Positions 1-64,000 of a DNA stretch of 64,000 nt are shown here, piece after piece; position 1 is the stretch's first letter; the number at the start of each line of letters is the position of its first letter. The position numbers were made by a program, and so were the translations under genes. A model generated the notes under the pieces. That model worked only from the letters and a program-made list of their open reading frames with translations, was not told the DNA's origin and did no database searches. Origin of the DNA: Vulcanisaeta souniana JCM 11219 (GTDB lineage: Archaea > Thermoproteota > Thermoprotei > Thermoproteales > Thermocladiaceae); the NCBI RefSeq assembly GCF_026000775.1, contig NZ_AP026830.1:1263056-1327055 (forward strand), written 5' to 3'.

Positions 1-390
1 TGATTCCTCGCGAATCCTTATTTCACTAATTGCTTCAGTTGCTGGCTTACCATCCCTAGCTGATAACCTCTGAGCCCTAACCTTGGTATCGGCCTTTAGG
101 TAAATACGTACATCAGCTAGGTCCCTAAGCAACCAGGCGGCTAAGTGGCCTTCAATCACAACATTGCCCTTCCTAGCCTCCCTTATGGATTCCTCATCAA
201 CGGCCTTATCAATACTGAAGTCCGATTCAGCAATTCTATGAAGCTCCACGAGAGACACGTTCCTCTCAACAGCGATTTTTCTAAACAACTCACCAATTGA
301 TACAAACCGATAATTCAATTTACTGGCTAGTTTCCTCGCAACCGTAGTCTTACCACTCGCGGCTTGTCCACTTACAGCAACAACGCCCAT
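1..390 (-). CDS. cmk: Cytidylate kinase, 3' end beyond the window
   Basis: This is the N-terminal 130 codons of a P-loop nucleoside monophosphate kinase that phosphorylates CMP/dCMP. The ATG at 390 opens a frame with no stop to the window edge. It starts MGVVAVSGQAASGKTT, with the Walker A motif GQAASGKT at residues 8-15. Further on, VSIGELFRKIA, VVIEGHLAAWLL and YLKADTKVRAQRL match the substrate-binding and LID regions of archaeal CMP kinases. It follows the L34e gene by only 11 nt on the same strand, the usual crenarchaeal pairing, so they are probably one transcript. The C-terminal part is missing only because the window ends. Confidence 0.93.
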   Translation of the reverse strand, partial: MGVVAVSGQAASGKTTVARKLASKLNYRFVSIGELFRKIAVERNVSLVELHRIAESDFSIDKAVDEESIREARKGNVVIEGHLAAWLLRDLADVRIYLKADTKVRAQRLSARDGKPATEAISEIRIREES

Positions 391-401
391 TGAGGTCACA
401 T

Positions 402-662
402 CTATGAAAGCCTTACCGCAATCCTCAAGGCCAGCGCCAAGCATCTATGGCAAATATAACCACCATAGGGTCTTGAAATCGTTGAGCCAGACACATGCTC
501 AGTCTTAATTCTAGTCTCATTAATGCCATTCAATGGCCTACCACAAATGGCGCACCTAGGTTTTGACGCGAATCTCTTGTCATAGTGTACCACACGTCGA
601 CCACCAGGCGTCTTCTTGGAGATCCTCCTCAATCTCCTGGATCTCAATGCTGGTCTTGGCAT
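402..662 (-). CDS. rpl34e: 50S ribosomal protein L34e
   Basis: An 86-residue, strongly basic protein of the large ribosomal subunit. The start MPRPALRSRRLRRISKKTPG is the family signature. The cysteine pairs CAIC (near residue 37) and CHRC (near residue 71) form the expected zinc-binding site. The length is normal for archaeal L34e. It lies just upstream of cmk and 35 nt downstream of trm10 on the same strand, so the three genes may form one translation-related transcription unit. Confidence 0.95.
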   Translation of the reverse strand: MPRPALRSRRLRRISKKTPGGRRVVHYDKRFASKPRCAICGRPLNGINETRIKTEHVSGSTISRPYGGYICHRCLALALRIAVRLS

Positions 663-697
663 AATTGTTTCGTCAATACACCATGGGTTTTTAATTT

Positions 698-1765
698 TTA
701 CTTAGCATCAACATACCTATGGGTCTCAGGGCCAGGCCTGGCAATGCCTAGGGACAGGTATTTATTCAATTCGTCATTACTTAGTACGATCACGTGGGAC
801 TTCCTAAGGGCTAATTCCACCTCCTTCTCTGTGGCATTGACCCAATTGATTCGGGTAATCATGGACTTGGTCACGGCTAAGAGAACACCGTTCTCACCAC
901 GGATCCTGTACGCCGCCCTCTGAAGTTCATAAAGTAACCTATTTACCCTGTCCTTCTTGGACATTGCCATCACCACAGCGTTCTCAATGCTTCCGGTCTC
1001 GAATATGGTCATTAGCACAATCTCAATTACCTTATTTATCCTATCGGGGACACCTATTATCGAGCCTCTCAACTCTATCCTACACCTGGGCACGTTAAGG
1101 CCCAGCGCCCCATATAACCTCCCAGTTTCGCCCTTAACGCGTCTTTCCTTATCGACAATACCGCCAATGATAAATGTGGAGAACCCCGTGATCATAGTCT
1201 CATTAAGTATACAATCGCCCTCCGGGTCAAGCATAACAGCGTCCCCCTTTATGTCTGGGCCATAACTCCTAATAATCACCCTGTGGTTGAATCCTTTGGT
1301 AAACCTATTAAGGCTATCCAGGAACTCGCTGGGTGCATTTGTTAACTCCAGGTTGGTGTCCCAGAGGTACCTCCGTACTGTACTTATTGAGGCGAGTACC
1401 TGTTCCACAAGTTCATTCTTCTCGGATTTAGTGTGTTCGTCCCAGAGGGATAGGTCGATTATGAAGTGGGGCTTCCTGGGTATATCCATTAGCAAATCCA
1501 GTGATGCAATGCAGTCACTTGGTTTGGTTATACGCGCATCGCATGGTATTGCCCCCATTGAGGATAGTGATAATACCTCGAGGTCATTGAACCTTGAAGT
1601 AGTCGTGTTACCGAAACCACCGAAGCATAATGCATACCTACCCAGTAGTAGATTTACCGCTATGCACTGCGGTAGGTAGTAATTGCACTTAAGTCCACGT
1701 GGTATGCACAACCTACGTATTCCTAAGCCTCTTAGTAATTCCAGTAATTGCTTGCCGAGTATCAT
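698..1765 (-). CDS. tRNA N1-methyltransferase, Trm10 family (position 9)
   Basis: A 355-residue protein resembling archaeal Trm10, the SPOUT enzymes that methylate N1 of purine 9 in tRNA (m1A9 and/or m1G9). The family hallmark is FIIDLSLWDEHTKSEKNELVEQ (about residues 101-122), followed by STVRRYLWDTNLELTNAP and the cofactor-binding block FIIGGIVDKERRVKGET near residue 195. The N-terminal region FGGFGNTTTSRFNDLEVLS is typical of the crenarchaeal branch. The ATG at 1765 sits about 27 nt after a TATA-like AAATTAAT, consistent with leaderless translation. Whether A9 or G9 or both are modified cannot be read from the sequence. Confidence 0.82.
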   Translation of the reverse strand: MILGKQLLELLRGLGIRRLCIPRGLKCNYYLPQCIAVNLLLGRYALCFGGFGNTTTSRFNDLEVLSLSSMGAIPCDARITKPSDCIASLDLLMDIPRKPHFIIDLSLWDEHTKSEKNELVEQVLASISTVRRYLWDTNLELTNAPSEFLDSLNRFTKGFNHRVIIRSYGPDIKGDAVMLDPEGDCILNETMITGFSTFIIGGIVDKERRVKGETGRLYGALGLNVPRCRIELRGSIIGVPDRINKVIEIVLMTIFETGSIENAVVMAMSKKDRVNRLLYELQRAAYRIRGENGVLLAVTKSMITRINWVNATEKEVELALRKSHVIVLSNDELNKYLSLGIARPGPETHRYVDAK

Positions 1766-1823
1766 TACGTCCGGGAGTAATTAATGAAATTAATTTAAGG
1801 GTTTAAACCCTTGTTGATATACC

Positions 1824-2684
1824 GTGGGCACTGAATTACCCCTGTGCGATAACCACGCGCATACAAATCCAGTTAGTGGTATTGGACCAAGGGAATTGGC
1901 CAGGAGATTTCGTAAAGAGGGCGGCAAGTTCATAGTCATAGTGGCCCTCCTAACCTGGAGCCTTGGACTAACGCCTGGCGACCTTGATAGCGTTAGGAAG
2001 ATGTATGACATAACAGTGGAGTCGGCAAGGGTCATTAATGAGGAAGGCATTAAGGCTGTAGCAATAGTTGGTGTGCACCCAGCCGAGGCCTATGAATTAC
2101 TTAGCGGGGGTTGGTCAAAGGAGGATGTGCGTAAGTTCATGGAGAAGAGCATTGACCTAGCGGTTAGGTACATCAAGGAAGGTAAGGCGGTGGGTATTGG
2201 GGAGATCGGCAGGCCCCATTGGGATGTACCCAGCGATATTACTGAGTTCTTTAATGAACTATTGATGTACGGGTTTAATGCAGCCAAGGACATTAATGCC
2301 GTGGTTCACCTACATCTGGAGAGAAACGGCATTAGTACCGCATCATCAATAATAAACATGGTTAGGAAAGTGGGTAATAAGCCCTATAGTATTATCATGC
2401 ACCATGCGGAGCCTGTGGCAATTGATATTGCAAATGAGGGTAGTGTTATGCCATCAATACCCATGGGTAGGAAGGGTGAGTTTGAGGAGGCTATTAAGCA
2501 TGGGCCAAGTTTCGTCGTTGAGAGTGATTTCATAGATGATCCAAAGAGGCCAGGTGCCGTAATACCACCATGGACCCTGGTTAGGAAATTAAGGAATTAC
2601 GTGAGTAATGGGGTCATTAATGAGGACTTCCTTCATAGGATTTGCATGGACAATATTAATAGGGTGTATGGTATGGTTTATTGA
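1824..2684 (+). CDS. TatD-family metal-dependent hydrolase
   Basis: A 286-residue TIM-barrel hydrolase of the amidohydrolase/TatD group. Metal-ligand positions are visible: HxH in CDNHAHTNP (residues 8-16), the glutamate in GIGEIGRPHW (about 125), histidines in VVHLHLER and IIMHHAEPV, and the aspartate in VVESDFIDDP. The start is GTG, about 28 nt from a TATA-like AATTTAAG and divergent from trm10, with a shared upstream region of under 60 nt. TatD relatives are nucleases or phosphodiesterases. The exact substrate is unknown. Confidence 0.8.
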   Translation: MGTELPLCDNHAHTNPVSGIGPRELARRFRKEGGKFIVIVALLTWSLGLTPGDLDSVRKMYDITVESARVINEEGIKAVAIVGVHPAEAYELLSGGWSKEDVRKFMEKSIDLAVRYIKEGKAVGIGEIGRPHWDVPSDITEFFNELLMYGFNAAKDINAVVHLHLERNGISTASSIINMVRKVGNKPYSIIMHHAEPVAIDIANEGSVMPSIPMGRKGEFEEAIKHGPSFVVESDFIDDPKRPGAVIPPWTLVRKLRNYVSNGVINEDFLHRICMDNINRVYGMVY

Positions 2685-2748
2685 GTTAAATAACGCGTGG
2701 TGAACAGACACCAAGAACTTTTAAAGGGTGCAGTACCTCAGGTTTTGG

Positions 2749-3192
2749 ATGAGTAATGAGGAGAGGGAATTGATTGAGAGGATGTACAGGAGGATGCTGA
2801 TGATGCATGTCAAGGAATCGTCATTCAACGATTCCAGGCGGCAAATGTGCCCAAGCGGTATTATTGCACTTAGTGGTAATAATTTTAATTCATCAATTAG
2901 GGAGTGCTTTGCCTCGGTAATTGATTTCTATGCTGACTGGTGCATACCCTGTAAGATAATGGATCCAATATTGAATAAGCTATCGCAGGTATTTGCAGGT
3001 CAGGTGTTCTTTGGGCGTATTAATGTTGATGAGTACCCGGAAATAGCCGCTGAATACGGGATCATGTCCATACCGACTACAATATTGTTCAGGAATGGTG
3101 AGGAGGTTTACAGGGTAATCGGTGCCGTTGATTTTAATACAATGAAGAGGTACATCGAGATTTACCTGGGCGTTGGGGGAACCACTCGGTAA
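2749..3192 (+). CDS. Thioredoxin-like disulfide oxidoreductase
   Basis: A cytosolic thioredoxin fold protein of 147 residues. The active site is WCIPCK in IDFYADWCIPCKIMDP and the cis-proline loop is GIMSIPTTILF. An N-terminal extension of about 50 residues (MSNEERELIERMYRRM and on) precedes the Trx domain. A longer frame with a GTG at 2728 exists, but the TATA box CTTTTAAAGG at about 2719-2727 would overlap it. The ATG at 2749 lies 26 nt beyond that box, so I chose it as a leaderless start. CIPC in place of CGPC suggests a redox potential that differs from classic Trx; that is inference. Confidence 0.87.
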   Translation: MSNEERELIERMYRRMLMMHVKESSFNDSRRQMCPSGIIALSGNNFNSSIRECFASVIDFYADWCIPCKIMDPILNKLSQVFAGQVFFGRINVDEYPEIAAEYGIMSIPTTILFRNGEEVYRVIGAVDFNTMKRYIEIYLGVGGTTR

Positions 3193-3304
3193 TTATTTAA
3201 TTTGCAGCACTCAATTCCGTATTATTTAGCATTGTATTATTAACTTGATTGATCCCTCATTTTTGCCCAGAGTACCTATTCATTTGGTCTCCTGCGCTGT
3301 TAGG

Positions 3305-3820
3305 TTATGTATTTACTTCGCTGATTATTAACCGTCTACCATCCTGCGCAGGTAGTATAAAAGTTAATTTATAACTATCTCCGAAGAATATCACACTAAC
3401 GTCATTACCGAGGTGGAACTCGCCGTCAATACCAGCCAGTACACAATTTTCACAGCCCTTGGTGTCATCAAGTATATTCCTGAATACGTTAATGGCATCT
3501 TTGCCGTTAATTTCCACTGAGGCTACAATTCCTGCGTGGTCTCCATGTACGTGGTGATCAATCTTTGCATTGTACTTCGTCCTTAGGGATTCCATGAACT
3601 CGCTCAATTCTTCAATGACTTCCTTGGGTAACTCCGTTATGTGGTGGTGATGTTCATGTTCTTCCTCATTTTCCTCCTCTTCGCCCTCTTCATTATTCTC
3701 AACGTTGCTGAAGCCGAAGGTCATGCTGATTATTAATTCAAGTTCCTCATTCTGGGCAATCCTTTCAATCTCCTTACCCAGCTTACGCCACTCTTCAAAA
3801 CCAAGCTTTATCTGCATCAT
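3305..3820 (-). CDS. Hypothetical protein with His/Glu-rich metal-binding-like segment
   Basis: A 171-residue protein that I do not recognise. Its middle carries an acidic run NNEEGEEEENEEEHEHHHH (residues about 41-59), then HHVHGDH near residue 90, which suggests binding of a divalent metal. The rest looks like an alpha/beta fold with a C-terminal strand-rich part and two cysteines (CENC). A TATA-like TTTATTAAT lies about 30 nt before the start. It is convergent with the thioredoxin gene and divergent from glnA. The 112-nt gap downstream holds nothing I can name. Function unknown. Confidence 0.65.
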   Translation of the reverse strand: MMQIKLGFEEWRKLGKEIERIAQNEELELIISMTFGFSNVENNEEGEEEENEEEHEHHHHITELPKEVIEELSEFMESLRTKYNAKIDHHVHGDHAGIVASVEINGKDAINVFRNILDDTKGCENCVLAGIDGEFHLGNDVSVIFFGDSYKLTFILPAQDGRRLIISEVNT

Positions 3821-4012
3821 ATTAACGCCATGTTCTGGAAGCCTATTAATAAATCCTTTTGCGTGTCATAATATCGCATGTATGCTGCAGTATCATTGTA
3901 CGCGCTATTGATTACTAAGAATATTTACCCAGTACAATTTAGTAGCTAATATATTTATTAATGCGCGGATTCTATGTAGGTGCATGGTAAGACTAAGTAT
4001 AATAAGAATAAA

Positions 4013-4037
4013 ACTTAAAAAGATCCTTGTGTACATA
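4013..4037 (+). promoter_or_regulatory. glnA promoter with TATA box and TACATA element
   Basis: ACTTAAAAA at 4013-4021 is a TATA box placed 29 nt before the GTG of glnA. TACATA at 4032-4037 lies 10 nt before the GTG. The same two blocks with identical spacing precede the amtB transcription start region, which suggests a shared nitrogen-responsive operator. Confidence 0.7.
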
Positions 4038-4041
4038 ATTC

Positions 4042-5370
4042 GTGCCCGCTAAAAACCTAGAAATCGAACCAGTTGACCTATGGAGACTACTAAGGGCATC
4101 TGGTGTAAAATATGTCAAGTTTCTAATAGTTGACATAAACGGTGTACCAAGGTCAGAAACAGTACCCATAGACATGGCCAAGGACCTGTTTATCGATGGG
4201 ATGCCCTTCGACGCTTCCTCAATACCCCTATACTCAACGGTAAATAGAAGCGATTTTGTTGCCTATGTAGATCCAAGGGCAGTATATATAGAGCACTGGC
4301 AGGATGGTAAGGTAGCAGACGTATTCACAGTAATATCTGACATATCGGATAAACCCTCATCACTGGACCCAAGGAGGGTCCTCAATGACACACTTGAGCA
4401 GGTTAGATCGAAGGGTTATGACTTCCTCATGGGTGTTGAGGTCGAGTTTTTCGTTGTTAAGGAGGATAATGGTAAGCCTACGCTTGCGGATACTGGTGTG
4501 TACTTTGATGGCTGGAATGTGACTGTGCAGTCACAGTTCATGAAGGAGTTAATAAATGCAATAGCTGAGGCAGGTATTAACTACACGAAGATCCACCATG
4601 AGGTAGCCCCAAGTCAGTACGAGATAAATATTGGCGCCTACGATCCACTGAGGCTCGCGGACCAGGTAATATACTTCAAGATCATGGCTAAGGACATAGC
4701 CCAGAAATACGGCCTAAAGGCAACATTCATGCCAAAGCCCTTCTGGGGAGTTAACGGCAGCGGCGCCCACACGCACATTAGTGTCTGGAAGGATGGCAAG
4801 AACCTATTTCAGAGCAATACTGGGAAGATAACCGAGGAATGCGGTTACGCAATAAGCGCAATACTGGGCAGTGCAAGGGCGTTAAGTAGTTTCGTAGCGC
4901 CACTCGTTAATTCATACAAGAGGTTAGTGCCTCACTACGAGGCACCAACGAGGATCGTGTGGGGTTATGCAAATAGGAGCGCCATGGTTAGGATACCGCA
5001 GTATAAAATGAAGATCAACAGGTTTGAATATAGACACCCGGACCCAAGTATGAATCCATACCTAGCCTTTGCAGCCATGGTGAAGGCAGTAATGAAAGGA
5101 CTTGAAGAAAGGAGGGAGCCGCCACCACCAACTGATGACATTGCCTATGAACTAACCAATGCCCCAGAAACACCGGCAACCCTAGAAGCCACACTTAATG
5201 AGCTCTCCAAGAGCTTCTTAGCCACAGAACTACCGAGCGAGTTAGTAAATGCCTACATGAGAGTCAAGCAGAATGAGTGGGAGGATTACTTAACTAACGT
5301 TGGTCCCTGGGAGAAGACCTGGAACGTAATAACCCAGTGGGAGTATAATAGGTACCTGGTTACTGCATAA
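4042..5370 (+). CDS. glnA: Glutamine synthetase, type I
   Basis: Makes glutamine from glutamate, ammonia and ATP; a cytosolic dodecamer in this family. The protein has 442 residues, the size of compact archaeal GSI. Visible motifs: FDASSIP near the N terminus, MGVEVEFFVV (metal ligands), the ATP/glutamate signature FMPKPFWGVNGSGAHTHIS (about residues 230-248), and YANRSAMVRIP with MNPYLAFAAM near the C terminus. The GTG start is placed by a TATA box 29 nt upstream and appears leaderless. The ammonium transporter follows 136 nt beyond the stop with a matching promoter, so uptake and assimilation are probably co-regulated. Confidence 0.95.
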   Translation: MPAKNLEIEPVDLWRLLRASGVKYVKFLIVDINGVPRSETVPIDMAKDLFIDGMPFDASSIPLYSTVNRSDFVAYVDPRAVYIEHWQDGKVADVFTVISDISDKPSSLDPRRVLNDTLEQVRSKGYDFLMGVEVEFFVVKEDNGKPTLADTGVYFDGWNVTVQSQFMKELINAIAEAGINYTKIHHEVAPSQYEINIGAYDPLRLADQVIYFKIMAKDIAQKYGLKATFMPKPFWGVNGSGAHTHISVWKDGKNLFQSNTGKITEECGYAISAILGSARALSSFVAPLVNSYKRLVPHYEAPTRIVWGYANRSAMVRIPQYKMKINRFEYRHPDPSMNPYLAFAAMVKAVMKGLEERREPPPPTDDIAYELTNAPETPATLEATLNELSKSFLATELPSELVNAYMRVKQNEWEDYLTNVGPWEKTWNVITQWEYNRYLVTA

Positions 5371-5477
5371 AAACAATTAATAATCTATATTGCTTAAAAA
5401 TATGCATATATAATTAACTTATTTATTACCAAGTACAATATTTTTCACGGTATATTATAAATAATATAGAGAGTAAC

Positions 5478-5502
5478 ACTTAAAAACCCTGTAGTTTACA
5501 TA
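5478..5502 (+). promoter_or_regulatory. amtB promoter, near copy of the glnA promoter
   Basis: ACTTAAAAA at 5478-5486 and TACATA at 5497-5502 reproduce the glnA promoter at exactly the same distances (29 and 10 nt) from a GTG at 5507. This GTG therefore marks the likely transcript 5' end, although it is out of frame with the transporter. Confidence 0.65.
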
Positions 5503-5506
5503 GTCT

Positions 5507-7032
5507 GTGCCGAGTGACCCATTAAAACGGTAAATAGGATAAATAGGATAGTAATACTGAGTAAAATAATCCCGGTATTGGTCATGACTGTGCTTGCAAC
5601 AGCAATAACCACTAAAGCCAATGCCCTGCCAAATCTATCAGGGTACCCGCAGGCCTCCGTGCCTACATGGCTAGACACAGGTAGTAATGCGTGGATGCTC
5701 ACGGCAGCCACCCTCGTAGGTCTTCAAAGCGTGCCCGGCCTAATGCTCCTCTATGGTGGTATGACTAAGCGTAAATATGCCATAAATACAATGATGATGG
5801 TGCTCTACGCCTTCGCCATAGTATTAATAATTTGGGTGTTGGCAGGTTACATGTTCGCGTTTGGACCTGCACTGGTGAGTGTGGGCGGCTTTAACGTATT
5901 GGGCATGCCAATACCAGCATTATCAAGTAGCGTCATTGCGTCGCAGGCCAGCGTACCAGCTGCTCAGCAGTACCCGAACATAGCCATGTCGACATTGATA
6001 TTCTTCCAATTCGTCTTCGCCGCAATAACGCCTGCACTGATGGTTGGCGCCTTAATAGAGAGGATGAATTTTAAGGCCTGGATGCTCTTCGTACCACTAT
6101 GGTCCCTCCTCGTTTACAGCCCAGTGGCTTTTTGGCTCTGGGGCGGTGGTTGGCTCATGCAACTTGGTGTTGTGGATTTCTCGGGTGGTTACGTAATACA
6201 TGTTGATGCAGGTATAGCGGCCTTCGTAGCAGCCGCAATGGTTGGTGAGAGGTTGGTTGAGGAGAGGAAGTTGCAACCGCATAATCTAACCCAAGTCGCG
6301 GCGGGTCTCGGCCTTGTCTGGCTGGGTTGGAATGGTTTTAATGGTGGAGACCCATATGGATCAACAATAGATGCAGCAATAGCTGTCATAAATACTAACC
6401 TAGCCACGGCTGTGGCTGTGGTCATGTGGATGCTGCTTGACACGTCCTACTTTGGGAAACCTACGTTTACAGGCGCTGTTTCTGGGGCTGTGGCGGGCTT
6501 AGTCGGTATAACGCCAGCCGCTGGTTATATTAATGGAGTTGGGTCAATAATAATTGGGGCATTATCAAGTGCGGCCGCCTGGTATTCCCTAAACTTCTTC
6601 CAATTTAGGTCTAAGCTAACTAGGAACATTGATGATGCGTTAGGGGTGTTCTCGGATCACGCAGTTCCCGGGATCATAGGTGGTATACTAACGGGCATCT
6701 TCGCGGATCCTAACATCACTAAGTACGTGGATCCAGGACTAAGAGGAGCCCTTTATGGAGATCCATATCAAGTCCTGCTTCAACTCATGGGTGTTGCCGT
6801 TGTGGTAGTTTATGATGTAGTGATGACTTACCTGATTCTCAAGTTAATAGGCAGGGTGACACCATTGAGAGCATCGATTGAGGAGTTGAGGATTGGTGAT
6901 AAAGAGATGCATGGTGAGGTTGCGTACGATGAATTTGCCTTCGCAACACAGGGAGATGCAGAGAGAATGGCAGCCGGCGTTGTGGTATCTGTGTTCAATA
7001 AAATCAATGACGTAAATGATGAGGAGAAATGA
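5507..7032 (+). CDS. amt: Ammonium transporter (Amt/MEP/Rh), with a frame break at its 5' end
   Basis: A membrane channel for ammonium with about eleven TM segments. The continuous frame runs 5578-7032 (484 codons from a TTG). Family signatures are [25 protein letters not shown], the pore stretch [27 protein letters not shown] and [17 protein letters not shown]. The same frame continues upstream to 5518 and reads as a basic n-region plus hydrophobic core ([20 protein letters not shown]) ending ANA-LP, a plausible signal peptide, yet it has no ATG, GTG or TTG before 5578. The promoter instead points to a GTG at 5507, which reads eight codons (VPSDPLKR) to a stop at 5531 in another frame. One missing base in CCC or AAAA would join them. 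Start uncertain; function sure. Confidence 0.92.
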
Positions 7033-7080
7033 TATACATTAAGATTAATTGGTTGAAAATAATTGAAATAAATGCCTAGG

Positions 7081-7494
7081 CTATTCAAAATTAGATTCCA
7101 GCCTATCTGCACTTGCCCTTAGATATATTGCCCTAACATCCATTTGTCTCAGTCTCTTTAGTAATTTCATGTCGCATGTCACAGCAATGCAGCCGTATTC
7201 CCTGGATACTGCCACCACTGAATCATCCGGTGAACCGGTGGCGCTGGCTATTGAGAAATTACTAATAATGTAATTAAGGGCATTACCTGAGGCCCTGGCT
7301 ATTCCGGGCCTACCTAGTTTACTTAGTTTCATTAATTCATTAAGTATTGGGTATGGGACCACGGGTATTATTGGTGAATTAACGAGTTCAATGACTTGAT
7401 CAATAATGCGCAAACCCCTTGTGAACATAAGTAGTAACGCGCTGGTATCAAAGACAACGCACTCTATTTTCATTTTCATCATTACTTCACTCAA
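7081..7494 (-). CDS. PIN-domain ribonuclease-like protein (Fcf1/Utp24-like)
   Basis: A 137-residue PIN domain. Acidic residues of the nuclease site appear in VVFDTSALL (near residue 15), in PILNELMKL, in GSPDDSVVAV (about 89) and in AVTCDMKLLKRL (about 104). It overlaps the end of the aIF2-gamma gene by 8 nt on the same strand, so the two are co-transcribed and translationally coupled. In crenarchaea this conserved neighbour of aIF2-gamma is usually an rRNA-processing Fcf1-like PIN protein rather than a VapC toxin; no antitoxin gene is adjacent. Several ATG codons cluster at the start (7494, 7482, 7479, 7473), so the exact start is uncertain. Confidence 0.8.
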   Translation of the reverse strand: MSEVMMKMKIECVVFDTSALLLMFTRGLRIIDQVIELVNSPIIPVVPYPILNELMKLSKLGRPGIARASGNALNYIISNFSIASATGSPDDSVVAVSREYGCIAVTCDMKLLKRLRQMDVRAIYLRASADRLESNFE

Positions 7495-8731
7495 GTACTA
7501 CATTACCGTCTTTAAGTATTCCGTAACCCACGATCCTCCACCTATTGTTGACCTGCTTCGTGATAACAACCTTAGAGCTTTGTTCTGTCGAGACTGCCTT
7601 CCTCAAGGTAACATCGAGTTTACCACCATGAAAGCCCTTGACTATCCCCATTACCGCTGCTGAACCCACGTGTATCATGACTATGTCCTTAGGTTTAAAT
7701 GTCACGTCCTTCAGGGATGAGTTGCTCGGCATTTCGATCCTGCTAAACTCAAGGGTCATTTCGCTCCATACTGGCGGTAATGTGCCTGGCTTACCAACGA
7801 CACTACCCACGAGGGAGTCCGCTTTGGTCAGGGCTGGGTCAAGCTCAGTGCCTATACCCACGAGGCCACCGGGTCTGGCTTCCTCGATATATTCATTACC
7901 AATGGCTATACTGACTATTTTCGTGATTATTGGTTCATACTTATTACCCAATTTTAATCCTGGTCTTATCTCGATCTCATCACCGACCTTTGCGGAGCCC
8001 TTTGTTACTGTGCCACCAAGTACACCACCAATTAACTTATCCGGTGTAGTGCCTGGTTTATTGACGTTGAAGCTCCTGAGTACGAGCATCCTAAAGTCAC
8101 CGCTAGAGACTTCCCTTGGGGGTACTAATTGATCAATTAATGATGATATGGCCTCAATATTGATCCTATGTAGTGATGAGACAGGTATTATGGGTGAGTT
8201 CTTAGCCCAAGTATTGCCTAAAAATCGCTTGATCTGCTTATAATTATCAAGGGCTTGCTCCTTGCTTACCAAATCGAGTTTGTTTTGAGCAACTATCAAT
8301 TTATTAAGGCCCATTATTGTTAATGCAGTGAAGTGCTCCTCGGTCTGGGGCTGAGGTACGGGCATTGAGGCGTCCACCACAAGCATCGCAGCATCAATAT
8401 ACGAGATCCCGGATATCATGGTGCTTATTAGAACCTCGTGCCCAGGCACATCAAGTATCGATACCTTCCTCTTTAGTACTGGTTCATCACCGTTAGGGCA
8501 CTTACCATCCTTAAGTAAGCCATCACTAATTATCCTAAACTCGCCCTCCATTGATTGGCACTCGTAAAGACCAATGGTTATGTAACCAAGCTTAACAGTC
8601 ATAGCCCTCTTAATCTCCTCACTATACCTAGCAACCCAGACGCCGCTCAAGGCATGAACTAGGGTTGTTTTTCCATGATCCACATGACCAGCAGTCGCAA
8701 TAATTGCATCTGGGTAAATATACCTGCTCAT
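7487..8731 (-). CDS. eif2g: Translation initiation factor 2 subunit gamma
   Basis: The GTPase subunit of aIF2, which delivers initiator Met-tRNA to the small ribosomal subunit. Length 414, normal for archaea. G motifs: GHVDHGKT at residues 15-22, VSILDVPGHE, VAQNKLDLV and PVSSLHR. A zinc-knuckle-like stretch around YECQSMEGEF...KCPNGDEP is partly kept. The beta-barrel domains follow with FNVNKPGT and GGVLGGTVTKG. A TATA box GTTTATAAAC about 28 nt upstream supports the ATG at 8731 as a leaderless start. The PIN gene is downstream in the same unit. Confidence 0.95.
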   Translation of the reverse strand: MSRYIYPDAIIATAGHVDHGKTTLVHALSGVWVARYSEEIKRAMTVKLGYITIGLYECQSMEGEFRIISDGLLKDGKCPNGDEPVLKRKVSILDVPGHEVLISTMISGISYIDAAMLVVDASMPVPQPQTEEHFTALTIMGLNKLIVAQNKLDLVSKEQALDNYKQIKRFLGNTWAKNSPIIPVSSLHRINIEAISSLIDQLVPPREVSSGDFRMLVLRSFNVNKPGTTPDKLIGGVLGGTVTKGSAKVGDEIEIRPGLKLGNKYEPIITKIVSIAIGNEYIEEARPGGLVGIGTELDPALTKADSLVGSVVGKPGTLPPVWSEMTLEFSRIEMPSNSSLKDVTFKPKDIVMIHVGSAAVMGIVKGFHGGKLDVTLRKAVSTEQSSKVVITKQVNNRWRIVGYGILKDGNVVLE

Positions 8732-8849
8732 TTAAACCGTACTGACAATTAAGGGTTTATAAACAGTACTTAAATCTTGACGTTAATAGCGGAACGCAAC
8801 CCTTCAATTATAAATTATAAGGAATTCCCCTTATACCTATAGGCCCTTT

Positions 8850-8930
8850 CCTCTATATATTAGTGCAGATGAATTGGGGCAACTACGTGGAGAACCCCGT
8901 CCTATAAACGGGCCAACCCTGGATTTGAGA
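8850..8930 (+). ncRNA. Possible small structured RNA (weak)
   Basis: The 274-nt gap between aIF2-gamma and RNase P RNA contains a TATA-like TATATATT at about 8853-8860. About 25 nt later there is a stretch with a clear hairpin, CCCGT-CCTATAA-ACGGG (about 8896-8912), preceded by GGGGCAACTACGTGG. No long ORF or tRNA shape is present. It may be a small RNA gene, but no conserved box motif lets me name it. Confidence 0.22.
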
Positions 8931-9005
8931 TAAATAACTGAAATACATAGTTGATTGGGTAAGATCGGCAGCAAGGTTTATACGTAAGGCCTGAATAACA
9001 AAAAT

Positions 9006-9232
9006 GGTTGTGTACCCAACCACGGCCTATTAACCGGGCGAGCCCGGCAACGGCTCGCCTGAGGAAACTCCCCCAAGTTGCCGTGGGTTCCCTGCGGGGC
9101 AACCCGCCGACCGAGAGGCCGCCAGGGGACTTCGGCCCAAATAGGGGCCTGTGATCTCCACGGGTGAGGCCCGGGTAGGGCCTTAGACAAATGCTACAGA
9201 AGGGGGGTTATGCCGCGGTTGGGTACACAACC
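9006..9232 (+). ncRNA. rnpB: RNase P RNA, short (type T-like)
   Basis: Catalytic RNA for tRNA 5' maturation. The ends form a perfect 16-bp P1 helix: GGTTGTGTACCCAACC at 9006-9021 with GGTTGGGTACACAACC at 9217-9232. The universal CR-I block is seen as GAGGAAACTCCCCC (about 9060-9074) and CR-V as ACAGAAGGGGGGTTAT (about 9197-9212), which together build P4. The total of about 227 nt is well below ordinary archaeal RNAs (about 300 nt). This fits the reduced type T described from Pyrobaculum, Caldivirga and Vulcanisaeta, in which the specificity domain is degenerate. A TATA-like GTTTATAC at about 8976-8983 precedes it. Confidence 0.92.
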
Positions 9233-9343
9233 GGCCAATCCTCTTTTTCTATTTAATGAGGCGGAGGGAATTAGAAGGATTAAAGGGAAATAAGGAAAAA
9301 TTGTTTTGATTTGAGTTCGTGGTTGATGTTGGTATTTCACCCA

Positions 9344-9409
9344 TCACTTCTTCTTTTCGGTCTTCTCCTCCTTCTTCTCTCCTTCGGTCTTCTTGGACTT
9401 CTTAGACAT
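9344..9409 (-). CDS. 21-residue lysine/glutamate-rich mini-protein
   Basis: A very short frame of 21 codons beginning MSKKSKKTEGEKKEEK and ending with three lysines. Eleven of 21 residues are Lys and five are Glu. Support for a real gene is its own promoter: the minus strand has CTTTATAAG at about 9435-9443, roughly 30 nt before the ATG, so the message would have only a few nucleotides of leader. It lies alone between RNase P RNA and a membrane protein gene. The composition resembles a disordered nucleic-acid-binding tail. Function unknown. Confidence 0.55.
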   Translation of the reverse strand: MSKKSKKTEGEKKEEKTEKKK

Positions 9410-9675
9410 ACTACCTTAGCTTTATCTGATGTTTCTTATAAAGGTTACAACCCAATTTGTGACATAAAAGTTAGGTTATAGCAAGTTTTGTATTTCGGTC
9501 TATCGTTACATGCTTAATAAAGTATTGTTCTTCTAATCTCGTAGACCTTCATGTGGATTTTTATGAATTTTGTAACATTAAACCGTGATTAATGCCGCTT
9601 ATTTTCTTGTGTTTTCTTTCTCTTTTATCCAATTAATTAATTAATACTTTATGATTAACCGCCTTAAAGGCTATT

Positions 9676-10203
9676 ATGCTTAGTGACTTTTTAAGGAGAA
9701 ATTGGTATTGGGTTTTGGGTATTCTAGTGTCTCTTTTCCTATTTATAATAAATCCGGTGTTGTTTGTCATTGTATTTATTGCGATTCTAGTCATTTATTT
9801 CCTTGCTTTTAGGCGTAGAAAGTCTAGAGGAAATACAAAGGATACCACTACAACGGTTAGGATATTGAGGAGTTATGCCGTTGGTAGTGCCAGTGATGTG
9901 AGGTTAAGTAAGGTTTGTTTTAGTGTCGGTGTTGGCGATAACGTTGTCCGCGTTGGTGATAGGTGGGTCTCGGCATTATCCATTAGTACCTTGGATTTAC
10001 TCACACTGCGTGAGGTTCTTAATCTTGGGGCCATTATTAGCGATGGTAACAGTCATTACCTGGTTATTTATGGTGATAACATTGATGATGTATTTGTTAG
10101 ACTCAACACGGCGGCTGAACTGCTCAGGTCCCGAAATGTATTATTTAAGCAGTTATCATCATCTGAATTAATTAAGGAGGTGATTTTAAGATGGATGAGC
10201 TAA
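9676..10203 (+). CDS. Membrane protein of unknown function
   Basis: A 175-residue protein I cannot assign. Residues about 10-45 form two closely spaced membrane segments (WYWVLGILVSLFLFIINPVLF, VIVFIAILVIYFLAF), followed by a basic stop-transfer RRRKSR. A soluble alpha/beta domain of about 120 residues follows and probably faces the cytoplasm. The ATG at 9676 lies about 26 nt after a TATA-like TTTATGATTAA. It overlaps the next gene by 13 nt, so the pair is an operon and the proteins may work together. Confidence 0.7.
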   Translation: MLSDFLRRNWYWVLGILVSLFLFIINPVLFVIVFIAILVIYFLAFRRRKSRGNTKDTTTTVRILRSYAVGSASDVRLSKVCFSVGVGDNVVRVGDRWVSALSISTLDLLTLREVLNLGAIISDGNSHYLVIYGDNIDDVFVRLNTAAELLRSRNVLFKQLSSSELIKEVILRWMS

Positions 10204-10574
10204 GTGAAAGAGGTAGGGAGTTGCTTAGGAGGGTTTTGAGTAGGGGTAGGGTTGCCTATGACTCATTGAGTGAGGATGAGAGGAAGGCTGTTTATGAGTT
10301 AGTGAGGCTTGGCTATGTGAAGCTATACCTTGAGCCAAATAGTGGGAGAATTGCCGATGCAGTGAGGATAGTTGGTTACAGTGGTGCTCCTAACCGTAGA
10401 TTTAGACGTAATCACCTATGTCTTGCTCTGGTGCCGGTTGTGTCCTTAATACTCCTGTATCTTTCAATAAGGTCCTTCATCATGGGTTATGCACCTGTTG
10501 GTGTGTTCTTCCTGTTAATCGACGTTGGTATAACATACATAACCTACCTACTGTTACGTAGGCACTGCCTTTAG
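10191..10574 (+). CDS. Small protein with helical N-terminal domain and two C-terminal TM segments
   Basis: A 127-residue protein with no confident family. The first 60 residues (ELLRRVLSRGRVAYDSLSEDERKAVYELVRLGYVKLY) look like a small winged-helix-like unit. Two TM segments follow (CLALVPVVSLILLYLSI, VGVFFLLIDVGITYITYLLL) around residues 78-122. A strong Shine-Dalgarno AAGGAGGTGAT at about 10173-10183 sits inside the end of the upstream gene and fixes the ATG at 10191. This is one of the few clear SD sites in the window, as expected for an internal operon gene. Confidence 0.7.
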   Translation: MDELSERGRELLRRVLSRGRVAYDSLSEDERKAVYELVRLGYVKLYLEPNSGRIADAVRIVGYSGAPNRRFRRNHLCLALVPVVSLILLYLSIRSFIMGYAPVGVFFLLIDVGITYITYLLLRRHCL

Positions 10575-10594
10575 CGTAATTGATTTTAAGGGAG

Positions 10595-11962
10595 TTAGAT
10601 CCTGAGGATCCTGATACTATAGTCATTATACGTGTCTATGACTCCATGGGTCAAGAGGACAAGGTCACCCTTAGCAATTGAACCGCTCCTTATTAATTGA
10701 TTCAGGGTTTCCCGTTCACCCTCATCATAATCCTTAATGTCACCAATGATTATTGGTTCCACACCCCAATAAAGCCTTAACCTCCTGAGTATCCTCTCAT
10801 CACTAACACCAACGTATGTGGGTACCTTGGGTCTATACCTGGATATTGCCTCAACGAACCTGCCACCCCTCGAGTAAATGACTATCTTCGCCCCAATGTC
10901 CTCAGCCAACTGCACGATACCCAGGGCAAGCCTATCAGTTAAATTTGCCATGACTTCCCTATCAATGCGCACCTCACCCTCATACTCACCGGCAACCCTT
11001 CTCAACCACTGCACGGCTTCAATGGGGTACTTACCCACTGCGGTTTCGCCAGTCAGTAATAATGAGTCCACGCCCTCCATTACAGCGTTCGTTATATCCA
11101 CGACCTCGGCCCTAGTGGGTACCGGTTGTTCGATCATGGACTCCAATAACTGTGTGGCAACCATCACGGGTTTACCGCACTTCTGTGATTCCTTAATTAT
11201 TGAGCTTTGTATTCTCGGTATTTCCTCCAGGTCAAAGTGCATCCCAAGGTCACCCCTAGCCACCATCACGTAATCACTTGCACAAACGACATCCTTCATG
11301 TTCCTAACGGCGTCGGGGCCCTCAATCTTAGCCACAAGCCTTACCCAATCACCGCCAATCCTCCTTAATTCCGCCCTGACTTCCTCTATGTCATCAGAGC
11401 TCCTGACATGGCTCACGCCGACGTAATCCATGCCAATGCTCACGGCAAACTTGAGGGCCTCCCTATCATAATCATCAAGTATTGGTATTGGGTAATCCTT
11501 ACCCTTAATTACTATAGCCTTTTCCTGCATTATGGTTCCTGAGGTTAATGCCGTAAGGACTGCCCTATTTCCAGAAACCTTTTCGACACGTAGTCTTAGC
11601 CTGCCGTCATTCATGACTATTATGTCATCGATCGTTATTACCCTAAAGAATGAGGAATTGGGTACAGGTACAAAGCCACCGTCGGACTTATCATCAAGCC
11701 TAAACTCAACAGAATCACCTGTACTGATCGTGATGGGTTTCATGCCCCCGGTCCTAATGCCTGGTCCTCTTAAATCGCCTAGCACCGTGATGTCGTTCCT
11801 AAATTCCCTGACGTTCATTACCCTGGTCCTCCATTCCTCAGTGTTACCATGCGAGAAGTTTATCCTAACTCCATCAACATACTTAATGAGTTCCCTCAGT
11901 ACATCGGTTTTCTCCGAGGCGGGGCCAATTGTTGCAACGATCTTTACCCTACTCACGATCAT
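10595..11962 (-). CDS. pyk: Pyruvate kinase
   Basis: Catalyses PEP + ADP to pyruvate + ATP, the last step of glycolysis. About 455 residues. Signatures: VKIVATIGPAS at the N terminus, RINFSHGN, DLRGPGIRTG, LVAKIEGPDA with the catalytic lysine, VARGDLGMHF, and MVATQLLESM. The longest frame starts at an ATG at 11977, but the TATA box (TTTATATA, about 11979-11987) abuts it, so that codon cannot be in the message. The ATG at 11962 (MIVSRVKIVATIGP) lies about 22-24 nt from the box and is my choice. PEP synthase near 61 kb catalyses the opposite conversion. Confidence 0.94.
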   Translation of the reverse strand: MIVSRVKIVATIGPASEKTDVLRELIKYVDGVRINFSHGNTEEWRTRVMNVREFRNDITVLGDLRGPGIRTGGMKPITISTGDSVEFRLDDKSDGGFVPVPNSSFFRVITIDDIIVMNDGRLRLRVEKVSGNRAVLTALTSGTIMQEKAIVIKGKDYPIPILDDYDREALKFAVSIGMDYVGVSHVRSSDDIEEVRAELRRIGGDWVRLVAKIEGPDAVRNMKDVVCASDYVMVARGDLGMHFDLEEIPRIQSSIIKESQKCGKPVMVATQLLESMIEQPVPTRAEVVDITNAVMEGVDSLLLTGETAVGKYPIEAVQWLRRVAGEYEGEVRIDREVMANLTDRLALGIVQLAEDIGAKIVIYSRGGRFVEAISRYRPKVPTYVGVSDERILRRLRLYWGVEPIIIGDIKDYDEGERETLNQLIRSGSIAKGDLVLLTHGVIDTYNDYSIRILRI

Positions 11963-12116
11963 GGATTCATGGTTCAATATATAAACCTTAGGAGAACACT
12001 GGGTTAACTGGGTTTTCCAGTGGATTGGAGTTCAAATTCAGGGAATTACAATGAACTACCTAGTAATGTTTATGTGGACCTTGTTCCCTATAGGTTAAGG
12101 CATTTGGTGGTTTGCA

Positions 12117-12980
12117 TTGCCTAGGCTTGATGTCGCTCCACGTATAGAGCTACGGGGAGATTCAGCAGTGCTTCAATGGGGGAACGAGGAATTTGAAATA
12201 CCTAAACTCAAGCACGGCGTACTATTTCTAATGAGTGGTTATGTGGGTTCGCAAATCCATGGCTGCGAGTATAAACTACACCTTGATTATATGAGGGGTA
12301 GGATTGTTAATGATGGCATAATTGATGGTCTACAGGAACATTCAAGGCAACTTGGGGTGAATGAGGAGGGGCTTGGACTTGAGCTTGGTTGGAACCCAGT
12401 CTTAGTGAACCGCGGCGAGGAGGGCATTTACTTCTTTAACTCTAAAATGAATAACTGGATTGGTCATGCAGATTTTGGAAAACCGTTTATCCAGGAGGCA
12501 TCACTTGTAATTGTTAAGAGGAATGTGCCAATACTTGGTCTTCCCGACCTAATAATAAACCTCGATAGTAGGCCTACGTACATAGTGGAATTAAAGACTA
12601 CGAGTAATCCAGCGAACCTAAGGACCATTAGGGGTAGGGAAGCATTACAGTGCGAGTCCTATTTTCACATGATGAATTACCTGGGGTTTAAACCACGGGG
12701 CGCCGCCATTATAAAGGTCGTTAGGGGTTCAAAGTTCCGAATAATTGATAATATCGACTTAATAATTAAACACCTAGAAAATGGTGAGGGTTCCGTTCAG
12801 TTGATGAGGTATGTTACTATTCACAGGATTAGGGTTAGGGAATTCAACGACTTTCTTAGGGATGTGGATTACGCACTTGAGTATTGGCTCGGGCTTAGAA
12901 ACCCGAAGGCATCACCGAATAGGGGTCTTTGTTCCTTTTGCGAGCATAGGAGGTATTGCCCATACAGCGTTGCTAGGTGA
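12117..12980 (+). CDS. PD-(D/E)XK nuclease, Cas4/RecB-like, with Fe-S cysteines
   Basis: A 287-residue single-strand exonuclease-like protein. The nuclease core reads GLPDLIINLD (catalytic Asp) and YIVELKTTS (E-x-K), about residues 142-163, then ALQCESYFHMMNYLG as the QhxxY-like motif. A C-terminal CSFCEHRRYC (about 273-282), together with an upstream cysteine in QIHGCEYKL (about 50), matches the four-cysteine iron-sulfur cluster of Cas4/AddB nucleases. No CRISPR array or cas gene is nearby, so a general DNA repair role is more likely. The TTG start is about 26 nt beyond a weak TATA-like CTATAGGTTAA. Confidence 0.75.
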   Translation: MPRLDVAPRIELRGDSAVLQWGNEEFEIPKLKHGVLFLMSGYVGSQIHGCEYKLHLDYMRGRIVNDGIIDGLQEHSRQLGVNEEGLGLELGWNPVLVNRGEEGIYFFNSKMNNWIGHADFGKPFIQEASLVIVKRNVPILGLPDLIINLDSRPTYIVELKTTSNPANLRTIRGREALQCESYFHMMNYLGFKPRGAAIIKVVRGSKFRIIDNIDLIIKHLENGEGSVQLMRYVTIHRIRVREFNDFLRDVDYALEYWLGLRNPKASPNRGLCSFCEHRRYCPYSVAR

Positions 12981-13860
12981 TCCTTGGTAATGAGAGTAGT
13001 ATCACCAACACGTATATTATTGGCATTATTATTAATAATATGAATAAGGATGGCATGAACGTATAGGCAAGACTGAGAAATGCCTCAATAATTGTTAACC
13101 AAGCCCACGTTATCCTAAACGCCTTGCCTAAGCACGCCACATGACCAAAGAGATATGGACAGTTAACTACCTTTCTTAGGTTCGTATCAACGGAACCCTC
13201 AATAACCCTCACCTCACCGTTAATCTGAATACCTGCATGGGCCAATAGCTTTAATAACGATGTAGAGTATTTAGTGAGACCAACGTCATCATAAAATGAT
13301 AGGTCTATCCTGATCCTCCTTACAACTTCTGCGAGGCTCATTGACTGGACAAGTTTTTCACCAAGCTCTGAAGCAAGGGCCCTTTTAATACTCAGGAAAT
13401 TAACCATGCCCGTGGGTTCACCAGTCCTTGTGTCAAAGGGCGATATTAGGCCATCAGGTAATTCAAGGGATGATGGGTATGGCACTAATACATCCGTTAT
13501 TCCCATGCCATCAGCGTTCACGAGAAGGTTGAACAGCCTAATGCCTGGTGCAAAATCCATTATTCTCCAAGTATTGCTCAATGAAGGTACGTAACCCCTA
13601 AAGAATTGTATTACGGAGCCGTCATCCCTAACAAAGTACATGGTCATGTATGCATAAAAACCCCTTGGCAACACTGATGTCCACCTTAAGGCGTTCATAA
13701 CAACTAAATCCATAGATAATGAGCAAGAATCGCCTGCACGGGAATGCCTTGTTATTTCATGAATAACCAAGGTCCTGCATCTTAATCCAATTATTGATGC
13801 AATGAGCAATATTACGAAGATAATTATTCCAACTATGAATTGATTTATCAAATATGCCAT
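12973..13860 (-). CDS. Membrane protein of unknown function
   Basis: A 295-residue protein with one N-terminal TM segment (FIVGIIIFVILLIASIIGL) and two at the C terminus (AWLTIIEAFLSLAYTFMP, ILLIIMPIIYVLVILLSL) around a large soluble loop of about 190 residues. I recognise no family. The ATG at 13860 lies about 27 nt after a TATA box AATTTAAAAAG on the minus strand. It ends by overlapping the convergent nuclease gene by 8 nt. Confidence 0.65.
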   Translation of the reverse strand: MAYLINQFIVGIIIFVILLIASIIGLRCRTLVIHEITRHSRAGDSCSLSMDLVVMNALRWTSVLPRGFYAYMTMYFVRDDGSVIQFFRGYVPSLSNTWRIMDFAPGIRLFNLLVNADGMGITDVLVPYPSSLELPDGLISPFDTRTGEPTGMVNFLSIKRALASELGEKLVQSMSLAEVVRRIRIDLSFYDDVGLTKYSTSLLKLLAHAGIQINGEVRVIEGSVDTNLRKVVNCPYLFGHVACLGKAFRITWAWLTIIEAFLSLAYTFMPSLFILLIIMPIIYVLVILLSLPRIT

Positions 13861-13985
13861 TACTTAATAATGATCGCATTCTCTTTTTAAATTATTTCAT
13901 CATATCCCTTTAGCATCGTTTTATAATGGTTTATCATTGTAAATGGTGCATAAAGTTTATAAATTATAATATGCGGCATTTGCCG

Positions 13986-14426
13986 ATGAGCTTTACTGTT
14001 GACAAAATAATAAGGAGGGAGTCACTAACAATAAATGGAAACGCCAGCATTAAAGATGCGATTAATACGATGAGTAGGGAGAATGTTGGGTTACTTGTTA
14101 TTGTTAATGACGCCGGTAAACCAATCGGAGTTGTCTCCGAGAGGGATATAATCAGGGCATTGGCCCGTGGTAAGGACCTAAATACTAAGGTTACCGAGGT
14201 CGGTGTGGTGGGAAAGCTAGTAACGGTAAGCCCCAGGGACAGCATTTACAAGGCTGCATCACTGATGAACGACCACAAAATAAGGCATTTAGTGGTCATG
14301 GATGGGGATAAATTACGTGGCGTTATCTCCATTAGGGACATAATTAGTGAGGAGAGGGTTGTTTCGAGGCTGGCTGAGTTAGCTGAGACCAAGACCATTG
14401 ACACTGAGATTAGCGGCGCTGACTGA
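13986..14426 (+). CDS. Tandem CBS-domain protein
   Basis: A 146-residue protein made of two CBS motifs, which usually bind adenine nucleotides and sense energy charge. The first is SIKDAINTMSRENVGLLVIV...GVVSERDIIRAL and the second is SIYKAASLMNDHKIRHLVVM...GVISIRDII. No effector domain is attached. A longer frame begins at 13926, but the TATA box GTTTATAAAT at 13955-13964 lies downstream of that start. The ATG at 13986 is 27 nt beyond the box, so it is preferred. The partner protein is not evident from the neighbours. Confidence 0.88.
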   Translation: MSFTVDKIIRRESLTINGNASIKDAINTMSRENVGLLVIVNDAGKPIGVVSERDIIRALARGKDLNTKVTEVGVVGKLVTVSPRDSIYKAASLMNDHKIRHLVVMDGDKLRGVISIRDIISEERVVSRLAELAETKTIDTEISGAD

Positions 14427-14457
14427 AAGACTTAAAAATAAATAGTAATTATTAAAA

Positions 14458-14481
14458 ATGATGAGCATTCTCAGGAAGTGA
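14458..14481 (+). other. Micro-ORF MMSILRK upstream of leuS
   Basis: Seven codons (ATG ATG AGC ATT CTC AGG AAG) and a TGA. The first ATG is about 24 nt from the TATA box CTTAAAAATAA (about 14430-14440), the normal distance for a leaderless start here. The stop ends one nucleotide before the ATG of leuS. It may be a leader peptide or coupling device; translation is unproven. Confidence 0.35.
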
Positions 14482-14482
14482 A

Positions 14483-17400
14483 ATGGAGGAATTTAAGTCA
14501 AAGGTTGAAGAGTTATATGGTGATTTCCTGAGGGAGATCAGGGAAATTGAAAAGAAATGGCAAAGGGAATGGTACGGGAATGGCATCTTTAATGCCGATC
14601 CAAGACCTAATAAGCCTAAGTACTTCATTACCGTGCCGTACCCATACGTATCGGGTTCGCCACACATTGGTCATGGCAGGACATTCACGATAGGCGACAT
14701 AATAGCCAGGTATAAGAGGGCCAGGGGTTTTAACGTCTTATTCCCAATAGCATGGCACATTACCGGGACACCAATACAGTCCGTGGCTGATAGGATTATG
14801 AAGGGTGACCCGGAGGATATAAAGCTGTATTCCTGGTACGTGAGCCTATACGTAGATGACCCGAACAAGGTTAAGGAGATACTGAGTACATTTACGAATC
14901 CCTGGAACATAGCCCAGTTCTTCGCCTCAGTATATATCAGGGATTTCATGTCCATGGGCTACTCAATGGACTTTAGGAGACAATTCACAACTGGTGACCC
15001 GGACTATAATGCATTCATTATTTGGCAGTACCACAAGTTGAGGGAGGCTGGTTATATAACACAGGGTAGTCATGTGGTGCTTTACTCACCTGATGAGAAC
15101 CAGGCAGTGGGTGAACATGATATTAGGGGTGGGGATGAAATAACCATAGACATACTGGAATTCAACTTAGTGAAGTTCAAGCTAGAGGGTTCTGATGAGT
15201 ACCTGGTTGCAGCTACGTTAAGGCCTGAGACCATTTACGGTGTCACGAATGTGTGGATCCACCCGAGCATTGACTATGTAATTGCCAGCATCAATGGCGA
15301 AAGGTGGGTAGTATCAAAACCAGCGGCTTGGAAATTAAGCTATCAGGGCTATGATGTTAAGGTTGTCGGCTCAATACGCGGCGAGGAATTAATAGGTAAG
15401 TACGTGGTGGCCCCGCTCATTAATAGGAGGGTGCCTATACTACCTGCGTCCTTTGTCGATGAGAACACGGGCACCGGCATTGTCTATAGTGTGCCTGCCC
15501 ACGCGCCATACGACTATGTAGCCCTAATGGACCTCAAGAAGGATGAAAAAACGTTGAGTAGGTACGGCATTAAGGAGCTGGTTGAGTCCATAGAGCCCAT
15601 AAGCATCATTAAATTACCGAATTATGGTAAGTACCCGGCTAAGGACGTAATTGAGAAGCTCGGTGTTAAGGATCAGAACGATAGGGAGAAGCTTGATGAG
15701 GCAACCAGGATTGTGTATAGGGAGGAGTTCTACAGTGGTACCATGAAGGAGAACACGCTATTTCCTGGGTTAAGTGTTGATGAGGCCAGGGAGAGGACGA
15801 TAAGGGCACTGAGTGGGCAGGGTGCGTGGGGTAAGATGTATGAATTGGAACCTAGGAAGGTACTTACAAGAAGCGGCAACCTTGTAATTGCCGCGGTAAT
15901 TAAGGACCAGTGGTTCCTCAATTATGGAAATCCCGAGTGGAAGACCAAGGCGTTTAAGTGCCTGAATACCATGAAGATAATACCCGAGAGGTACAGAAAG
16001 AACTTTGAGAATGTCTTTAATTGGTTATCCATGAGGCCGTGCGCCAGAAAAAGAGGGCTAGGTACTAGACTGCCCTGGGACCCTGACTGGATCATTGAGT
16101 CCTTAAGTGACTCAACTATATATATGGCCTATTACACAATTGCACACAGGATTAAATCAAGCGGTCTCGATAAAAGGCTTGGCGAATTTGCCAAGCGCGT
16201 AATAGAGAGCAAGGGAACAGATAGTGAGGCGCTGAACGCAATAATGACCTTCTTCGATTACATACTCCTAGGCAAGGGCGACCCAGGTAATGTTGCCGAG
16301 TTATTTGGTACTGACAGGGAGTTCATTGAAGACATGAGAAAGGAATTTGATTATTGGTACCCTGTTGATGAGAGACATAGCGGGCCTGACTTGATTGGCA
16401 GTCACCTAAGCTTCTTTGTGTTTCACCATGTGGCGATATTCCCAGAGAGACATTGGCCGAGGTCAATGACCTTCAATGAGTACGTTATTAGGGAGGGCAT
16501 GAAAATGAGCAGGTCGCTAGGCAACGTCCTTCCATTACCCTATGTACCCAAGTACTACGGTACTGACCTAACCAGGTTATACCTGGCCTCCGTCACTGAT
16601 TTAGATACGACACTTGATTGGAGGGAGGACGATGTAGCTAGCACAGCAGGTAGATTAATGAGGTTCTGGGGTCTCGTTAATGACATAATTAAGGAGGGCA
16701 AGCCGTCAAGGGAGATTGACATTAAGCATTTATCGATAGTTACACAGTGGTTAATTTCCAAGGTGAATAAGACAGTGCGTGATTCGGCCATTGATATGGA
16801 AAACGAGAATATAAGAGGTTACTCGCTTAAGGCGTTTTTCGACATGCTCTCATCTGTTGAGAAATACCTGGACGTCGCCAATGCTATAGGTATTAACAGA
16901 GATGAGATAAGGTGGGTTCTTTGGTATGTCATTGAACGTTGGGTTAAATTACTGCAACCAGTCATACCACACATGGCCGAGGAGCTTTGGCATAGAATGG
17001 GCAATAACACTTTCGTTTCACTTGAACCCTGGCCTGAGTATGACGAAGCGTTAATAAACGATGAGTTAGATATAGCACTGGACCTAGTTGAGAAGGCTAT
17101 AGATGATGTTCAGGAGATCCTTAGAGTTACCAAGATAGCGCCAAGGGCTGTGCATCTATACGTTGGTCCATCCAGTGAGTATTACCAGGTAGTTAATGGG
17201 GCTATTAGGTTAATTAATGAGGGTAAGACAATGGGCGAAACAATAAGGGCCATTGTTAGTAACCCGGAGTATAGGCGTATGGCCGATAGGGTGGCTAACC
17301 TGGTTTCTAAGGTTATCGATGGTACAATACCAAGGAAAATAGTCAGTAGAGATATGGAACTAAGGGTTTTCAGGGAATTAAGTGGTTACATAAAGTCCAG

Positions 17401-17515
17401 GATAAACACAGATGTTGTGGTCCAAGACGCAACAAATCCGACGTATGATCCAAGCAATAAGGCCAGGAGTTCACTACCCGGAAGGCCAGCCATATACGTA
17501 GAGGCCGTGAAATGA
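14483..17515 (+). CDS. leuS: Leucyl-tRNA synthetase, archaeal type
   Basis: Charges tRNA-Leu. 1010 residues, a class I synthetase. The HIGH motif is at residues 61-64 within PYPYVSGSPHIGHGRTFTIGD, and KMSRS is at 674-678 within EGMKMSRSLGNVLPL. The CP1 editing domain lies between, with TLRPETIYGVTNVW and GTGIVYSVPAHAPYDY. HSGPDLIGSHLSFFVFHHVAIF is typical of the archaeal/eukaryotic LeuRS form. The ATG at 14483 has a weak SD-like AGGAAGTGA just upstream, but the promoter points to a micro-ORF start at 14458, so translation may be by reinitiation. Confidence 0.95.
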   Translation: MEEFKSKVEELYGDFLREIREIEKKWQREWYGNGIFNADPRPNKPKYFITVPYPYVSGSPHIGHGRTFTIGDIIARYKRARGFNVLFPIAWHITGTPIQSVADRIMKGDPEDIKLYSWYVSLYVDDPNKVKEILSTFTNPWNIAQFFASVYIRDFMSMGYSMDFRRQFTTGDPDYNAFIIWQYHKLREAGYITQGSHVVLYSPDENQAVGEHDIRGGDEITIDILEFNLVKFKLEGSDEYLVAATLRPETIYGVTNVWIHPSIDYVIASINGERWVVSKPAAWKLSYQGYDVKVVGSIRGEELIGKYVVAPLINRRVPILPASFVDENTGTGIVYSVPAHAPYDYVALMDLKKDEKTLSRYGIKELVESIEPISIIKLPNYGKYPAKDVIEKLGVKDQNDREKLDEATRIVYREEFYSGTMKENTLFPGLSVDEARERTIRALSGQGAWGKMYELEPRKVLTRSGNLVIAAVIKDQWFLNYGNPEWKTKAFKCLNTMKIIPERYRKNFENVFNWLSMRPCARKRGLGTRLPWDPDWIIESLSDSTIYMAYYTIAHRIKSSGLDKRLGEFAKRVIESKGTDSEALNAIMTFFDYILLGKGDPGNVAELFGTDREFIEDMRKEFDYWYPVDERHSGPDLIGSHLSFFVFHHVAIFPERHWPRSMTFNEYVIREGMKMSRSLGNVLPLPYVPKYYGTDLTRLYLASVTDLDTTLDWREDDVASTAGRLMRFWGLVNDIIKEGKPSREIDIKHLSIVTQWLISKVNKTVRDSAIDMENENIRGYSLKAFFDMLSSVEKYLDVANAIGINRDEIRWVLWYVIERWVKLLQPVIPHMAEELWHRMGNNTFVSLEPWPEYDEALINDELDIALDLVEKAIDDVQEILRVTKIAPRAVHLYVGPSSEYYQVVNGAIRLINEGKTMGETIRAIVSNPEYRRMADRVANLVSKVIDGTIPRKIVSRDMELRVFRELSGYIKSRINTDVVVQDATNPTYDPSNKARSSLPGRPAIYVEAVK

Positions 17516-17556
17516 GGCCGTAATATTCAATTAGAGTTAAAATAAATTAATTCAAC

Positions 17557-17606
17557 GGGGGTGTCAGGCGAGTAGCCGCCAAGGTGTCTCGCCATCATCC
17601 GCCCCC
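17557..17606 (-). ncRNA. Kink-turn-like hairpin in the leuS/oxidoreductase gap
   Basis: The 147-nt convergent gap contains a compact fold. Read on the minus strand, a GGGGG run and a closing CCCCC flank ATGATGG (box C-like), a GGCGAG/CTCGCC stem and CTGA (box D-like). TGAT and CTGA face each other at the base of the inner stem, as in an L7Ae-binding kink-turn. The spacing is too short for a two-guide C/D sRNA. It could be a small RNA, a 3'-UTR protein-binding site, or simply a terminator hairpin for either gene. Confidence 0.35.
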
Positions 17607-17662
17607 TGATTTAAGAAGAACTTCATGGTCCTTAAAAAGTAGACTGTGATTGATTACCATGG

Positions 17663-19861
17663 TTACTTTATTAATAATGATGGGTCAATGGGTATTTTTG
17701 CAATTCTCCTGTTTACGGCCCTCTCTATGGCCCTCGTTAATGCCGGTAACACACCAATTAATGGCCCCTCAGCAATTCCCTTGGCAGGCAATGGCGCGTT
17801 GGATTTACCCTCCTCAAGATAATACCATTTAGTATTGAAGGCTTCCATTATCGTTGGTATCCAATACTCACCAAAGGTCTGCGTTAATGGATTACCATCA
17901 TCATCATACTTAACACCCTCAAGGACAACCTCACCAAAACCCTGAATAACACCACCGATTACCTGGCCCTCGGCAAGCATTGGATTAACCACTAAACCGA
18001 TGTCGTCAATCGCAACATAATCAAGGACCTTGATCAATCCCTCTTCAGAAACCTCGACTAAGGCCACGTGCGAGCCATAGGGATACGTATAATCATTCAG
18101 GCCAAAGTATGCCGAGTCCTCCAGTGATGGTTCAACTTCGTAGAGCCACGTACTGCCAGGATTTGCTGTTAATGCAGTGGCAATATCCTTAATACTCATT
18201 GACCTTCCAGTCTTAGCATCCTTAACATAACCGTTCTCGTAAATCACACCCTCGTAATTAACGTTCATCAATGCCGCGCCGACTCTTTTCAACTTATCCT
18301 TAAGCTTCCTAGTGGCGAGTAATGCAGCATTACCCGCCAGTGTAAGCGTTCTACTACCAAACGTGCCAAAGCCCTCGCCGATTAACTCGGTGTCGCCCCA
18401 GGAAACCTCAATCTGGCCTATGTCAATACCTAATTCATCAGCCACTATCTGCGCTATTGCCGTTGCGTCACCCTGCCCATGGGGCGCTGCGCCTATTATA
18501 ACGAGGATTTTACCATTAGACTTAACCCTAACGGAGGCCGACTCCCACGGTCCAAAATTATTTTGTTCAATATAAAATGATAAACCAACACCAACCCTCT
18601 TACCTTGTCTCCTCAATTCCTCAGCCCTTCTCTCAAAGTCCCTGTAATAACTCTCGGCAACACTTAGTAAGTGCAGGTAATTACCGCTATCGTACTTATG
18701 GCCGAAGGGGTTCGTGTACGGTAATTCTGTCACCAAGTTCCTCCTCCTAATCTCTATTGGGTCCATTTTAAGTTCGTCCGCTGCCATATCCATGATCCTT
18801 TCATACACAAAGGCAGCCTCAGGCCTACCCGCGCCTCTGTACTGGTCAAGTGGTGTCTTGTTTGTCCTAACACCATAAACCTCGACTAGGATGTCCCTAA
18901 CCTTATATGGTCCGCTTATTAATGTGGCGGTTATATCTGCCAGGTAATAACCGTGGGTCGCGGTGCCGAGGTCTATTATTAAATCATCGATCAGCGCCCT
19001 CCACTCGCCATTTTTCGTAAACCCAGCCCTAATCTTATGAATCTGGGCCCTACTGTGGTACGTACTTAACAAATCCTCACGTCTGGTGGCAACCCATTTA
19101 ACCGGTCTTCTGTGGATAATGCTTGCGTAGGTTACTATGTAGTCCTCAGGGTACGGGAACATCTTTGAGCCAAAGGCACCGCCTGTATCCGCCTGGACAA
19201 CCCTTATGTCACTAACATAGTTCTCGAATGCATCAAGAAGGAACTTACGCATGTAATGGGGTGCCTGGGTTGAGGCGTAAACCGTCAGCCTTCCCTCCTG
19301 GTACACTGACAGCAATCCCCTTGGCTCCATTGCAGCTGGGTAAACTCTACCGATTTCGAGTTTGGTCTCGATAACGACATCACTTTTCGCCAACTCCTCC
19401 TCCGGGTTTCCAGCCTTGTATGTCCACCTATAGCCAATATTGCTTGTGTCTTCCACAGCCTTTACCTTATCCTTGGCAGCCTCCTCCGGGTCAACGACGG
19501 CGGGTAATGGCTCGTAATCAACCTGTATGTAATCGAGGGCATCATAGGCCTTGTACCTATCCTCAGCAATGACTGCAGCTATTGGTTGACCCACGTATAG
19601 GATTTCGTCCTTAGCCATGGGAAAATTCCTAGGTCTATTCTCAACCTCAATGTTCAACCCAGTTATGACGCCAACAACGCCAGGAATCTTCAATGCATCT
19701 TCATAGTCTATCTTAAGCAACTTTGCATGCGGGACTGTGCTCCTTAGTATTGCCATGTAAAGAGTCCCTGGGTACGCTATATCATCGACATACCTTGCGC
19801 TACCCGTTATGAACTTAGGATCTTCAATCCTCTTAACGCGCGTACCGACATAATGAGACAT
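17663..19861 (-). CDS. Aldehyde/xanthine dehydrogenase-type Mo-cofactor large subunit
   Basis: The molybdopterin-binding catalytic subunit (732 residues) of a molybdenum hydroxylase. Landmarks: YVDDIAYPGTLYMAILRS, the QADTGGAFGSK loop, LDQYRGAGRPEAAFVYER, GAAPHGQGDATAIAQI, and KGIAEGPLIGVLPAL with the likely catalytic glutamate. The loop YRGAGRPE replaces the AYRCSFR of true aerobic CO dehydrogenase, so an aldehyde or glyceraldehyde substrate (as in the Sulfolobus and Thermoproteus glyceraldehyde oxidoreductase) is more likely. It is divergent from the FAD and iron-sulfur subunit genes. A TATA-like CTTATTTATC about 25 nt upstream supports the ATG at 19861. Confidence 0.9.
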   Translation of the reverse strand: MSHYVGTRVKRIEDPKFITGSARYVDDIAYPGTLYMAILRSTVPHAKLLKIDYEDALKIPGVVGVITGLNIEVENRPRNFPMAKDEILYVGQPIAAVIAEDRYKAYDALDYIQVDYEPLPAVVDPEEAAKDKVKAVEDTSNIGYRWTYKAGNPEEELAKSDVVIETKLEIGRVYPAAMEPRGLLSVYQEGRLTVYASTQAPHYMRKFLLDAFENYVSDIRVVQADTGGAFGSKMFPYPEDYIVTYASIIHRRPVKWVATRREDLLSTYHSRAQIHKIRAGFTKNGEWRALIDDLIIDLGTATHGYYLADITATLISGPYKVRDILVEVYGVRTNKTPLDQYRGAGRPEAAFVYERIMDMAADELKMDPIEIRRRNLVTELPYTNPFGHKYDSGNYLHLLSVAESYYRDFERRAEELRRQGKRVGVGLSFYIEQNNFGPWESASVRVKSNGKILVIIGAAPHGQGDATAIAQIVADELGIDIGQIEVSWGDTELIGEGFGTFGSRTLTLAGNAALLATRKLKDKLKRVGAALMNVNYEGVIYENGYVKDAKTGRSMSIKDIATALTANPGSTWLYEVEPSLEDSAYFGLNDYTYPYGSHVALVEVSEEGLIKVLDYVAIDDIGLVVNPMLAEGQVIGGVIQGFGEVVLEGVKYDDDGNPLTQTFGEYWIPTIMEAFNTKWYYLEEGKSNAPLPAKGIAEGPLIGVLPALTRAIERAVNRRIAKIPIDPSLLIK

Positions 19862-19960
19862 TAGGAAATTATTATATTACGGATAAATAAGGAATCCCAT
19901 GTTAATAATTTAACTGAATAGCACAGTAATACTTAATTAAACGGCCATAGTCATGTGCAC

Positions 19961-20818
19961 GTGTATCCTCCCAAGTTCGGTTACATAAGGGTTGCCTCAT
20001 TGGATGAGGCGGTGAAGGTACTTGAGGTTGATGAGAATGCCAAAGTACTAGCTGGAGGACAGAGCCTAATGCCAATGTTAAAGCTTAGGTTAGTTAGGCC
20101 GTCATACTTGGTTGACATTAATAGGGTGCCCAATCTATCATACATAAACATTGAGAACGATAAAATACGCATTGGTCCGTTGATTAGGCATCACCAAGTT
20201 GAGGTTAATAGGGATCTTTGGAAGATATACCCAGCATTGCCTGAGACTGCAGTGCAGATCGGTGATCCCCAAATTAGGAATCTCGGAACTGTGGCAGGTT
20301 CCTTAGCCCACGCAGACCCAGCTGCTGACTGGCCAGCAACACTAATTGCACTTAGGGCCTCCGTTAAGGTCCTCGGTCCATCAGGAATTAGGGAGGTGCC
20401 TGTTGATGACTTCATAACCGGCCCATTCACTACCACATTAGGTAAGGGTGAGATTATTAGTGAGGTTGTGATACCCAGGTTTGGCGGTAATATTAGGTCC
20501 TCATACGTGAAGCTTGAACGTAAGGCAGGCGACTTCGCAGTGGTTGGCGTAGCTGTGATGCTTAGGCTTGATCCCAATGGCTCCGTGGAGGATGCGAGCA
20601 TTGGCATTACAGCCGCTGGGCCCAGGCCATTTAGGGCCAGTGAGGCTGAGAAGGCCTTGATTGGGCGTAAATTGACGGATGACGTTATTGAGGATGCGGC
20701 TGAGAGGGCCATGAAGGAATCAAGCCCAGTAGGTGACATCAGGGGCTCGGCTGAATATAAAAAAACAATGGTTAAGGTGATTACTAAGAAGGCCATTAGA
20801 AATGCTTTATCGAGGTGA
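19961..20818 (+). CDS. Mo-hydroxylase FAD-binding (medium) subunit
   Basis: The FAD subunit (about 285 residues) that passes electrons from the iron-sulfur subunit. It begins YPPKFGYIRVASLDEAVKVL. The FAD pyrophosphate motif is AGGQSLMPMLKLR, followed by QIRNLGTVAGSLAHADPAAD, both classic for CoxM/CutB. Two GTG codons are candidates, 19955 and 19961. The TATA box ACTTAATTAA (19931-19940) is centred 26 nt from 19961, so I prefer that one. It is followed after 6 nt by the 2Fe-2S subunit gene. Confidence 0.9.
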   Translation: MYPPKFGYIRVASLDEAVKVLEVDENAKVLAGGQSLMPMLKLRLVRPSYLVDINRVPNLSYINIENDKIRIGPLIRHHQVEVNRDLWKIYPALPETAVQIGDPQIRNLGTVAGSLAHADPAADWPATLIALRASVKVLGPSGIREVPVDDFITGPFTTTLGKGEIISEVVIPRFGGNIRSSYVKLERKAGDFAVVGVAVMLRLDPNGSVEDASIGITAAGPRPFRASEAEKALIGRKLTDDVIEDAAERAMKESSPVGDIRGSAEYKKTMVKVITKKAIRNALSR

Positions 20819-20824
20819 TGGGCA

Positions 20825-21340
20825 ATGGCAGCGGCACTCAAGGTAGGGCCGGAGGAGAAGGTTAGGATTAGGATCAAGGTCAACGGTGTTTGGTATGAGA
20901 GGGAGGTGGAACCGAGGAAACTACTCGTTCACTTCCTCAGGGAGGACCTCGGATTCACCAGCGTGCATGTCGGCTGTGACACTGGGCATTGCGGCGCATG
21001 CACTGTCATAATGAATGGAGTCAGTGTCAAGTCCTGCCAGGTACTTGCGGTCCAGGCGGATGGCGCGGAGATACTGACGCTAGAGGGCTTGGCTAAGGAC
21101 GGCAAGCTACACCCAATACAGGAAGCTTATTGGGAAAAGCATGCGTTGCAGTGTGGTTACTGTACTCCTGGCTTCATAATGGAAACATATTACCTGCTGA
21201 GCGAGAATCCGAACCCAACTGAGGAGGAGATTAGGAGGGGCTTGTCGGGAAACCTGTGCAGGTGTACCGGTTATCAGAACATAATCGAGGCCGTTAAGTT
21301 AGCTATCCAGAAATTGAAGGAATTAAAGGCTACACAATAA
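20825..21340 (+). CDS. Mo-hydroxylase 2Fe-2S (small) subunit
   Basis: 171 residues with two 2Fe-2S clusters. The plant-type ferredoxin cluster is in [19 protein letters not shown] with a later cysteine in VKSCQ. The second, four-helix cluster is in [12 protein letters not shown] and [19 protein letters not shown] sequence just upstream of ATG 20825 can act as ribosome binding site. With the two preceding genes it completes an L-M-S enzyme. A C-terminal Lys-rich tail is unremarkable. Confidence 0.93.
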
Positions 21341-21354
21341 GCCAGGAGGAAGGT

Positions 21355-22161
21355 TCAGAGTTTAAATTCGGTGGGTTGCCACGAACATGATTGTTCCTGT
21401 ATCCTGCCCTCGAGGGCGTCCTTGACGAGTTTCCTCGGGTCCTTAATTTCACGCATTGGTTTGCCGCTTGCGTTTCTGATGAACATCATAACCTCAGCGA
21501 GTATGCTGAGGGCGATCTCGCCTGCGGTCTTGGCACCAATATCAAGTCCAACTGGTGAGTGTAGCTTGTTTAATACGTAGTCAAGGCTTATCCCGTTCCT
21601 GACCATGTCCGCGATCATAACCGCCGCCCTCCTCTGGCTTGCGAGTAGGCCTATGAACTTGGCATTGTGCTTAAGGGCTATGTAGAGGGCCTCAGTGTCA
21701 TAGGGTTTGCCGCCCTCATTCGCTATTATTACGATGGAGTTCTCATCAACGAGCTTCTCGAGGTCCCTGAGATCATTGGTTATGAAGTACGCGTTGCTGA
21801 AGCGATCTTTATCTATGTCGCCGTTTCCCACGATAGCCACGTAATAGCCAATGGCATTACCCACATCGACTAAAGCCTTAGCGATGAGCCCTGAACCAAC
21901 CACGATTACCGTGGGCCTCGGCTCCACGGGCTCTAAAATAACCCTGACACCATTTATTACGGTTTCAATGGTCCTTCCCTCGGTCAATACCTTGTTGGCT
22001 AGTTCCAGGACCTCCTTATTGGTCACAATACCGAGCAGGGACTTTCCATTAACTATTATATCGGATAATACATTATTGCCAACAACCATTTTAACAATAA
22101 CTATCCTATCACCCTCTGAGCTGACCTTAGTCAAGGCCCTGAAGAATTCGCAGGAAGACAC
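21355..22161 (-). CDS. XdhC/CoxF-family maturation factor
   Basis: About 268 residues. The N-terminal XdhC domain reads VVGNNVLSDIIVNGKSLLG. The C-terminal Rossmann-like domain has VIVVGSGLIAKALVDVGNAIGYYVAIVGN and LASQRRAAVMIADM...LHSPVGLDIGAKTAGEIALSILAEVM, the latter being the family signature. Such proteins bind molybdenum cofactor and help sulfurate and insert it into Mo hydroxylases, which fits the neighbouring genes. A TATA-like CTTATTTAAC about 25 nt upstream favours GTG 22161 over TTG 22164. It is convergent with the small-subunit gene. Confidence 0.88.
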   Translation of the reverse strand: MSSCEFFRALTKVSSEGDRIVIVKMVVGNNVLSDIIVNGKSLLGIVTNKEVLELANKVLTEGRTIETVINGVRVILEPVEPRPTVIVVGSGLIAKALVDVGNAIGYYVAIVGNGDIDKDRFSNAYFITNDLRDLEKLVDENSIVIIANEGGKPYDTEALYIALKHNAKFIGLLASQRRAAVMIADMVRNGISLDYVLNKLHSPVGLDIGAKTAGEIALSILAEVMMFIRNASGKPMREIKDPRKLVKDALEGRIQEQSCSWQPTEFKL

Positions 22162-22269
22162 CAACTTGCTGATTAATCGGGTTAAATAAGTGTTTTTACG
22201 CAGTTAATGAATAATTATGCGTAAGCCAGATGAAGTCCTTAAATACCAAGTTATGGAGTGCCTTCTTTA

Positions 22270-22797
22270 ATGAGCGTACCAAGAACAATGCATAGGGAGG
22301 CCGGTCCTAAGACTGCCAATTTCTTCGTGATAACGGTATCCACGTCACGCTATAACGCAAAGGTGAGTGGTCAACCGTACACCGATGAATCGGGGGACCT
22401 GGCAGAGTCCATGCTCAGACAGGTTGGACATAGGGTTGTTGGTAGGGAGTTGATAAAGGATGACCTGGTCATGATTCGCTCGCTCGTTGATTCGCTCCTC
22501 CTTCGTGATGATGTGGACGTGGTAGTCCTCACGGGTGGTACGGGGCTTGCCAGGAGTGATGTGACAATAGAGGCCCTTAGGCCTCTCTTTGAGAAGGAGC
22601 TTGAGGGCTTTGGCGAGTTGTTTAGGCAGGTTAGTTATCAGAGGATTGGTACCGGCGTGATAATGACGAGGGCTACGGCTGGGATCGCAAGGAGCAGGTT
22701 AATAGTGGCCCTACCTGGTTCGCCAGATGGCGTTAGGACTGGACTTGAAATAATACTCCAGGAACTGCCCCACATACTTTACATAATTAGATCATGA
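22270..22797 (+). CDS. moaB: Molybdopterin adenylyltransferase MoaB/MogA
   Basis: Activates molybdopterin with ATP for metal insertion. About 175 residues. Motifs: FFVITVSTSRY, DESGDLAESMLRQVGH, VVVLTGGTGLARSDVTIEAL and IVALPGSPDGVRTGLE. The TATA-like CTTAAATAC (about 22238-22246) is centred 26-27 nt before ATG 22270, so I prefer that start over an upstream GTG at 22258. Its place next to the Mo-hydroxylase genes suggests a shared cofactor supply role. Confidence 0.92.
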   Translation: MSVPRTMHREAGPKTANFFVITVSTSRYNAKVSGQPYTDESGDLAESMLRQVGHRVVGRELIKDDLVMIRSLVDSLLLRDDVDVVVLTGGTGLARSDVTIEALRPLFEKELEGFGELFRQVSYQRIGTGVIMTRATAGIARSRLIVALPGSPDGVRTGLEIILQELPHILYIIRS

Positions 22798-22887
22798 TTG
22801 AGGTATTCACTATTTAATATTTAAATTAAAATGCATATTCTGCATTAATTCTCATTAATTTTAACGCCTTAATGCATTGGTTCATTA

Positions 22888-23253
22888 ATGACACCGTTAC
22901 TAGCCATAGTACCACTGACAGGTTCAGGATTGATGATATATTACACGTATGAGAATGTGAAGTACGTTAACGTATGCCTACCTGGCATCTTTCACTGTGA
23001 GCGTTTCAACTTTATAGTGCCGAGGAGAATTAGGTTGTTGTTGGCTGTTGGGGCTGTTGTTGTTCTATTCCTAATAGGACTCTCAATAATAATGGGTGCT
23101 TTAATGATTGCCCTGGTCCTATCAATTATTGGGTTATTGATTGGCGTTTATGGCGTATACCTACAAGTAAGCCATAGGGCTTACTGCATGTATTGCTTAA
23201 CGACTGACGTGATATTATTCCTAACCACCATATTGATAATTATTAATTCATGA
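22888..23253 (+). CDS. Vitamin K epoxide reductase (VKOR)-like membrane protein
   Basis: A 121-residue integral membrane protein, about four TM segments. The residues that suggest VKOR are a cysteine pair spaced C-x6-C in VCLPGIFHCERF just after the first TM, and a CxxC in AYCMYCLTTDVILFL inside the last TM. This is the layout of VKOR enzymes that reoxidise disulfide-forming proteins. A TATA-like element lies about 27 nt upstream. No DsbA-like partner is adjacent. The family call rests on the cysteine pattern and topology. Confidence 0.68.
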   Translation: MTPLLAIVPLTGSGLMIYYTYENVKYVNVCLPGIFHCERFNFIVPRRIRLLLAVGAVVVLFLIGLSIIMGALMIALVLSIIGLLIGVYGVYLQVSHRAYCMYCLTTDVILFLTTILIIINS

Positions 23254-23307
23254 GTGAATTAATCCGTAAAATTCAAGTAATGCCTTATGTAATTCAAGGT
23301 TAAGTAC

Positions 23308-24414
23308 ATGAGGAGTTTAATAGTAGCATTATTTAATGTGGTGGGCACGGTATCGATGTGGTACAACTTCCTAGCCTACAATGTTATTGCATCGATAATA
23401 CTTACAAGGTCAGCATTACATTTAGGCCTATTACCGTCCTTCACTACGATATTCATAGCATTTATCGCAAGACCCATTGGTGCATACGTCTTTGGCTTAA
23501 TTGGCGATAAATTCTCGAGTAAGTTATCACTAGTGTTGACCCTCGTGGTTATGGGCACTTCAACGCTTTTAATATCAACAATCGGAAAGGCTTGGTATGC
23601 CGTGTATGAATTATTGATCGACAGAATCGCTCAGGGAATAGCACTTGGTGGTGAGTGGGCTTCGGCTTCGATATTAACCTACGAATCCGTGAGGGGTGGT
23701 GTTGGTAGGTTTTTAACGAGCTTAATACAACTTGGTGTGCCACTGGGCATGTTGTTAACGGTATTCGCAGTTATTCAATGGCGATTGGCATTATTGACAG
23801 GGTCATTACTAAGCCTTTCATCAGCCATGATAATCCTAGTACTTTCGCAGGATCAGGGTGTTGGGTTCATTAATTGGAAACCGACCCTTCACATTGAGGA
23901 TATTAAGAAGGTTATAAAGGCGATTGGTGTTAAGTTTGGTGAGAGTTCGAGTTTTTACGTATACACCTCCGTATTTCTCCTATACTTTAGTGCGCATGAG
24001 GTTTCAAGCCTAATAATCACGGCCACGGCCTCCCTATTGATATTCACGTTAATAATGTCGGTAATCATGACTAGGGTGAGCCCAACTAAGGCGTTGTTAC
24101 TTGGCTACGCTCTTTTCTCCCTGGTAAATACCTTCATGTTTAGGATAGAGCCATTGCTCCTCTTTGTTCTTTTTGGCGTGGTTGATGCCATAACCTACGC
24201 GCCACAATCACTGTACCTGGTGTCGTTATTCAGGGGTGATGTTAGGCACGTTGGTGCCGGCGTTTCTTACCACGTGGCTAGTTCACTGGGTGGTTTGATT
24301 ACTTACTTGGTCTCAATATTAATATCAGTATATGGTCTTAGTGCAGGATTTATCACGACACCCACCCTATTACTGATGTCCTGCATTGCCTCAATAATTG
24401 CCCTATTGATTTAA
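23308..24414 (+). CDS. MFS transporter, metabolite:proton symporter type
   Basis: A 368-residue, mostly hydrophobic protein of the major facilitator superfamily. The motif between TM2 and TM3, ARPIGAYVFGLIGDKFSSK, and GIALGGEWASASILTYES after TM4 match the sugar/metabolite:H+ symporter group. It is shorter than the usual 400-440 residues, mainly in the central loop. Substrate unknown. It sits inside the Mo-hydroxylase cluster, which might mean uptake of an aldehyde or acid; that is speculation. Confidence 0.83.
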   Translation: MRSLIVALFNVVGTVSMWYNFLAYNVIASIILTRSALHLGLLPSFTTIFIAFIARPIGAYVFGLIGDKFSSKLSLVLTLVVMGTSTLLISTIGKAWYAVYELLIDRIAQGIALGGEWASASILTYESVRGGVGRFLTSLIQLGVPLGMLLTVFAVIQWRLALLTGSLLSLSSAMIILVLSQDQGVGFINWKPTLHIEDIKKVIKAIGVKFGESSSFYVYTSVFLLYFSAHEVSSLIITATASLLIFTLIMSVIMTRVSPTKALLLGYALFSLVNTFMFRIEPLLLFVLFGVVDAITYAPQSLYLVSLFRGDVRHVGAGVSYHVASSLGGLITYLVSILISVYGLSAGFITTPTLLLMSCIASIIALLI

Positions 24415-24460
24415 GTACCGTTAGAATTACTTATAAATGGGTTTAGCACTGGTTCATTGT

Positions 24461-24907
24461 ATGGCGAGGGTTCATTATGATGGTTCCTTTGAGGTTGATA
24501 AGTCCAGGGACTTTGTCTATAACTTCCTCATTGACCCGAGGAACATAGCCTCAATAATACCCGGCGTTGAGTCCGTGGACGTCATCGACCCTGATAACTT
24601 TAAGGTTAGGGCTAGCATGGGTGTTGGGGCTGTTAAGGGTACAATAAACATAACCGCTAAATTTACCGAGAAGAAGCCGCCAGAGAGTGCTAAGGTCGTT
24701 GGTAGGGGCTCGGGTATGCAGAGTACCATGGATTTCGAGATTGGGTTCAGGCTTGAGGAACCAAGCTCAGGTAGGACCAAGGTTAATTGGTACTTTGATG
24801 GGAATGTGGGTGGTTTAATAGGCTCAATGGGAGCCAGGGTGCTAGACCCAGTGGCTCAGAAAATAGTCCAGGATAGCGTGGAGAAACTCAGGCAGAGGCT
24901 CTCATGA
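24461..24907 (+). CDS. CoxG-like SRPBCC protein
   Basis: A 148-residue member of the CoxG group of the START/SRPBCC fold: VHYDGSFEVDKSRDFVYNFLIDPRNIASIIPGVESV is the signature, with IGSMGARVLDPVAQKIV at the end. CoxG proteins accompany aerobic CO dehydrogenase and related Mo hydroxylases, perhaps anchoring or aiding assembly. The upstream frame extends to an ATG at 24437, but that codon overlaps the TATA box ACTTATAAAT. ATG 24461 is 26-27 nt beyond the box and is preferred. Confidence 0.85.
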   Translation: MARVHYDGSFEVDKSRDFVYNFLIDPRNIASIIPGVESVDVIDPDNFKVRASMGVGAVKGTINITAKFTEKKPPESAKVVGRGSGMQSTMDFEIGFRLEEPSSGRTKVNWYFDGNVGGLIGSMGARVLDPVAQKIVQDSVEKLRQRLS

Positions 24908-24975
24908 TGACTTATGTGGTTAACTAAAACTCTCAATGAGTTAGGCATTGACTTATTTCTCGTTACAAAGGAAAA

Positions 24976-24995
24976 CCCTGCCCTTCAGGGCAGGG
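24976..24995. repeat. Perfect 8-bp hairpin, possible IS200/IS605 right-end relic
   Basis: CCCTGCCC (24976-24983), loop TTCA, GGGCAGGG (24988-24995). The surrounding frame reads ENPALQGRETALKSPPRG, which resembles the C-terminal tails of crenarchaeal TnpB proteins, where such hairpins end the element. No transposase body is present, so this is at most a remnant between the CoxG-like gene and EF-1alpha. Confidence 0.4.
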
Positions 24996-25181
24996 AGACA
25001 GCACTTAAATCTCCACCAAGAGGAACCACTAAATTGACAGCAACCATCTATACCTCTCCAGGAGAAGTTAAAATCACTAAAGGCAATACTTACTTAAGGG
25101 CGTCGTTCAACCTTGTCCATGTCGGTGATCGAAACCCAAAAACTTATTAATTTTTATTTTCACAACTCGGTCTTGATAGGT

Positions 25182-26516
25182 ATGAGCCTGATACTGAAGC
25201 CTAAGGACTCAGCTTTACAAAAGCCACACCTTAACCTAGCGGTTATAGGGCATGTCGACCATGGAAAATCAACACTGGTGGGCCACCTGCTGGTAGCCAC
25301 TGGTTATGTTGATGAAAAGGGGTTCAAGGAGCTTGAGGAGCAAGCAAAGAAGATGGGTAAGGAGGACTTCGTCTATGCCTGGGTAACAGACAGGCTTAGG
25401 GAGGAGAGGGAGAGGGGTGTCACGATTGAGGCAATGCACGTAGGCTTCGAGACGCCCAAGTACTTCATAACAATCATAGACCTGCCAGGGCACAGGGATT
25501 TCGTCAAGAACATGATAGTTGGCGCTAGCCAGGCGGATGCCGCCATGCTCGTTGTATCAGCGAGGCCCGGCGAGTTCGAGACAGGAATAGGCCCACAGGG
25601 TCAGACCAGGGAACACCTATTCCTAGCTGCTACGTTGGGTATTAGGCAGTTAATAGTAGTTGTTAATAAAATGGACGTAGTTAACTACGACCAGAAGAGG
25701 TACGAGCAGATTAAGGCAGAGATTGGTAAGTTCATGAAGCTACTTGGTTACGACCCATCTAAGATACCCTTCATACCGGTCAGTGCATTGAAGGGTGATA
25801 ACATAAAGGAGAAAAGTAGCAACATGCCGTGGTACAACGGACCAACACTAATAGAGGCCCTGGACGCCATACAACCACCGCCTAGGCCAACCGACAAGCC
25901 ATTCAGGATGCCAATACAGGATGTATATACAATAACCGGAGCCGGTACAGTGGTTGTTGGCAGGATCGAGACTGGAGTGCTGAAGGTTGGCGATAGGGTC
26001 GTGGTCATGCCGCCTGCCAAGGTCGGCGATGTTAGGAGTATTGAGACACATCACATGAAGTTAGAGCAAGCACAACCGGGAGATAACGTTGGTATTAACG
26101 TTAGGGGTATTGAGAAGGATGATGTGAAGAGAGGCGATGTGATGGGTCACCTGGCTAACCCACCAACGGTTGCTGAGGAGATTGTGGCTAGACTGGCGGT
26201 GTTATGGCATCCAACTGCGGTAGGCCCCGGCTATACGCCAGTGCTTCATGTGCACACAGCCACAGTGCCTGCGCAGATAATTGAAATAATCGCCAGATTG
26301 GACCCAAGGACTGGCCAAACCGTGGAGCAGAAGCCTCAGTTTGTTAAGCAAGGTGATGTGGCGGTTGTTAGGCTTAAGCCGCTTAAGGACGTGGTTGTTG
26401 AGAAGTACAGTGACTTCCCAGGGCTTGGTAGGTTCGCCCTTAGGGACATGGGTAGGACAATAGCTGCTGGGCAGATAATTGAGATTAAGCCGAAGAAGGT
26501 TGAAATTAAGGCGTGA
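25182..26516 (+). CDS. tuf: Elongation factor 1-alpha
   Basis: The GTPase that delivers aminoacyl-tRNA to the ribosome. 444 residues from ATG 25182. G motifs: GHVDHGKS at residues 23-30, the switch region ERERGVTIEAMHVGF, DLPGHRDF, VVNKMDVV and PVSALKGD. The final stretch HVHTATVPAQI and GRFALRDMGRTIAAG is domain 3. A longer frame from 25113 exists, but MSLILKPKDSALQKPHLNL aligns with known archaeal N termini. An A/T-rich TATA region (about 25142-25160) lies just upstream. S10 follows after 6 nt, the common archaeal order. Confidence 0.96.
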   Translation: MSLILKPKDSALQKPHLNLAVIGHVDHGKSTLVGHLLVATGYVDEKGFKELEEQAKKMGKEDFVYAWVTDRLREERERGVTIEAMHVGFETPKYFITIIDLPGHRDFVKNMIVGASQADAAMLVVSARPGEFETGIGPQGQTREHLFLAATLGIRQLIVVVNKMDVVNYDQKRYEQIKAEIGKFMKLLGYDPSKIPFIPVSALKGDNIKEKSSNMPWYNGPTLIEALDAIQPPPRPTDKPFRMPIQDVYTITGAGTVVVGRIETGVLKVGDRVVVMPPAKVGDVRSIETHHMKLEQAQPGDNVGINVRGIEKDDVKRGDVMGHLANPPTVAEEIVARLAVLWHPTAVGPGYTPVLHVHTATVPAQIIEIIARLDPRTGQTVEQKPQFVKQGDVAVVRLKPLKDVVVEKYSDFPGLGRFALRDMGRTIAAGQIIEIKPKKVEIKA

Positions 26517-26522
26517 TGATTA

Positions 26523-26834
26523 ATGCCGAGAAAGGCGCGAATACGCATTTGGGGAACAGACAACAAGCAGGTTGACAACCTAGCCAGTGAAATAGTGGGC
26601 ATAGCCAGGAAACTGGGTGTTAAGGTATCGGGGCCGATACCACTGCCCAGGAGAAGATTGATGGTTACTGTTAGGAGGGCACCCAGTGGTCAGGGATACC
26701 ATACATTCGACCACTGGGAAATGAGGATTTACAAGCGATTAATAGACATAGATGCTGACGAGAGGGCCATTAGGCAGTTAATGAGGATGAGGGTCCCCGA
26801 GAATATAAAAATAGAGATAGAACTAGTTGATTAG
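26523..26834 (+). CDS. rps10: 30S ribosomal protein S10
   Basis: 103 residues of uS10: ARIRIWGTDNKQVDNLASEIVGIARKLG, GPIPLPRRRLMVTVRRAPSGQG, and the conserved DHWEMRIYKRLIDI. It follows EF-1alpha with a 6-nt gap, so both are surely co-transcribed. Length and sequence are typical for archaea. Confidence 0.96.
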   Translation: MPRKARIRIWGTDNKQVDNLASEIVGIARKLGVKVSGPIPLPRRRLMVTVRRAPSGQGYHTFDHWEMRIYKRLIDIDADERAIRQLMRMRVPENIKIEIELVD

Positions 26835-27161
26835 CGTTTCCTCCTCGAGAACGGCCTAATTTCTCCAATTTTAAACCCGACCAAACATATTCATCCAATA
26901 TTACAAAACCACTTAATAATTCAGCTCTCAGCCTCTCATCATTTAACAGGGAAACATAACTCAGAGGGCTCTAAACTCGTCACACAAATTAATCACGCAT
27001 TAAAGGTAAAAAGTCTTATCCCTGGATCTTAACTAAAGAGATAGGTATTTCTCACAACCCTATTAAATGCTTCAGTATAGAACCGATTCCTCATCGCTCC
27101 CCAAACTCGACACTCATCATTCGTAATCCTTTTATGGCTCCTTACCCTATTACCCCCTTGT
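26835..27161. other. Intergenic gap with no recognised gene
   Basis: 327 nt between S10 and the first M16 protease gene. I checked both strands for tRNA, box C/D and ORF signals and saw no convincing one. The last 35 nt hold the promoter of the protease gene, with TTTTATGG about 29 nt before its ATG. Confidence 0.5.
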
Positions 27162-28406
27162 ATGGTGCGTATCTTCAGGTTGGGTAATGGACTGACGGTG
27201 ATTGCTCATCACATGCCCATTGACGTTGTTGCGATCTATGCCTTCTACAACGTGGGCGCCAAGAATGAGTACCCAGGCGTATTTGGGGGCTCGCATTTGG
27301 TTGAGCACATGCTCTTTAGGAGGATTGAGGGATTGAGAGGCAGTGTCGATGAGTTAATAGAAGGTGTTGGTGGTTATTTTAATGGGTTTACGAATTACGA
27401 TTACACAGCCTACGTCGAGGTACTGCCCACGGAGTATGCAGAGTTGGGTTTTGAAATTGAGAGTAAGAGAATGATAAATGCGGCTTTTGACTCTGGCGAA
27501 TTCGAGCTAGAGAGGAAGATTGTGCTTAGCGAATTTGATATGAATGAGAACGACCCAGACTTCAGACTCATGTATAGGGCCTCGATGATTGCCTGGGACA
27601 CACATCCATATAGGTATGCGGTCATTGGTTTGAGGGATGACCTTAATAGGGTGTCCAGGGATGAATTGTTTAGGTATTATAGGCGTTATTATAACCCTGG
27701 TAATGCTGTGTTGGTTGTGGTTGGTGGGTTGAGTGAGGATAAAGCCACGGAACTAGCCAATAAGTACTTCGGCAATATAGGATCCGGTGGTGAATCAGGA
27801 GCCGTTAAGCCCTGGGATGATGGATTACAGGGTAGAGTCAGGGTTGAGTTAAAGGCATTAAGCGACGAGACACCCAGGCTATTAATCACGTTCAAAGTCC
27901 CTGGGGCACACGACATTGATGGCTTGAGGAGACTTATCCTCATGGATTTCGTAGTTTCGGGTGATAGGGCCTTTGTCTATGGCTTAACGAGTAGGGAGCC
28001 CATGGCTGTTCCAAGATCATCAAGGCTATACAGGATTGTTGAGGAGGGCCTTGGAGATGCTGTTTATAGTTATTATGAGGTAACGTACATGAATAACCTA
28101 TACTCCATAATCATTTATAATGTTAAGGACCCCGACAAGGTGATTATGAGAGTTGAGGAATTGATTGCGGAGAGACCGAGTGAAGATGAGCTGGGCTTTG
28201 CCAAAGAGAGAATAAGGACTAGGTTAGCCTTCTCCATGGACTCACCAAGTAAGTTAGGTCAGATTTACGGTTTATCGCAGTTATTTATGGGTGATCCGAG
28301 GATGTTAGTCTCGATAATTGAGAATGCCACGAAAATAGGCGACACCGAGTATGTGAATTTTGTGGATAAATTATTAGGTAGGTCTATATCGATAATTTAT
28401 AGGTGA
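27162..28406 (+). CDS. M16 family zinc peptidase, catalytic subunit
   Basis: A 414-residue protease of the insulinase/processing-peptidase family. The inverted zinc motif HLVEH is at residues 45-49 (FGGSHLVEHMLFRR), with the third ligand expected in RKIVLSEFDMNENDPD about 77 residues on. Many archaeal and bacterial M16 enzymes are heterodimers of an active and an inactive chain; the next gene, 5 nt downstream, supplies the second. A TATA-like box lies about 29 nt upstream of the ATG. Confidence 0.88.
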   Translation: MVRIFRLGNGLTVIAHHMPIDVVAIYAFYNVGAKNEYPGVFGGSHLVEHMLFRRIEGLRGSVDELIEGVGGYFNGFTNYDYTAYVEVLPTEYAELGFEIESKRMINAAFDSGEFELERKIVLSEFDMNENDPDFRLMYRASMIAWDTHPYRYAVIGLRDDLNRVSRDELFRYYRRYYNPGNAVLVVVGGLSEDKATELANKYFGNIGSGGESGAVKPWDDGLQGRVRVELKALSDETPRLLITFKVPGAHDIDGLRRLILMDFVVSGDRAFVYGLTSREPMAVPRSSRLYRIVEEGLGDAVYSYYEVTYMNNLYSIIIYNVKDPDKVIMRVEELIAERPSEDELGFAKERIRTRLAFSMDSPSKLGQIYGLSQLFMGDPRMLVSIIENATKIGDTEYVNFVDKLLGRSISIIYR

Positions 28407-28411
28407 TAACC

Positions 28412-29518
28412 ATGGCAAACAAATTATTCATTAGGTCGCCTGTTAAGGACGTGGTCGTACTCGACATTAAATTAAACCTAGGCTCGCTGCAGGAGCTTCA
28501 TCCTGGGATTACAAATGTATTGATACCGCTATGGAGGATGAGTGGTTACGCCAAGGAACTTGAGAGGATTGGGATATCATTCTCCTTTGAAAAGGGGCTT
28601 GACGCATTAACCCTTAGGGTTAAGGCTAGATACTCCGTCATTAATAAGGCCATGAAGCTTATCGAGGACATGCTGCTGAACCCGTTCATTGATAGGCTTG
28701 ATGACGCTATTAGAGAGGCAAGGACGAGCGTAATCATCAATAGAGAGGATACGACGGTCAGGTCAGTGGCTGAGGCGTTGAAGGTATTATTTAATGATCA
28801 CCCATACTCAAGGCATCCAATTGCTTATGATTATAAGTTTAGTGATATTACGAAGGACTATATTAAAGGCGCCATTGATGCATTAAGGGTGTTATCATTA
28901 ACTGTAGTGACTCCAGAAGATCACTTGGAGATTAACCTGCCGTTCACGAGCTACGTTAAGGTGCCCATTAACAGATTTGGGAGTGGTGATGTCGATATTA
29001 GGCTTGAGGGTAAGGTGCAGACCACGGTGGCCATTGCATATCCAAGTTATGATGTTATGGACCTTGAGGGTTCCTTCAGAGTTACGGTGATGAATACTAT
29101 ACTTGGCGGCATGGGCCTAATATCGAGGCTTTACAAGGAGGTTAGAGTGAAGAGGGGATTAGCTTACTATGCGTACTCCATGTATTGGCCGTTGGGTAGC
29201 TCAGGAGTCCTCATTGCAATGGCTGGTGTGCGCAGGGAGGTCCTTAGGGATGCCCTTAATGTAATGCTCAACGTTATGAGTAACTCGGTCATTTCGGAGG
29301 AGGAGTTAAGGATGGCTGTTAGGAATAGGGTTGGTAGGCTTAAGGTAACTGGTGAGTCACCGGAGGGTTTAACGATGCTCTATTCGGTGATACCAACCTA
29401 CGACTTACCAACTGATTATTATGAGAGGTTCATTGATTATATAAGTAGGTTAAGATCTGAGGATATTTCGAGGGAATTAAGGAATCTTTCGAAACCCACC
29501 ATCGCAGTGGTTGGTTAA
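28412..29518 (+). CDS. M16 family partner subunit, non-catalytic
   Basis: About 368 residues. It has the M16 fold (FNDHPYSRHPIAYDYKFSDIT, MNTILGGMGLISRLYKEVRVKRGLAYYAYS) but no HxxEH in the N-terminal half, so it should be the inactive chain. An AGGTGAT sequence at 28399-28405 overlaps the stop of the upstream gene and is well spaced for ATG 28412, which I prefer over the GTG at 28403. The pair probably forms one heterodimeric protease; substrate unknown. Confidence 0.85.
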   Translation: MANKLFIRSPVKDVVVLDIKLNLGSLQELHPGITNVLIPLWRMSGYAKELERIGISFSFEKGLDALTLRVKARYSVINKAMKLIEDMLLNPFIDRLDDAIREARTSVIINREDTTVRSVAEALKVLFNDHPYSRHPIAYDYKFSDITKDYIKGAIDALRVLSLTVVTPEDHLEINLPFTSYVKVPINRFGSGDVDIRLEGKVQTTVAIAYPSYDVMDLEGSFRVTVMNTILGGMGLISRLYKEVRVKRGLAYYAYSMYWPLGSSGVLIAMAGVRREVLRDALNVMLNVMSNSVISEEELRMAVRNRVGRLKVTGESPEGLTMLYSVIPTYDLPTDYYERFIDYISRLRSEDISRELRNLSKPTIAVVG

Positions 29519-29571
29519 CTATATAGGTTATTGAGGGTAAGGCTTATTAATACATAGGGTTTAGGAAGGAC

Positions 29572-30785
29572 GTGAATTCCTTAAACCGGTACTTAGGAAA
29601 CCCAGTAAAATCGCGCTTGCCTACTCAGGAGGTCTTGATACAACAGTAGCCATTCGCTGGCTCAAGGAGAGGTTTAATGCCGAGGTTATAACAGTTACGG
29701 TGGATGTTGGGCAGGACGATGACTTAAAGGACATTGAGGAGAGGGCATATAAGGCTGGTGCGGTTAAGCACTACGCCATTGATGCGAAGAAGGACTTCGC
29801 CGAGGGACCCATAGCAATGGCAATAATGGCTAATGCTCTCTATGAGGATAAGTACCCATTGGGGACGGCACTGGCTAGGCCATTAATTGCCGAGAAGATC
29901 ATTGAAGTGGCTAAAAGGGAGGGTTGTGATGCCGTGGCTCATGGATCCACGTCCAAGGGCAATGACCAGGTCAGATTCAATGAGACGTTGATGGCGTTGG
30001 CGCCTGACCTCATGATAATAGAACCAGCGAAGATTTGGGGAATGAATAGGGCCGAGGAGGTTGAGTACGCCAAGAAACACGGTATACCAATACCCAATAT
30101 ACATAGTAGGTTTAGTATTGATGATAACCTTTGGTCAAGGAGTATAGAGGGCCATGAGACTGATGACCCTAGTGCTGAGGTCCCTGAGGACGCCTTTAAG
30201 TGGACTGTACCGCCTGAGAAGGTCAGCGAACCGCTGATTCTCGAGGTTGAGTTTAGGGAGGGCCTGCCCGTGGCTGTCAATGGTGAGAGGATGGACCTAG
30301 TTGGTTTGATATCGCTCCTAAATAAGGTGGTCGGTGCGCATGGTTTTGGCAGGGTTGATCACGTAGAGAATAGGGTCGTTGGTTTTAAGTCCAGGGAGGT
30401 ATACGAGGCACCAGCTGCATTAACGCTTATTGAGGCTCATAGGGATCTGGAGAAGCTCATCTATACGCCGCTTGAGTATAGGTTCAAGAAGTTTATTGAT
30501 CAGGAATGGACTGACCTGGTTTATGGTGGTTTATGGCATGAGCCACTGCGTGAGGAGCTTAGCGATTTCGCTAAGTCCATGAATAGGTGGGTTAGTGGTG
30601 TAGTTAAGGTTAAGGTTTTTGGTGGCTTAACGATTATTGGTAGGGAGAGCCCATACGCAAGCTATAGTAAGGATCTTGTCGATTACGTGAGTGGTTGGTA
30701 CCCAAGCGAGGAGGAGGCCAGGGGCTTCATAAGGATGCATGTACTACACTCACTAACCGCCTATAGAACCAGGCATAAAGCCTAG
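29572..30785 (+). CDS. argG: Argininosuccinate synthase, with a frame break near the start
   Basis: Joins citrulline and aspartate with ATP. The coding frame contains the essential PP-loop [18 protein letters not shown], upstream of the first in-frame start (GTG 29700), so a start at 29700 would give a dead enzyme. The body has [25 protein letters not shown] and [22 protein letters not shown]. The frame is open upstream to about 29566 but has no ATG, GTG or TTG. The promoter (CTTATTAATA, about 29543-29552) points to a leaderless GTG at 29572 that reads another frame. One extra base, for example in AAAA before TCGCGCTT, would give [12 protein letters not shown]. Either frameshifting, unusual initiation or a sequence error. 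Confidence 0.92.
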
Positions 30786-30827
30786 GGAAACTATTGTTAA
30801 AAAGCCCTCAGTTAAAAATACATCAAT

Positions 30828-31934
30828 ATGGGTTCTTCAGAGGTCAGGACTACGCATGTGGGTAGTTTACCAAGGCCGCTAAACCTAGCTTCTCAGGACC
30901 TAGACAAGGCCATTGAGGACATAGTCAGGGCGCAGGTCGAGATTGGGCTTGATGAAGTTAATGACGGTGAGTACAGACGTCAATCATTCATTAGCGACTT
31001 AACGGAACTACCAGGCTTTGGTGTCACAGAGCTTTATTGGGAGAATTCAGCCGGCGATAGGAGGTTCATACCAGTCATATCGAGGACCATAGGGTACGAT
31101 CCAAACAAACCAATACTGGCTAGGGAAGTCGATGGAATCAAGAGGGCCCTTGAGAAGATTGGCGTTAGGAGGAGGATTAAAGTGACGATACTCGCACCGA
31201 GTTTCATGGCTAGGGTTTACCCAGATCCCGACTGGATACCTGCGAGGCCCAGAGAACTCATTGAAAAGTACCGTCAACAAGTCAGGCAGTATTACCCAAC
31301 AATTGATGATTACCTGGATGATGTTAAGAGGATAATAATTAACGAGGTTAGGGCGGCGCTTGATGCAGGCGCTGACGTTATCCAATTTGATGCACCAGAT
31401 ATACTGCAATTCGATGTTTACGGTGAGTATAACCCAGACAAGAACAGAGCGAGGGATCGTGTTAGGAGGGCCGTGGAGCTTAACAATGAGCTTCTCTCTA
31501 AATTACCTGCCGAGTACCTTGAGATCCACTCTTGCTGGGGGAACTTTAACAACTCGCAATTTAATACGCTTGGTCATTATGATGATGCATTGCCTGAGCT
31601 CTATGACTTGAAGGTCGGTGTTTTGGGGCCATTTGAGGTGTTTGATGGTATTAGGGATTTTGAGGAGCTAAAGTACTTCAAGCAATACGCGGTACCCAAG
31701 GACAAGAAACTGGCGCTTGGCATTGTTAGCGTTAAGTCGAGGAATGTGGAGCCCGTGGAGGTCATTAGGAGAAGGTATGAGGCGGCGTTGGGGGTGGTCA
31801 ACGACGACCCAAGTAAGTTAATGGTAGCCCCTGGATGCGGCTTTGCTTCGAGCGCCACTAATCCCGTGCAGACTCCCGAATCTGCGCGACGTAAATTAAG
31901 AAATATGGTACTCGCAGTAAAGGGTTCTCAATAA
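30828..31934 (+). CDS. MetE-like methyltransferase (core methionine synthase domain)
   Basis: 368 residues equal to the C-terminal, zinc-binding half of cobalamin-independent methionine synthase, as in archaeal core MetE. It starts RTTHVGSLPRP, with zinc ligands expected in EIHSCWGNFN (His-x-Cys) and VAPGCGFASS. AGADVIQFDAPDIL is also typical. Such proteins use corrinoid-bound or other simple methyl donors rather than folate triglutamate. A broken copy of its central third lies near 53 kb. A TATA-like GTTAAAAAT precedes the ATG. The downstream neighbour is a HEPN-like gene. Confidence 0.85.
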   Translation: MGSSEVRTTHVGSLPRPLNLASQDLDKAIEDIVRAQVEIGLDEVNDGEYRRQSFISDLTELPGFGVTELYWENSAGDRRFIPVISRTIGYDPNKPILAREVDGIKRALEKIGVRRRIKVTILAPSFMARVYPDPDWIPARPRELIEKYRQQVRQYYPTIDDYLDDVKRIIINEVRAALDAGADVIQFDAPDILQFDVYGEYNPDKNRARDRVRRAVELNNELLSKLPAEYLEIHSCWGNFNNSQFNTLGHYDDALPELYDLKVGVLGPFEVFDGIRDFEELKYFKQYAVPKDKKLALGIVSVKSRNVEPVEVIRRRYEAALGVVNDDPSKLMVAPGCGFASSATNPVQTPESARRKLRNMVLAVKGSQ

Positions 31935-32010
31935 TTTTCTCATTGTTAGGCATGTTAAAACACTAGGTAGACTTATTAATCTTCATCTTATTTTTACTAG
32001 GGGATCTTTA

Positions 32011-32490
32011 ATGCAGTTACCGAAGCCATGGTATAGCCCTAAGGAGTACAGGAAAATTAGAATTGACGAAGCCAGAAGTGAGTTAGAGCTTGCTAAGAGG
32101 TTCCTTGAGGAGGGTCTTATTAGGAATGCGGCTAGTAAAGCATTTCAAGCGTGGAAGGCCCTAGTGGCTGCATTGGCTGTTGATAAGAGGGATGAGTTAA
32201 GTAAGGTCTTTAGTGGTAAGGTTAGGTTGAGGGGTAGGAGAGAGCGTGTTGATAGGGTTGATTGGGTAATAGCGGTTATGCCGACGAGTTACCTGAAGGA
32301 TGTGGCTATGATCATCGGCGGTAAGGTTGACCTACTCACGGATAAGGCCTTATGGATTCATCAGTATCAGTACAATGGCCCTGACCCGGAGAGGGTCCTT
32401 AGCCCTTACGGAGACGATGATTCTGCTAGGAGAGATATTGAGACATTAATTAGGGAGATGGAGGACATTCTACGTAGCATTGGTCAATGA
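32011..32490 (+). CDS. PaREP1/HEPN-like protein
   Basis: A 159-residue all-helical protein. IDEARSELELAKRFLEEGLIRNAASKAFQAWKALVAALA is the typical first half of PaREP1/PaREP8 proteins, a HEPN-related family expanded in Thermoproteales. The R-x4-6-H type RNase motif is not clear. It lies between the MetE-like gene and argH with its own TATA-like element. Function of the family is not settled; toxin-like or nucleotide-binding roles are inference only. Confidence 0.75.
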   Translation: MQLPKPWYSPKEYRKIRIDEARSELELAKRFLEEGLIRNAASKAFQAWKALVAALAVDKRDELSKVFSGKVRLRGRRERVDRVDWVIAVMPTSYLKDVAMIIGGKVDLLTDKALWIHQYQYNGPDPERVLSPYGDDDSARRDIETLIREMEDILRSIGQ

Positions 32491-32522
32491 AATACTTAAA
32501 ACGTGACTTCTGACTTAACCCT

Positions 32523-33875
32523 GTGTATCGCAGGGAGTTACTTGGGGCTGGAAGTATTGATAAGATTAGTTATACGTCATCAATTATCGATGATTCCGAG
32601 ATTTTTAAGTACGTGATAATTACTCTCATTGCGCATGTTAATGAGCTTGAGAGAATTAGCGTGATTAACAGTGATGTGGCTGGGAGGATTAGGGATGCCC
32701 TTAGGGATATTTGGCGTGGTGGTTATGAGCAAGGTAAATTGACTGGTTATGAGGATGTCCATGAGTATATCGAGGCAGAATTGATCAGGAGATTGGGTAG
32801 CATTGGTGGTTGGATTGGTATTGGCAGGTCTAGGAATGACCACGTGACAACAGCAATTAGGCTTAGGCTTAGGAGGGCCTTACTTGACCTAATGCTCACT
32901 ACGCTCAGGCTTAGGGAGGTCGCCCTTAACAAGGCTGTTGAGGGGCATGATAAGGTGATCATAGGCTCTACCCATAGGCAGCCAGCTCAAGTGACTACGC
33001 TGGGTCACTACATGCTTTATCTGGACGACTTAACGAGGGACTTCCTCAACGAATTAATGCATGTGTTTGAATTGGTAAATAAGTCGCCACTGGGTTCTGG
33101 GCCGCTTGCCGGTACCATGGTTGGTATCGATAGGTTTAGGGAGGCCAAGGAGATGGGGTTTGACGGTGTTGTCGATAATACGATATACGCGACCGGCTCC
33201 AGGTACTTCATTATATCGGCGGCGTCAATAATCGTTAATTACTTGGTTGAGATTGGCAGGTTCATTAATAACCTTGAGATGTGGCTGATGCCGCAACTAA
33301 GTTATGTAAGTGCTGACCCGAGCCACCTAGCCACGAGTAGTATCATGCCCCATAAGAGGAATCCAGCCACTCTGGAGGTTTTTAGGGCTAGGATTGGGGA
33401 GGCCGTGGGTCACCTAATGGCTATGTACTCAATACTAAGGCCTGTGGAGTCGGGTTATCAACTTGATCTTCAGGAATTAACTAGGCACTTGTGGTCAATC
33501 ATTAGGATTGCCAGTGAGGGTCTCTCGATGTTTACGGACTTCATAAGTAGCGTTAAGGTTAATGATGAAGGGGTTAAGGAGTCCCTAAATAAGTATGTAG
33601 TCACGGCTGCCGAGTACGCGGAGGTGGTGGCAATGAGGGAGGGGAGACCGTTTAGGGATGTGTATAATGAGGTGGCCAGGGGATTAAGGAGCGGCACTAG
33701 GGTTGGCCTTGATGTGAATAATGCGCTGATGAAGCCTGTGCATGGTTCATCAAATCCAAGCCTCATTACTGAGCATGCGACGGCTAGGCTTAATGAGGTT
33801 AGAGAGTTAACAGGAAGGGTGAATTCCATTATTAATAAACTTGACGAGATCGAGAATAAACTACTCAACACCTAA
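32523..33875 (+). CDS. argH: Argininosuccinate lyase
   Basis: Splits argininosuccinate into arginine and fumarate. 450 residues. The signature GSSIMPHKRNPATLE appears as ATSSIMPHKRNPATLE, with WIGIGRSRNDHVTTAIRLR and IIGSTHRQPAQVTTLGHYML upstream. The start is GTG 32523, 27 nt from the TATA box TACTTAAAAC, so leaderless. It overlaps the end of carB by 4 nt, convergently. Confidence 0.95.
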   Translation: MYRRELLGAGSIDKISYTSSIIDDSEIFKYVIITLIAHVNELERISVINSDVAGRIRDALRDIWRGGYEQGKLTGYEDVHEYIEAELIRRLGSIGGWIGIGRSRNDHVTTAIRLRLRRALLDLMLTTLRLREVALNKAVEGHDKVIIGSTHRQPAQVTTLGHYMLYLDDLTRDFLNELMHVFELVNKSPLGSGPLAGTMVGIDRFREAKEMGFDGVVDNTIYATGSRYFIISAASIIVNYLVEIGRFINNLEMWLMPQLSYVSADPSHLATSSIMPHKRNPATLEVFRARIGEAVGHLMAMYSILRPVESGYQLDLQELTRHLWSIIRIASEGLSMFTDFISSVKVNDEGVKESLNKYVVTAAEYAEVVAMREGRPFRDVYNEVARGLRSGTRVGLDVNNALMKPVHGSSNPSLITEHATARLNEVRELTGRVNSIINKLDEIENKLLNT

Positions 33876-36800
33876 CTAAGCTCGGTCTCTAGTAACTCCT
33901 CAATTACATACTTCCCGCTCCTCATTAACCATTCAAAGGCTCTTGTTAACTCAAGCCCTAGGCTTGGGTGTAGGATTATTGGCGTTGCAGTGTCTGCGGC
34001 AAGCCTACGTGTTGTGTAATCCACATCCCTAGTGTCCCCTCCAGTGATTAGTATGTCTACGGATCCCTGCTTAAGCAATACCTTAGTGTCCTCCGTGTCA
34101 TCCAGGACAATAAGCCACCTGCTTAGGCGGTTCCTTATTTCGTCGATGGCTTTTACGAATCTTTCATCGTATGTATAGACCAAGGCATTTTTCTTGGGTA
34201 CCTTTGACGGCATTGTTGAAAGCCATGCCTTCAATAATGCCTCCTCAAGGGCTCTGCCACTCGATGCAACCTCGCCCGTACTATACATAACAGGCCCAAG
34301 CCTTGGGTATGAACCCCTAACCCTGCTCCAAGCGAATTGACTTGCCTTAACCCACCAACGCCTAGGCCTAAGCACCATAAAGTCTCTATCCATGTTTAGC
34401 CCATTTAATGCAGCCTTTACTGATAGATTCATTAGATTGACCCCAGTTGCCTTGCTGGTGAATGGCATTGATCTACTGGCCCTAATGTTAGCCTCTATGA
34501 TGTATAGCTTATCCCTAGCTATGAACTGCATGTTGAATGGGCCAACAACACTTAATGCCCTGGCTATCCTAAGGGATGCCTCAGCCATCCTGGTTCTCCA
34601 TGTTTCATTAAGCCTATAGTCAAGTCCCCTTGGTGGTATAACCATTGTGCTATCACCAGAGTGTACACCTGGCGGTTCTATGTGTTCCACGGGCACCACT
34701 ATGGCTGACTTACCGTCACTGGTTCCATCAGCCTCAGCCTCCACGCCGTCACCAATGAATTTAGACACGACAACCGGGTGCTCAGGGCTTATCCTCGCTG
34801 CCTTAGTAACGTAATTAAGCAATTCCTGCCTATTCCCTGCAATACCCATGTAGGTACCGCCAAGTACGTAACTGGGCCTAACAATGACTGGGTAGTCCAA
34901 CCACCTCTCTACGAGTCCTATTAATTCCTCAATGGTAGATGCATAGGCCCAGGGGGGTTGATCAAGACCTAATTCATCAAGTAATTTCGAGAACTTGGAC
35001 CTATCCTCCGCTAAATCCACGGACTCGGGGCTTGTACCCAGTATCCTAGTGCCGCTATTTAACCAAGACCTGGCTTTACCATAGAGCCTTTGCCCAATTT
35101 GGCCACCAGCCCATAGAACAACGAATTTAGGTCTTTCCTTAATCAGTATGTTACCTAGCGTTTCTGGGGTTAGTTGATCAAAGAATAACTTATCAGCAAA
35201 GTCCCAGTCAGTGGACACGGTCTCGGGATTATAATTAAGAACCCCAATCCTATAACCAAGTCTCTTGAGCATTAGGGCGGTGTTAACCACCGACCAGTCA
35301 AATTCAACACTAATCCCAATCCTGAAGACTCCAGCTCCGGTGATCACTGCATCCACGTTGGGCCCCGTGTCATCATCGACATCACCACCATGGGTTAAGT
35401 ACAGGTAATTAGTAGCGGCAGGCCACTCGCCGGCCAATGTATCGATTTGCTTAACGACAGGTTGCCTCTTCAGTGGCTTATCACCAAGTGCCTTCCTTAG
35501 TTGATCCTCACTGAAGCCGAGTACGTAGGCCTCCTCAAGTGGTAACGGTTCACCTCTCCTTAACCCCTCGTAGAAGTCAACGACTCTCCTAATGGAGTAA
35601 AGGAAGAACTTATCAACGCCAGTCCACTCGTTAATCTCATCAACCGAGAAACCCTCCCTAAGGAGAACAGCGGCGTAAAGGAACCAATAGGGTCTCCTCT
35701 CCTTAACCATCCTAACTGCCTCCTCAATACTCGCCTCGTTATATATCCTGCCGCCCACGAGGCCTGGTTCACCGATGTCAAGCATCCTAACGGCCTTTTG
35801 CCAAGCCTCCTCAAGCGTCCTCCCAATGCCCATGACCTCGCCAATGCTCATCATCTCCGGGCCCAGGGGCTCATCAACGCTGAATCTATCGTTTTCCCAC
35901 CTTGGTATTTTCACAACGATGTAGTCAAGGCTTGGTTCGAAGGCAGCCACGGTCTTGCCCGTCACCTTATTAATTAACTCGCTTAATCTATAACCAAGTG
36001 TTAGCTTGGCCGCTATGTACGCCAGTGGATACCCAGAGGCCTTGCTGGCCAGGGCGCTTGACCTACTCATCCTCGGGTTTGTCTCTATTACATACATCTC
36101 CTGGCCTCTGGGATTAATTGCAACCTGGACGTTGCATTCACCAACTAGGTTTATGGCTCTCGCCACGCCTATTGATATTAGTCTTGCTCTTTGATACTCG
36201 TCATTAGTTAGAGTTAGGCAAGGTGCAACAACCACAGAGTCTCCGGTGTGGATTCCCATCGGGTCTATGTTCTCCATGCAAACCACGGCAACGGACCCGC
36301 CATACTGATCCCTCATTACCTCAAACTCAATCTCCTTCCAACCACCTATGTACTTCTCGATAAGGACCTCCTTGATCTCACTCATGGCCAGGGACTTGTG
36401 GTATTTACTGACTAGTTCGTTATCATCATGGGCAACAAAGGCCCCTGCGCCACCCAGGTTGAAGGATACCCTCGCAAGTACGGGGTAGCCTAATTCCCTG
36501 GCTGTTAATAATGCCTCATTAAGCGAGTACGTGGTTTTTGAGGGTAGTACGGGTATCTCGTGCTTATTCATTAAGTCCTTAAACAACTGCCTACTCAGGG
36601 CTGACCTAATGCCCTCTATTGGCGTTCCCAGGACCTTAATGCCATACTTCTTAATTATGCCTATATCACTCAAGTTAATGCATGCCGATAGTGCTGTTTG
36701 CCCGCCAAAACCGCAGGCAATTGCATCCGGTCTTTCTCTCTCGATTACCATCGTCAGGAACTCAGGCTTTATTGGCACTAGGTAGACTTTATCGGCGAAC

Positions 36801-36964
36801 ACATGCGTTGTCTGTACAGTGGCCACGTTGGGGTTAACGAGGACCGTCGTTAGGCCCTCCTCCCTATATGCCTTGAGTGCCTGTATTCCGGAGTAATCGA
36901 ATTCGGCTGCCTCGGCTATCTTAATTGGGCCACTACCAATGATAAGCACCTTCCTAATGTCCAT
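33872..36964 (-). CDS. carB: Carbamoyl-phosphate synthase large subunit
   Basis: 1030 residues with two ATP-grasp halves. First half: GSGPIKIAEAAEFDYSGIQALKAYREEG, VNPNVATVQTTH, FGGQTALSAC, NLGGAGAFVA, VIETNPRMSRSSALASKASGYPLA. Second half: GVFRIGISVEFDWSVV, VNYNPETVSTDWDFAD-like, VRPSYVLGGTYMGIA, FIIEANIRASRSMPFTSKATG. It makes carbamoyl phosphate for arginine and pyrimidines. It overlaps carA by 11 nt, so the two are translationally coupled. Confidence 0.96.
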   Translation of the reverse strand: MDIRKVLIIGSGPIKIAEAAEFDYSGIQALKAYREEGLTTVLVNPNVATVQTTHVFADKVYLVPIKPEFLTMVIERERPDAIACGFGGQTALSACINLSDIGIIKKYGIKVLGTPIEGIRSALSRQLFKDLMNKHEIPVLPSKTTYSLNEALLTARELGYPVLARVSFNLGGAGAFVAHDDNELVSKYHKSLAMSEIKEVLIEKYIGGWKEIEFEVMRDQYGGSVAVVCMENIDPMGIHTGDSVVVAPCLTLTNDEYQRARLISIGVARAINLVGECNVQVAINPRGQEMYVIETNPRMSRSSALASKASGYPLAYIAAKLTLGYRLSELINKVTGKTVAAFEPSLDYIVVKIPRWENDRFSVDEPLGPEMMSIGEVMGIGRTLEEAWQKAVRMLDIGEPGLVGGRIYNEASIEEAVRMVKERRPYWFLYAAVLLREGFSVDEINEWTGVDKFFLYSIRRVVDFYEGLRRGEPLPLEEAYVLGFSEDQLRKALGDKPLKRQPVVKQIDTLAGEWPAATNYLYLTHGGDVDDDTGPNVDAVITGAGVFRIGISVEFDWSVVNTALMLKRLGYRIGVLNYNPETVSTDWDFADKLFFDQLTPETLGNILIKERPKFVVLWAGGQIGQRLYGKARSWLNSGTRILGTSPESVDLAEDRSKFSKLLDELGLDQPPWAYASTIEELIGLVERWLDYPVIVRPSYVLGGTYMGIAGNRQELLNYVTKAARISPEHPVVVSKFIGDGVEAEADGTSDGKSAIVVPVEHIEPPGVHSGDSTMVIPPRGLDYRLNETWRTRMAEASLRIARALSVVGPFNMQFIARDKLYIIEANIRASRSMPFTSKATGVNLMNLSVKAALNGLNMDRDFMVLRPRRWWVKASQFAWSRVRGSYPRLGPVMYSTGEVASSGRALEEALLKAWLSTMPSKVPKKNALVYTYDERFVKAIDEIRNRLSRWLIVLDDTEDTKVLLKQGSVDILITGGDTRDVDYTTRRLAADTATPIILHPSLGLELTRAFEWLMRSGKYVIEELLETELS

Positions 36965-38024
36965 GGTTAGTCACCATTTTAGCAAATTCGTCAAAGATCC
37001 ACGTCGTATCAAGAGGCCCAGGTTTAGACTCTGGGTGGAATTGCGTCGTTAGTATTGGTAGTCTCTCGTGCATTAGGCCCTCCACTGTGTTGTCATCTGG
37101 CTGCACGGCCCATATCCTAAAGCCGGTACCTTTGATTGACTGTGGGTCCACTGCATAGCCGTGGTTATGCGTGGTTATGTAAACCCTGTTCCTAATAAGG
37201 TCCAGGACTGGTTTGTTTATTGCCCTGTGGCCATACCTCATCTTCTGTATTCTAGCCCCAATGCCAAGGGCTATTACCTGGTGTCCTAGGCATATTCCAA
37301 GGGTTGGTTTTCTATCCCTAATAATATCAGTAACCACATCACTCAAGTGAGTCAGTAGGTTCGGATTACCTGGGCCATTGCTTAGAAGTATCCCATCACA
37401 GTCATTTAGGGCGTTCTTCCACATGTGGCATGGGTACCTAACAACCCTGAACCCCCTCCTCAGTAGGTTCCTTACAATACTCATCTTCACGCCACAATCG
37501 ATTATTCCAATGCATGGTGAGTCATCATCACCATAAGAAATCACGTTCTTAGGCGCAACTAGTCTCGTGAAGTCAATATCATCATACCTAGGCGCATCCC
37601 TAAGGATCCTAAACGCTCCATCTATGCTGTCTGCTATGGCGCCCATCATTACGCCAACCTCCCTCAACTTAATGGTCAATGCCCTTGTATCAACCCTATA
37701 AATACCCGGGACACCCTCCCTCCTAAACCACTCATTTAGGCTCATGATCGATGTATAGTGGCTCGGCATTGTTAGATCAAAGATCACGGCCCCATTGACC
37801 TGGATGGAATCGCTCTCCCACTGTTCAGGCGACACCCCATAATTACCTATTAGTGGGCTTGTAAACACCAGTATCTGTCCTTTATATGATGGGTCCGTTA
37901 GGGACTCAGGATAGCCAACATTAGCTGTTGTAAAGACAACCTCCCCAACTGCCTCGTTGTCAGCGCCAAAGGCGTACCCATGGTACGCACTTCCATCCTG
38001 CAGAACCAAGTAACGCGCCCTCAA
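36954..38024 (-). CDS. carA: Carbamoyl-phosphate synthase small subunit
   Basis: Glutamine amidotransferase subunit, 356 residues. The nucleophile cysteine is in TLGICLGHQVIALGIGA, and the His-Glu pair is in TTQFHPESKPGP. The N-terminal part has GEVVFTTANVGYPESLTDPSYKGQI. The start is a TTG at 38024, 26 nt from TATATTTATAA on the minus strand, so leaderless. It is divergent from lysN, with 113 nt between the starts. Confidence 0.95.
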   Translation of the reverse strand: MRARYLVLQDGSAYHGYAFGADNEAVGEVVFTTANVGYPESLTDPSYKGQILVFTSPLIGNYGVSPEQWESDSIQVNGAVIFDLTMPSHYTSIMSLNEWFRREGVPGIYRVDTRALTIKLREVGVMMGAIADSIDGAFRILRDAPRYDDIDFTRLVAPKNVISYGDDDSPCIGIIDCGVKMSIVRNLLRRGFRVVRYPCHMWKNALNDCDGILLSNGPGNPNLLTHLSDVVTDIIRDRKPTLGICLGHQVIALGIGARIQKMRYGHRAINKPVLDLIRNRVYITTHNHGYAVDPQSIKGTGFRIWAVQPDDNTVEGLMHERLPILTTQFHPESKPGPLDTTWIFDEFAKMVTNHGH

Positions 38025-38137
38025 ACCGAATCATTCAGGAGGCTTATTATAAATATCTTATAAGTTTTGCTCTTAGGACTTTTATATCACGGTGATGAAT
38101 ACATAAAGTATATATACTTGATAAAAAGAAAACGCTG

Positions 38138-39334
38138 ATGCGCGGTTTCTCGCAGTCGATAACGTACCTGAGGGAGAGCCCCACGAGAAGAATAGACGCC
38201 ATCAGGGAAAGACTGAAACGCGAGAGTAGGGATATCATAAACCTATCCGCTGGTCAACCAGGTCTGCCGCCACCCATTGAGGTAAGGTCCCTACTGGCTA
38301 AGCAACTGGTTGAGGAGAACAGCATGGAGCTATACGGGTATACACCGAGTCAGGGTATCCTCGAACTGAGGGAGGCTGTTTCCGAGGACCTGAAAAGGCT
38401 TGGTGGCATTAATATTGACCCAGGCAATATCGTGATCATTACCGGCGGCCAGGAGGGGATGTTCGCGACGTTCATGACAATCCTAAACCCAGGCGACGAG
38501 GTTATTCTACTCGACCCTACCTACTTCGGTTATAAACCAATAATTGAGTACTTCGGTGGTAGGATTAAGAGGCTTGGGTTGAGGATGGATGATGGGTTTA
38601 GAATAGATATTGAGAAACTTAAGGAGTTAGTAACCAACAGGACGAAGGCGCTGGTAATAGTGTCTCCGGATAATCCAACGGGTAACATAATTGATAGGGA
38701 CACCGCAAAGGCAATAGCGGACTTAGCAAGGGATGAGAACTTCTGGATAATCTCTGACGAGGCATACAGGACGTTGATCTATGAGGGTGAGCACACATAC
38801 ATGTATAGGTACGCGCCGGACAACGTGATCTCAATAAACACGTTCTCGAAGGATCCGGGGATCCCAGGCTGGAGGTTGGGCTTCATCTACGGGCCAAGCG
38901 ATGCAATACCCAAGCTAAAACTTGCGGCTGAGGAAATGACCTATTGCCCGCCGGTCATAGCGCAAAAATTCGTTTCCATGTACTTAAGGTCTGAGGCTAG
39001 GATGAAGCACATGAGGTATATAGTAGAGGAGTACAGGTCAAGGAGGGATGCAGCCATTGAGTCACTAAGGAATTACCTACCAGAGGCTCGCTTCATTGTG
39101 CCAAGAGGTTCAATGTTCGTGTTTGCTGACCTATCGAATTACATTAGCAACTCTGAGAAATTCGCTGAGGTGCTACTTGAGAAGTTCGGTGTTACTGTGA
39201 TTCCAGGTACGTACTTCAGCGATATTTATAAGTCAGCCATTAGGATTTCATTTGTCGTAGAGAACGCAGATAGGATACGTCTCGGGATCAAGAGGATTCA
39301 CGATGCCATTAATGAGTATGGCAAATCACTCTAG
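38138..39334 (+). CDS. lysN: 2-aminoadipate aminotransferase-type PLP enzyme
   Basis: A 398-residue fold-type I aminotransferase. PLP lysine in NTFSKDPGIPGWRLGFIYG; other class I/II motifs are SAGQPGLPPP, YTPSQGILELREAV, VIVSPDNPTGN and SDEAYRTLIYEG. Its location before lysZ, lysW and lysX suggests LysN, which makes 2-aminoadipate from 2-oxoadipate. A different amino acid specificity cannot be excluded. TATA box TATATATAC lies about 27 nt before the ATG. Confidence 0.83.
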   Translation: MRGFSQSITYLRESPTRRIDAIRERLKRESRDIINLSAGQPGLPPPIEVRSLLAKQLVEENSMELYGYTPSQGILELREAVSEDLKRLGGINIDPGNIVIITGGQEGMFATFMTILNPGDEVILLDPTYFGYKPIIEYFGGRIKRLGLRMDDGFRIDIEKLKELVTNRTKALVIVSPDNPTGNIIDRDTAKAIADLARDENFWIISDEAYRTLIYEGEHTYMYRYAPDNVISINTFSKDPGIPGWRLGFIYGPSDAIPKLKLAAEEMTYCPPVIAQKFVSMYLRSEARMKHMRYIVEEYRSRRDAAIESLRNYLPEARFIVPRGSMFVFADLSNYISNSEKFAEVLLEKFGVTVIPGTYFSDIYKSAIRISFVVENADRIRLGIKRIHDAINEYGKSL

Positions 39335-39403
39335 ATAATATATTTGGCGTCATTAAAACGTTATGGCAATATTTATAATATTAATATTCAATGAGACTTA
39401 CCA

Positions 39404-40213
39404 ATGCTTATTGCGATCAAGATCGGTGGTTCAGTGATAAGGAAGGGCGTGGATAACCTCATCAAGGAAATACCCACCCTAGTAGGCTCTGGCCATAGAA
39501 TTGTCCTTGTGCATGGCGGTGGTTACTTCATAAATGAGTTAATGGAGAAAATGAACCTTAAGCCCAGGTTCGTAACAAGCCCTAGTGGGGTAACCAGTAG
39601 GTATACGGATCTTGATACGCTCAGAGTCTACGTAATGGGCATGATGTACCTAAATAAGGACTTGGTGAGTAGATTACAGGGCGTTGGAGTTAATGCCATT
39701 GGTCTTTCTGGGGTTGATGGTGGGCTATTGAGGGCTAGGAGGAGGGAGTCCATGATAATAATTGACGAGAGAGGTAGGGAGAGGGTAGTTGATGGTGGTT
39801 ACACGGGAAAAATAGAGGGTGCCAATAAGGACTTCATAATGAGACTGTTGAATGATGGTTTCATGCCGGTGGTGGCGCCCATAGCCATGGACAACAAAAC
39901 CGGTGGCCCGCTAAACGTGGATGGTGACCAAGCCCTTGAAGTGCTGTCCTACTCACTATTACCTAATTATGCGATTATACTTACTGACGTGGATGGTGTG
40001 CTGATAAATGGGAAGGTGGTTAATAAGGTAAGTGTTAGCGAGGCTCAGGAACTATTTAAGAACCCTGAGGTTAGGGGTGGCATGAAGAGGAAGGTTTACA
40101 CTGCAATGCAATTGGCGGGCAAGGGTATGCATGTTGTGATTTCCAATGGGACTATTGAAAACCCAATAGCAACGGCAATCAGTGGGTTTGGCACCCACGT
40201 GAGTCCGGCATAG
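39404..40213 (+). CDS. lysZ: [LysW]-aminoadipate/glutamate kinase
   Basis: A 269-residue amino-acid kinase of the ArgB/LysZ family: IAIKIGGSVIRKG, LVHGGGYFINELME, GLSGVDGGLLRARRR, ILTDVDGVLI and GGMKRKVYTAMQLAGKG. It phosphorylates the side-chain carboxyl of aminoadipate (lysine) or glutamate (arginine) carried on LysW. In Sulfolobus one enzyme serves both branches and that may apply here, as no second kinase is present in the window. Confidence 0.92.
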   Translation: MLIAIKIGGSVIRKGVDNLIKEIPTLVGSGHRIVLVHGGGYFINELMEKMNLKPRFVTSPSGVTSRYTDLDTLRVYVMGMMYLNKDLVSRLQGVGVNAIGLSGVDGGLLRARRRESMIIIDERGRERVVDGGYTGKIEGANKDFIMRLLNDGFMPVVAPIAMDNKTGGPLNVDGDQALEVLSYSLLPNYAIILTDVDGVLINGKVVNKVSVSEAQELFKNPEVRGGMKRKVYTAMQLAGKGMHVVISNGTIENPIATAISGFGTHVSPA

Positions 40214-40306
40214 TGTTCAGTTCTAAATATATATTATATCCATTTATTTATAAAGTCTCCTATCATGGCCGCAATACTTAAATAGGCTATATTCACGTAA
40301 GTGTTG

Positions 40307-40483
40307 ATGCCCACAAAGATCTCCTGTCAGGTCTGTGGAGCAGACATAGAAATACCGGATGACGTACTCGATGGTGAACTAGTGAGTTGTTCAAGCTGTG
40401 GTCAGAAGTACCAGGTAACCATTCAGAACGGCTTAATACAACTAAAGCTAATTAAGGTTGAGGAGGAGGATTGGGGCGAATAA
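40307..40483 (+). CDS. lysW: LysW amino-group carrier protein
   Basis: A 58-residue acidic zinc-ribbon protein that carries aminoadipate or glutamate on its C-terminal glutamate. Zinc cysteines at 7, 10, 28 and 31 (CQVC, CSSC) and the C-terminal EDWGE motif are diagnostic. A GTG at 40301 is also in frame, but the TATA-like ACTTAAATAG is centred about 27 nt from ATG 40307, which I prefer. lysX follows at once. Confidence 0.95.
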   Translation: MPTKISCQVCGADIEIPDDVLDGELVSCSSCGQKYQVTIQNGLIQLKLIKVEEEDWGE

Positions 40484-40492
40484 TGGTTAGGG

Positions 40493-41350
40493 GTGGTTCT
40501 GATTGAAGCCATACACTTCCTTTACGATGCCATAAGGCTTGATGAGAAACTCCTTATCCGCGAGTTTGACAACCTAGGCATTAACTATAGACTGGTTAAC
40601 GCTGAGGACTTAGTATTTGAGATCCCCGGTATCAATGATGTTGGGGTGGCCTTCATAAGGACGGTAAGCCAGAGCAGGACGTACCTCCTCTCCCAAATGT
40701 ATGAGGCAATGGGCGGCAGGTCCATTAATCCATACCTATCCATAGCAATTGGTAATAATAAGGCGGTTACCCTGGCAGTACTCAATAGGGTTGGTGTACC
40801 AATACCGAACACAGTTATTACTCTTTCAAGCGAATCGGCCATAAAGGCGTTAGGTAGTGTTGGTGTTCCGGCTATTATTAAGCCTGTGCATGGTTCATGG
40901 GGTAGGCTCGTAAGTCTAGTGGGTAGTGTTGAGGACCTGGCGCTCCTTGCAAGGCATAGAAGTTCCATGGAGAATCCTCAGTACGAAACCTACTTAGTGC
41001 AGGAGTTCATCAAGAAGCCAGGTAGGGACATTAGGGTAACTGTCGTTGGAGATGAGGCTGTGGCGGCCATATACAGGTACGCAGTTAGTAATGACTGGAG
41101 AACTAACACGGCGAGGGGCGGTAAAGCTGAGGGTGTTAGGATTGATCCCGAGCTTGAGGATATAAGCGTCAGGGCAACCAAGGCAATCGGTGCTTACTAT
41201 GCTGGTGTTGATGTTGTTGAGTCTGACGGTGGTTATAAGATCCTCGAGGTCAACACGGTGCCTGAGTTCAAGAATGTACAAAGGGTCACCGGCGTTAATG
41301 TGGCTAGGCGGGTAGTGGAGCTAGTGATTGATGTAGTTAAGAGGGGTTAA
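40493..41350 (+). CDS. lysX: LysW-aminoadipate/glutamate ligase (LysX/ArgX)
   Basis: A 285-residue ATP-grasp ligase of the RimK group that joins the amino group of its substrate to the C-terminal Glu of LysW. Motifs: GNNKAVTLAVLNRVGVPIPNTV, AIIKPVHGSWGRLVSLV, VQEFIKKPGRDIRVTVVGD, NDWRTNTARGG and KILEVNTVPEFK. It starts GTG at 40493, giving MVLIEA before the first beta strand IHFLYD; the same six residues open two other genes of this cluster. An alternative ATG at 40483 overlapping the lysW stop runs out of frame after seven codons. Whether aminoadipate or glutamate is preferred is not clear from sequence. Confidence 0.92.
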   Translation: MVLIEAIHFLYDAIRLDEKLLIREFDNLGINYRLVNAEDLVFEIPGINDVGVAFIRTVSQSRTYLLSQMYEAMGGRSINPYLSIAIGNNKAVTLAVLNRVGVPIPNTVITLSSESAIKALGSVGVPAIIKPVHGSWGRLVSLVGSVEDLALLARHRSSMENPQYETYLVQEFIKKPGRDIRVTVVGDEAVAAIYRYAVSNDWRTNTARGGKAEGVRIDPELEDISVRATKAIGAYYAGVDVVESDGGYKILEVNTVPEFKNVQRVTGVNVARRVVELVIDVVKRG

Positions 41351-41352
41351 GC

Positions 41353-42426
41353 ATGCTAAGTAATGAGTCAAAGTTAAAGCTATTCATGGAGTCCCTAGGC
41401 ATATACTCACCCACGGGTAGTGAGCATGAACTCGCAGAGTTCATAATGGAGTTACTAACTATGAATGGTTTTGAGGCTAGGATTGACGATGTCGGTAATG
41501 TAATAGCCACCAGGGGTAGTGGTGAACCCAACCTCTGGCTTCATGCGCATATGGATACTGTACCGGGCTTCATAGAGGTTAGGCGTGAGGGTAATAAGAT
41601 AATTGGTAGGGGTGCCAGTGATGATAAAGGCCCATTGATGGCAATGGTGTTCGCATTCATGGAGAGCGAGTTGCCAAGAGGTACGTTGGTACTTACCGCA
41701 GTTGTCCATGAGGAGGGTGATAGTCTCGGCACGCGGCACTTGATAACGGGTAACCACGTACATAGACCCACGGGCATAATAATCGGTGAGCCCACGGGCA
41801 TAAATAAAATAGTCACTAAGTACAGGGGTAGTACTAAGCTTGAGGTCATGGTGAGGACTAGGGGAGGGCATGCATCAAACCCAGACCTGGACTCCAACTC
41901 AATACTCATCGCAATGAATGTATATAAGGATCTATGGGATGCCCTAAAGGCCGGTGTGTCCTATGAGAGCATCCTAGTGACACCAACCGTTATGAATTGC
42001 GGTGAGGCTGAGAACATGATACCGAGTAACTGCAGACTGGTACTTGACGTGAGAATACCACCTGGTAGGTCCTGTAGGGATATAGAGAACGCAATTAATG
42101 AGTTGGGAGTAAAGTATGGGGGCTCCATAACGATTAACATGAAGTGGTGCACAGAACCTGTTGAGGTGCCAATAAATAACTTGAGCGCGAGGGCTGTTTC
42201 TAGGGCCATAATCAAGGTGCTGAACGAGAGACCCACGTTAGCCAGGAAGTGGGGTACAAGTGATATGAATGAACTTGCAAGGCTCACAAGTAATATAGTT
42301 GCCTATGGACCTGGGGATGGCGCATTCTCCCATTCACTCGAGGAGTATATCCTTGTTGATGATTTTTTGAGGGCTGTGGATATATATAAGCAGGCCGTTT
42401 TTGAGTTTATGAGTATGTATAGGTAG
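41353..42426 (+). CDS. lysK: [LysW]-lysine/ornithine hydrolase
   Basis: A 357-residue M20-type zinc peptidase that frees lysine or ornithine from LysW. Zinc-site motifs: WLHAHMDTVPGF, GASDDKGPLMAMVFAF, VHEEGDSLGTRHL, IIGEPTGINKIVTKYRG, and KWGTSDMNELARL near the end. It is 2 nt downstream of lysX with the same orientation and is likely part of a lysW-lysX-lysK operon. Confidence 0.92.
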   Translation: MLSNESKLKLFMESLGIYSPTGSEHELAEFIMELLTMNGFEARIDDVGNVIATRGSGEPNLWLHAHMDTVPGFIEVRREGNKIIGRGASDDKGPLMAMVFAFMESELPRGTLVLTAVVHEEGDSLGTRHLITGNHVHRPTGIIIGEPTGINKIVTKYRGSTKLEVMVRTRGGHASNPDLDSNSILIAMNVYKDLWDALKAGVSYESILVTPTVMNCGEAENMIPSNCRLVLDVRIPPGRSCRDIENAINELGVKYGGSITINMKWCTEPVEVPINNLSARAVSRAIIKVLNERPTLARKWGTSDMNELARLTSNIVAYGPGDGAFSHSLEEYILVDDFLRAVDIYKQAVFEFMSMYR

Positions 42427-42495
42427 TTATTAGTATAAATCATTATTTATTATTAAGGGTAAAATTTATAAATTATTTACCTTATGAAGACCTGG

Positions 42496-43887
42496 GTGGT
42501 TCTCATTGAAGCGATCCCTAATCGAAACAAACCGCGATCTCCGGAAAACGATGAGCAGTTAATACGTTTACTAAGGCGTGAGGCTGTTGACCATGAGGAT
42601 ACAAATGACGTATTTAATGAGGTGATCAAGCAGTGGCCGTTACCTCCTAGGCTGATTACAGATGGTGTTAATATAGATCCTGATCCACCGGGTCGCCTTT
42701 TCATAACAGATACAACCTTTAGGGATGGTCAACAGGCCTTCTATGTTTATTACTCCATTGACAACGCAACTAGGTTGTTTAGGTTACTCTCTGATCTGGA
42801 TAATGGCAGTGGTAGAATAACCAGGAGTGAGTTCTTCCTATACACTGATAGGGACAGGAGATTAGTTAGGGCCGTTAGGGGGCTTGACCTTGAGTGGCCT
42901 AGGGTGATTGGCTGGGGTAGGGCTAGGGTTGAGGATGTTAAGTTGGTTAAGGAGGCGGGTCTTGATGAAATGGTTATGCTGATGTCGATATCAGACATAC
43001 ACATTAAGTACAAATTCAACTCCACGAGAGATAGGGTGGTTGATAAGTACCTTGAGGCTGCTGAGTACGCGTTAAGAGAGGGCATTAAACTCAGGTGTTC
43101 CCTTGAGGACGTGACTAGGTCCGACGTAGTCGGCTTCGTAATACCCTTCGTAGAGAAACTACTTAAGCTTAGCGAGAGGTTTGGCGCTGACATTGTGATA
43201 AAGTTGCCAGACACAACAGGTGTTGGTGTCCCATATCCATTTGCGCCACTGCCTTACAGCATCCCCAAACTGGTTTGGGTCCTTAGGAAGGTTCTCAATA
43301 TACCCAGTGAATTCCTTGAGTTTCATGGGCACGGTGATTACTACATGGCCGTAGCCAATGCTGTGTCGGCTTGGCTTTACGGCGCGTCGATAAATAACGG
43401 TACGCTACTTGGCATTGGGGAGAGGGCTGGTAATGTACCAATAGAGGCCCTGGTTATTTGGTATGCTAGATTAAAGGGTTCCTTTGACGGCATGAACCCC
43501 AGGGTCATTAGTAGGATAGCTGAGGAATTCAAGTCCTTCAATTACGCGGTACCCAGATACCAACCACTGGTTGGTGAGAATGCCTTCACCACGGCAGCCG
43601 GCATACACGTTGACGCCCAATTGAAGAACCCAGTGACATATCTATCAATGGACCCAGAGGTGATTGGTCGTGAGACAAGCATCATCATAGGTCCCTACTC
43701 CGGTAAGTCCTCTGTGGAGTATTGGTTGATAAGACGTGGCATTAAACCAAGCCCTGAGTTGGTTAAGGCAATGTATGAGAGGATCATGTATATCTACGAC
43801 AATGGTTTGAGGATGGAACCCCTAAACGACGGGGAACTAGAGGGGATACTTAATGATGTTAGGGGTTCTCTGAGAGGGCGGTCTTGA
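42496..43887 (+). CDS. Homocitrate synthase-type acyltransferase
   Basis: Condenses 2-oxoglutarate and acetyl-CoA in the first step of the aminoadipate route. The TIM barrel begins LFITDTTFRDGQQA. Metal-ligand HxH is in FHGHGDYYMAVANAVSAW, followed by GERAGNVPIEALV. The frame allows an ATG at 42484, but the TATA box TTTATAAAT (about 42465-42473) is centred 27 nt from GTG 42496, so the message likely starts at the GTG and the protein begins MVLIEA. An N-terminal extension of about 70 residues precedes the barrel. Isopropylmalate synthase is the main alternative; the cluster favours homocitrate. Its end overlaps lysJ convergently by 29 nt. Confidence 0.87.
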   Translation: MVLIEAIPNRNKPRSPENDEQLIRLLRREAVDHEDTNDVFNEVIKQWPLPPRLITDGVNIDPDPPGRLFITDTTFRDGQQAFYVYYSIDNATRLFRLLSDLDNGSGRITRSEFFLYTDRDRRLVRAVRGLDLEWPRVIGWGRARVEDVKLVKEAGLDEMVMLMSISDIHIKYKFNSTRDRVVDKYLEAAEYALREGIKLRCSLEDVTRSDVVGFVIPFVEKLLKLSERFGADIVIKLPDTTGVGVPYPFAPLPYSIPKLVWVLRKVLNIPSEFLEFHGHGDYYMAVANAVSAWLYGASINNGTLLGIGERAGNVPIEALVIWYARLKGSFDGMNPRVISRIAEEFKSFNYAVPRYQPLVGENAFTTAAGIHVDAQLKNPVTYLSMDPEVIGRETSIIIGPYSGKSSVEYWLIRRGIKPSPELVKAMYERIMYIYDNGLRMEPLNDGELEGILNDVRGSLRGRS

Positions 43888-45037
43888 GCGCCTTAGTTGC
43901 CATGCTTATGTCATCATTTGTTATGCAGTACGGTGGTAATAGTCTCACTGTGGTGCCTCCGGCTACACTCGTTAATAGGCCCATGGGTATCAACCTATCA
44001 ACATACGGATCAGCCCTTTTCTTAAGTTCAATCCCTAACATAAACCCCATGCCCTTAACCCTCAACACCGACTTTAAACTGCCCAATTCATCTTCAAGGA
44101 TCCTCATGAACTCCTCACCCATGGTTCTTACCCTCCCAGGCACATCATCATTAAGCAGGGTCTCAACGCTCGCCTTAGCTGCAGCCATAACCAGTGGGTT
44201 ACCCGCAAAGGTACTTCCATGCTCCCCGGGTTCAAACACATCACCAAATTCCCTCCTAATCACGGTTATTCCTATTGGTAATCCACCAGCCACTGATTTA
44301 CCTGCCGTGAATATGTCGGGCTCCACGCCGTAATTCTCAAAGGCCCAAACACGCCCAGTCCTCCCAAAACCGCTCTGGACCTCGTCAAATATCAACAGGA
44401 CATTCCTCTCCTTAGTTACCTGCCTAAGCGCCCTGAGGAACTCAGGCCTCGCGGGATTCACGCCGCCCTCGCCCTGTATTGGTTCAACAATCACGGCAGC
44501 CAAATCCTCAGTCACTAACTTGTCCACCTGGTCAACGGCATTAAACGGCGCAAACCTAACCTTATATGGCATTGGTTCGAATGCCCTCCTGTACTTCTCA
44601 TTACCGGTCACGGAGAGTGAGCCCATTGTCCTACCATGGAAAGAATTGAGAAATGCCAGGAACTCAACCTTCTTGCTGATTTTCCTGGCGATCTTTAGGG
44701 CGGTCTCCACGGTCTCAGTACCGCTATTCTGAAGGAAGACCTTACCGAAACCACTTGGTACGATTTTCATGAATTCCCTAATGAATTCAGCCCTTGTCTC
44801 GTTATAAAACGTTAATGAGACAGTGATTATCTTATCTAACTGCTCCTTAATTGCGTTTATTATCCTTGGGTTTCTATGGCCTAGGAAGGCGACACCGAAA
44901 CCGGTGTGCATGTCGAGATACTTATTATTATTTGAGTCCCATACATACTGCATATGGCCCCTGACAATGTTCAAGGGCTTCTTGCTGTAGTATCTCGCCA
45001 GGTACTCGTCCTCAAACCTAAGTAGGTCATTACCCAT
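43859..45037 (-). CDS. lysJ: [LysW]-aminoadipate/glutamate semialdehyde aminotransferase
   Basis: About 392 residues, class III PLP aminotransferase. Motifs: HTGFGVAFLGHRNPRI, FLQNSGTETVETALKIARK, LIFDEVQSGFGRTGRVWAFENYG, and the PLP lysine in FTAGKSVAGGLPIG. A near-perfect Shine-Dalgarno GGAGGTGAT lies 6 nt before ATG 45037, so I prefer that over a TTG at 45058. It is downstream of argX on the same strand (7 nt gap). It gives LysW-bound lysine or ornithine. Confidence 0.93.
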   Translation of the reverse strand: MGNDLLRFEDEYLARYYSKKPLNIVRGHMQYVWDSNNNKYLDMHTGFGVAFLGHRNPRIINAIKEQLDKIITVSLTFYNETRAEFIREFMKIVPSGFGKVFLQNSGTETVETALKIARKISKKVEFLAFLNSFHGRTMGSLSVTGNEKYRRAFEPMPYKVRFAPFNAVDQVDKLVTEDLAAVIVEPIQGEGGVNPARPEFLRALRQVTKERNVLLIFDEVQSGFGRTGRVWAFENYGVEPDIFTAGKSVAGGLPIGITVIRREFGDVFEPGEHGSTFAGNPLVMAAAKASVETLLNDDVPGRVRTMGEEFMRILEDELGSLKSVLRVKGMGFMLGIELKKRADPYVDRLIPMGLLTSVAGGTTVRLLPPYCITNDDISMATKALKTALSENP

Positions 45038-45044
45038 TGCGTGA

Positions 45045-45889
45045 TCACCTCCTGGCAATATTTAACATATACTCGGCTATTTTACGCGCAATATTGATTC
45101 CAGTGGCGTTCATTAGGCCCTTGAACTCGGGTATTGCATTGACCTCATTGACCAAGTAGCCATGTTCATTACTATGAAGTAAATCAACGCCTGCGTAATC
45201 AAGGTCTAAGGCCTTAACAGCCTTAATGGCGGTTTCATAGGCATCGCCATCAAGCTTAATGGCGCGTGCAATACCGCCTCTTGCCACATTACTCCTCCAG
45301 TCACCAGGGCTTGGCTTCCTAACCATTGATGCAACCACCTCATCACCAATAACGAAGACCCTATAGTCAGTGCCGTCACCAATGAATGGCTGTACCATGG
45401 ATATCCTCGAATACGCGTCGCCGAGGGATTTATGCCTAAGCAGGAGGGTTAACTCATCGTTATTGTTAGCAAGGCTCACCAGCCTACCCCATGAGCCATG
45501 TATAGGCTTAATGACCACCGGGTAATTAATTCCATCGTACTGTGGGTTCGTGGAGAGTAGGAGCCTTGAAGGAACCACGGAAATACCAGTCCTAGCCAGT
45601 ATGGCTATCGCGATCGCCTTATTCCAGGAATTCTCTATAGCCAGTCCCTTGTTTATAGTCATAATGCCATGAATATTTAGTACACGGGCAATTAACCCAG
45701 CCTTCACATGGCTCATTAGTCTAACAAGCACAATGCCTAAGTCCTCGCCTTCTTCGTCCAATCTCAATGATATATTATCGACATTAACCAAGTTAACCCT
45801 TACATTAAGTTCCCTAAGTTCATTGAGGATTAGTTTTTCTTCGATCCTCATTGTGTCATGAAGTATGGAAACCGTTCCATCACTCCCAC
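45045..45889 (-). CDS. argX: Second LysW ligase (ArgX/LysX), with a frame break at the 5' end
   Basis: An ATP-grasp ligase. Main motifs: NSWNKAIAIAILARTGISVVPSRLL, VVIKPIHGSWGRLVSLA, VQPFIGDGTDYRVFVIGDE, GDWRSNVARGG and YLVNEVNAIPEFK. The first in-frame ATG (45851, MRIEEKL) would delete the first beta strand, yet the frame continues upstream as VSILHDT, matching IHFLYDA of lysX. No in-frame start exists there. A leaderless GTG at 45889, 25 nt from TATA, reads MGVMERF in another frame, which parallels MVLIEAI of lysX. One extra T in GGTTTCC would join them. Two LysW ligases in one cluster suggest separate lysine and arginine arms. Confidence 0.88.
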
Positions 45890-46004
45890 AGGTTGTTCCC
45901 TAAATACACTATATAAATGTTTCCCCACATAACAATAACATGCTTATAGTCCCTCCTAATAATAAAGAAAATATTTAATAACCCAAGGGCAGCGGTGAGC
46001 ATGG

Positions 46005-46748
46005 GTGGTTCTCATTGAAGCGGAACCCACGACCAAGCAAGACCTCACGCTCGTACTCAGTAAGTACGGACCAGTAGAGCAGAGAATACATAGTGAATTA
46101 TCGGGTAGGGGCTTTAGGGTAGGTGTGTTAAATACAATGGAGAGCGAGGTAAGGCATAGCCCTGGAAAGGCCGTGCTTCTCCTGGACGACGTGTTCGAAG
46201 CCTTTATAATCTCGAACTTATTTAGTGAAACACTAAACCCATATGACGCCTATGCAATGGCGGTAAATAGGGTGTTGCTGTTCAGGGAATTGAGCGAGTT
46301 GGGTTACCCAACGCCAGACGTGAGCGTTGCACTGAACCCAAATGTGGTTGGTAGGGTTATTAGCAGTGTTGGTAAAACCTACATGGCCACGCCATCGGCT
46401 TCCCTTGGTCTTGACGGTATAGTGACCACGTGGGAGGGCGGTAAATCAGTGGCTGAGCATAGGATGTATATGGCGAATCCCCTCGCCAGGATCAACATGC
46501 TTATGAAAGCCCCCAGTAAGATCATTAATGTCCAGGTAATCGGTAACAACTGCATTGGGTGTGGAGACTTGGGGACCTGGGTCCTTAGGTTATCAAGGAG
46601 TATTAAGTGCCTGATGTGCACGTATATAATTGGTATTTATGAAGATGAGCAAGTGATCCTGGGCGTGGATCCCAGGGTTGAGTTAACGACAAGCATTGTG
46701 GAACCCATGGTGAATGCAATAATGGGGTGGTACAATGGCGAGGGATAG
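46005..46748 (+). CDS. Degenerate LysX/RimK-like ATP-grasp paralogue with four cysteines
   Basis: A 247-residue protein that aligns with LysX over most of its length (LTLVLSKYGPVEQRIHSELSGRGFRVGVL; LNPYDAYAMAVNRVLLFRELSELGYPTPD). The ATP-grasp core KPxxGSWGR is replaced by ATPSASLGLDG and the catalytic NDWRxNxARGG is gone. Instead cysteines sit at 183, 186, 202 and 205 (CIGC, CLMC), a likely zinc ribbon. So it is probably not a ligase. It begins MVLIEA, the nucleotides identical to those of the homocitrate synthase start. A leaderless ATG at 46001 (25 nt from TATA) would read only MGGSH, so the GTG at 46005 is assumed. It overlaps argC by 14 nt. Confidence 0.72.
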   Translation: MVLIEAEPTTKQDLTLVLSKYGPVEQRIHSELSGRGFRVGVLNTMESEVRHSPGKAVLLLDDVFEAFIISNLFSETLNPYDAYAMAVNRVLLFRELSELGYPTPDVSVALNPNVVGRVISSVGKTYMATPSASLGLDGIVTTWEGGKSVAEHRMYMANPLARINMLMKAPSKIINVQVIGNNCIGCGDLGTWVLRLSRSIKCLMCTYIIGIYEDEQVILGVDPRVELTTSIVEPMVNAIMGWYNGEG

Positions 46749-47811
46749 GTATAGGACCTGTGTTGTTGGGGCCAGCGGTGTCACTGGTGGCGAATTACTC
46801 AGGCTTTTGCTTAATCACCAGGGTATTGAATTGGTCTGCGCAACATCAAGGGAATTCAAGGGCGAGTACCTATTTAGGATTCACCCAAACCTTAGGGGCA
46901 GGACTAATTTAACCTTTATTGATTCTACGGTGGATAACGTACTAAAGAAGGACGTCGACGTAGTATTCCTTGCGCTACCCCACGGGCAAAGCATTGAATG
47001 GGTACCAAAGCTTCACGAGACTGGGTTAACGGTGATTGACCTATCCGCGGACTTCAGGCTCAAGGATCCAAACGCATATGTTGAGTGGTACGACTGGGAG
47101 AAACCACACCCATACCCAGACCTACTCAGGAGGGCTGTCTATGGCTTACCGGAGCTTCATAGGGAGGAGTTGAAAGGGACCAAGTTAATAGCCGTACCCG
47201 GCTGCATGGCAACGGCATCCATAATATCCCTGGCACCTGTGGTAAGGGCTGGTCTCGTGGATACGGACAGGATCGTTATTGATGCAAAGATATCCAGTTC
47301 AGGCGCCGGTGCGCATGCACCAAGGCTTGACCTGCATCCCTTTAGGACATACGTAATTAGGCCCTACGAGGTTGTTCATCATAGGCACACGGCCGAGATT
47401 GAACAAGAACTAAGCCTACTAATCAATAGGCAGGTGCGCGTAGCATTCACGCCACACGCCGTTGACCTAGTCAGGGGGATACTAACCACGTCACATGCAT
47501 GGCTAACTAAGCCGGTACAGGAACCCGACGTCTGGAAGGCCCTCAGGTCAATGTACGGTAATGAACCCTTCATTAGGTTAGTCAAGGATAGGTCAGGTCT
47601 TCAGAGGTACCCAGACGTTAAGTATGTGATAGGGTCGAACCTAGTTGACGTAGGCTTCGAAATAGACAATAGGCTGAATAGGCTTGTGGTCCTAGCTGCC
47701 ATAGACAACCTAATGAAGGGTGCATCAGGACAGGCGGTGCAGGCAATGAACGTGGCCCTAGGCTTCCCCGAGACCACAGCGCTGGACCAAGTCCCACTCT
47801 ACCCTGTCTAG
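46735..47811 (+). CDS. lysY: N-acyl-gamma-glutamyl/aminoadipyl-phosphate reductase
   Basis: A 358-residue NADP-dependent reductase of the ArgC/LysY family. NADP motif VVGASGVTGGELLRLLLNH, catalytic cysteine in VPGCMATASIISLAP, plus DLSADFRLKD, YGLPELHREEL, HHRHTAEIEQEL and IDNLMKGASGQAVQAMN. It reduces the acyl phosphate made by LysZ to the semialdehyde used by LysJ. Only one such gene is seen, so it probably serves both arginine and lysine. It overlaps the preceding paralogue by 14 nt. Confidence 0.93.
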   Translation: MARDRYRTCVVGASGVTGGELLRLLLNHQGIELVCATSREFKGEYLFRIHPNLRGRTNLTFIDSTVDNVLKKDVDVVFLALPHGQSIEWVPKLHETGLTVIDLSADFRLKDPNAYVEWYDWEKPHPYPDLLRRAVYGLPELHREELKGTKLIAVPGCMATASIISLAPVVRAGLVDTDRIVIDAKISSSGAGAHAPRLDLHPFRTYVIRPYEVVHHRHTAEIEQELSLLINRQVRVAFTPHAVDLVRGILTTSHAWLTKPVQEPDVWKALRSMYGNEPFIRLVKDRSGLQRYPDVKYVIGSNLVDVGFEIDNRLNRLVVLAAIDNLMKGASGQAVQAMNVALGFPETTALDQVPLYPV

Positions 47812-47865
47812 TATCTTTAAAGTACTTCAAGAAAGCTTTATACTAAGTGAGGCGATTTTCAACCC

Positions 47866-48339
47866 GTGTCAATACCTGAGAGTCTAATTAATGAAGCCAT
47901 GAAGAGTGGCATTGACATAATTGACCTAATATCAAAGGCATTAAACCTAGACCCAAGTGAGCGGTCTAAGGCCCACCTTGAGCTTGCCGAGAATTTCCTG
48001 AGGGATGGCATGGAATTAATTGATAGGGACCCCGTGCAGGCCAGCGAGAAGCTCTACAAGGCCGCTGAGGAAGCCATTAAAGCCATGGCAGTAGCCCTAG
48101 GCCTAGACGAGGCAAGGACAGCCGAGGCCCAGTGGAGGTGGGCAGCAACGCTACTATTCGACGCCGTAGACTCAATAAGTAGTAGGCTCAATAATAGGGA
48201 GATTAGGCTTTGGTGGAGGGCCGCCTGGTTCCTACACGTGGAGGGATTCCATGAGGCTAGGCTAAGGCCGAGGCAGGTCAGGGAGGATGTGGAGTACGTG
48301 GAGGATATAGTGAAACTCGCAAGGAGCATTGTGAAATAG
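47866..48339 (+). CDS. PaREP1 family protein
   Basis: 157 residues, helical. AHLELAENFLRDGMELIDRDPVQASEKLYKAAEEAIKAMAVALGL and WRWAATLLFDAV...WWRAAWFLHVEGFHEARL are the canonical PaREP1 pattern from Thermoproteales (HEPN-like). GTG start at 47866, 27 nt from the TATA box CTTTATACT, leaderless. Role unknown. It follows the lysine/arginine genes but has its own promoter. Confidence 0.85.
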   Translation: MSIPESLINEAMKSGIDIIDLISKALNLDPSERSKAHLELAENFLRDGMELIDRDPVQASEKLYKAAEEAIKAMAVALGLDEARTAEAQWRWAATLLFDAVDSISSRLNNREIRLWWRAAWFLHVEGFHEARLRPRQVREDVEYVEDIVKLARSIVK

Positions 48340-48416
48340 GCATGTGATGGTAGAAAACTAATAATATCATTATTCATTCATTTTAATAAAAATATATTTT
48401 ATGATTTATGACATCA

Positions 48417-48932
48417 CTAGGCCCTTGGCGCATCGCCCTTACTAGCCCTGGCAAGGCTATTTCTATATTCAAGGCTGTGCTTAGCTAGCTCCTCGAGTGC
48501 CTCGGGGTTTTTCCTAATCAACTCCTCAACAATTGATAAGTACCTGGCAACCCTCACGGCATTTGGTGATATTTCCCTAAGTTCTTCGCCGTCAACGACC
48601 ACGGAGTGCCTCCTGGGTATGCCCTCGTCAAGTATGTACTCAGCCTCATTGACCGATGCATGAAGCAGTGCGCAGTGTGGGCTCCCATCTATTGAGACCA
48701 CCGTTATAGACCTCGGCCTTGATGATCGAATCATACTCGCTATCTTACCGTAAAGCGCCGAGTGCTCGCGCTCGGGGCAGGCGAGCAATACTACCTTATT
48801 CCTCGTAATCTCTTGGTAAAGTTTAGGGTTTACGAAGGGTAGGCAGGCGGCGACTATGGCGACGTCGGCATTCCTCAACCTGCCGGCCTTAACCCAAGTG
48901 CTCCAGAGCCAAGCCTCACCCATTGACTTCAC
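48417..48932 (-). CDS. Conserved hypothetical protein downstream of thiC
   Basis: 171 residues, not recognised. The core looks like a Rossmann-type strand-helix pattern: [69 protein letters not shown]. Three cysteines (near residues 30, 53 and 87) could hold a metal or cluster. The C-terminal 50 residues are helical and charged. It overlaps the end of thiC by 17 nt, so it is in one operon with thiC, but a thiamin role is only inferred. Confidence 0.65.
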
Positions 48933-50160
48933 CCTTAACCTTCTTGATCTGTTGCATCACCATGAGCATTGGGCAGTAACCACCGCACATTGTGCAACCT
49001 CTAACCTTGGGTTCCCCGTACTGTGTATACACGGCCCAGGCCTTTTCCGGATCTATCAATCTATTTATCATCTCCCTCCACATCAGCTTGCCCCTGAACC
49101 TACTAACCTCGTCATCCCAGGCCCTGGCCCTCCTGCCAAGCTTTATTGTGTCGGCCACGTGAGCCGCTATTTTGAAGGCTATCACACCCTCCTCAACCTG
49201 CCTCGGCGTTGGCAAACCCAGGTGCTCAGCGGGCGTTATATAACATAGTAAGTCCGCGCCCGCGGCTCCAGCGATCGCCGCGCCAATAGCGCCAGCGATG
49301 TGGTCGTATGGGGCAGCCACGTCAGTAGGTAGTGGACCTAGGACGTAGTACGGCGCACCATCGGTTAACTTCTTCATTAACTTAACATCCCATATAATTT
49401 CATTTAATGGGACGTGCCCAGGCCCCTCAACCATCACCTGAACCCCAGCCTTCCTTGCCCTCTTCACCAGTCTCGCCGCCTCGATCAACTCAGCCACGTG
49501 AAACTCGTCGTGACTATCCGCCGTGGCGCCTGGGCGTAGGGCATCGCCTATTGAGATGGTGGCATCGTACTCCCTGAAGAGCTCGAGCACGTAATCCCAC
49601 CTAGCGTAGAGTGGGTTCTCGGCATCGTTATGGAGCATCCACCCAATGAGCATATCACCACCCCTGGAGACGATCGGTATGACCCTGTCACTCCTCAAGG
49701 CCTTAATTGCCAATTCCCTGGTCACGGCCGCGTGTATCGTCATGAAGGCAACCCCATCCCTTAGGTGCCTCTCGATGACATCGAAGAGTTCATCCTCGGT
49801 GAAGTAGGCCCCACCGCCCTTTTTCTTAAATGAGTCTATGAACGCTTGATATGTCGGTACAGTACCGACGGGCAGCTTCGACTCCCTGATTATCGCCCTA
49901 CGTATCTTGTCAAGGTCACCGCCCGTTGATAGGTCCATCAATGTATCGCCCCACTTATTAGCGATCTTAACCTTCTCAAGCTCCGCTTCCAGGTTCACGA
50001 CCTTGCTCGACGTGCCTATGTTAACGTTAACCTTAGTGGTTAACCCAAGACCAACTGCGCTAACCTTGTCGGGCAACTTAACGTTTCTAATGAGTATCAC
50101 CTTACCACTGGCTATTCTCCTGGCCAATTTAACCTCCTCAACACCCTCATGCTTAGCCAC
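48916..50160 (-). CDS. thiC: Phosphomethylpyrimidine synthase ThiC
   Basis: A radical SAM enzyme that turns aminoimidazole ribotide into HMP phosphate for thiamin. 414 residues from GTG 50160. The non-canonical cluster motif is [11 protein letters not shown] at the C terminus (C-x2-C-x4-C). Also visible: [55 protein letters not shown] and [19 protein letters not shown]. The frame extends upstream as [16 protein letters not shown], which looks like the usual ThiC N terminus, but no in-frame start is found there. The true start may lie upstream. Confidence 0.93.
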
Positions 50161-50211
50161 GGCCTTAACCTCATCTGGTACCCTAACGTTGTAATTATTA
50201 ATTGAACATTG

Positions 50212-50245
50212 TTTCGTTGTGCCTAGGTTTGGGAGAATTTTGTTC
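50212..50245 (+). repeat. 34-nt direct repeat, copy 1
   Basis: Begins TTTCGTTGTGCCTAGGTTTG. It matches copy 2 at 50345-50378 at 30 of 34 positions. It lies just upstream of thiC. The origin is unknown; copy 2 overlaps the stop codon of a broken gene, so this may be a duplicated 3' end of that gene. Confidence 0.6.
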
Positions 50246-50344
50246 TATGTTTGTTTCGTTGTTTGTGTGTATGCGTTGTGTTTCTTCCTGAACCTCAATT
50301 TCTTCACAATCTTTTTAATCACTGTGATTATTTATTGGGTGTTG

Positions 50345-50378
50345 TTTTGTTGCGCCTGGGTTTGGGAGAACTTTGTTC
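50345..50378 (+). repeat. 34-nt direct repeat, copy 2
   Basis: Begins TTTTGTTGCGCCTGGGTTTG. Four mismatches against copy 1 (50212-50245). It overlaps the stop codon of the frameshifted small gene at 50377-50626. Confidence 0.6.
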
Positions 50379-50626
50379 ATTGGCTTTGTTTGCTGTAGGT
50401 GGCGAGGTACTGCGCCGGCTCCTTGAGGAGTTTGCCAGCCTCGCTACTCAGTGTGTCTGAGACCCCCGTGTTCCTCGATCTTGATGCTACGTAAGTCATC
50501 GCCTGGAATAACGCCTCCGCGTTCATTCCAAACTCCTTGACGTAGTCCCTGAGCGCGGCATCCAGCTTTAAGGCATACTTAAGACCAACCTTCCCCCATC
50601 ATCGCCCCTAGCCAGTTCCTGACCAT
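50377..50626 (-). pseudogene. Small hypothetical gene with a +1 frameshift
   Basis: On the minus strand, ATG 50626 reads MVRNWLGAMMG and then stops soon after a GGGGG run. If one G is removed, the frame continues KVGLKYALKLDAALRDYVKEFG and on to AQYLATYSKQSQ at a TGA (50377-50379), about 83 residues in all. The long coherent, charged-helical reading supports a once-real small protein. It is unlike anything I can name. It lies in the degraded accessory patch. Confidence 0.45.
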
Positions 50627-50649
50627 CGCTTTGGGACGTTTGGAGGGAA

Positions 50650-50898
50650 TTGGTTAAAAATGAAAATACGGTGGCGTGCAGGGACGAGGACGGAGCAAGA
50701 TACCGCATTATTAAGTCGAGGGACAACGAGGGGAACATAACATACGCATTGATCGACCATGACGACGAGGTCGCAGTCGTATGTAGGTATTACCCCGACG
50801 AGTTACAACTCCTCTACTGCGGCTATGCACTGAGGGCCGCGGTTCACTTCATGAACATTAATGGCGAGGTCATTGAAGAGGACCAAGCACACTGCTGA
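50650..50898 (+). CDS. Small hypothetical protein
   Basis: An 82-codon frame with a TTG start, or shorter from GTG 50671. It contains GARYRIIKSRDNEGNITYALIDHDDEVAVVCRYYPDELQLL, a plausible beta-rich domain, and ends CGYALRAAVHFMNINGEV. No family recognised. No start fits the local TATA-like GGTTAAAAAT well, so the start is uncertain. It lies between a broken gene and the PaREP2b-like gene, in an accessory region. Confidence 0.42.
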   Translation: MVKNENTVACRDEDGARYRIIKSRDNEGNITYALIDHDDEVAVVCRYYPDELQLLYCGYALRAAVHFMNINGEVIEEDQAHC

Positions 50899-50964
50899 AC
50901 TCTACTTTCCAATGCTCTATTAAAATTACCGCATTTTTAAACACCTGTGCCTTTAAGGCTTTCG

Positions 50965-52515
50965 ATGAGCGAGAAGGACCTGCGAGTTGGGGAAGCAAGC
51001 CCCGTGGGTCCTGGGCAATTGAAAGTCTGCTGGGGCGTCAAGATTGCGGGCAGTAAGCGATTAGGGTGTGGTGAGGAGGTCAGCGACGTGAGAGTAATCG
51101 AGGAGGTCAATAGGTTAATCAACGAGTTCATGAGGAGGGTCGAGAGGCACAAGGATGTACTGTTGAGTGAGTCGAACACACCATTCGACCAAGTAATCAA
51201 CAAACTGAATAGCTGGTTGACGCTGATGGAAACAAAGATTAAGGAAACCAGCGATGAAGGCATCATAAGGATGAGGAGGGCAATGATAAACATTGGCGAG
51301 AAAATGCTCACGTTAGCAAAACAAGCTCGCGAGAAATGGCTGAAAACATACCGAAGAGAACTCGAGAAATTAATCGAGGGGCTAAGGAAGGGAAAAGTTA
51401 AGGTAATAATAACGGGAGAACCTTCCAATAAAAACAAGAGCTTTGGCATTTACTTTTACGCTAGAAACATAACAATTATAATAATCAGGGTTGCCAACTC
51501 AAATAGTGTAATAATACACACAGTACTGGTAGGCCTTAGGGGTACTGACATCGTAATTCCCAGGTTGTTTGGTGATGATGTGCTCAAGCCCATGCGTTAT
51601 GGTTTGATCATGACCGATGGATCGATTGATAAAAGGGGCTACTTAGTGATGAACACCAACCAGCTTTGGCAGTCTGTGATGTGGATACTGACGTGGCCTG
51701 GGAGAAATGCTATGTGCATAGCCAGTATGAACCTCAATGAGACCAACGTCAACATCAAGTGGCGTTTAACGGCCGTTGATCATAGAAATGAAGTCGAGAG
51801 CAAAACCAAGGTTGCCGAGGAGGTTTCTAAGCTTAGTGATGAGGAGTTTCTAACGTTCCTATTGTTTACTATTTTTGGAGATGGTGATATCAATGTTGGG
51901 GTGAAGAGGATTGGGCTCACGATTGGTGATTTGAAGCACGAGTTGTGGAGGGGCATCATCGAGAGGATAAAGAACCTCGGCTTTAAAGATCACAATAATA
52001 GGAATACTAAGGAGTATATGATTCACAGCTCAAAGGCTGTCGAGCTCGCCAGGAAGTGGCTCAGTAATGCGTTAATTAGGGCAATGATTGAGGACTTGAG
52101 CTCATTGCCCGACGCCGAAAAACTCAGGCGTTTAGTGGCGTTGGCTAGTGCGAAGGTTAAGCCGAGGGGTAGGTCGTCAGTTGAGGTCGCCGGCGTTAGG
52201 ATGAATGTGCGCGTAGGAAATAATCGTGTAGAGCTTGTCATTATGCGTAGTAGGCTTGAGGACGCAGAGACAATCCTAAAGAAACTCAAAAACGCAGGCT
52301 ATAACGCCAAGCTATCCAAACGAAACAAGAATTTCGCGGTCTACATAAACAACGATGAAATCAAGAAGTACCCAGAGCTTGTTGCCAAGGTCTGTGAGGT
52401 GCTTAGGAGGATGCATGATGAGGCAGTGAACGAAGGCAAGACCGAGAGGGCTTGGAGGGTAGCTAAGGCGATGGCAAACCTAAACTGCCCCGCCCAGGGC
52501 CCACGGGCTCAATAG
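50965..52515 (+). CDS. PaREP2b-like protein
   Basis: 516 residues from ATG 50965, which is 28 nt from the TATA-like ATTTTTAAAC; the frame extends to 50947 but that is too near the box. A helical N-terminal third (EEVNRLINEFMRRVERHKDVLLSE; LEKLIEGLRKGKVKVIITGEP) precedes a central region and EEFLTFLLFTIFGDGDINVG (near residue 310), a GDG motif like that of PaREP2b and of LAGLIDADG-type folds. This family is a dispersed multicopy one in Thermoproteales. Function unknown, possibly mobile-element related. Confidence 0.6.
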   Translation: MSEKDLRVGEASPVGPGQLKVCWGVKIAGSKRLGCGEEVSDVRVIEEVNRLINEFMRRVERHKDVLLSESNTPFDQVINKLNSWLTLMETKIKETSDEGIIRMRRAMINIGEKMLTLAKQAREKWLKTYRRELEKLIEGLRKGKVKVIITGEPSNKNKSFGIYFYARNITIIIIRVANSNSVIIHTVLVGLRGTDIVIPRLFGDDVLKPMRYGLIMTDGSIDKRGYLVMNTNQLWQSVMWILTWPGRNAMCIASMNLNETNVNIKWRLTAVDHRNEVESKTKVAEEVSKLSDEEFLTFLLFTIFGDGDINVGVKRIGLTIGDLKHELWRGIIERIKNLGFKDHNNRNTKEYMIHSSKAVELARKWLSNALIRAMIEDLSSLPDAEKLRRLVALASAKVKPRGRSSVEVAGVRMNVRVGNNRVELVIMRSRLEDAETILKKLKNAGYNAKLSKRNKNFAVYINNDEIKKYPELVAKVCEVLRRMHDEAVNEGKTERAWRVAKAMANLNCPAQGPRAQ

Positions 52516-52682
52516 AGATAAACCCTAATTCCGTAGATACTCAAATAACGATTTTCCTCAGCATTAACGAGGTAATAAAACCTAGTAATAGAGAGATAGG
52601 ACATGATGCTCACAGTCTTCAGCCGAGGATTTGCTAAGCGTCACCCTGAATTACTTACTATATTCGGTGCCATTTATTGTCC

Positions 52683-52952
52683 ATGCCCTTTACATGCTTG
52701 TATTGTTCAAGGGCAATCCGTATTAGGAGTGTTCATGCTGTTTTTAGGTGGCGTTTGCTAGTTTTTGTCTTTTCACACAGCATGTGCCTATATACGGTGT
52801 ATGACATAGCGTCGCTATGGGCGACGCTGACGGCCCTTGGCATGGGCGAGAGACCCAGTGGGCGCGGTATCGTTGGTGTTTCACTGGTGATAACTACAAT
52901 TACATTTACATTATTGGTGTATGGATGCCGCAAGGCCCAGGGAGCTCATTGA
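52683..52952 (+). CDS. Small membrane protein, C terminus fused into a metE fragment
   Basis: From ATG 52683 (about 24 nt after a TATA-like ACTATATTC) the frame gives MPFTCLYCSRAIRIRSVHAVFRWRLL, two or three hydrophobic stretches and LVYGCRKAQGAH. A CxxC lies near the N terminus. Its final codons fall inside the plus-strand fragment of the MetE-like gene read in another frame, so its original C terminus is lost. Not recognised and possibly not functional. Confidence 0.3.
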   Translation: MPFTCLYCSRAIRIRSVHAVFRWRLLVFVFSHSMCLYTVYDIASLWATLTALGMGERPSGRGIVGVSLVITTITFTLLVYGCRKAQGAH

Positions 52953-53008
52953 TAAGTACCGACAACAGGTTAGGCAGTATTACCCAACAATTGATGATTA
53001 CCTGGATG
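52928..53008 (+). pseudogene. Fragment of a MetE-like gene, part 1
   Basis: The plus-strand translation PRELIDKYRQQVRQYYPTID is nearly identical to residues about 144-163 of the MetE-like protein at 30828-31934, with matching nucleotides (GGCAGTATTACCCAACAATT). It ends at DYLDA. The continuation is found inverted just downstream. Confidence 0.8.
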
Positions 53009-53012
53009 CGCT

Positions 53013-53205
53013 TAAAGTGCTCGGTGGGTAGCTTCGAGAGTACTTCATTATTTAATTCCACGGCCCTCCTAACCCTCTCCTTAGCCCTGCCCTTATCTGG
53101 GTTGTACTCGCCGTAAACATCGAATTGAAGAATATCCGGTGCATCGAATTGAACAACGTCAGCACCTGCATCAAGCGCTGCCCTCACCTCATTAATTATT
53201 ATCTT
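53013..53205 (-). pseudogene. Fragment of a MetE-like gene, part 2, inverted
   Basis: The minus strand reads IIINEVRAALDAGADVVQFDAPDILQFDVYG through KLPTEHF, which continues exactly where part 1 stops in the parent (residues about 171-230) but in the opposite direction. So a duplicated piece was broken and one half inverted. No start or complete domain remains. Confidence 0.85.
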
Positions 53206-53278
53206 CAATTATTATCTTCTTAAGTGCTCTAACAGCCATGTCTAGGTCTTCATCGGTTATGCAGTAAGGTTGTCTCAT
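53198..53278 (-). pseudogene. C-terminal tail of a class III aminotransferase
   Basis: The minus strand reads MRQPYCITDEDLDMAVRALKKIII, close to the end of lysJ (LPPYCITNDDISMATKALKTAL). It is therefore the last 24 or so residues of a lysJ/argD-like gene, not identical to the copy in this window. It abuts the MetE fragment through a short AAGATAATAATT duplication. Confidence 0.6.
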
Positions 53279-53342
53279 TATTAAGCTTTTATTGAACGCA
53301 CTAAACAAACCCTTATTAGGGATTCAATAATTGATAACCCAT

Positions 53343-53800
53343 GTGGAGGAATTGCTCAGGCTGATCAATGAGGAGAGCAGGAAGAGGGCGTCACGACGGA
53401 ATTAATCCTGGCCGATTTACTGGCTCAGAGGCTTGACCCTAAGGATAGGGTTGACATATACCTGAAGATCCACGAGGAATTACTTAGGCGTAGTAATGAG
53501 GAGTACGCTAAGGAGGACCTGGTCCAAGCAAGTGAAAAGCTTTGGGGCGCGGTGGCTGCTTTATGGAATGCGATCGCCGAGTTAAGGGGTTGGGAGCACT
53601 ACAGCCATAGGGATTACGATGTGATAATCAATAGATTGTTTAGGGAGACGAATGACAAAGACTTACCGCTCTATTTTAGAGCTGCCGAGCGCTTACATGC
53701 CAACTTTTACCATAACTTCATGACGAAAGATGAGTATGAGTTGCATAGGGAGTACGTCCTTAAGTTAATAAATAAGTTGAGGGATTTATTAAAACGTTGA
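53343..53800 (+). pseudogene. PaREP1 family gene with a frame break near the start
   Basis: A leaderless GTG at 53343 (27 nt from TATA-like CTTATTAGG) reads MEELLRLINEESRKR, a normal PaREP1 start. After AAGAGGGCG the coherent frame is the one continuing GVTTELILADLLAQRLDPKD and DLVQASEKLWGAVAALWNAI to LKLINKLRDLLKR at 53800. One extra G in the GGG run would restore a gene of about 152 residues. The uninterrupted part can start at GTG 53552 (82 codons). Whether it is a pseudogene or expressed by frameshifting is open. Confidence 0.65.
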
Positions 53801-53869
53801 TTGTGATTGCTGCTTGCCGGTTATTAAACGTTTAACAAGTTATAATAATTCCCAGGCGAGCCTAAGTTG

Positions 53870-54895
53870 ATGTCCGTAGCGCCCTCCTTTGAATACCTGG
53901 AGAAACTAAGGGACTTCTTCTACGGAATGCTGGAGCTCAGGGATAGGCTTAGGGAGAGGGGCTTTAGTTGGCCCAGGCCTTACGAACTAGACGGAATAAT
54001 CACCGGCACGGTGAAGGTTAAGGTTGGCTTCCCATCAATGCTTAGAAACGGTGTCATAATGGACGTGACGAATGTGGAGCAGGCGCAAATAGCCGAGGAG
54101 GCGGGCGCCGTGGGGGTCATGGTCCTGGATAAGTTGCCCTACGATGTGCGTAAGGCCGGTGGTGTGGCTAGGATGGCGGATGTCAAGGTCATTGAGGACG
54201 TAATGAGGCACACAACAATACCCGTCTCTGCGAAGGTTAGGATTGGTCATTACTACGAGGCCTTCATACTCGAGCAGATAGGCGTTGATTTGATAGATGA
54301 GTCCGAGGTATTGACGCCGGTTGATGAGCAGCACCACATAAATAAGTGGTTGTTCTCAGTACCCTTCGTTAATGGATGCCGAGAGTTATGTGAGGCGCTT
54401 AGGAGGATTGGTGAGGGTGCGTCAATGATAAGGTCTAAGGGTGAGGCGGGCACGGGCAACGTCAGTGAGGCTGTCAAGCACTTCAAGGTTCTTTATAAGG
54501 CGATTAATGAGTTGCACGCGGCCTATGGGGATGGCGACGAGGAGAAATTGAGGGACTTCGCCAGGCAGTGCCAGGTGCCAATCGAGTTGGTGACCTTGAC
54601 GGCTAGGCTGGGCAGGTTGCCGGTGATAACTTTCGCGGCTGGCGGTATAGCCACGCCGGCCGACGCGGCCTTAATGATGTGGCTCGGGGCTGATGGGGTC
54701 TTCGTTGGCTCCGGGATCTTCAAGAGCCAGGACCCGAGGGAGAGGGCTGAGGCTATTGTGATCGCCACAGCCCATTGGGACGACCCAGAGACCGTTGTTG
54801 AGGCCCAGAGGATGGTTAGCGAGGGAGCATCAATGATGGGCATAGACATTAGGTCGTTGAGGTCGGAGGAGTTACTTCAGGTCAGGGGTGTTTAG
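53870..54895 (+). CDS. pdxS: Pyridoxal 5'-phosphate synthase subunit PdxS
   Basis: Builds PLP from ribose 5-phosphate, glyceraldehyde 3-phosphate and ammonia; a TIM barrel that forms dodecamers with PdxT. About 341 residues. [31 protein letters not shown]-like region, first Schiff-base lysine in [16 protein letters not shown], second in [19 protein letters not shown], and [39 protein letters not shown] 53870 is about 28 nt from TATA-like GTTATAATAA; a TTG precedes it. Confidence 0.96.
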
Positions 54896-54896
54896 T

Positions 54897-55514
54897 ATGA
54901 GGGTTGGCGTACTTGCGCTTCAGGGTGATGCTGAGGAGCATGAATACGCCATTAAGAGGGCATCTGAGGAGTTGGGGATTAACGTGGATGTCATCAGGGT
55001 TAAGAATACCGAGCAATTAAGTGACTTAAATGCCTTAGTGATACCAGGCGGTGAGTCGACTACTATAGGCTCGTTGGCCAGGCGCACCGGCCTCCTCGAT
55101 AGGCTCAGGGGCTCAATAATCAATGGGTTACCGACGCTGGGTACATGCGCCGGTGCAATATTCATGGCCAGGGAGGTCAGGGATTCCGTGGTTGGCGAGA
55201 CTGGGCAACCAATATTAGGCGTCATGGATATAGCCGTGGTTAGAAACGCCTTCGGTAGGCAAAGGGACTCCTTCGAGACGGACCTAAGCATTGACGGTAT
55301 TGGCACGGTTAGGGCCGTCTTCATTAGGGCTCCAGCCATAATCAAGGCCTGGGGTAATGCAAGACCGCTGGCTTACGTAAAGCACCCTAAGTTGGGTAAT
55401 GTTATTGCTGCAGCCCAGGAAAACAGTATGATAGCCACGGTATTTCACCCAGAACTAACAACAATGAAGATACACAAATACCTGCTTGAAGTGGCGATGG
55501 ATAAACAACGGTAG
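54897..55514 (+). CDS. pdxT: Pyridoxal 5'-phosphate synthase glutaminase subunit PdxT
   Basis: Glutamine amidotransferase that feeds ammonia to PdxS. About 205 residues: [37 protein letters not shown], nucleophile cysteine in [24 protein letters not shown] and the His-Glu pair in TVFHPELTT. The start at ATG 54897, one base after the pdxS stop, matches the family N terminus; the frame also reaches 54888. Co-transcribed with pdxS. Confidence 0.95.
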
Positions 55515-55639
55515 TCAATATTCAATTCTTAGGAGAATTAAAATAAACCGTCACTATGGAGTCCATTAATATCCATATTTCTCGCTTTAAATTTCACTTA
55601 ATCATGCCTTTTAGGTATTTCGTATGGCTTTGTACCTTT

Positions 55640-55714
55640 CTAGAACTCTTCCTCGGTCTCGCTTGGTAGGTCATACTCCACGGGATCTCTAACGCCATTA
55701 ATCTTAAACGCCCA
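55640..55714 (-). pseudogene. Short C-terminal gene fragment, family unknown
   Basis: The minus strand reads RWAFKINGVRDPVEYDLPSE followed by an acidic end and a stop at 55640. It reads like the natural C terminus of some protein but I cannot place it, and its upstream part is missing. The remainder of the 190-nt gap after pdxT shows nothing else. Confidence 0.3.
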
Positions 55715-55925
55715 CCGTGTCATAGGCCTTAACGGCAATTAAAGTATACTTAACACCACTGGGTAATTTATCAACGAGCTTCACCCTAACCTCATGCTCT
55801 TCACCAAATCTGATAATGTAACGACCATAGTGAGTCCTCGTCACGACATACGGCACGTAACCAGCATTATTGAGGAAGTGGGCGAGGAGAATACCCACAC
55901 CGCCAAGTCCAATTATCCCAAACAT
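55704..55925 (-). pseudogene. panE: N-terminal fragment of ketopantoate reductase
   Basis: ATG 55925 starts MFGIIGLGGVGILLAHFLNNAGYV, the NADP-binding Rossmann start (GLGGVG) of PanE, followed by VVTRTHYGRYIIRF and KYTLIAVKAYDTVGV, where it stops. About 73 residues of a usual 290-300 remain. Its promoter (TTATTTTAAGG, about 25 nt upstream) survives. The C-terminal half lies on the opposite strand at about 56300-56559. Confidence 0.72.
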
Positions 55926-55965
55926 CATTAATCCCTGATTAATCCTTAAAATAAGCATTATACGC

Positions 55966-56559
55966 ATGAAATCCGTGAGGGTTATTGAGATATTCAAGTC
56001 TTGGCAGGGTGAGGGACCCAACGCGGGTAGGGAGGCCGTCTTTCTAAGGCTGGCCCTTTGCAACCTAAGGTGTTCGTGGTGTGACACTAAGTATTCATGG
56101 TTTGGCGGAACTGAAATGAGCGTTCATGACGTGTATGAAGCCCTAATGAAGACCGCCGGCGGCGTAAGGCACTTGGTTAAGCACGAAATCGTTAGGCTGG
56201 GTCTCGAAACTGGTGCACCACTGCACCTGACCTGGAGTTGCTATGACAATGGCGAGAAACACTGCGGCAGATGCGGACCGTGCTACATGAGAAGCGCTGT
56301 CATTACGTACGGCATTACGAGGAGTGATGGGGTAGCTGAGGTTAGGGGCGTTGGTGAGGTGATACTGCCGAGCTCCGTGGGTGAGGTTGCCGATGCCCTA
56401 AAGGCCGGGGGTGCCAATGTTAGGGTGGTTGATGATATTGAGCCCTACAGGTGGTTAAAGGTTATTATTAACGCGGCCATAAACCCAATAACCGCGATAC
56501 TGAGGGCTAGGAATGGTGCGATTATCAAGGATCCCAATGCCTGGAGCGCCAACCCTTAG
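55966..56559 (+). pseudogene. Chimeric ORF: QueE start, QueC end and PanE C-terminal half
   Basis: A 197-codon frame built of three gene pieces. Residues 1-70 are the start of 7-carboxy-7-deazaguanine synthase QueE ([34 protein letters not shown] with the radical SAM cysteines). Residues about 72-112 are the zinc-binding end of QueC ([27 protein letters not shown]). Residues about 113-190 are the C-terminal half of PanE ([40 protein letters not shown]). The domains are each incomplete, so no known activity can survive. It looks like the result of deletions and an inversion. Confidence 0.75.
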
Positions 56560-56668
56560 CCTAAGTTCAATACCGCCTCCGTAATACTCAGCAATTACGT
56601 CACCAAGCCCAGTGCCAAGACTCACCACAACCAAGTGAGCTGGTATCAATGGGTCATCGCCATAAATA
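56536..56668 (-). pseudogene. Unidentified coding remnant
   Basis: The minus strand reads [40 protein letters not shown] and GAPGIGIL, which looks like real protein but is bounded by a stop and by the PanE remnant. I could not assign it. It may be a further piece of the rearranged locus. Confidence 0.28.
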
Positions 56669-56754
56669 GGTAACTAAATACTCGTTATATGTAATGGTAC
56701 ATTTACTATGATCATAAATTGATTAAATTTAATATTAATTTTAAGGATTAATTA

Positions 56755-58046
56755 TTAAAGGTTACGTTGCGTCACGTCATTTAAATGCCGTACGAGAAAC
56801 AGGGCAATTATGGAACTTATCACTATTAGTACACTGCTCCATACAGTATTTATTGTTATTGACATTAACCATGGCCCCGGTTTTGCGGAGGCCCCTGCCA
56901 TTAGCGTCGTTATTATTGCAGCCCAGGCGGCTAACCAAGTGCCCCCATTATAACCCAAACCAGCACCGGTTGCCCTAACGCTTGGCGGTAACAAGTCCCT
57001 TATGTATACCTGTAGTACTCCTACGGGTAGTACAGCAATGAAATCCCACAGAAGCACCAACCAACCATTACCTACCATGAGAACCGCGTACATTGTTGGG
57101 TATATCAGGACTATGATTATTAATGCCGTAGTGAGTAAGGCCCTCGCTGAACTCCTTAACCAATCAACGAGGACACCGCCAAAGATGCTGCCAATTGCAT
57201 CGCTTGCAGAGAGCACCGTGAGTATTAGGCCTGCCAGGGCTGGCGTGTAATTAAGCACGTTTTGTAGCACAAATGGTGAGAGTTCAAGCATTACGTAGTA
57301 CTCGTAGAGGAATCCCATTGTGGCCAGTAGTATTGTTATTACGGGTAGCCAATACCTAGTAAACAAGGTCCTGTACGGGCTCTTTACCTTCCCTGCCTTC
57401 TCCCACTCAAACGCCTCAGTTAGTAGACTTCTCCTGAATAACCAACCGATCACCGTAGTGACTATGCCGCTCCAAAACACGATCCTCCACCCAATTGCGT
57501 ACATGGCTTTCTCTGGCAGATAAGTGGCGACCAGTGTGTATGTGAAGGTCACGCCGAATATACCGACATCAAAACCAGCCTGCATAATACCACTGGCCAA
57601 CCCCCTCCACTTAGTCACGCTCTCGACGGCCATTACACCGCTAGATGAGTATTCACCACCCATGAAAAAGCCAACGGCAAACCTTAGGATTATGAGGAGT
57701 ACAATGGCAATTAAACCTGCCTGGGCGTATGTAGGTAGGAAGCCCATTAGGAAGCTTGATAATCCAGCGCCAAGCATTGTTACGTACAATACATGCCTCC
57801 TACCAACCTTGTCTGCCAGGTTGCCAAAGAAGACGCCGCCAAGCGGCCTAACCGCAAGCGACACACTGAAGGCAGCCAGTGTGGCGAGCATTGAGCCTAA
57901 GTGACCGAGTTGACTGAAGAAGACCTGGGCAATTATTGGCGCTACAAAGGAATATGCAACAAAGTCATAGGCGTCCAATCCCCAACCTAGCATTGAACCA
58001 ACGACATTACGCCATCTACTTACCTGGGTCTCTATAGTGCAGTCAC
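56755..58046 (-). CDS. MFS transporter, with a frame break at the 5' end
   Basis: A 12-TM metabolite:H+ symporter-type carrier. LGWGLDAYDFVAYSF (TM1), ARPLGGVFFGNLADKVGRRHVL and GFFMGGEYSSSGVMAVES are MHS-type motifs. The first in-frame start is ATG 57993 (412 codons), but the frame continues upstream as TQVSRWRNVVGS, the normal cytoplasmic RWR lead of the family. No start codon exists in that extension. A leaderless GTG at 58046 (28 nt from TTTAAATA) reads only VTAL to a TAG that overlaps in-frame ATA GAG. Substrate unknown. Confidence 0.87.
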
Positions 58047-58134
58047 CAATCTCACAATATCTATATTATATTTAAATTTTATTAATTATATTTAATCTAT
58101 GGCTTAATTACAACCAGTTAGAGAAGACAGGAAT

Positions 58135-59352
58135 TCAAGCGATTGCATTACCCATGACTAAATTCCTCAATTCATTTATTGATGAGATACTAATCATATT
58201 TGCATTACCCATGAGCAATGCATCTGGATCCTTGAGTGCATGTCCCGTGGCTATTAATACGGCTTTATCGCTGGGACCAATTAATCCCTCACCTAGAGCC
58301 TTCAGGTAACCTGCCAATGATGCTGCACTGGCCGGTTCAACCCCAATTCCCTCTTTACCAAGCATTGCCTGGGCCCTTATTATCTCATCATCACTAACCT
58401 CAATGAATGCACCGCCACTATACTTAACAGCCCTGTAGGCCCTGAACCAATTAACCGGCTTACCGATCCTAATTGCCGAGGCAATTGTTCTTGGGTTCTC
58501 GATCTTAGCTTCGCCTGCGCCGTTCCAATACCTTACCATGGGTGCTGCGCCAGATGCCTGTACGCCGATCATTTTCGGCACGTGATCGATCATGCCATGC
58601 TCCATTAGCTCCCTAAAACCCTTCCAAATGGCGTATATGTTTCCTCCATTACCCACAGGTACAAAGACGTAATCTGGCACACCAACCTCCTCAAAGACTT
58701 CATATGCAATGGTCTTCTGGCCTTCGAGTCTCCATGGATTTATTGAATTAAGTGGGTAGTAATTAATGTGGTCTGCGCTGCCATTAATAAGGACAGTGTC
58801 TAGGACATACTCAAGTGCGTTGTCAAAGGTTCCCGGGATATCAACAATGCTTGCCCCATGTAGTATTGCCTGGCCGAGTTTACCCTTGGCCACGCCACCC
58901 TTAGGTAGGACAACAATGCAGTTGAGTCCAGCCCTGGCTGAGTATGCTGCCGCCGAGGCAGCGGTATTACCAGTCGATGCAACGATTACCCCCTTAACAC
59001 CTATTGAGGAGGCTAGCGATACACCGATGGTCATACCCCTATCCTTGAATGAACCGGTTGGATTAGTGCCTTCAAACTTTATGTAGGCATTACCGTGGCT
59101 CCTCAACCTAATTAATGGTGTTGCCCCCTCACCAATGCTCACTATACTATTGGGCTCAGGAAGTAAATCCCTGTATCTCCATACACCCCTGCCCCTGAGT
59201 TCGTTCCACCTCAGCTTAACCTTATCAGCAATTAATAATGCATCTAGTAATTCCCCGCACTTAGGGCACCTCATTATGTATGGGCTAGCCTCAGTCTCGA
59301 AGCCACACCTTGGACACTTTAAGACATACTTATTAAGAGTCTCGAACCTCAT
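58135..59352 (-). CDS. thrC: Threonine synthase
   Basis: Converts O-phosphohomoserine to threonine with PLP. 405 residues. A four-cysteine zinc-ribbon-like N terminus (CPRCGFET, CPKCGELL) precedes the fold-type II core: GEGATPLIRL, FEGTNPTGSFKDRGMTIG with the PLP lysine, ASTGNTAASAAAYSARAG, VPVGNGGNIYAIWKG and GVEPASAASLAG. It is divergent from hom, the preceding pathway enzyme. A TATA box sits 38 nt upstream of the ATG, and a leaderless micro-ORF fills the gap and overlaps the start. Confidence 0.94.
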   Translation of the reverse strand: MRFETLNKYVLKCPRCGFETEASPYIMRCPKCGELLDALLIADKVKLRWNELRGRGVWRYRDLLPEPNSIVSIGEGATPLIRLRSHGNAYIKFEGTNPTGSFKDRGMTIGVSLASSIGVKGVIVASTGNTAASAAAYSARAGLNCIVVLPKGGVAKGKLGQAILHGASIVDIPGTFDNALEYVLDTVLINGSADHINYYPLNSINPWRLEGQKTIAYEVFEEVGVPDYVFVPVGNGGNIYAIWKGFRELMEHGMIDHVPKMIGVQASGAAPMVRYWNGAGEAKIENPRTIASAIRIGKPVNWFRAYRAVKYSGGAFIEVSDDEIIRAQAMLGKEGIGVEPASAASLAGYLKALGEGLIGPSDKAVLIATGHALKDPDALLMGNANMISISSINELRNLVMGNAIA

Positions 59353-59366
59353 GACTGGGTTTCCAT
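59349..59366 (-). other. Micro-ORF METQS overlapping the thrC start
   Basis: Five codons (ATG GAA ACC CAG TCA) and TGA. The ATG at 59366 lies about 24-26 nt from TATA-like TAAATAATA, the expected place for a leaderless start. The TGA overlaps the thrC ATG in an ATGA. This layout fits termination-reinitiation coupling. Confidence 0.38.
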
Positions 59367-59478
59367 GTAATCCCCAGGTATGACTATTATTTAGGTTATT
59401 TAAGCATTACCATTAAATTAATAGGGCATTGACCATGGTAATTTTCTTAAATAATTTCTATAAGAGTGATTGCTAGGT

Positions 59479-60462
59479 ATGAGGGAGTACAGAGTATTAA
59501 TAATTGGTTTCGGGAACGTTGGACAAGCATTCTTTGAGTTATTAAATTTAAAGAAACACCTACTGGGCATCAACTTTATAGTTACTGGGATAATTGATAG
59601 AAGTCGCGGGCTCATTAGTAACCCAAGCCCAGGGGTGATTAGTGAGGCCCATACAGGTAAATTGCTTGGTAAAAAGGTGGTTCTTGACCAAATACCTGGG
59701 TTCATTGAGGAGAGCAATGCGGATATTGTCTGTGAGTTCACGGATCTAAACATTAAGGATAAGGGTGAACCTGCATTTACGTACTTAAGCACTGCTTTGA
59801 GGAGTGGTAAGCACGTAATTACCACTAATAAGGGACCCGTGGCCTTTCACTATGATGAACTCATGGAACTCAGCAGGAAATACAATAGGTTGATTAGGTT
59901 TAAGGGTACCGTCATGGCGGGAACACCGTCCTTCAACATACTCGACCTACTACCAGGGACCCGCGTGGAGTACTTTATGGGCATCCTAAATGGAACCACC
60001 AATTACATCCTGACCAGGATGTATGAGGGTTTAACATTTGATGAGGCCCTTAGGGAAGCCCAGGAACTTGGATATGCGGAGGCAGATCCATCGCTTGATA
60101 TCGATGGTGTGGACCCAGCCTTAAAGGCTGTTATATTATCAAGGGTGATCGGTTGGAGGCACAGGTTTGAGGATGTGGAGGTTCAGGGAATTAGAGACGT
60201 TGATGTAAAGAGACATGGAGATAGGGTGATTAAGTTAATTGCGCATGCTAATGCAGATAGGGTTTACGTGAAGCCCATACCGCTGGAGCGGGGTAACATA
60301 CTTGCTAATGTTTCGAGGAACTTGAACGCATTAACGCTGAAGCTCGATACCTTGGGTGAAATAACCGTGGTAGGTCCAGGGGCTGGAAGGATGGAGACGG
60401 CACAAGCTGCCCTCACGGACTTGATGTACATAGTAAATCACGTGAATTACTTAGGTAGGTAA
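59479..60462 (+). CDS. hom: Homoserine dehydrogenase
   Basis: NAD(P)H-dependent reduction of aspartate semialdehyde. About 327 residues from ATG 59479: VLIIGFGNVGQAFFELL (Rossmann), HVITTNKGPVAFHYDELM, GTVMAGTPSFNILDLL, LNGTTNYILTRMYEGLTFDEALREAQELGYAEADPSLDIDG with the catalytic region. No fused aspartokinase or ACT domain. A TTG at 59470 is in frame, but the TATA-like TTAAATAATT is centred 26 nt from 59479. Paired divergently with thrC. Confidence 0.94.
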   Translation: MREYRVLIIGFGNVGQAFFELLNLKKHLLGINFIVTGIIDRSRGLISNPSPGVISEAHTGKLLGKKVVLDQIPGFIEESNADIVCEFTDLNIKDKGEPAFTYLSTALRSGKHVITTNKGPVAFHYDELMELSRKYNRLIRFKGTVMAGTPSFNILDLLPGTRVEYFMGILNGTTNYILTRMYEGLTFDEALREAQELGYAEADPSLDIDGVDPALKAVILSRVIGWRHRFEDVEVQGIRDVDVKRHGDRVIKLIAHANADRVYVKPIPLERGNILANVSRNLNALTLKLDTLGEITVVGPGAGRMETAQAALTDLMYIVNHVNYLGR

Positions 60463-60465
60463 TTT

Positions 60466-62913
60466 TCAAGCCTTGAATACCCTACCCAGTATTTCCCTGA
60501 ATTCCACATCAGGATCCATGGGAATTAACTTACTCCTTAACTCACGTAATTCCTCAAGGATTATCTTTCTCTCTATTGAGTCGATGAGTAATCTCGTTGT
60601 TATCACACTGTCTGGGTTTACGCTTACGTAGTCCACGCCTGCCCTCACTAGAAACTCCGTTATCTCTGGGTAAACAGATGGTGCCTGGCCGCATATGCCC
60701 ACACTTTTCCTCATTAAATGCGCCCTCCTGATTATCTCATACATTGCCTTGAGGACGGTGGGTTCACGTTCGTCGAAGTACCTAGGGTTCTGCCTAACCA
60801 GTATGTCGTTATCCCTGTCCACGCCCATCACCAACTGCGTCAGGTCATTGCTTCCTATTGAGAATCCATCAACGTACTTAGCGAAGTCCTCAACAAGGAG
60901 GGCTATGCTTGGTATCTCGGCCATCGCGTAGACCCTGAAATCCCTGCTCCTCTCTAGTCCCTCGTCGGTGAGTATTTCTACGAATTTTTCAAGTTCCCAA
61001 GGTGTTCTGACGAAGGGCGCCATCACGTGGACATTGCTGAGTTTCATTTCCTCCCTAACCATCCTGATAGCCCTAACCTCAAGTCTAAAGGCCTTCTCAT
61101 ACTCCCTACTTATGTACCTAGAGACACCTCTCCATCCAAGCATTGGGTTCCTCTCCTCTGGTTCAAACTTCTCGCCACCGGTTAATTGCCTATACTCATT
61201 GCTCTTGAAGTCGCTGAATCTAACGATGACGGGCCTTGGGTATATGGACCTGGCCACATGGGCCACGCCCTCGGCTAGTTTACTTACGAATTTTTCCTCG
61301 TTACCAATATTCAGTAGGTAAAGTGGGTGGTCGCCAATGTAACTGGATAATACGAACTCAATCCTCATAAGCCCAATCCCATCAAAGGGCAGTTCCCTGT
61401 ACTCATCAATCTTCTCCGGTATCCCTAGGTTCATGTAAACCCCAGTCGCGGTCCTTATGGACCTGTATATGTGTAATATTATTTCGTTTGTTGTTGACGC
61501 GGTTACTGCCTGGGCCTTCTCCGCATTCTTTATGTCATTAATTAACTCCCTGACCTCACCCTCATATACAATACCATGATTTGCATCCACAGTGTACACC
61601 TCACCGTCCCTAAGCACGGCAGTGGCATTGCCGGTGCCCACTATGGCCGGTATACCGAGTTCCCTGGACACGATGGCTGCGTGGCTCGTCATGCCGCCCT
61701 CATCGGTTATTATTGCCGAGGCAATCTTCATGTAAGGTACCCAATCCGGGTTCGTCATCTTCGTGACCAATATATCGCCCTTACTGATCTTCCTTCTCGC
61801 ATCATCAGTGGATAGGCATACCTTAACCCTTCCAATGGCGACCCCAGGGCTAGCTGCCACTCCCTTAATCACTGCCTCCCTGGCCGATAAATCAGTGTTA
61901 GCCTCAACAGCCTTAGTCCCACCACTGCTATGAACTGTTTCCGGCCTCATTTGTAATATATAGATATTACTTGGCGATCTTGAGTCGGAGTCCACGGCCC
62001 ACTCAATGTCAAGTGAATAACCTAGGTTTTTCTCTAGTTCAACGCCGATCTTTGCCAGTGCGATAACCTCTTCATCATTAAGTGACGGCTTATCAATAAG
62101 TTCCCGTGGTGCATCAACTACCTTGGTAAGTCCATTCTCGTCCCTAATAACCATATAGTTCTTCCTGGAGATCACCCTATCTTTAATGGTCAAGTTGTTC
62201 TTGCTTACGACCCACCTATCCGGCGTGACGATGCCGCCGACTATTGCTTCTCCAAGGCCCCAGGAGGCCTCAATAACCACATCATCCCCGTCGCCAGTTA
62301 CTGGATTTATTGTAAACATTACACCAGCGGTCCTACTATTAACCAGTTTTTGGATTACAACAGCCATACGGGCAGTATCATGGGGAATCCCCTTCTCATC
62401 CCTGTATGCTAGTGCCCTGGCATTATACGTGCTCGCCCACACATGCTTTACATACTTAATAACATTCTCAATCCCCCTAACATTTAGATAGGTGTCCTGT
62501 TGACCTGCGAAACTGGCGTTCTTTAGATCCTCTGCAGTGGCGCTGGATCTAATGGCAACCGCAATGGCATTAACACCGAAGTACTTACTCAATTCCTCAT
62601 ATGCCCTTGCGATTTCCTCATGAAGTTCCCTTGGTATCTCGGTATTGATTAATAATTCCTTGATCTTCTGTTCAGCTATTTCGTATTCCTCGGGCTTGCC
62701 TTCGTTAATTATATCATTGATAATTCCAAGGATCCTATTCCTAAGTCCGTTTACGTTCATGAAGTGGTCAAAGGCCTCTGTGGTTATCACGAAACCTGGG
62801 GGTACAGGGACACCCATGGTCATTAATTTATTGAGGTTTGCGCCCTTGCCGCCGAGTATTGACGGGTCCCTGGTTTCTTCGTTAAGCCAGGATATGAATT
62901 TATACTTACCCAC
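60466..62913 (-). CDS. ppsA: Phosphoenolpyruvate synthase
   Basis: Makes PEP from pyruvate and ATP for gluconeogenesis. About 815 residues. N-terminal ATP-grasp: [28 protein letters not shown] and [27 protein letters not shown]. Central phospho-histidine domain [22 protein letters not shown]. C-terminal PEP barrel: [47 protein letters not shown] and GICGQAPS with the catalytic cysteine. GTG 62913 is 26 nt from the TATA-like CTTAAG on the minus strand, so I prefer it over GTG 62922. Confidence 0.94.
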   Translation of the reverse strand: [815 protein letters not shown]

Positions 62914-63035
62914 GTCGGGCACGTTAACGCCGCGGCTTAAGTAGTTTAGTCAAAATAGATAATCTATTATAATTTAGAATTTAGTTGATTGTTAATAGGT
63001 CAATTTATAATCAACGATCTAGCTCGGCTGGTTCA

Positions 63036-63614
63036 TCATAGGTTCAGGAAATTCCTCAGTATTCTCTTTCCAGTTGGTGTACCGATGCTTTCTGGGTGGA
63101 ATTGAACACCAAATATTGGGTACTCCCTATGCTGTATTGCCATTACCTCATTGTCATCCTCTGAAATGGCGGTTACGATTAATTCGCTCGGTAAATCATC
63201 AATGACGAGACTATGGTATCTCATGCCCTCAAGCACCTCGGGTAATCCCTGAAATATTGGTGATGGCTTAACGGTCCTAATAATGCTGGTCTTTCCATGC
63301 TTTATCGTCCTAGCCCTCCTGACCCTTGCGCCAAAGTATGCGCCAATTACCTGGTGACCAAGGCACACACCCAGTATTGGTACTTTCCCTCCAAAGTGCT
63401 TAATCACGTCCCTGGAGACACCCACGTCCCTGGGATTAAGCGGGTTGCCAGGGCCTGGAGATATTATAATGCCGTCAGGCCTGAGTCTCTCGATTACCCT
63501 AACTGTAACCTCATCATTCCTAAAAACCAACGGCTTAGCACCAAGTTCACCGGTATACTGGGCTATGTTGTATGTGAAGGAGTCATAATTATCTATGATA
63601 ACCACTAGCTCCAC
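63036..63614 (-). CDS. trpG: Anthranilate synthase component II (glutamine amidotransferase)
   Basis: 192 residues, provides ammonia for TrpE. It begins [23 protein letters not shown], with [11 protein letters not shown], the nucleophile cysteine in [18 protein letters not shown], and the His-Glu pair in [13 protein letters not shown]. It overlaps the end of trpE by 26 nt, so the two are translationally coupled. A p-aminobenzoate role (PabA) is the alternative, but trpE next door favours tryptophan. Confidence 0.93.
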
Positions 63615-64000
63615 CTAGATCACCCCCCATGGCTGACTTCAAACTACCCAGTTTATGCTCGGTTTCCTGGAACTCCAGCTCAGGGATTGAGTCATAAACG
63701 ATGCCAGCCCCAGCCTGTATACGGGCTATGCTGCCCCTGAGGAACAATGTCCTTATCATTATTGCGAATTCACCGCCTCCACCATGCAAAAGCCCTATAA
63801 CACCCGCGTAGGGCCCTCTTGCAGTATCCTCATACTTAGCTATTAACTCCATAGCCCTTGGTTTTGGTGCACCACTAACAGTACCTGCAGGGAATGTGGC
63901 GAATAATGCATCGACGGCATCATTCCCACGCTCAAGAATACCCTCAACCCTGGAAACCAGGTGTTGAACGCTTTGGTACTTCTCAATGGCGTAGAGTTCC
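63589..64000 (-). CDS. trpE: Anthranilate synthase component I, C-terminal part, cut by window edge
   Basis: About 137 codons of the chorismate-binding domain: [85 protein letters not shown]. These are the conserved C-terminal motifs of TrpE. The 5' part lies outside the window. Followed by trpG on the same strand. Confidence 0.93.

Follow-up and report, generated by a model that had tools for sequence, protein, structure and literature searches.

Why do three genes of the LysW pathway in Vulcanisaeta souniana JCM 11219 begin with almost the same 20 nucleotides? A preliminary description of the locus saw in this shared start either a regulatory element at the 5' end of the mRNA or an N-terminal docking peptide, MVLIEA. 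The genes are lysX, homocitrate synthase and a LysX paralogue, all within the 64,000-nucleotide stretch of the genome that was analysed here (the window). We argue below that the element is best read together with the frame in which it starts.

The repeated element and its genes

The features of the three genes are these (positions in the window, with strand):
40491-40510, +, element at lysX: GGTGG 40492-40496, then AUUG with ATT 40502-40504 (enzyme frame) overlapping TTG 40503-40505 (+1 frame), AAG (Lys) 40506-40508
40493-41350, +, lysX, LysW-dependent ATP-grasp ligase: TIGR02144 321.9 bits, cut-off 275.6, the match starting at residue 7, past the MVLIEA that the element encodes; GTG in frame at 40493
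40503-40535, +, dead-end 0-frame ORF of lysX: TTG AAG CCA TAC ACT TCC TTT ACG ATG CCA TAA
42465-42472, +, TATA box TTTATAAA of homocitrate synthase
42494-42513, +, element at homocitrate synthase: GGTGG, AUUG; TTG 42506-42508, AAG (Lys) 42509-42511
42496-43887, +, homocitrate synthase (HMGL-like, HCS_D2): PF00682, PF22617
46003-46022, +, element at the LysX paralogue: GGTGG, AUUG; TTG 46015-46017, AAG (Lys) 46018-46020, then CGG (Arg) 46021-46023
46005-46748, +, LysX paralogue (ATP-grasp-like): no Pfam match, weak TIGR02144 similarity

The three copies hold up as first reported: GGGTGGTTCTCATTGAAGCG is exact at homocitrate synthase and the paralogue and has 2 mismatches at lysX. At up to 3 mismatches it is matched 3 times in the window and 0 times in 100 shuffles. 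When GGTGGTTCTNATTGAAGC is searched across the whole 2.43-Mb genome at up to 3 mismatches, a perfect match is found only at the three LysW-cluster sites; nothing elsewhere comes closer than the next best site, which has 2 mismatches and a downstream frame riddled with stops. The element is also present at the gene starts of the genus orthologues.

The layout is a Shine-Dalgarno-like GGTGG, then A-TTG, then invariably a lysine codon (AAR), and the TTG lies +1 relative to the enzyme frame. TTG-AAR is found in 12/12 orthologues of lysX (L067-L078), in 14/14 of homocitrate synthase (L097-L110) and in 11/11 genus orthologues of the paralogue, where CGG comes next in 9 of the 11. The paralogue is likely to serve both the lysine and the arginine branch. 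The codon in the middle of the element varies across species (CTN, CCN, ATC, GTA, GTC, ACG or TCT), so the preliminary observation that changes are synonymous in the MVLIEA frame is not general, and the GTG is absent from several orthologues that retain ATTGAAR. These patterns place the constraint on the nucleotides rather than on the peptide. What has been conserved is a start codon outside the enzyme frame, together with a codon for the amino acid that the pathway makes. Nor is this specific to LysW genes, because LeuA has the same layout with CTC replacing AAG.

The element at homocitrate synthase is the predicted mRNA 5' end, since it lies about 27 nt after the centre of the TATA box, a spacing that is the same in the genus orthologues; at the paralogue it is close to the predicted mRNA 5' end. 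Both this spacing and the tracking of biosynthetic genes favour the idea of a 5'-end regulatory element. No riboswitch aptamer was found in the 5' leaders: these are predicted to be 0-12 nt long, and Rfam has no match at the element, RNase P being its sole match in the window. A palindromic operator was rejected: the element lacks palindromic symmetry, and its copy at lysX is internal to an operon, with no TATA box. A possible resemblance of ATTGAA(A/G) to a CRISPR repeat was also considered.

Out-of-frame starts in other pathways

LeuA carries a leucine codon in 32/32 genomes, as A-TTG-CTC in 19 (three genera) and as ATG..GGG-CTC in 13 Pyrobaculum-type relatives. An in-frame TAG stands directly before the ATT in 13/14 genomes of groups g1 and g2, and the TTG frame of g1 stops within 4-6 codons; together these would confine any shift in LeuA to the gap between them. 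LeuA ranks first in an unbiased scan for start-less coding sequence that covered 2.11 of the 2.43 Mb of this genome. As an outgroup control, an in-frame canonical start is present in 77/80 LeuA relatives from other phyla, all distant taxa obtained by a contig scan.

Three further genes of the window start out of frame:
29572-29589, +, argG start: leaderless GTG AAT TCC TTA AAC CGG (Arg 29587-29589)
29565-30785, +, argG (argininosuccinate synthase): the open frame lacks a usable start of its own; TIGR00032 464 bits, cut-off 268
45872-45880, -, argX start: ATG (45880-45878) GAA CGG (Arg 45874-45872), +1 out of frame; enzyme frame GAT GGA ACG GTT TCC
45045-45881, -, argX (ATP-grasp): first in-frame ATG of this copy within the conserved N terminus, 7 codons in
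59358-59366, -, thrC start: ATG (59366-59364) GAA ACC (Thr 59360-59358), +1 out of frame

The weaker, out-of-frame version at ArgX (MGVMER) that had been pointed out earlier proves to be conserved as ATG GAA CGG/CGA in 12/12 loci (L037-L048), and CGG makes up 1% of arginine codons. This conserved start was the clue to the proposed mechanism. The ArgG enzyme is in the -1 frame (GAA TTC CTT AAA CCG) with C-TTA-AAC as the putative slip site, and there is no in-frame start before codon 46. Orthologues of ArgG, ThrC and the Trp genes beyond the main locus set were judged by coordinates and short motif matches only. The arginine codon design holds for ArgG in 3/3 (+1 by pattern), and ThrC has ATG GAA ACC in 3/3 genus genomes examined and a threonine codon in 9/9 Pyrobaculum-type genomes (+3 by pattern). 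The thrC of this genome has a further in-frame ATG at 59352-59350. Citramalate synthase (CimA) has the isoleucine codon ATC in 3/3, with a shift of +1.

The Pyrobaculum-type relatives have a leaderless ATG...GGG-[cognate codon] for Lys, Leu, Arg, Thr and Trp (TrpB/TrpD/TrpE). GGG-AAA is found in LysX in 13/13 and in homocitrate synthase in 3/3 (+4 by pattern), and in these genes the glutamate of the enzyme frame is always GAA, though GAA is 28% of glutamate codons in this genome. A codon-agnostic scan gave putative Val, Leu and Ile slip sites in series on acetolactate synthase in this group. A blind search for TATA-ATG-NNN-TCGGGG in 12 of these genomes returned 38 sites, 34 of them at a gene whose product amino acid is the one encoded by the next codon; these include 13 TGG sites that were later shown to be TrpB (4), TrpD (8) and TrpE (1). 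Over 18 family-by-clade events the joint chance of the cognate codons, calculated post hoc from codon usage, is ~1e-22; counts over close species are not independent of each other, and most families were picked as biosynthetic, acetolactate synthase and Trp coming from the codon-agnostic searches. A motif-regex search for biosynthetic genes found few, and scanning this genome with TATA-based regular expressions to pick up out-of-frame starts was too noisy for use. The design is not universal: in-frame starts are found in Vulcanisaeta acetolactate synthase, IlvD, HisG, HisC and TrpC, in the LysX of group g3 and in the ArgX of the Pyrobaculum type.

A probable frameshift switch and its alternatives

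The genomes thus present starts that are out of frame, genes that lack an in-frame start, cognate codons that do not vary, and short dead-end frames. We believe, at a probability of roughly 0.86, that the element forms the start region of a hungry-codon programmed frameshift switch that raises synthesis of the enzyme when its cognate aminoacyl-tRNA is scarce. Initiation would take place at a start codon +1 to the enzyme frame, with the codon for the end product right after the start codon or after a slip codon. When the aminoacyl-tRNA is plentiful the codon would be decoded and translation would stop after a few to ~20 codons, giving a dead-end peptide. Under scarcity the A site would stay empty and the P-site tRNA would re-pair one base back (-1), into the enzyme frame. 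In the Vulcanisaeta-like type that tRNA would be the initiator on AUUG, where UUG and AUU each match 2/3 anticodon bases, and the sensor would be AAR (Lys; LysX, homocitrate synthase, paralogue) or CUC (Leu; LeuA). The corresponding arrangements would be AUG-GAA-[CGG or ACC] in ArgX and ThrC, C-UUA-AAC-[CGG] in ArgG and AUG...(G)GGG-[cognate codon] in the Pyrobaculum type. Slip sites in series may act as OR gates, for Val, Leu and Ile on acetolactate synthase and for Lys, Pro and Arg on the LysX paralogue. From these layouts we infer that frameshifting occurs, in which direction it responds to charging, and the geometry of the P site.

Start and coding frame disagree, with no usable in-frame start, in LeuA, ArgG, the Pyrobaculum-type LysX, homocitrate synthase, ThrC and acetolactate synthase, and in several genus homocitrate synthases and paralogues, which often have no in-frame ATG, GTG or TTG at all. 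The three window genes are not strictly of this kind: they, like all genus LysX copies, retain an in-frame GTG, which makes their dependence on a shift less certain than LeuA's. Some enzyme could come from direct initiation at this GTG or, for ThrC in this genome, at the nearby ATG. Re-pairing in the P site is available from GGG to GGG in GGGG (Pyrobaculum type), from UUG to AUU with initiator tRNA and at C-UUA-AAC in ArgG, and is weaker from GAA to GGA. All families conserve a codon that encodes the limiting amino acid at the A site, and it is likewise present at 34 of the 38 codon-agnostic sites. The slip of tRNA-Glu from GAA to GGA (ArgX, ThrC) and the +1 of CimA are less obvious than GGG to GGG.

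The alternative that survives best, though we consider it improbable, is that the genes start at non-canonical AUU codons with the Shine-Dalgarno GGTGG six bases upstream and no frameshift. The ATT is nearly invariant in the TTG-type genes, the GGTGG is ideally spaced, and it can base-pair with the 16S 3' end GATCACCTCC. However, AUU starts leave the pathway codon of the TTG frame (AAR in the lysine genes, CTC in LeuA) unexplained, one orthologue of the paralogue (L045) reads GTTG-AAA-CGG and so has GUU, and there is no AUU at the slip in ArgX, ThrC, ArgG or any Pyrobaculum-type gene. Even less probable is that the mini-ORF is a leader peptide, on which stalling at the cognate codon alters access to a separate in-frame start. 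Short 0-frame ORFs with cognate codons speak for this idea, but no separate in-frame ATG, GTG or TTG is found near the conserved N terminus in LeuA, ArgG, Pyrobaculum-type LysX and others. The two frames overlap, in place of a separate leader ORF with alternative hairpins, and leaders of this length leave no room for terminator/antiterminator folds.

We give very little credence to MVLIEA as a conserved docking peptide for LysW. The in-frame GTG of the three window genes speaks for it, but the peptide varies at residue 3 (L, P, I, V, T, S), in orthologues its initiator GTG becomes GGG or comes after an in-frame TGA, three paralogues with such a TGA lack the peptide in frame, and LeuA shares the layout. 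Frame restoration through slippage of the polymerase during transcription, or through RNA editing, at runs of G, which the GGGG slip sites of the Pyrobaculum type would suit, can practically be dismissed, as there is no homopolymer in the TTG-AAG, GAA-CGG and TTG-CTC genes and the cognate codons go unexplained.

Relation to known systems

The proposed frameshift switch can be compared with several known systems. Leader-peptide attenuation of the bacterial trp, his, ilv and leu operons also uses cognate codons read by the ribosome as its sensor, with several codons for shared pathways. The genes described here lack a separate leader as well as a terminator and antiterminator; the enzyme gene would itself carry the sensor at its start, with the reading frame as output. 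The nearest logic is the +1 autoregulation of bacterial release factor 2 (prfB), which likewise has a short 0-frame ORF and a shift that is obligatory for the product, triggered by slow A-site decoding by a factor whose supply the gene controls (PMC5009743). However, prfB senses release factor at UGA and shifts +1 in one gene, whereas here aminoacyl-tRNA would be sensed at a sense codon, mostly by -1 shifts across many pathways. Hungry-codon frameshifting as described by Gallant is alike in the slippage of one tRNA in the P site beside a vacant A site under aminoacyl-tRNA limitation, with no stimulatory structure needed (PMC5009743, PMC8211752), but it is known as a laboratory or error phenomenon. 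A review reports no natural example of it and no known starvation-specific trans-frame proteins (PMC5009743), and we found no natural example of cognate-codon frameshift control in the literature searched. S. solfataricus fucA1 was the sole reported archaeal programmed -1 frameshift as of PMC8211752; its site is internal in a glycosidase gene and involves no amino-acid sensing.

Judging from the genomes compared, we think it quite probable that a whole order of heat-loving archaea needs no regulator, riboswitch or leader peptide to control its amino-acid biosynthesis and uses the reading frame as the switch, which charging of the cognate tRNA would set at the start codon or beside it. This would apply to Lys, Arg, Leu, Thr, Ile, Val and Trp at least, serial OR gates included. 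If true, it would add a new class to the known forms of gene control and, going by the statement of the review (PMC5009743), be the first case in nature of hungry sense-codon frameshifting put to use for a starvation-specific product. The number of genes with a known archaeal -1 programmed frameshift would rise from one to dozens. It would account for many gene starts that are missing or misplaced in the annotation of Thermoproteales, and the codon would offer a way to infer, for a gene whose function is unknown, the amino acid that it serves, as with the LysX paralogue (Lys, Arg, Pro).

Frame and putative sensor codons at the lysine, arginine and leucine genes

As the preliminary description had it, the 20-nt element occurs exactly at 42494 and 46003 and with two changes at 40491. 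No match is expected by chance. No further copy with at most one mismatch was found in the organism's own genome. Searching relatives, as that description proposed, places it at orthologous starts across the genus, and recognisable versions are also found at LysX of two other genera. At homocitrate synthase it starts 27 nt downstream of the TATA centre, which is the predicted transcription start, and its GGTGG is able to pair with the 16S 3' end GATCACCTCC.

MVLIEA is not supported as a conserved peptide. Across the aligned gene starts of 14 homocitrate synthase, 12 LysX and 11 LysX paralogue loci, the core ATTGAAR is invariant apart from one GTTGAAA; in most of them a triplet that varies stands before the core, with GG[T/G]G[G/A]TT ahead of it. 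Conservation does not follow the MVLIEA frame: any of several residues can stand at position 3, several homocitrate synthases have GGG in place of GTG, and three LysX paralogues have an in-frame TGA two codons upstream of ATT, leaving them no in-frame ATG, GTG or TTG. Read in the TTG frame, the core is TTG-AAR, a start codon followed by lysine, and 9 of 11 LysX paralogues in the genus read TTG-AAR-CGG. Each of the three genes in the window has an in-frame GTG that overlaps GGTGG and may allow leaky direct initiation, so their dependence on frameshifting is likely rather than certain. At G003:C3:41199 and G010:C21:6609 (loci L036 and L021), GGTGGTNNTATTGAAGCTTGC lies downstream of a TATA box, with a short ORF reading MKLAIIVGANNV from TTG.

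We propose that a wrong-frame start and a codon for the end product of the pathway form a hungry-codon frameshift switch. The weaker, out-of-frame version noticed earlier at ArgX is ATG-GAA-CGG; all 12 loci compared keep it in a frame other than that of ArgX, and it puts an arginine codon after the conserved ATG-GAA. Were the sensor codon what matters, leucine would be expected at a leucine gene, and LeuA bears this out. Its start is GGTGGNTTAG-ATTG-CTC, with TTG-CTC in 19 genomes; an in-frame TAG lies directly upstream of ATT in 13 of 14 genomes of the window's genus and a second (probably Vulcanisaeta and Caldivirga), and in the former the TTG frame stops within 4-6 codons. LeuA also ranked first when 2.11 Mb of the own genome was scanned, without bias towards any gene, for coding sequence that extends ahead of the first in-frame codon able to serve as a start. 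The same scan gave ArgG (29565), which reads GTG AAT TCC TTA AAC CGG with its arginine codon last; CGG makes up 1% of arginine codons in this genome.

The GGGG architecture and a codon-agnostic search

In a second family, probably of Pyrobaculum/Thermoproteus type, the same genes begin at an ATG that has no leader and carry a GGGG run; the ATG frame soon stops, and the enzyme lies at -1 relative to it. LysX reads ATG GGG AAA (13/13), homocitrate synthase ATG NNN TCG GGG AAA, LeuA ATG NNN TCG GGG CTC (13/13), ThrC ATG..TCG GGG ACR (9/9) and ArgG ATG..TCG GGG CGA (2/2). A scan blind to the next codon found acetolactate synthase (identified by TIGR00118) with GGG-GTN and GGG-CTC in series, joined in two of three by GGG-ATC, for valine, leucine and isoleucine. 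The LysX paralogue of this family has GGG ahead of AAA, CCA and CGA, in either order, in 12 of 14 genomes (lysine, proline, arginine); proline is derivable from ornithine in these archaea (PMC3189178). The paralogue (46005-46748 in the window; relatives L049-L063 in this family) matches no Pfam family. Its cysteine pairs CIGC...CLMC and its sensor codons suggest that it serves the LysW pathway in a shared step or as a regulator. Five ThrC loci (L049, L050, L054, L058, L063) have a second slip-like GGG-ATT (isoleucine) upstream of GGG-ACR (threonine). Threonine is the usual isoleucine precursor.

We searched 12 genomes of this family for TATA-N18-28-ATG-NNN-TCGGGG, ignoring the next codon, and found 38 distinct sites. 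The next codon was CTC at LeuA (11), AAA at homocitrate synthase (4), CGA at ArgG (2) and ACA at ThrC (4). At 15 sites it was TGG, and tryptophan genes were predicted before these were identified; with TrpB, TrpE and TrpD proteins, 13 of the 15 proved to be starts of tryptophan genes (TrpB in 4 genomes, TrpD in 8, TrpE in 1), the other two lying on the opposite strand just past TrpE. Thus 34 of 38 sites are on a gene making the encoded amino acid; the last two, with CCC and TTC, are outside these matches. The sites G032:607895+, G038:972850- and G025:629491- are followed either by CCC (a candidate proline gene) or, on the strand opposite TrpE, by TGG.

Proposed mechanism, controls and precedent

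The sequences show starts in the wrong frame, sensor codons for the cognate amino acid, a lack of starts in the enzyme frame and a confined overlap. When charged cognate tRNA is scarce the A site would stand empty, and the P-site tRNA would re-pair one base back so that the enzyme is made. Slippage of a single tRNA while the A site is vacant is biochemically established and requires no stimulatory structure (PMC8211752). At AUUG both registers match the initiator anticodon at two of three bases, so initiation at AUU and slippage by -1 would be two descriptions of the same bistable start, the register captured being set by which aminoacyl-tRNA arrives. Citramalate synthase (by TIGR00977) reads ATG...GAA-ATC, with ATC coding for isoleucine, in three close genomes, with the enzyme +1 and directly after an in-frame TAG, which fits a +1 hungry shift.

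An in-frame canonical start is present in 77 of 80 control LeuA relatives outside the order Thermoproteales. LysX of a third genus, ArgX of the GGGG family, HisG, HisC, TrpC, IlvD and Vulcanisaeta acetolactate synthase also start in frame, so the design is gene-specific. From codon usage, the joint chance of the cognate codons is about 1e-22 over 18 family-by-clade events, a post hoc figure that ignores shared ancestry. The leucine, tryptophan, valine, threonine and ArgG evidence postdates the written hypothesis.

The prfB frameshift follows the same logic, there for release factor 2. For sense codons the main review knows of no starvation-specific trans-frame products (PMC5009743), and an archaeal review gives one case of -1 frameshifting (PMC8211752). 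No report of such a switch was found in the full-text literature searched, whose coverage of subscription journals is small.

Minor observations

Three LeuA-family genes, L299 (Odinarchaeia), L315 (Methanohalophilus) and L318 (Methanosarcinales), lack an in-frame ATG, GTG or TTG ahead of DTTLRDGEQ, and have none nearby in another frame; they possibly use rare start codons such as ATC or ATT, or contain sequence errors. At the TrpA start of the own genome (G000, about 1331530, minus strand) the ATGG shares bases with a TGG that is out of frame and is read from a GTG further upstream; on the strength of this one genome, it could be a tryptophan version of the switch in Vulcanisaeta. The window also holds an RNA gene of the truncated form expected for this group of archaea:

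9017-9221, + strand, truncated RNase P RNA (RF02357)
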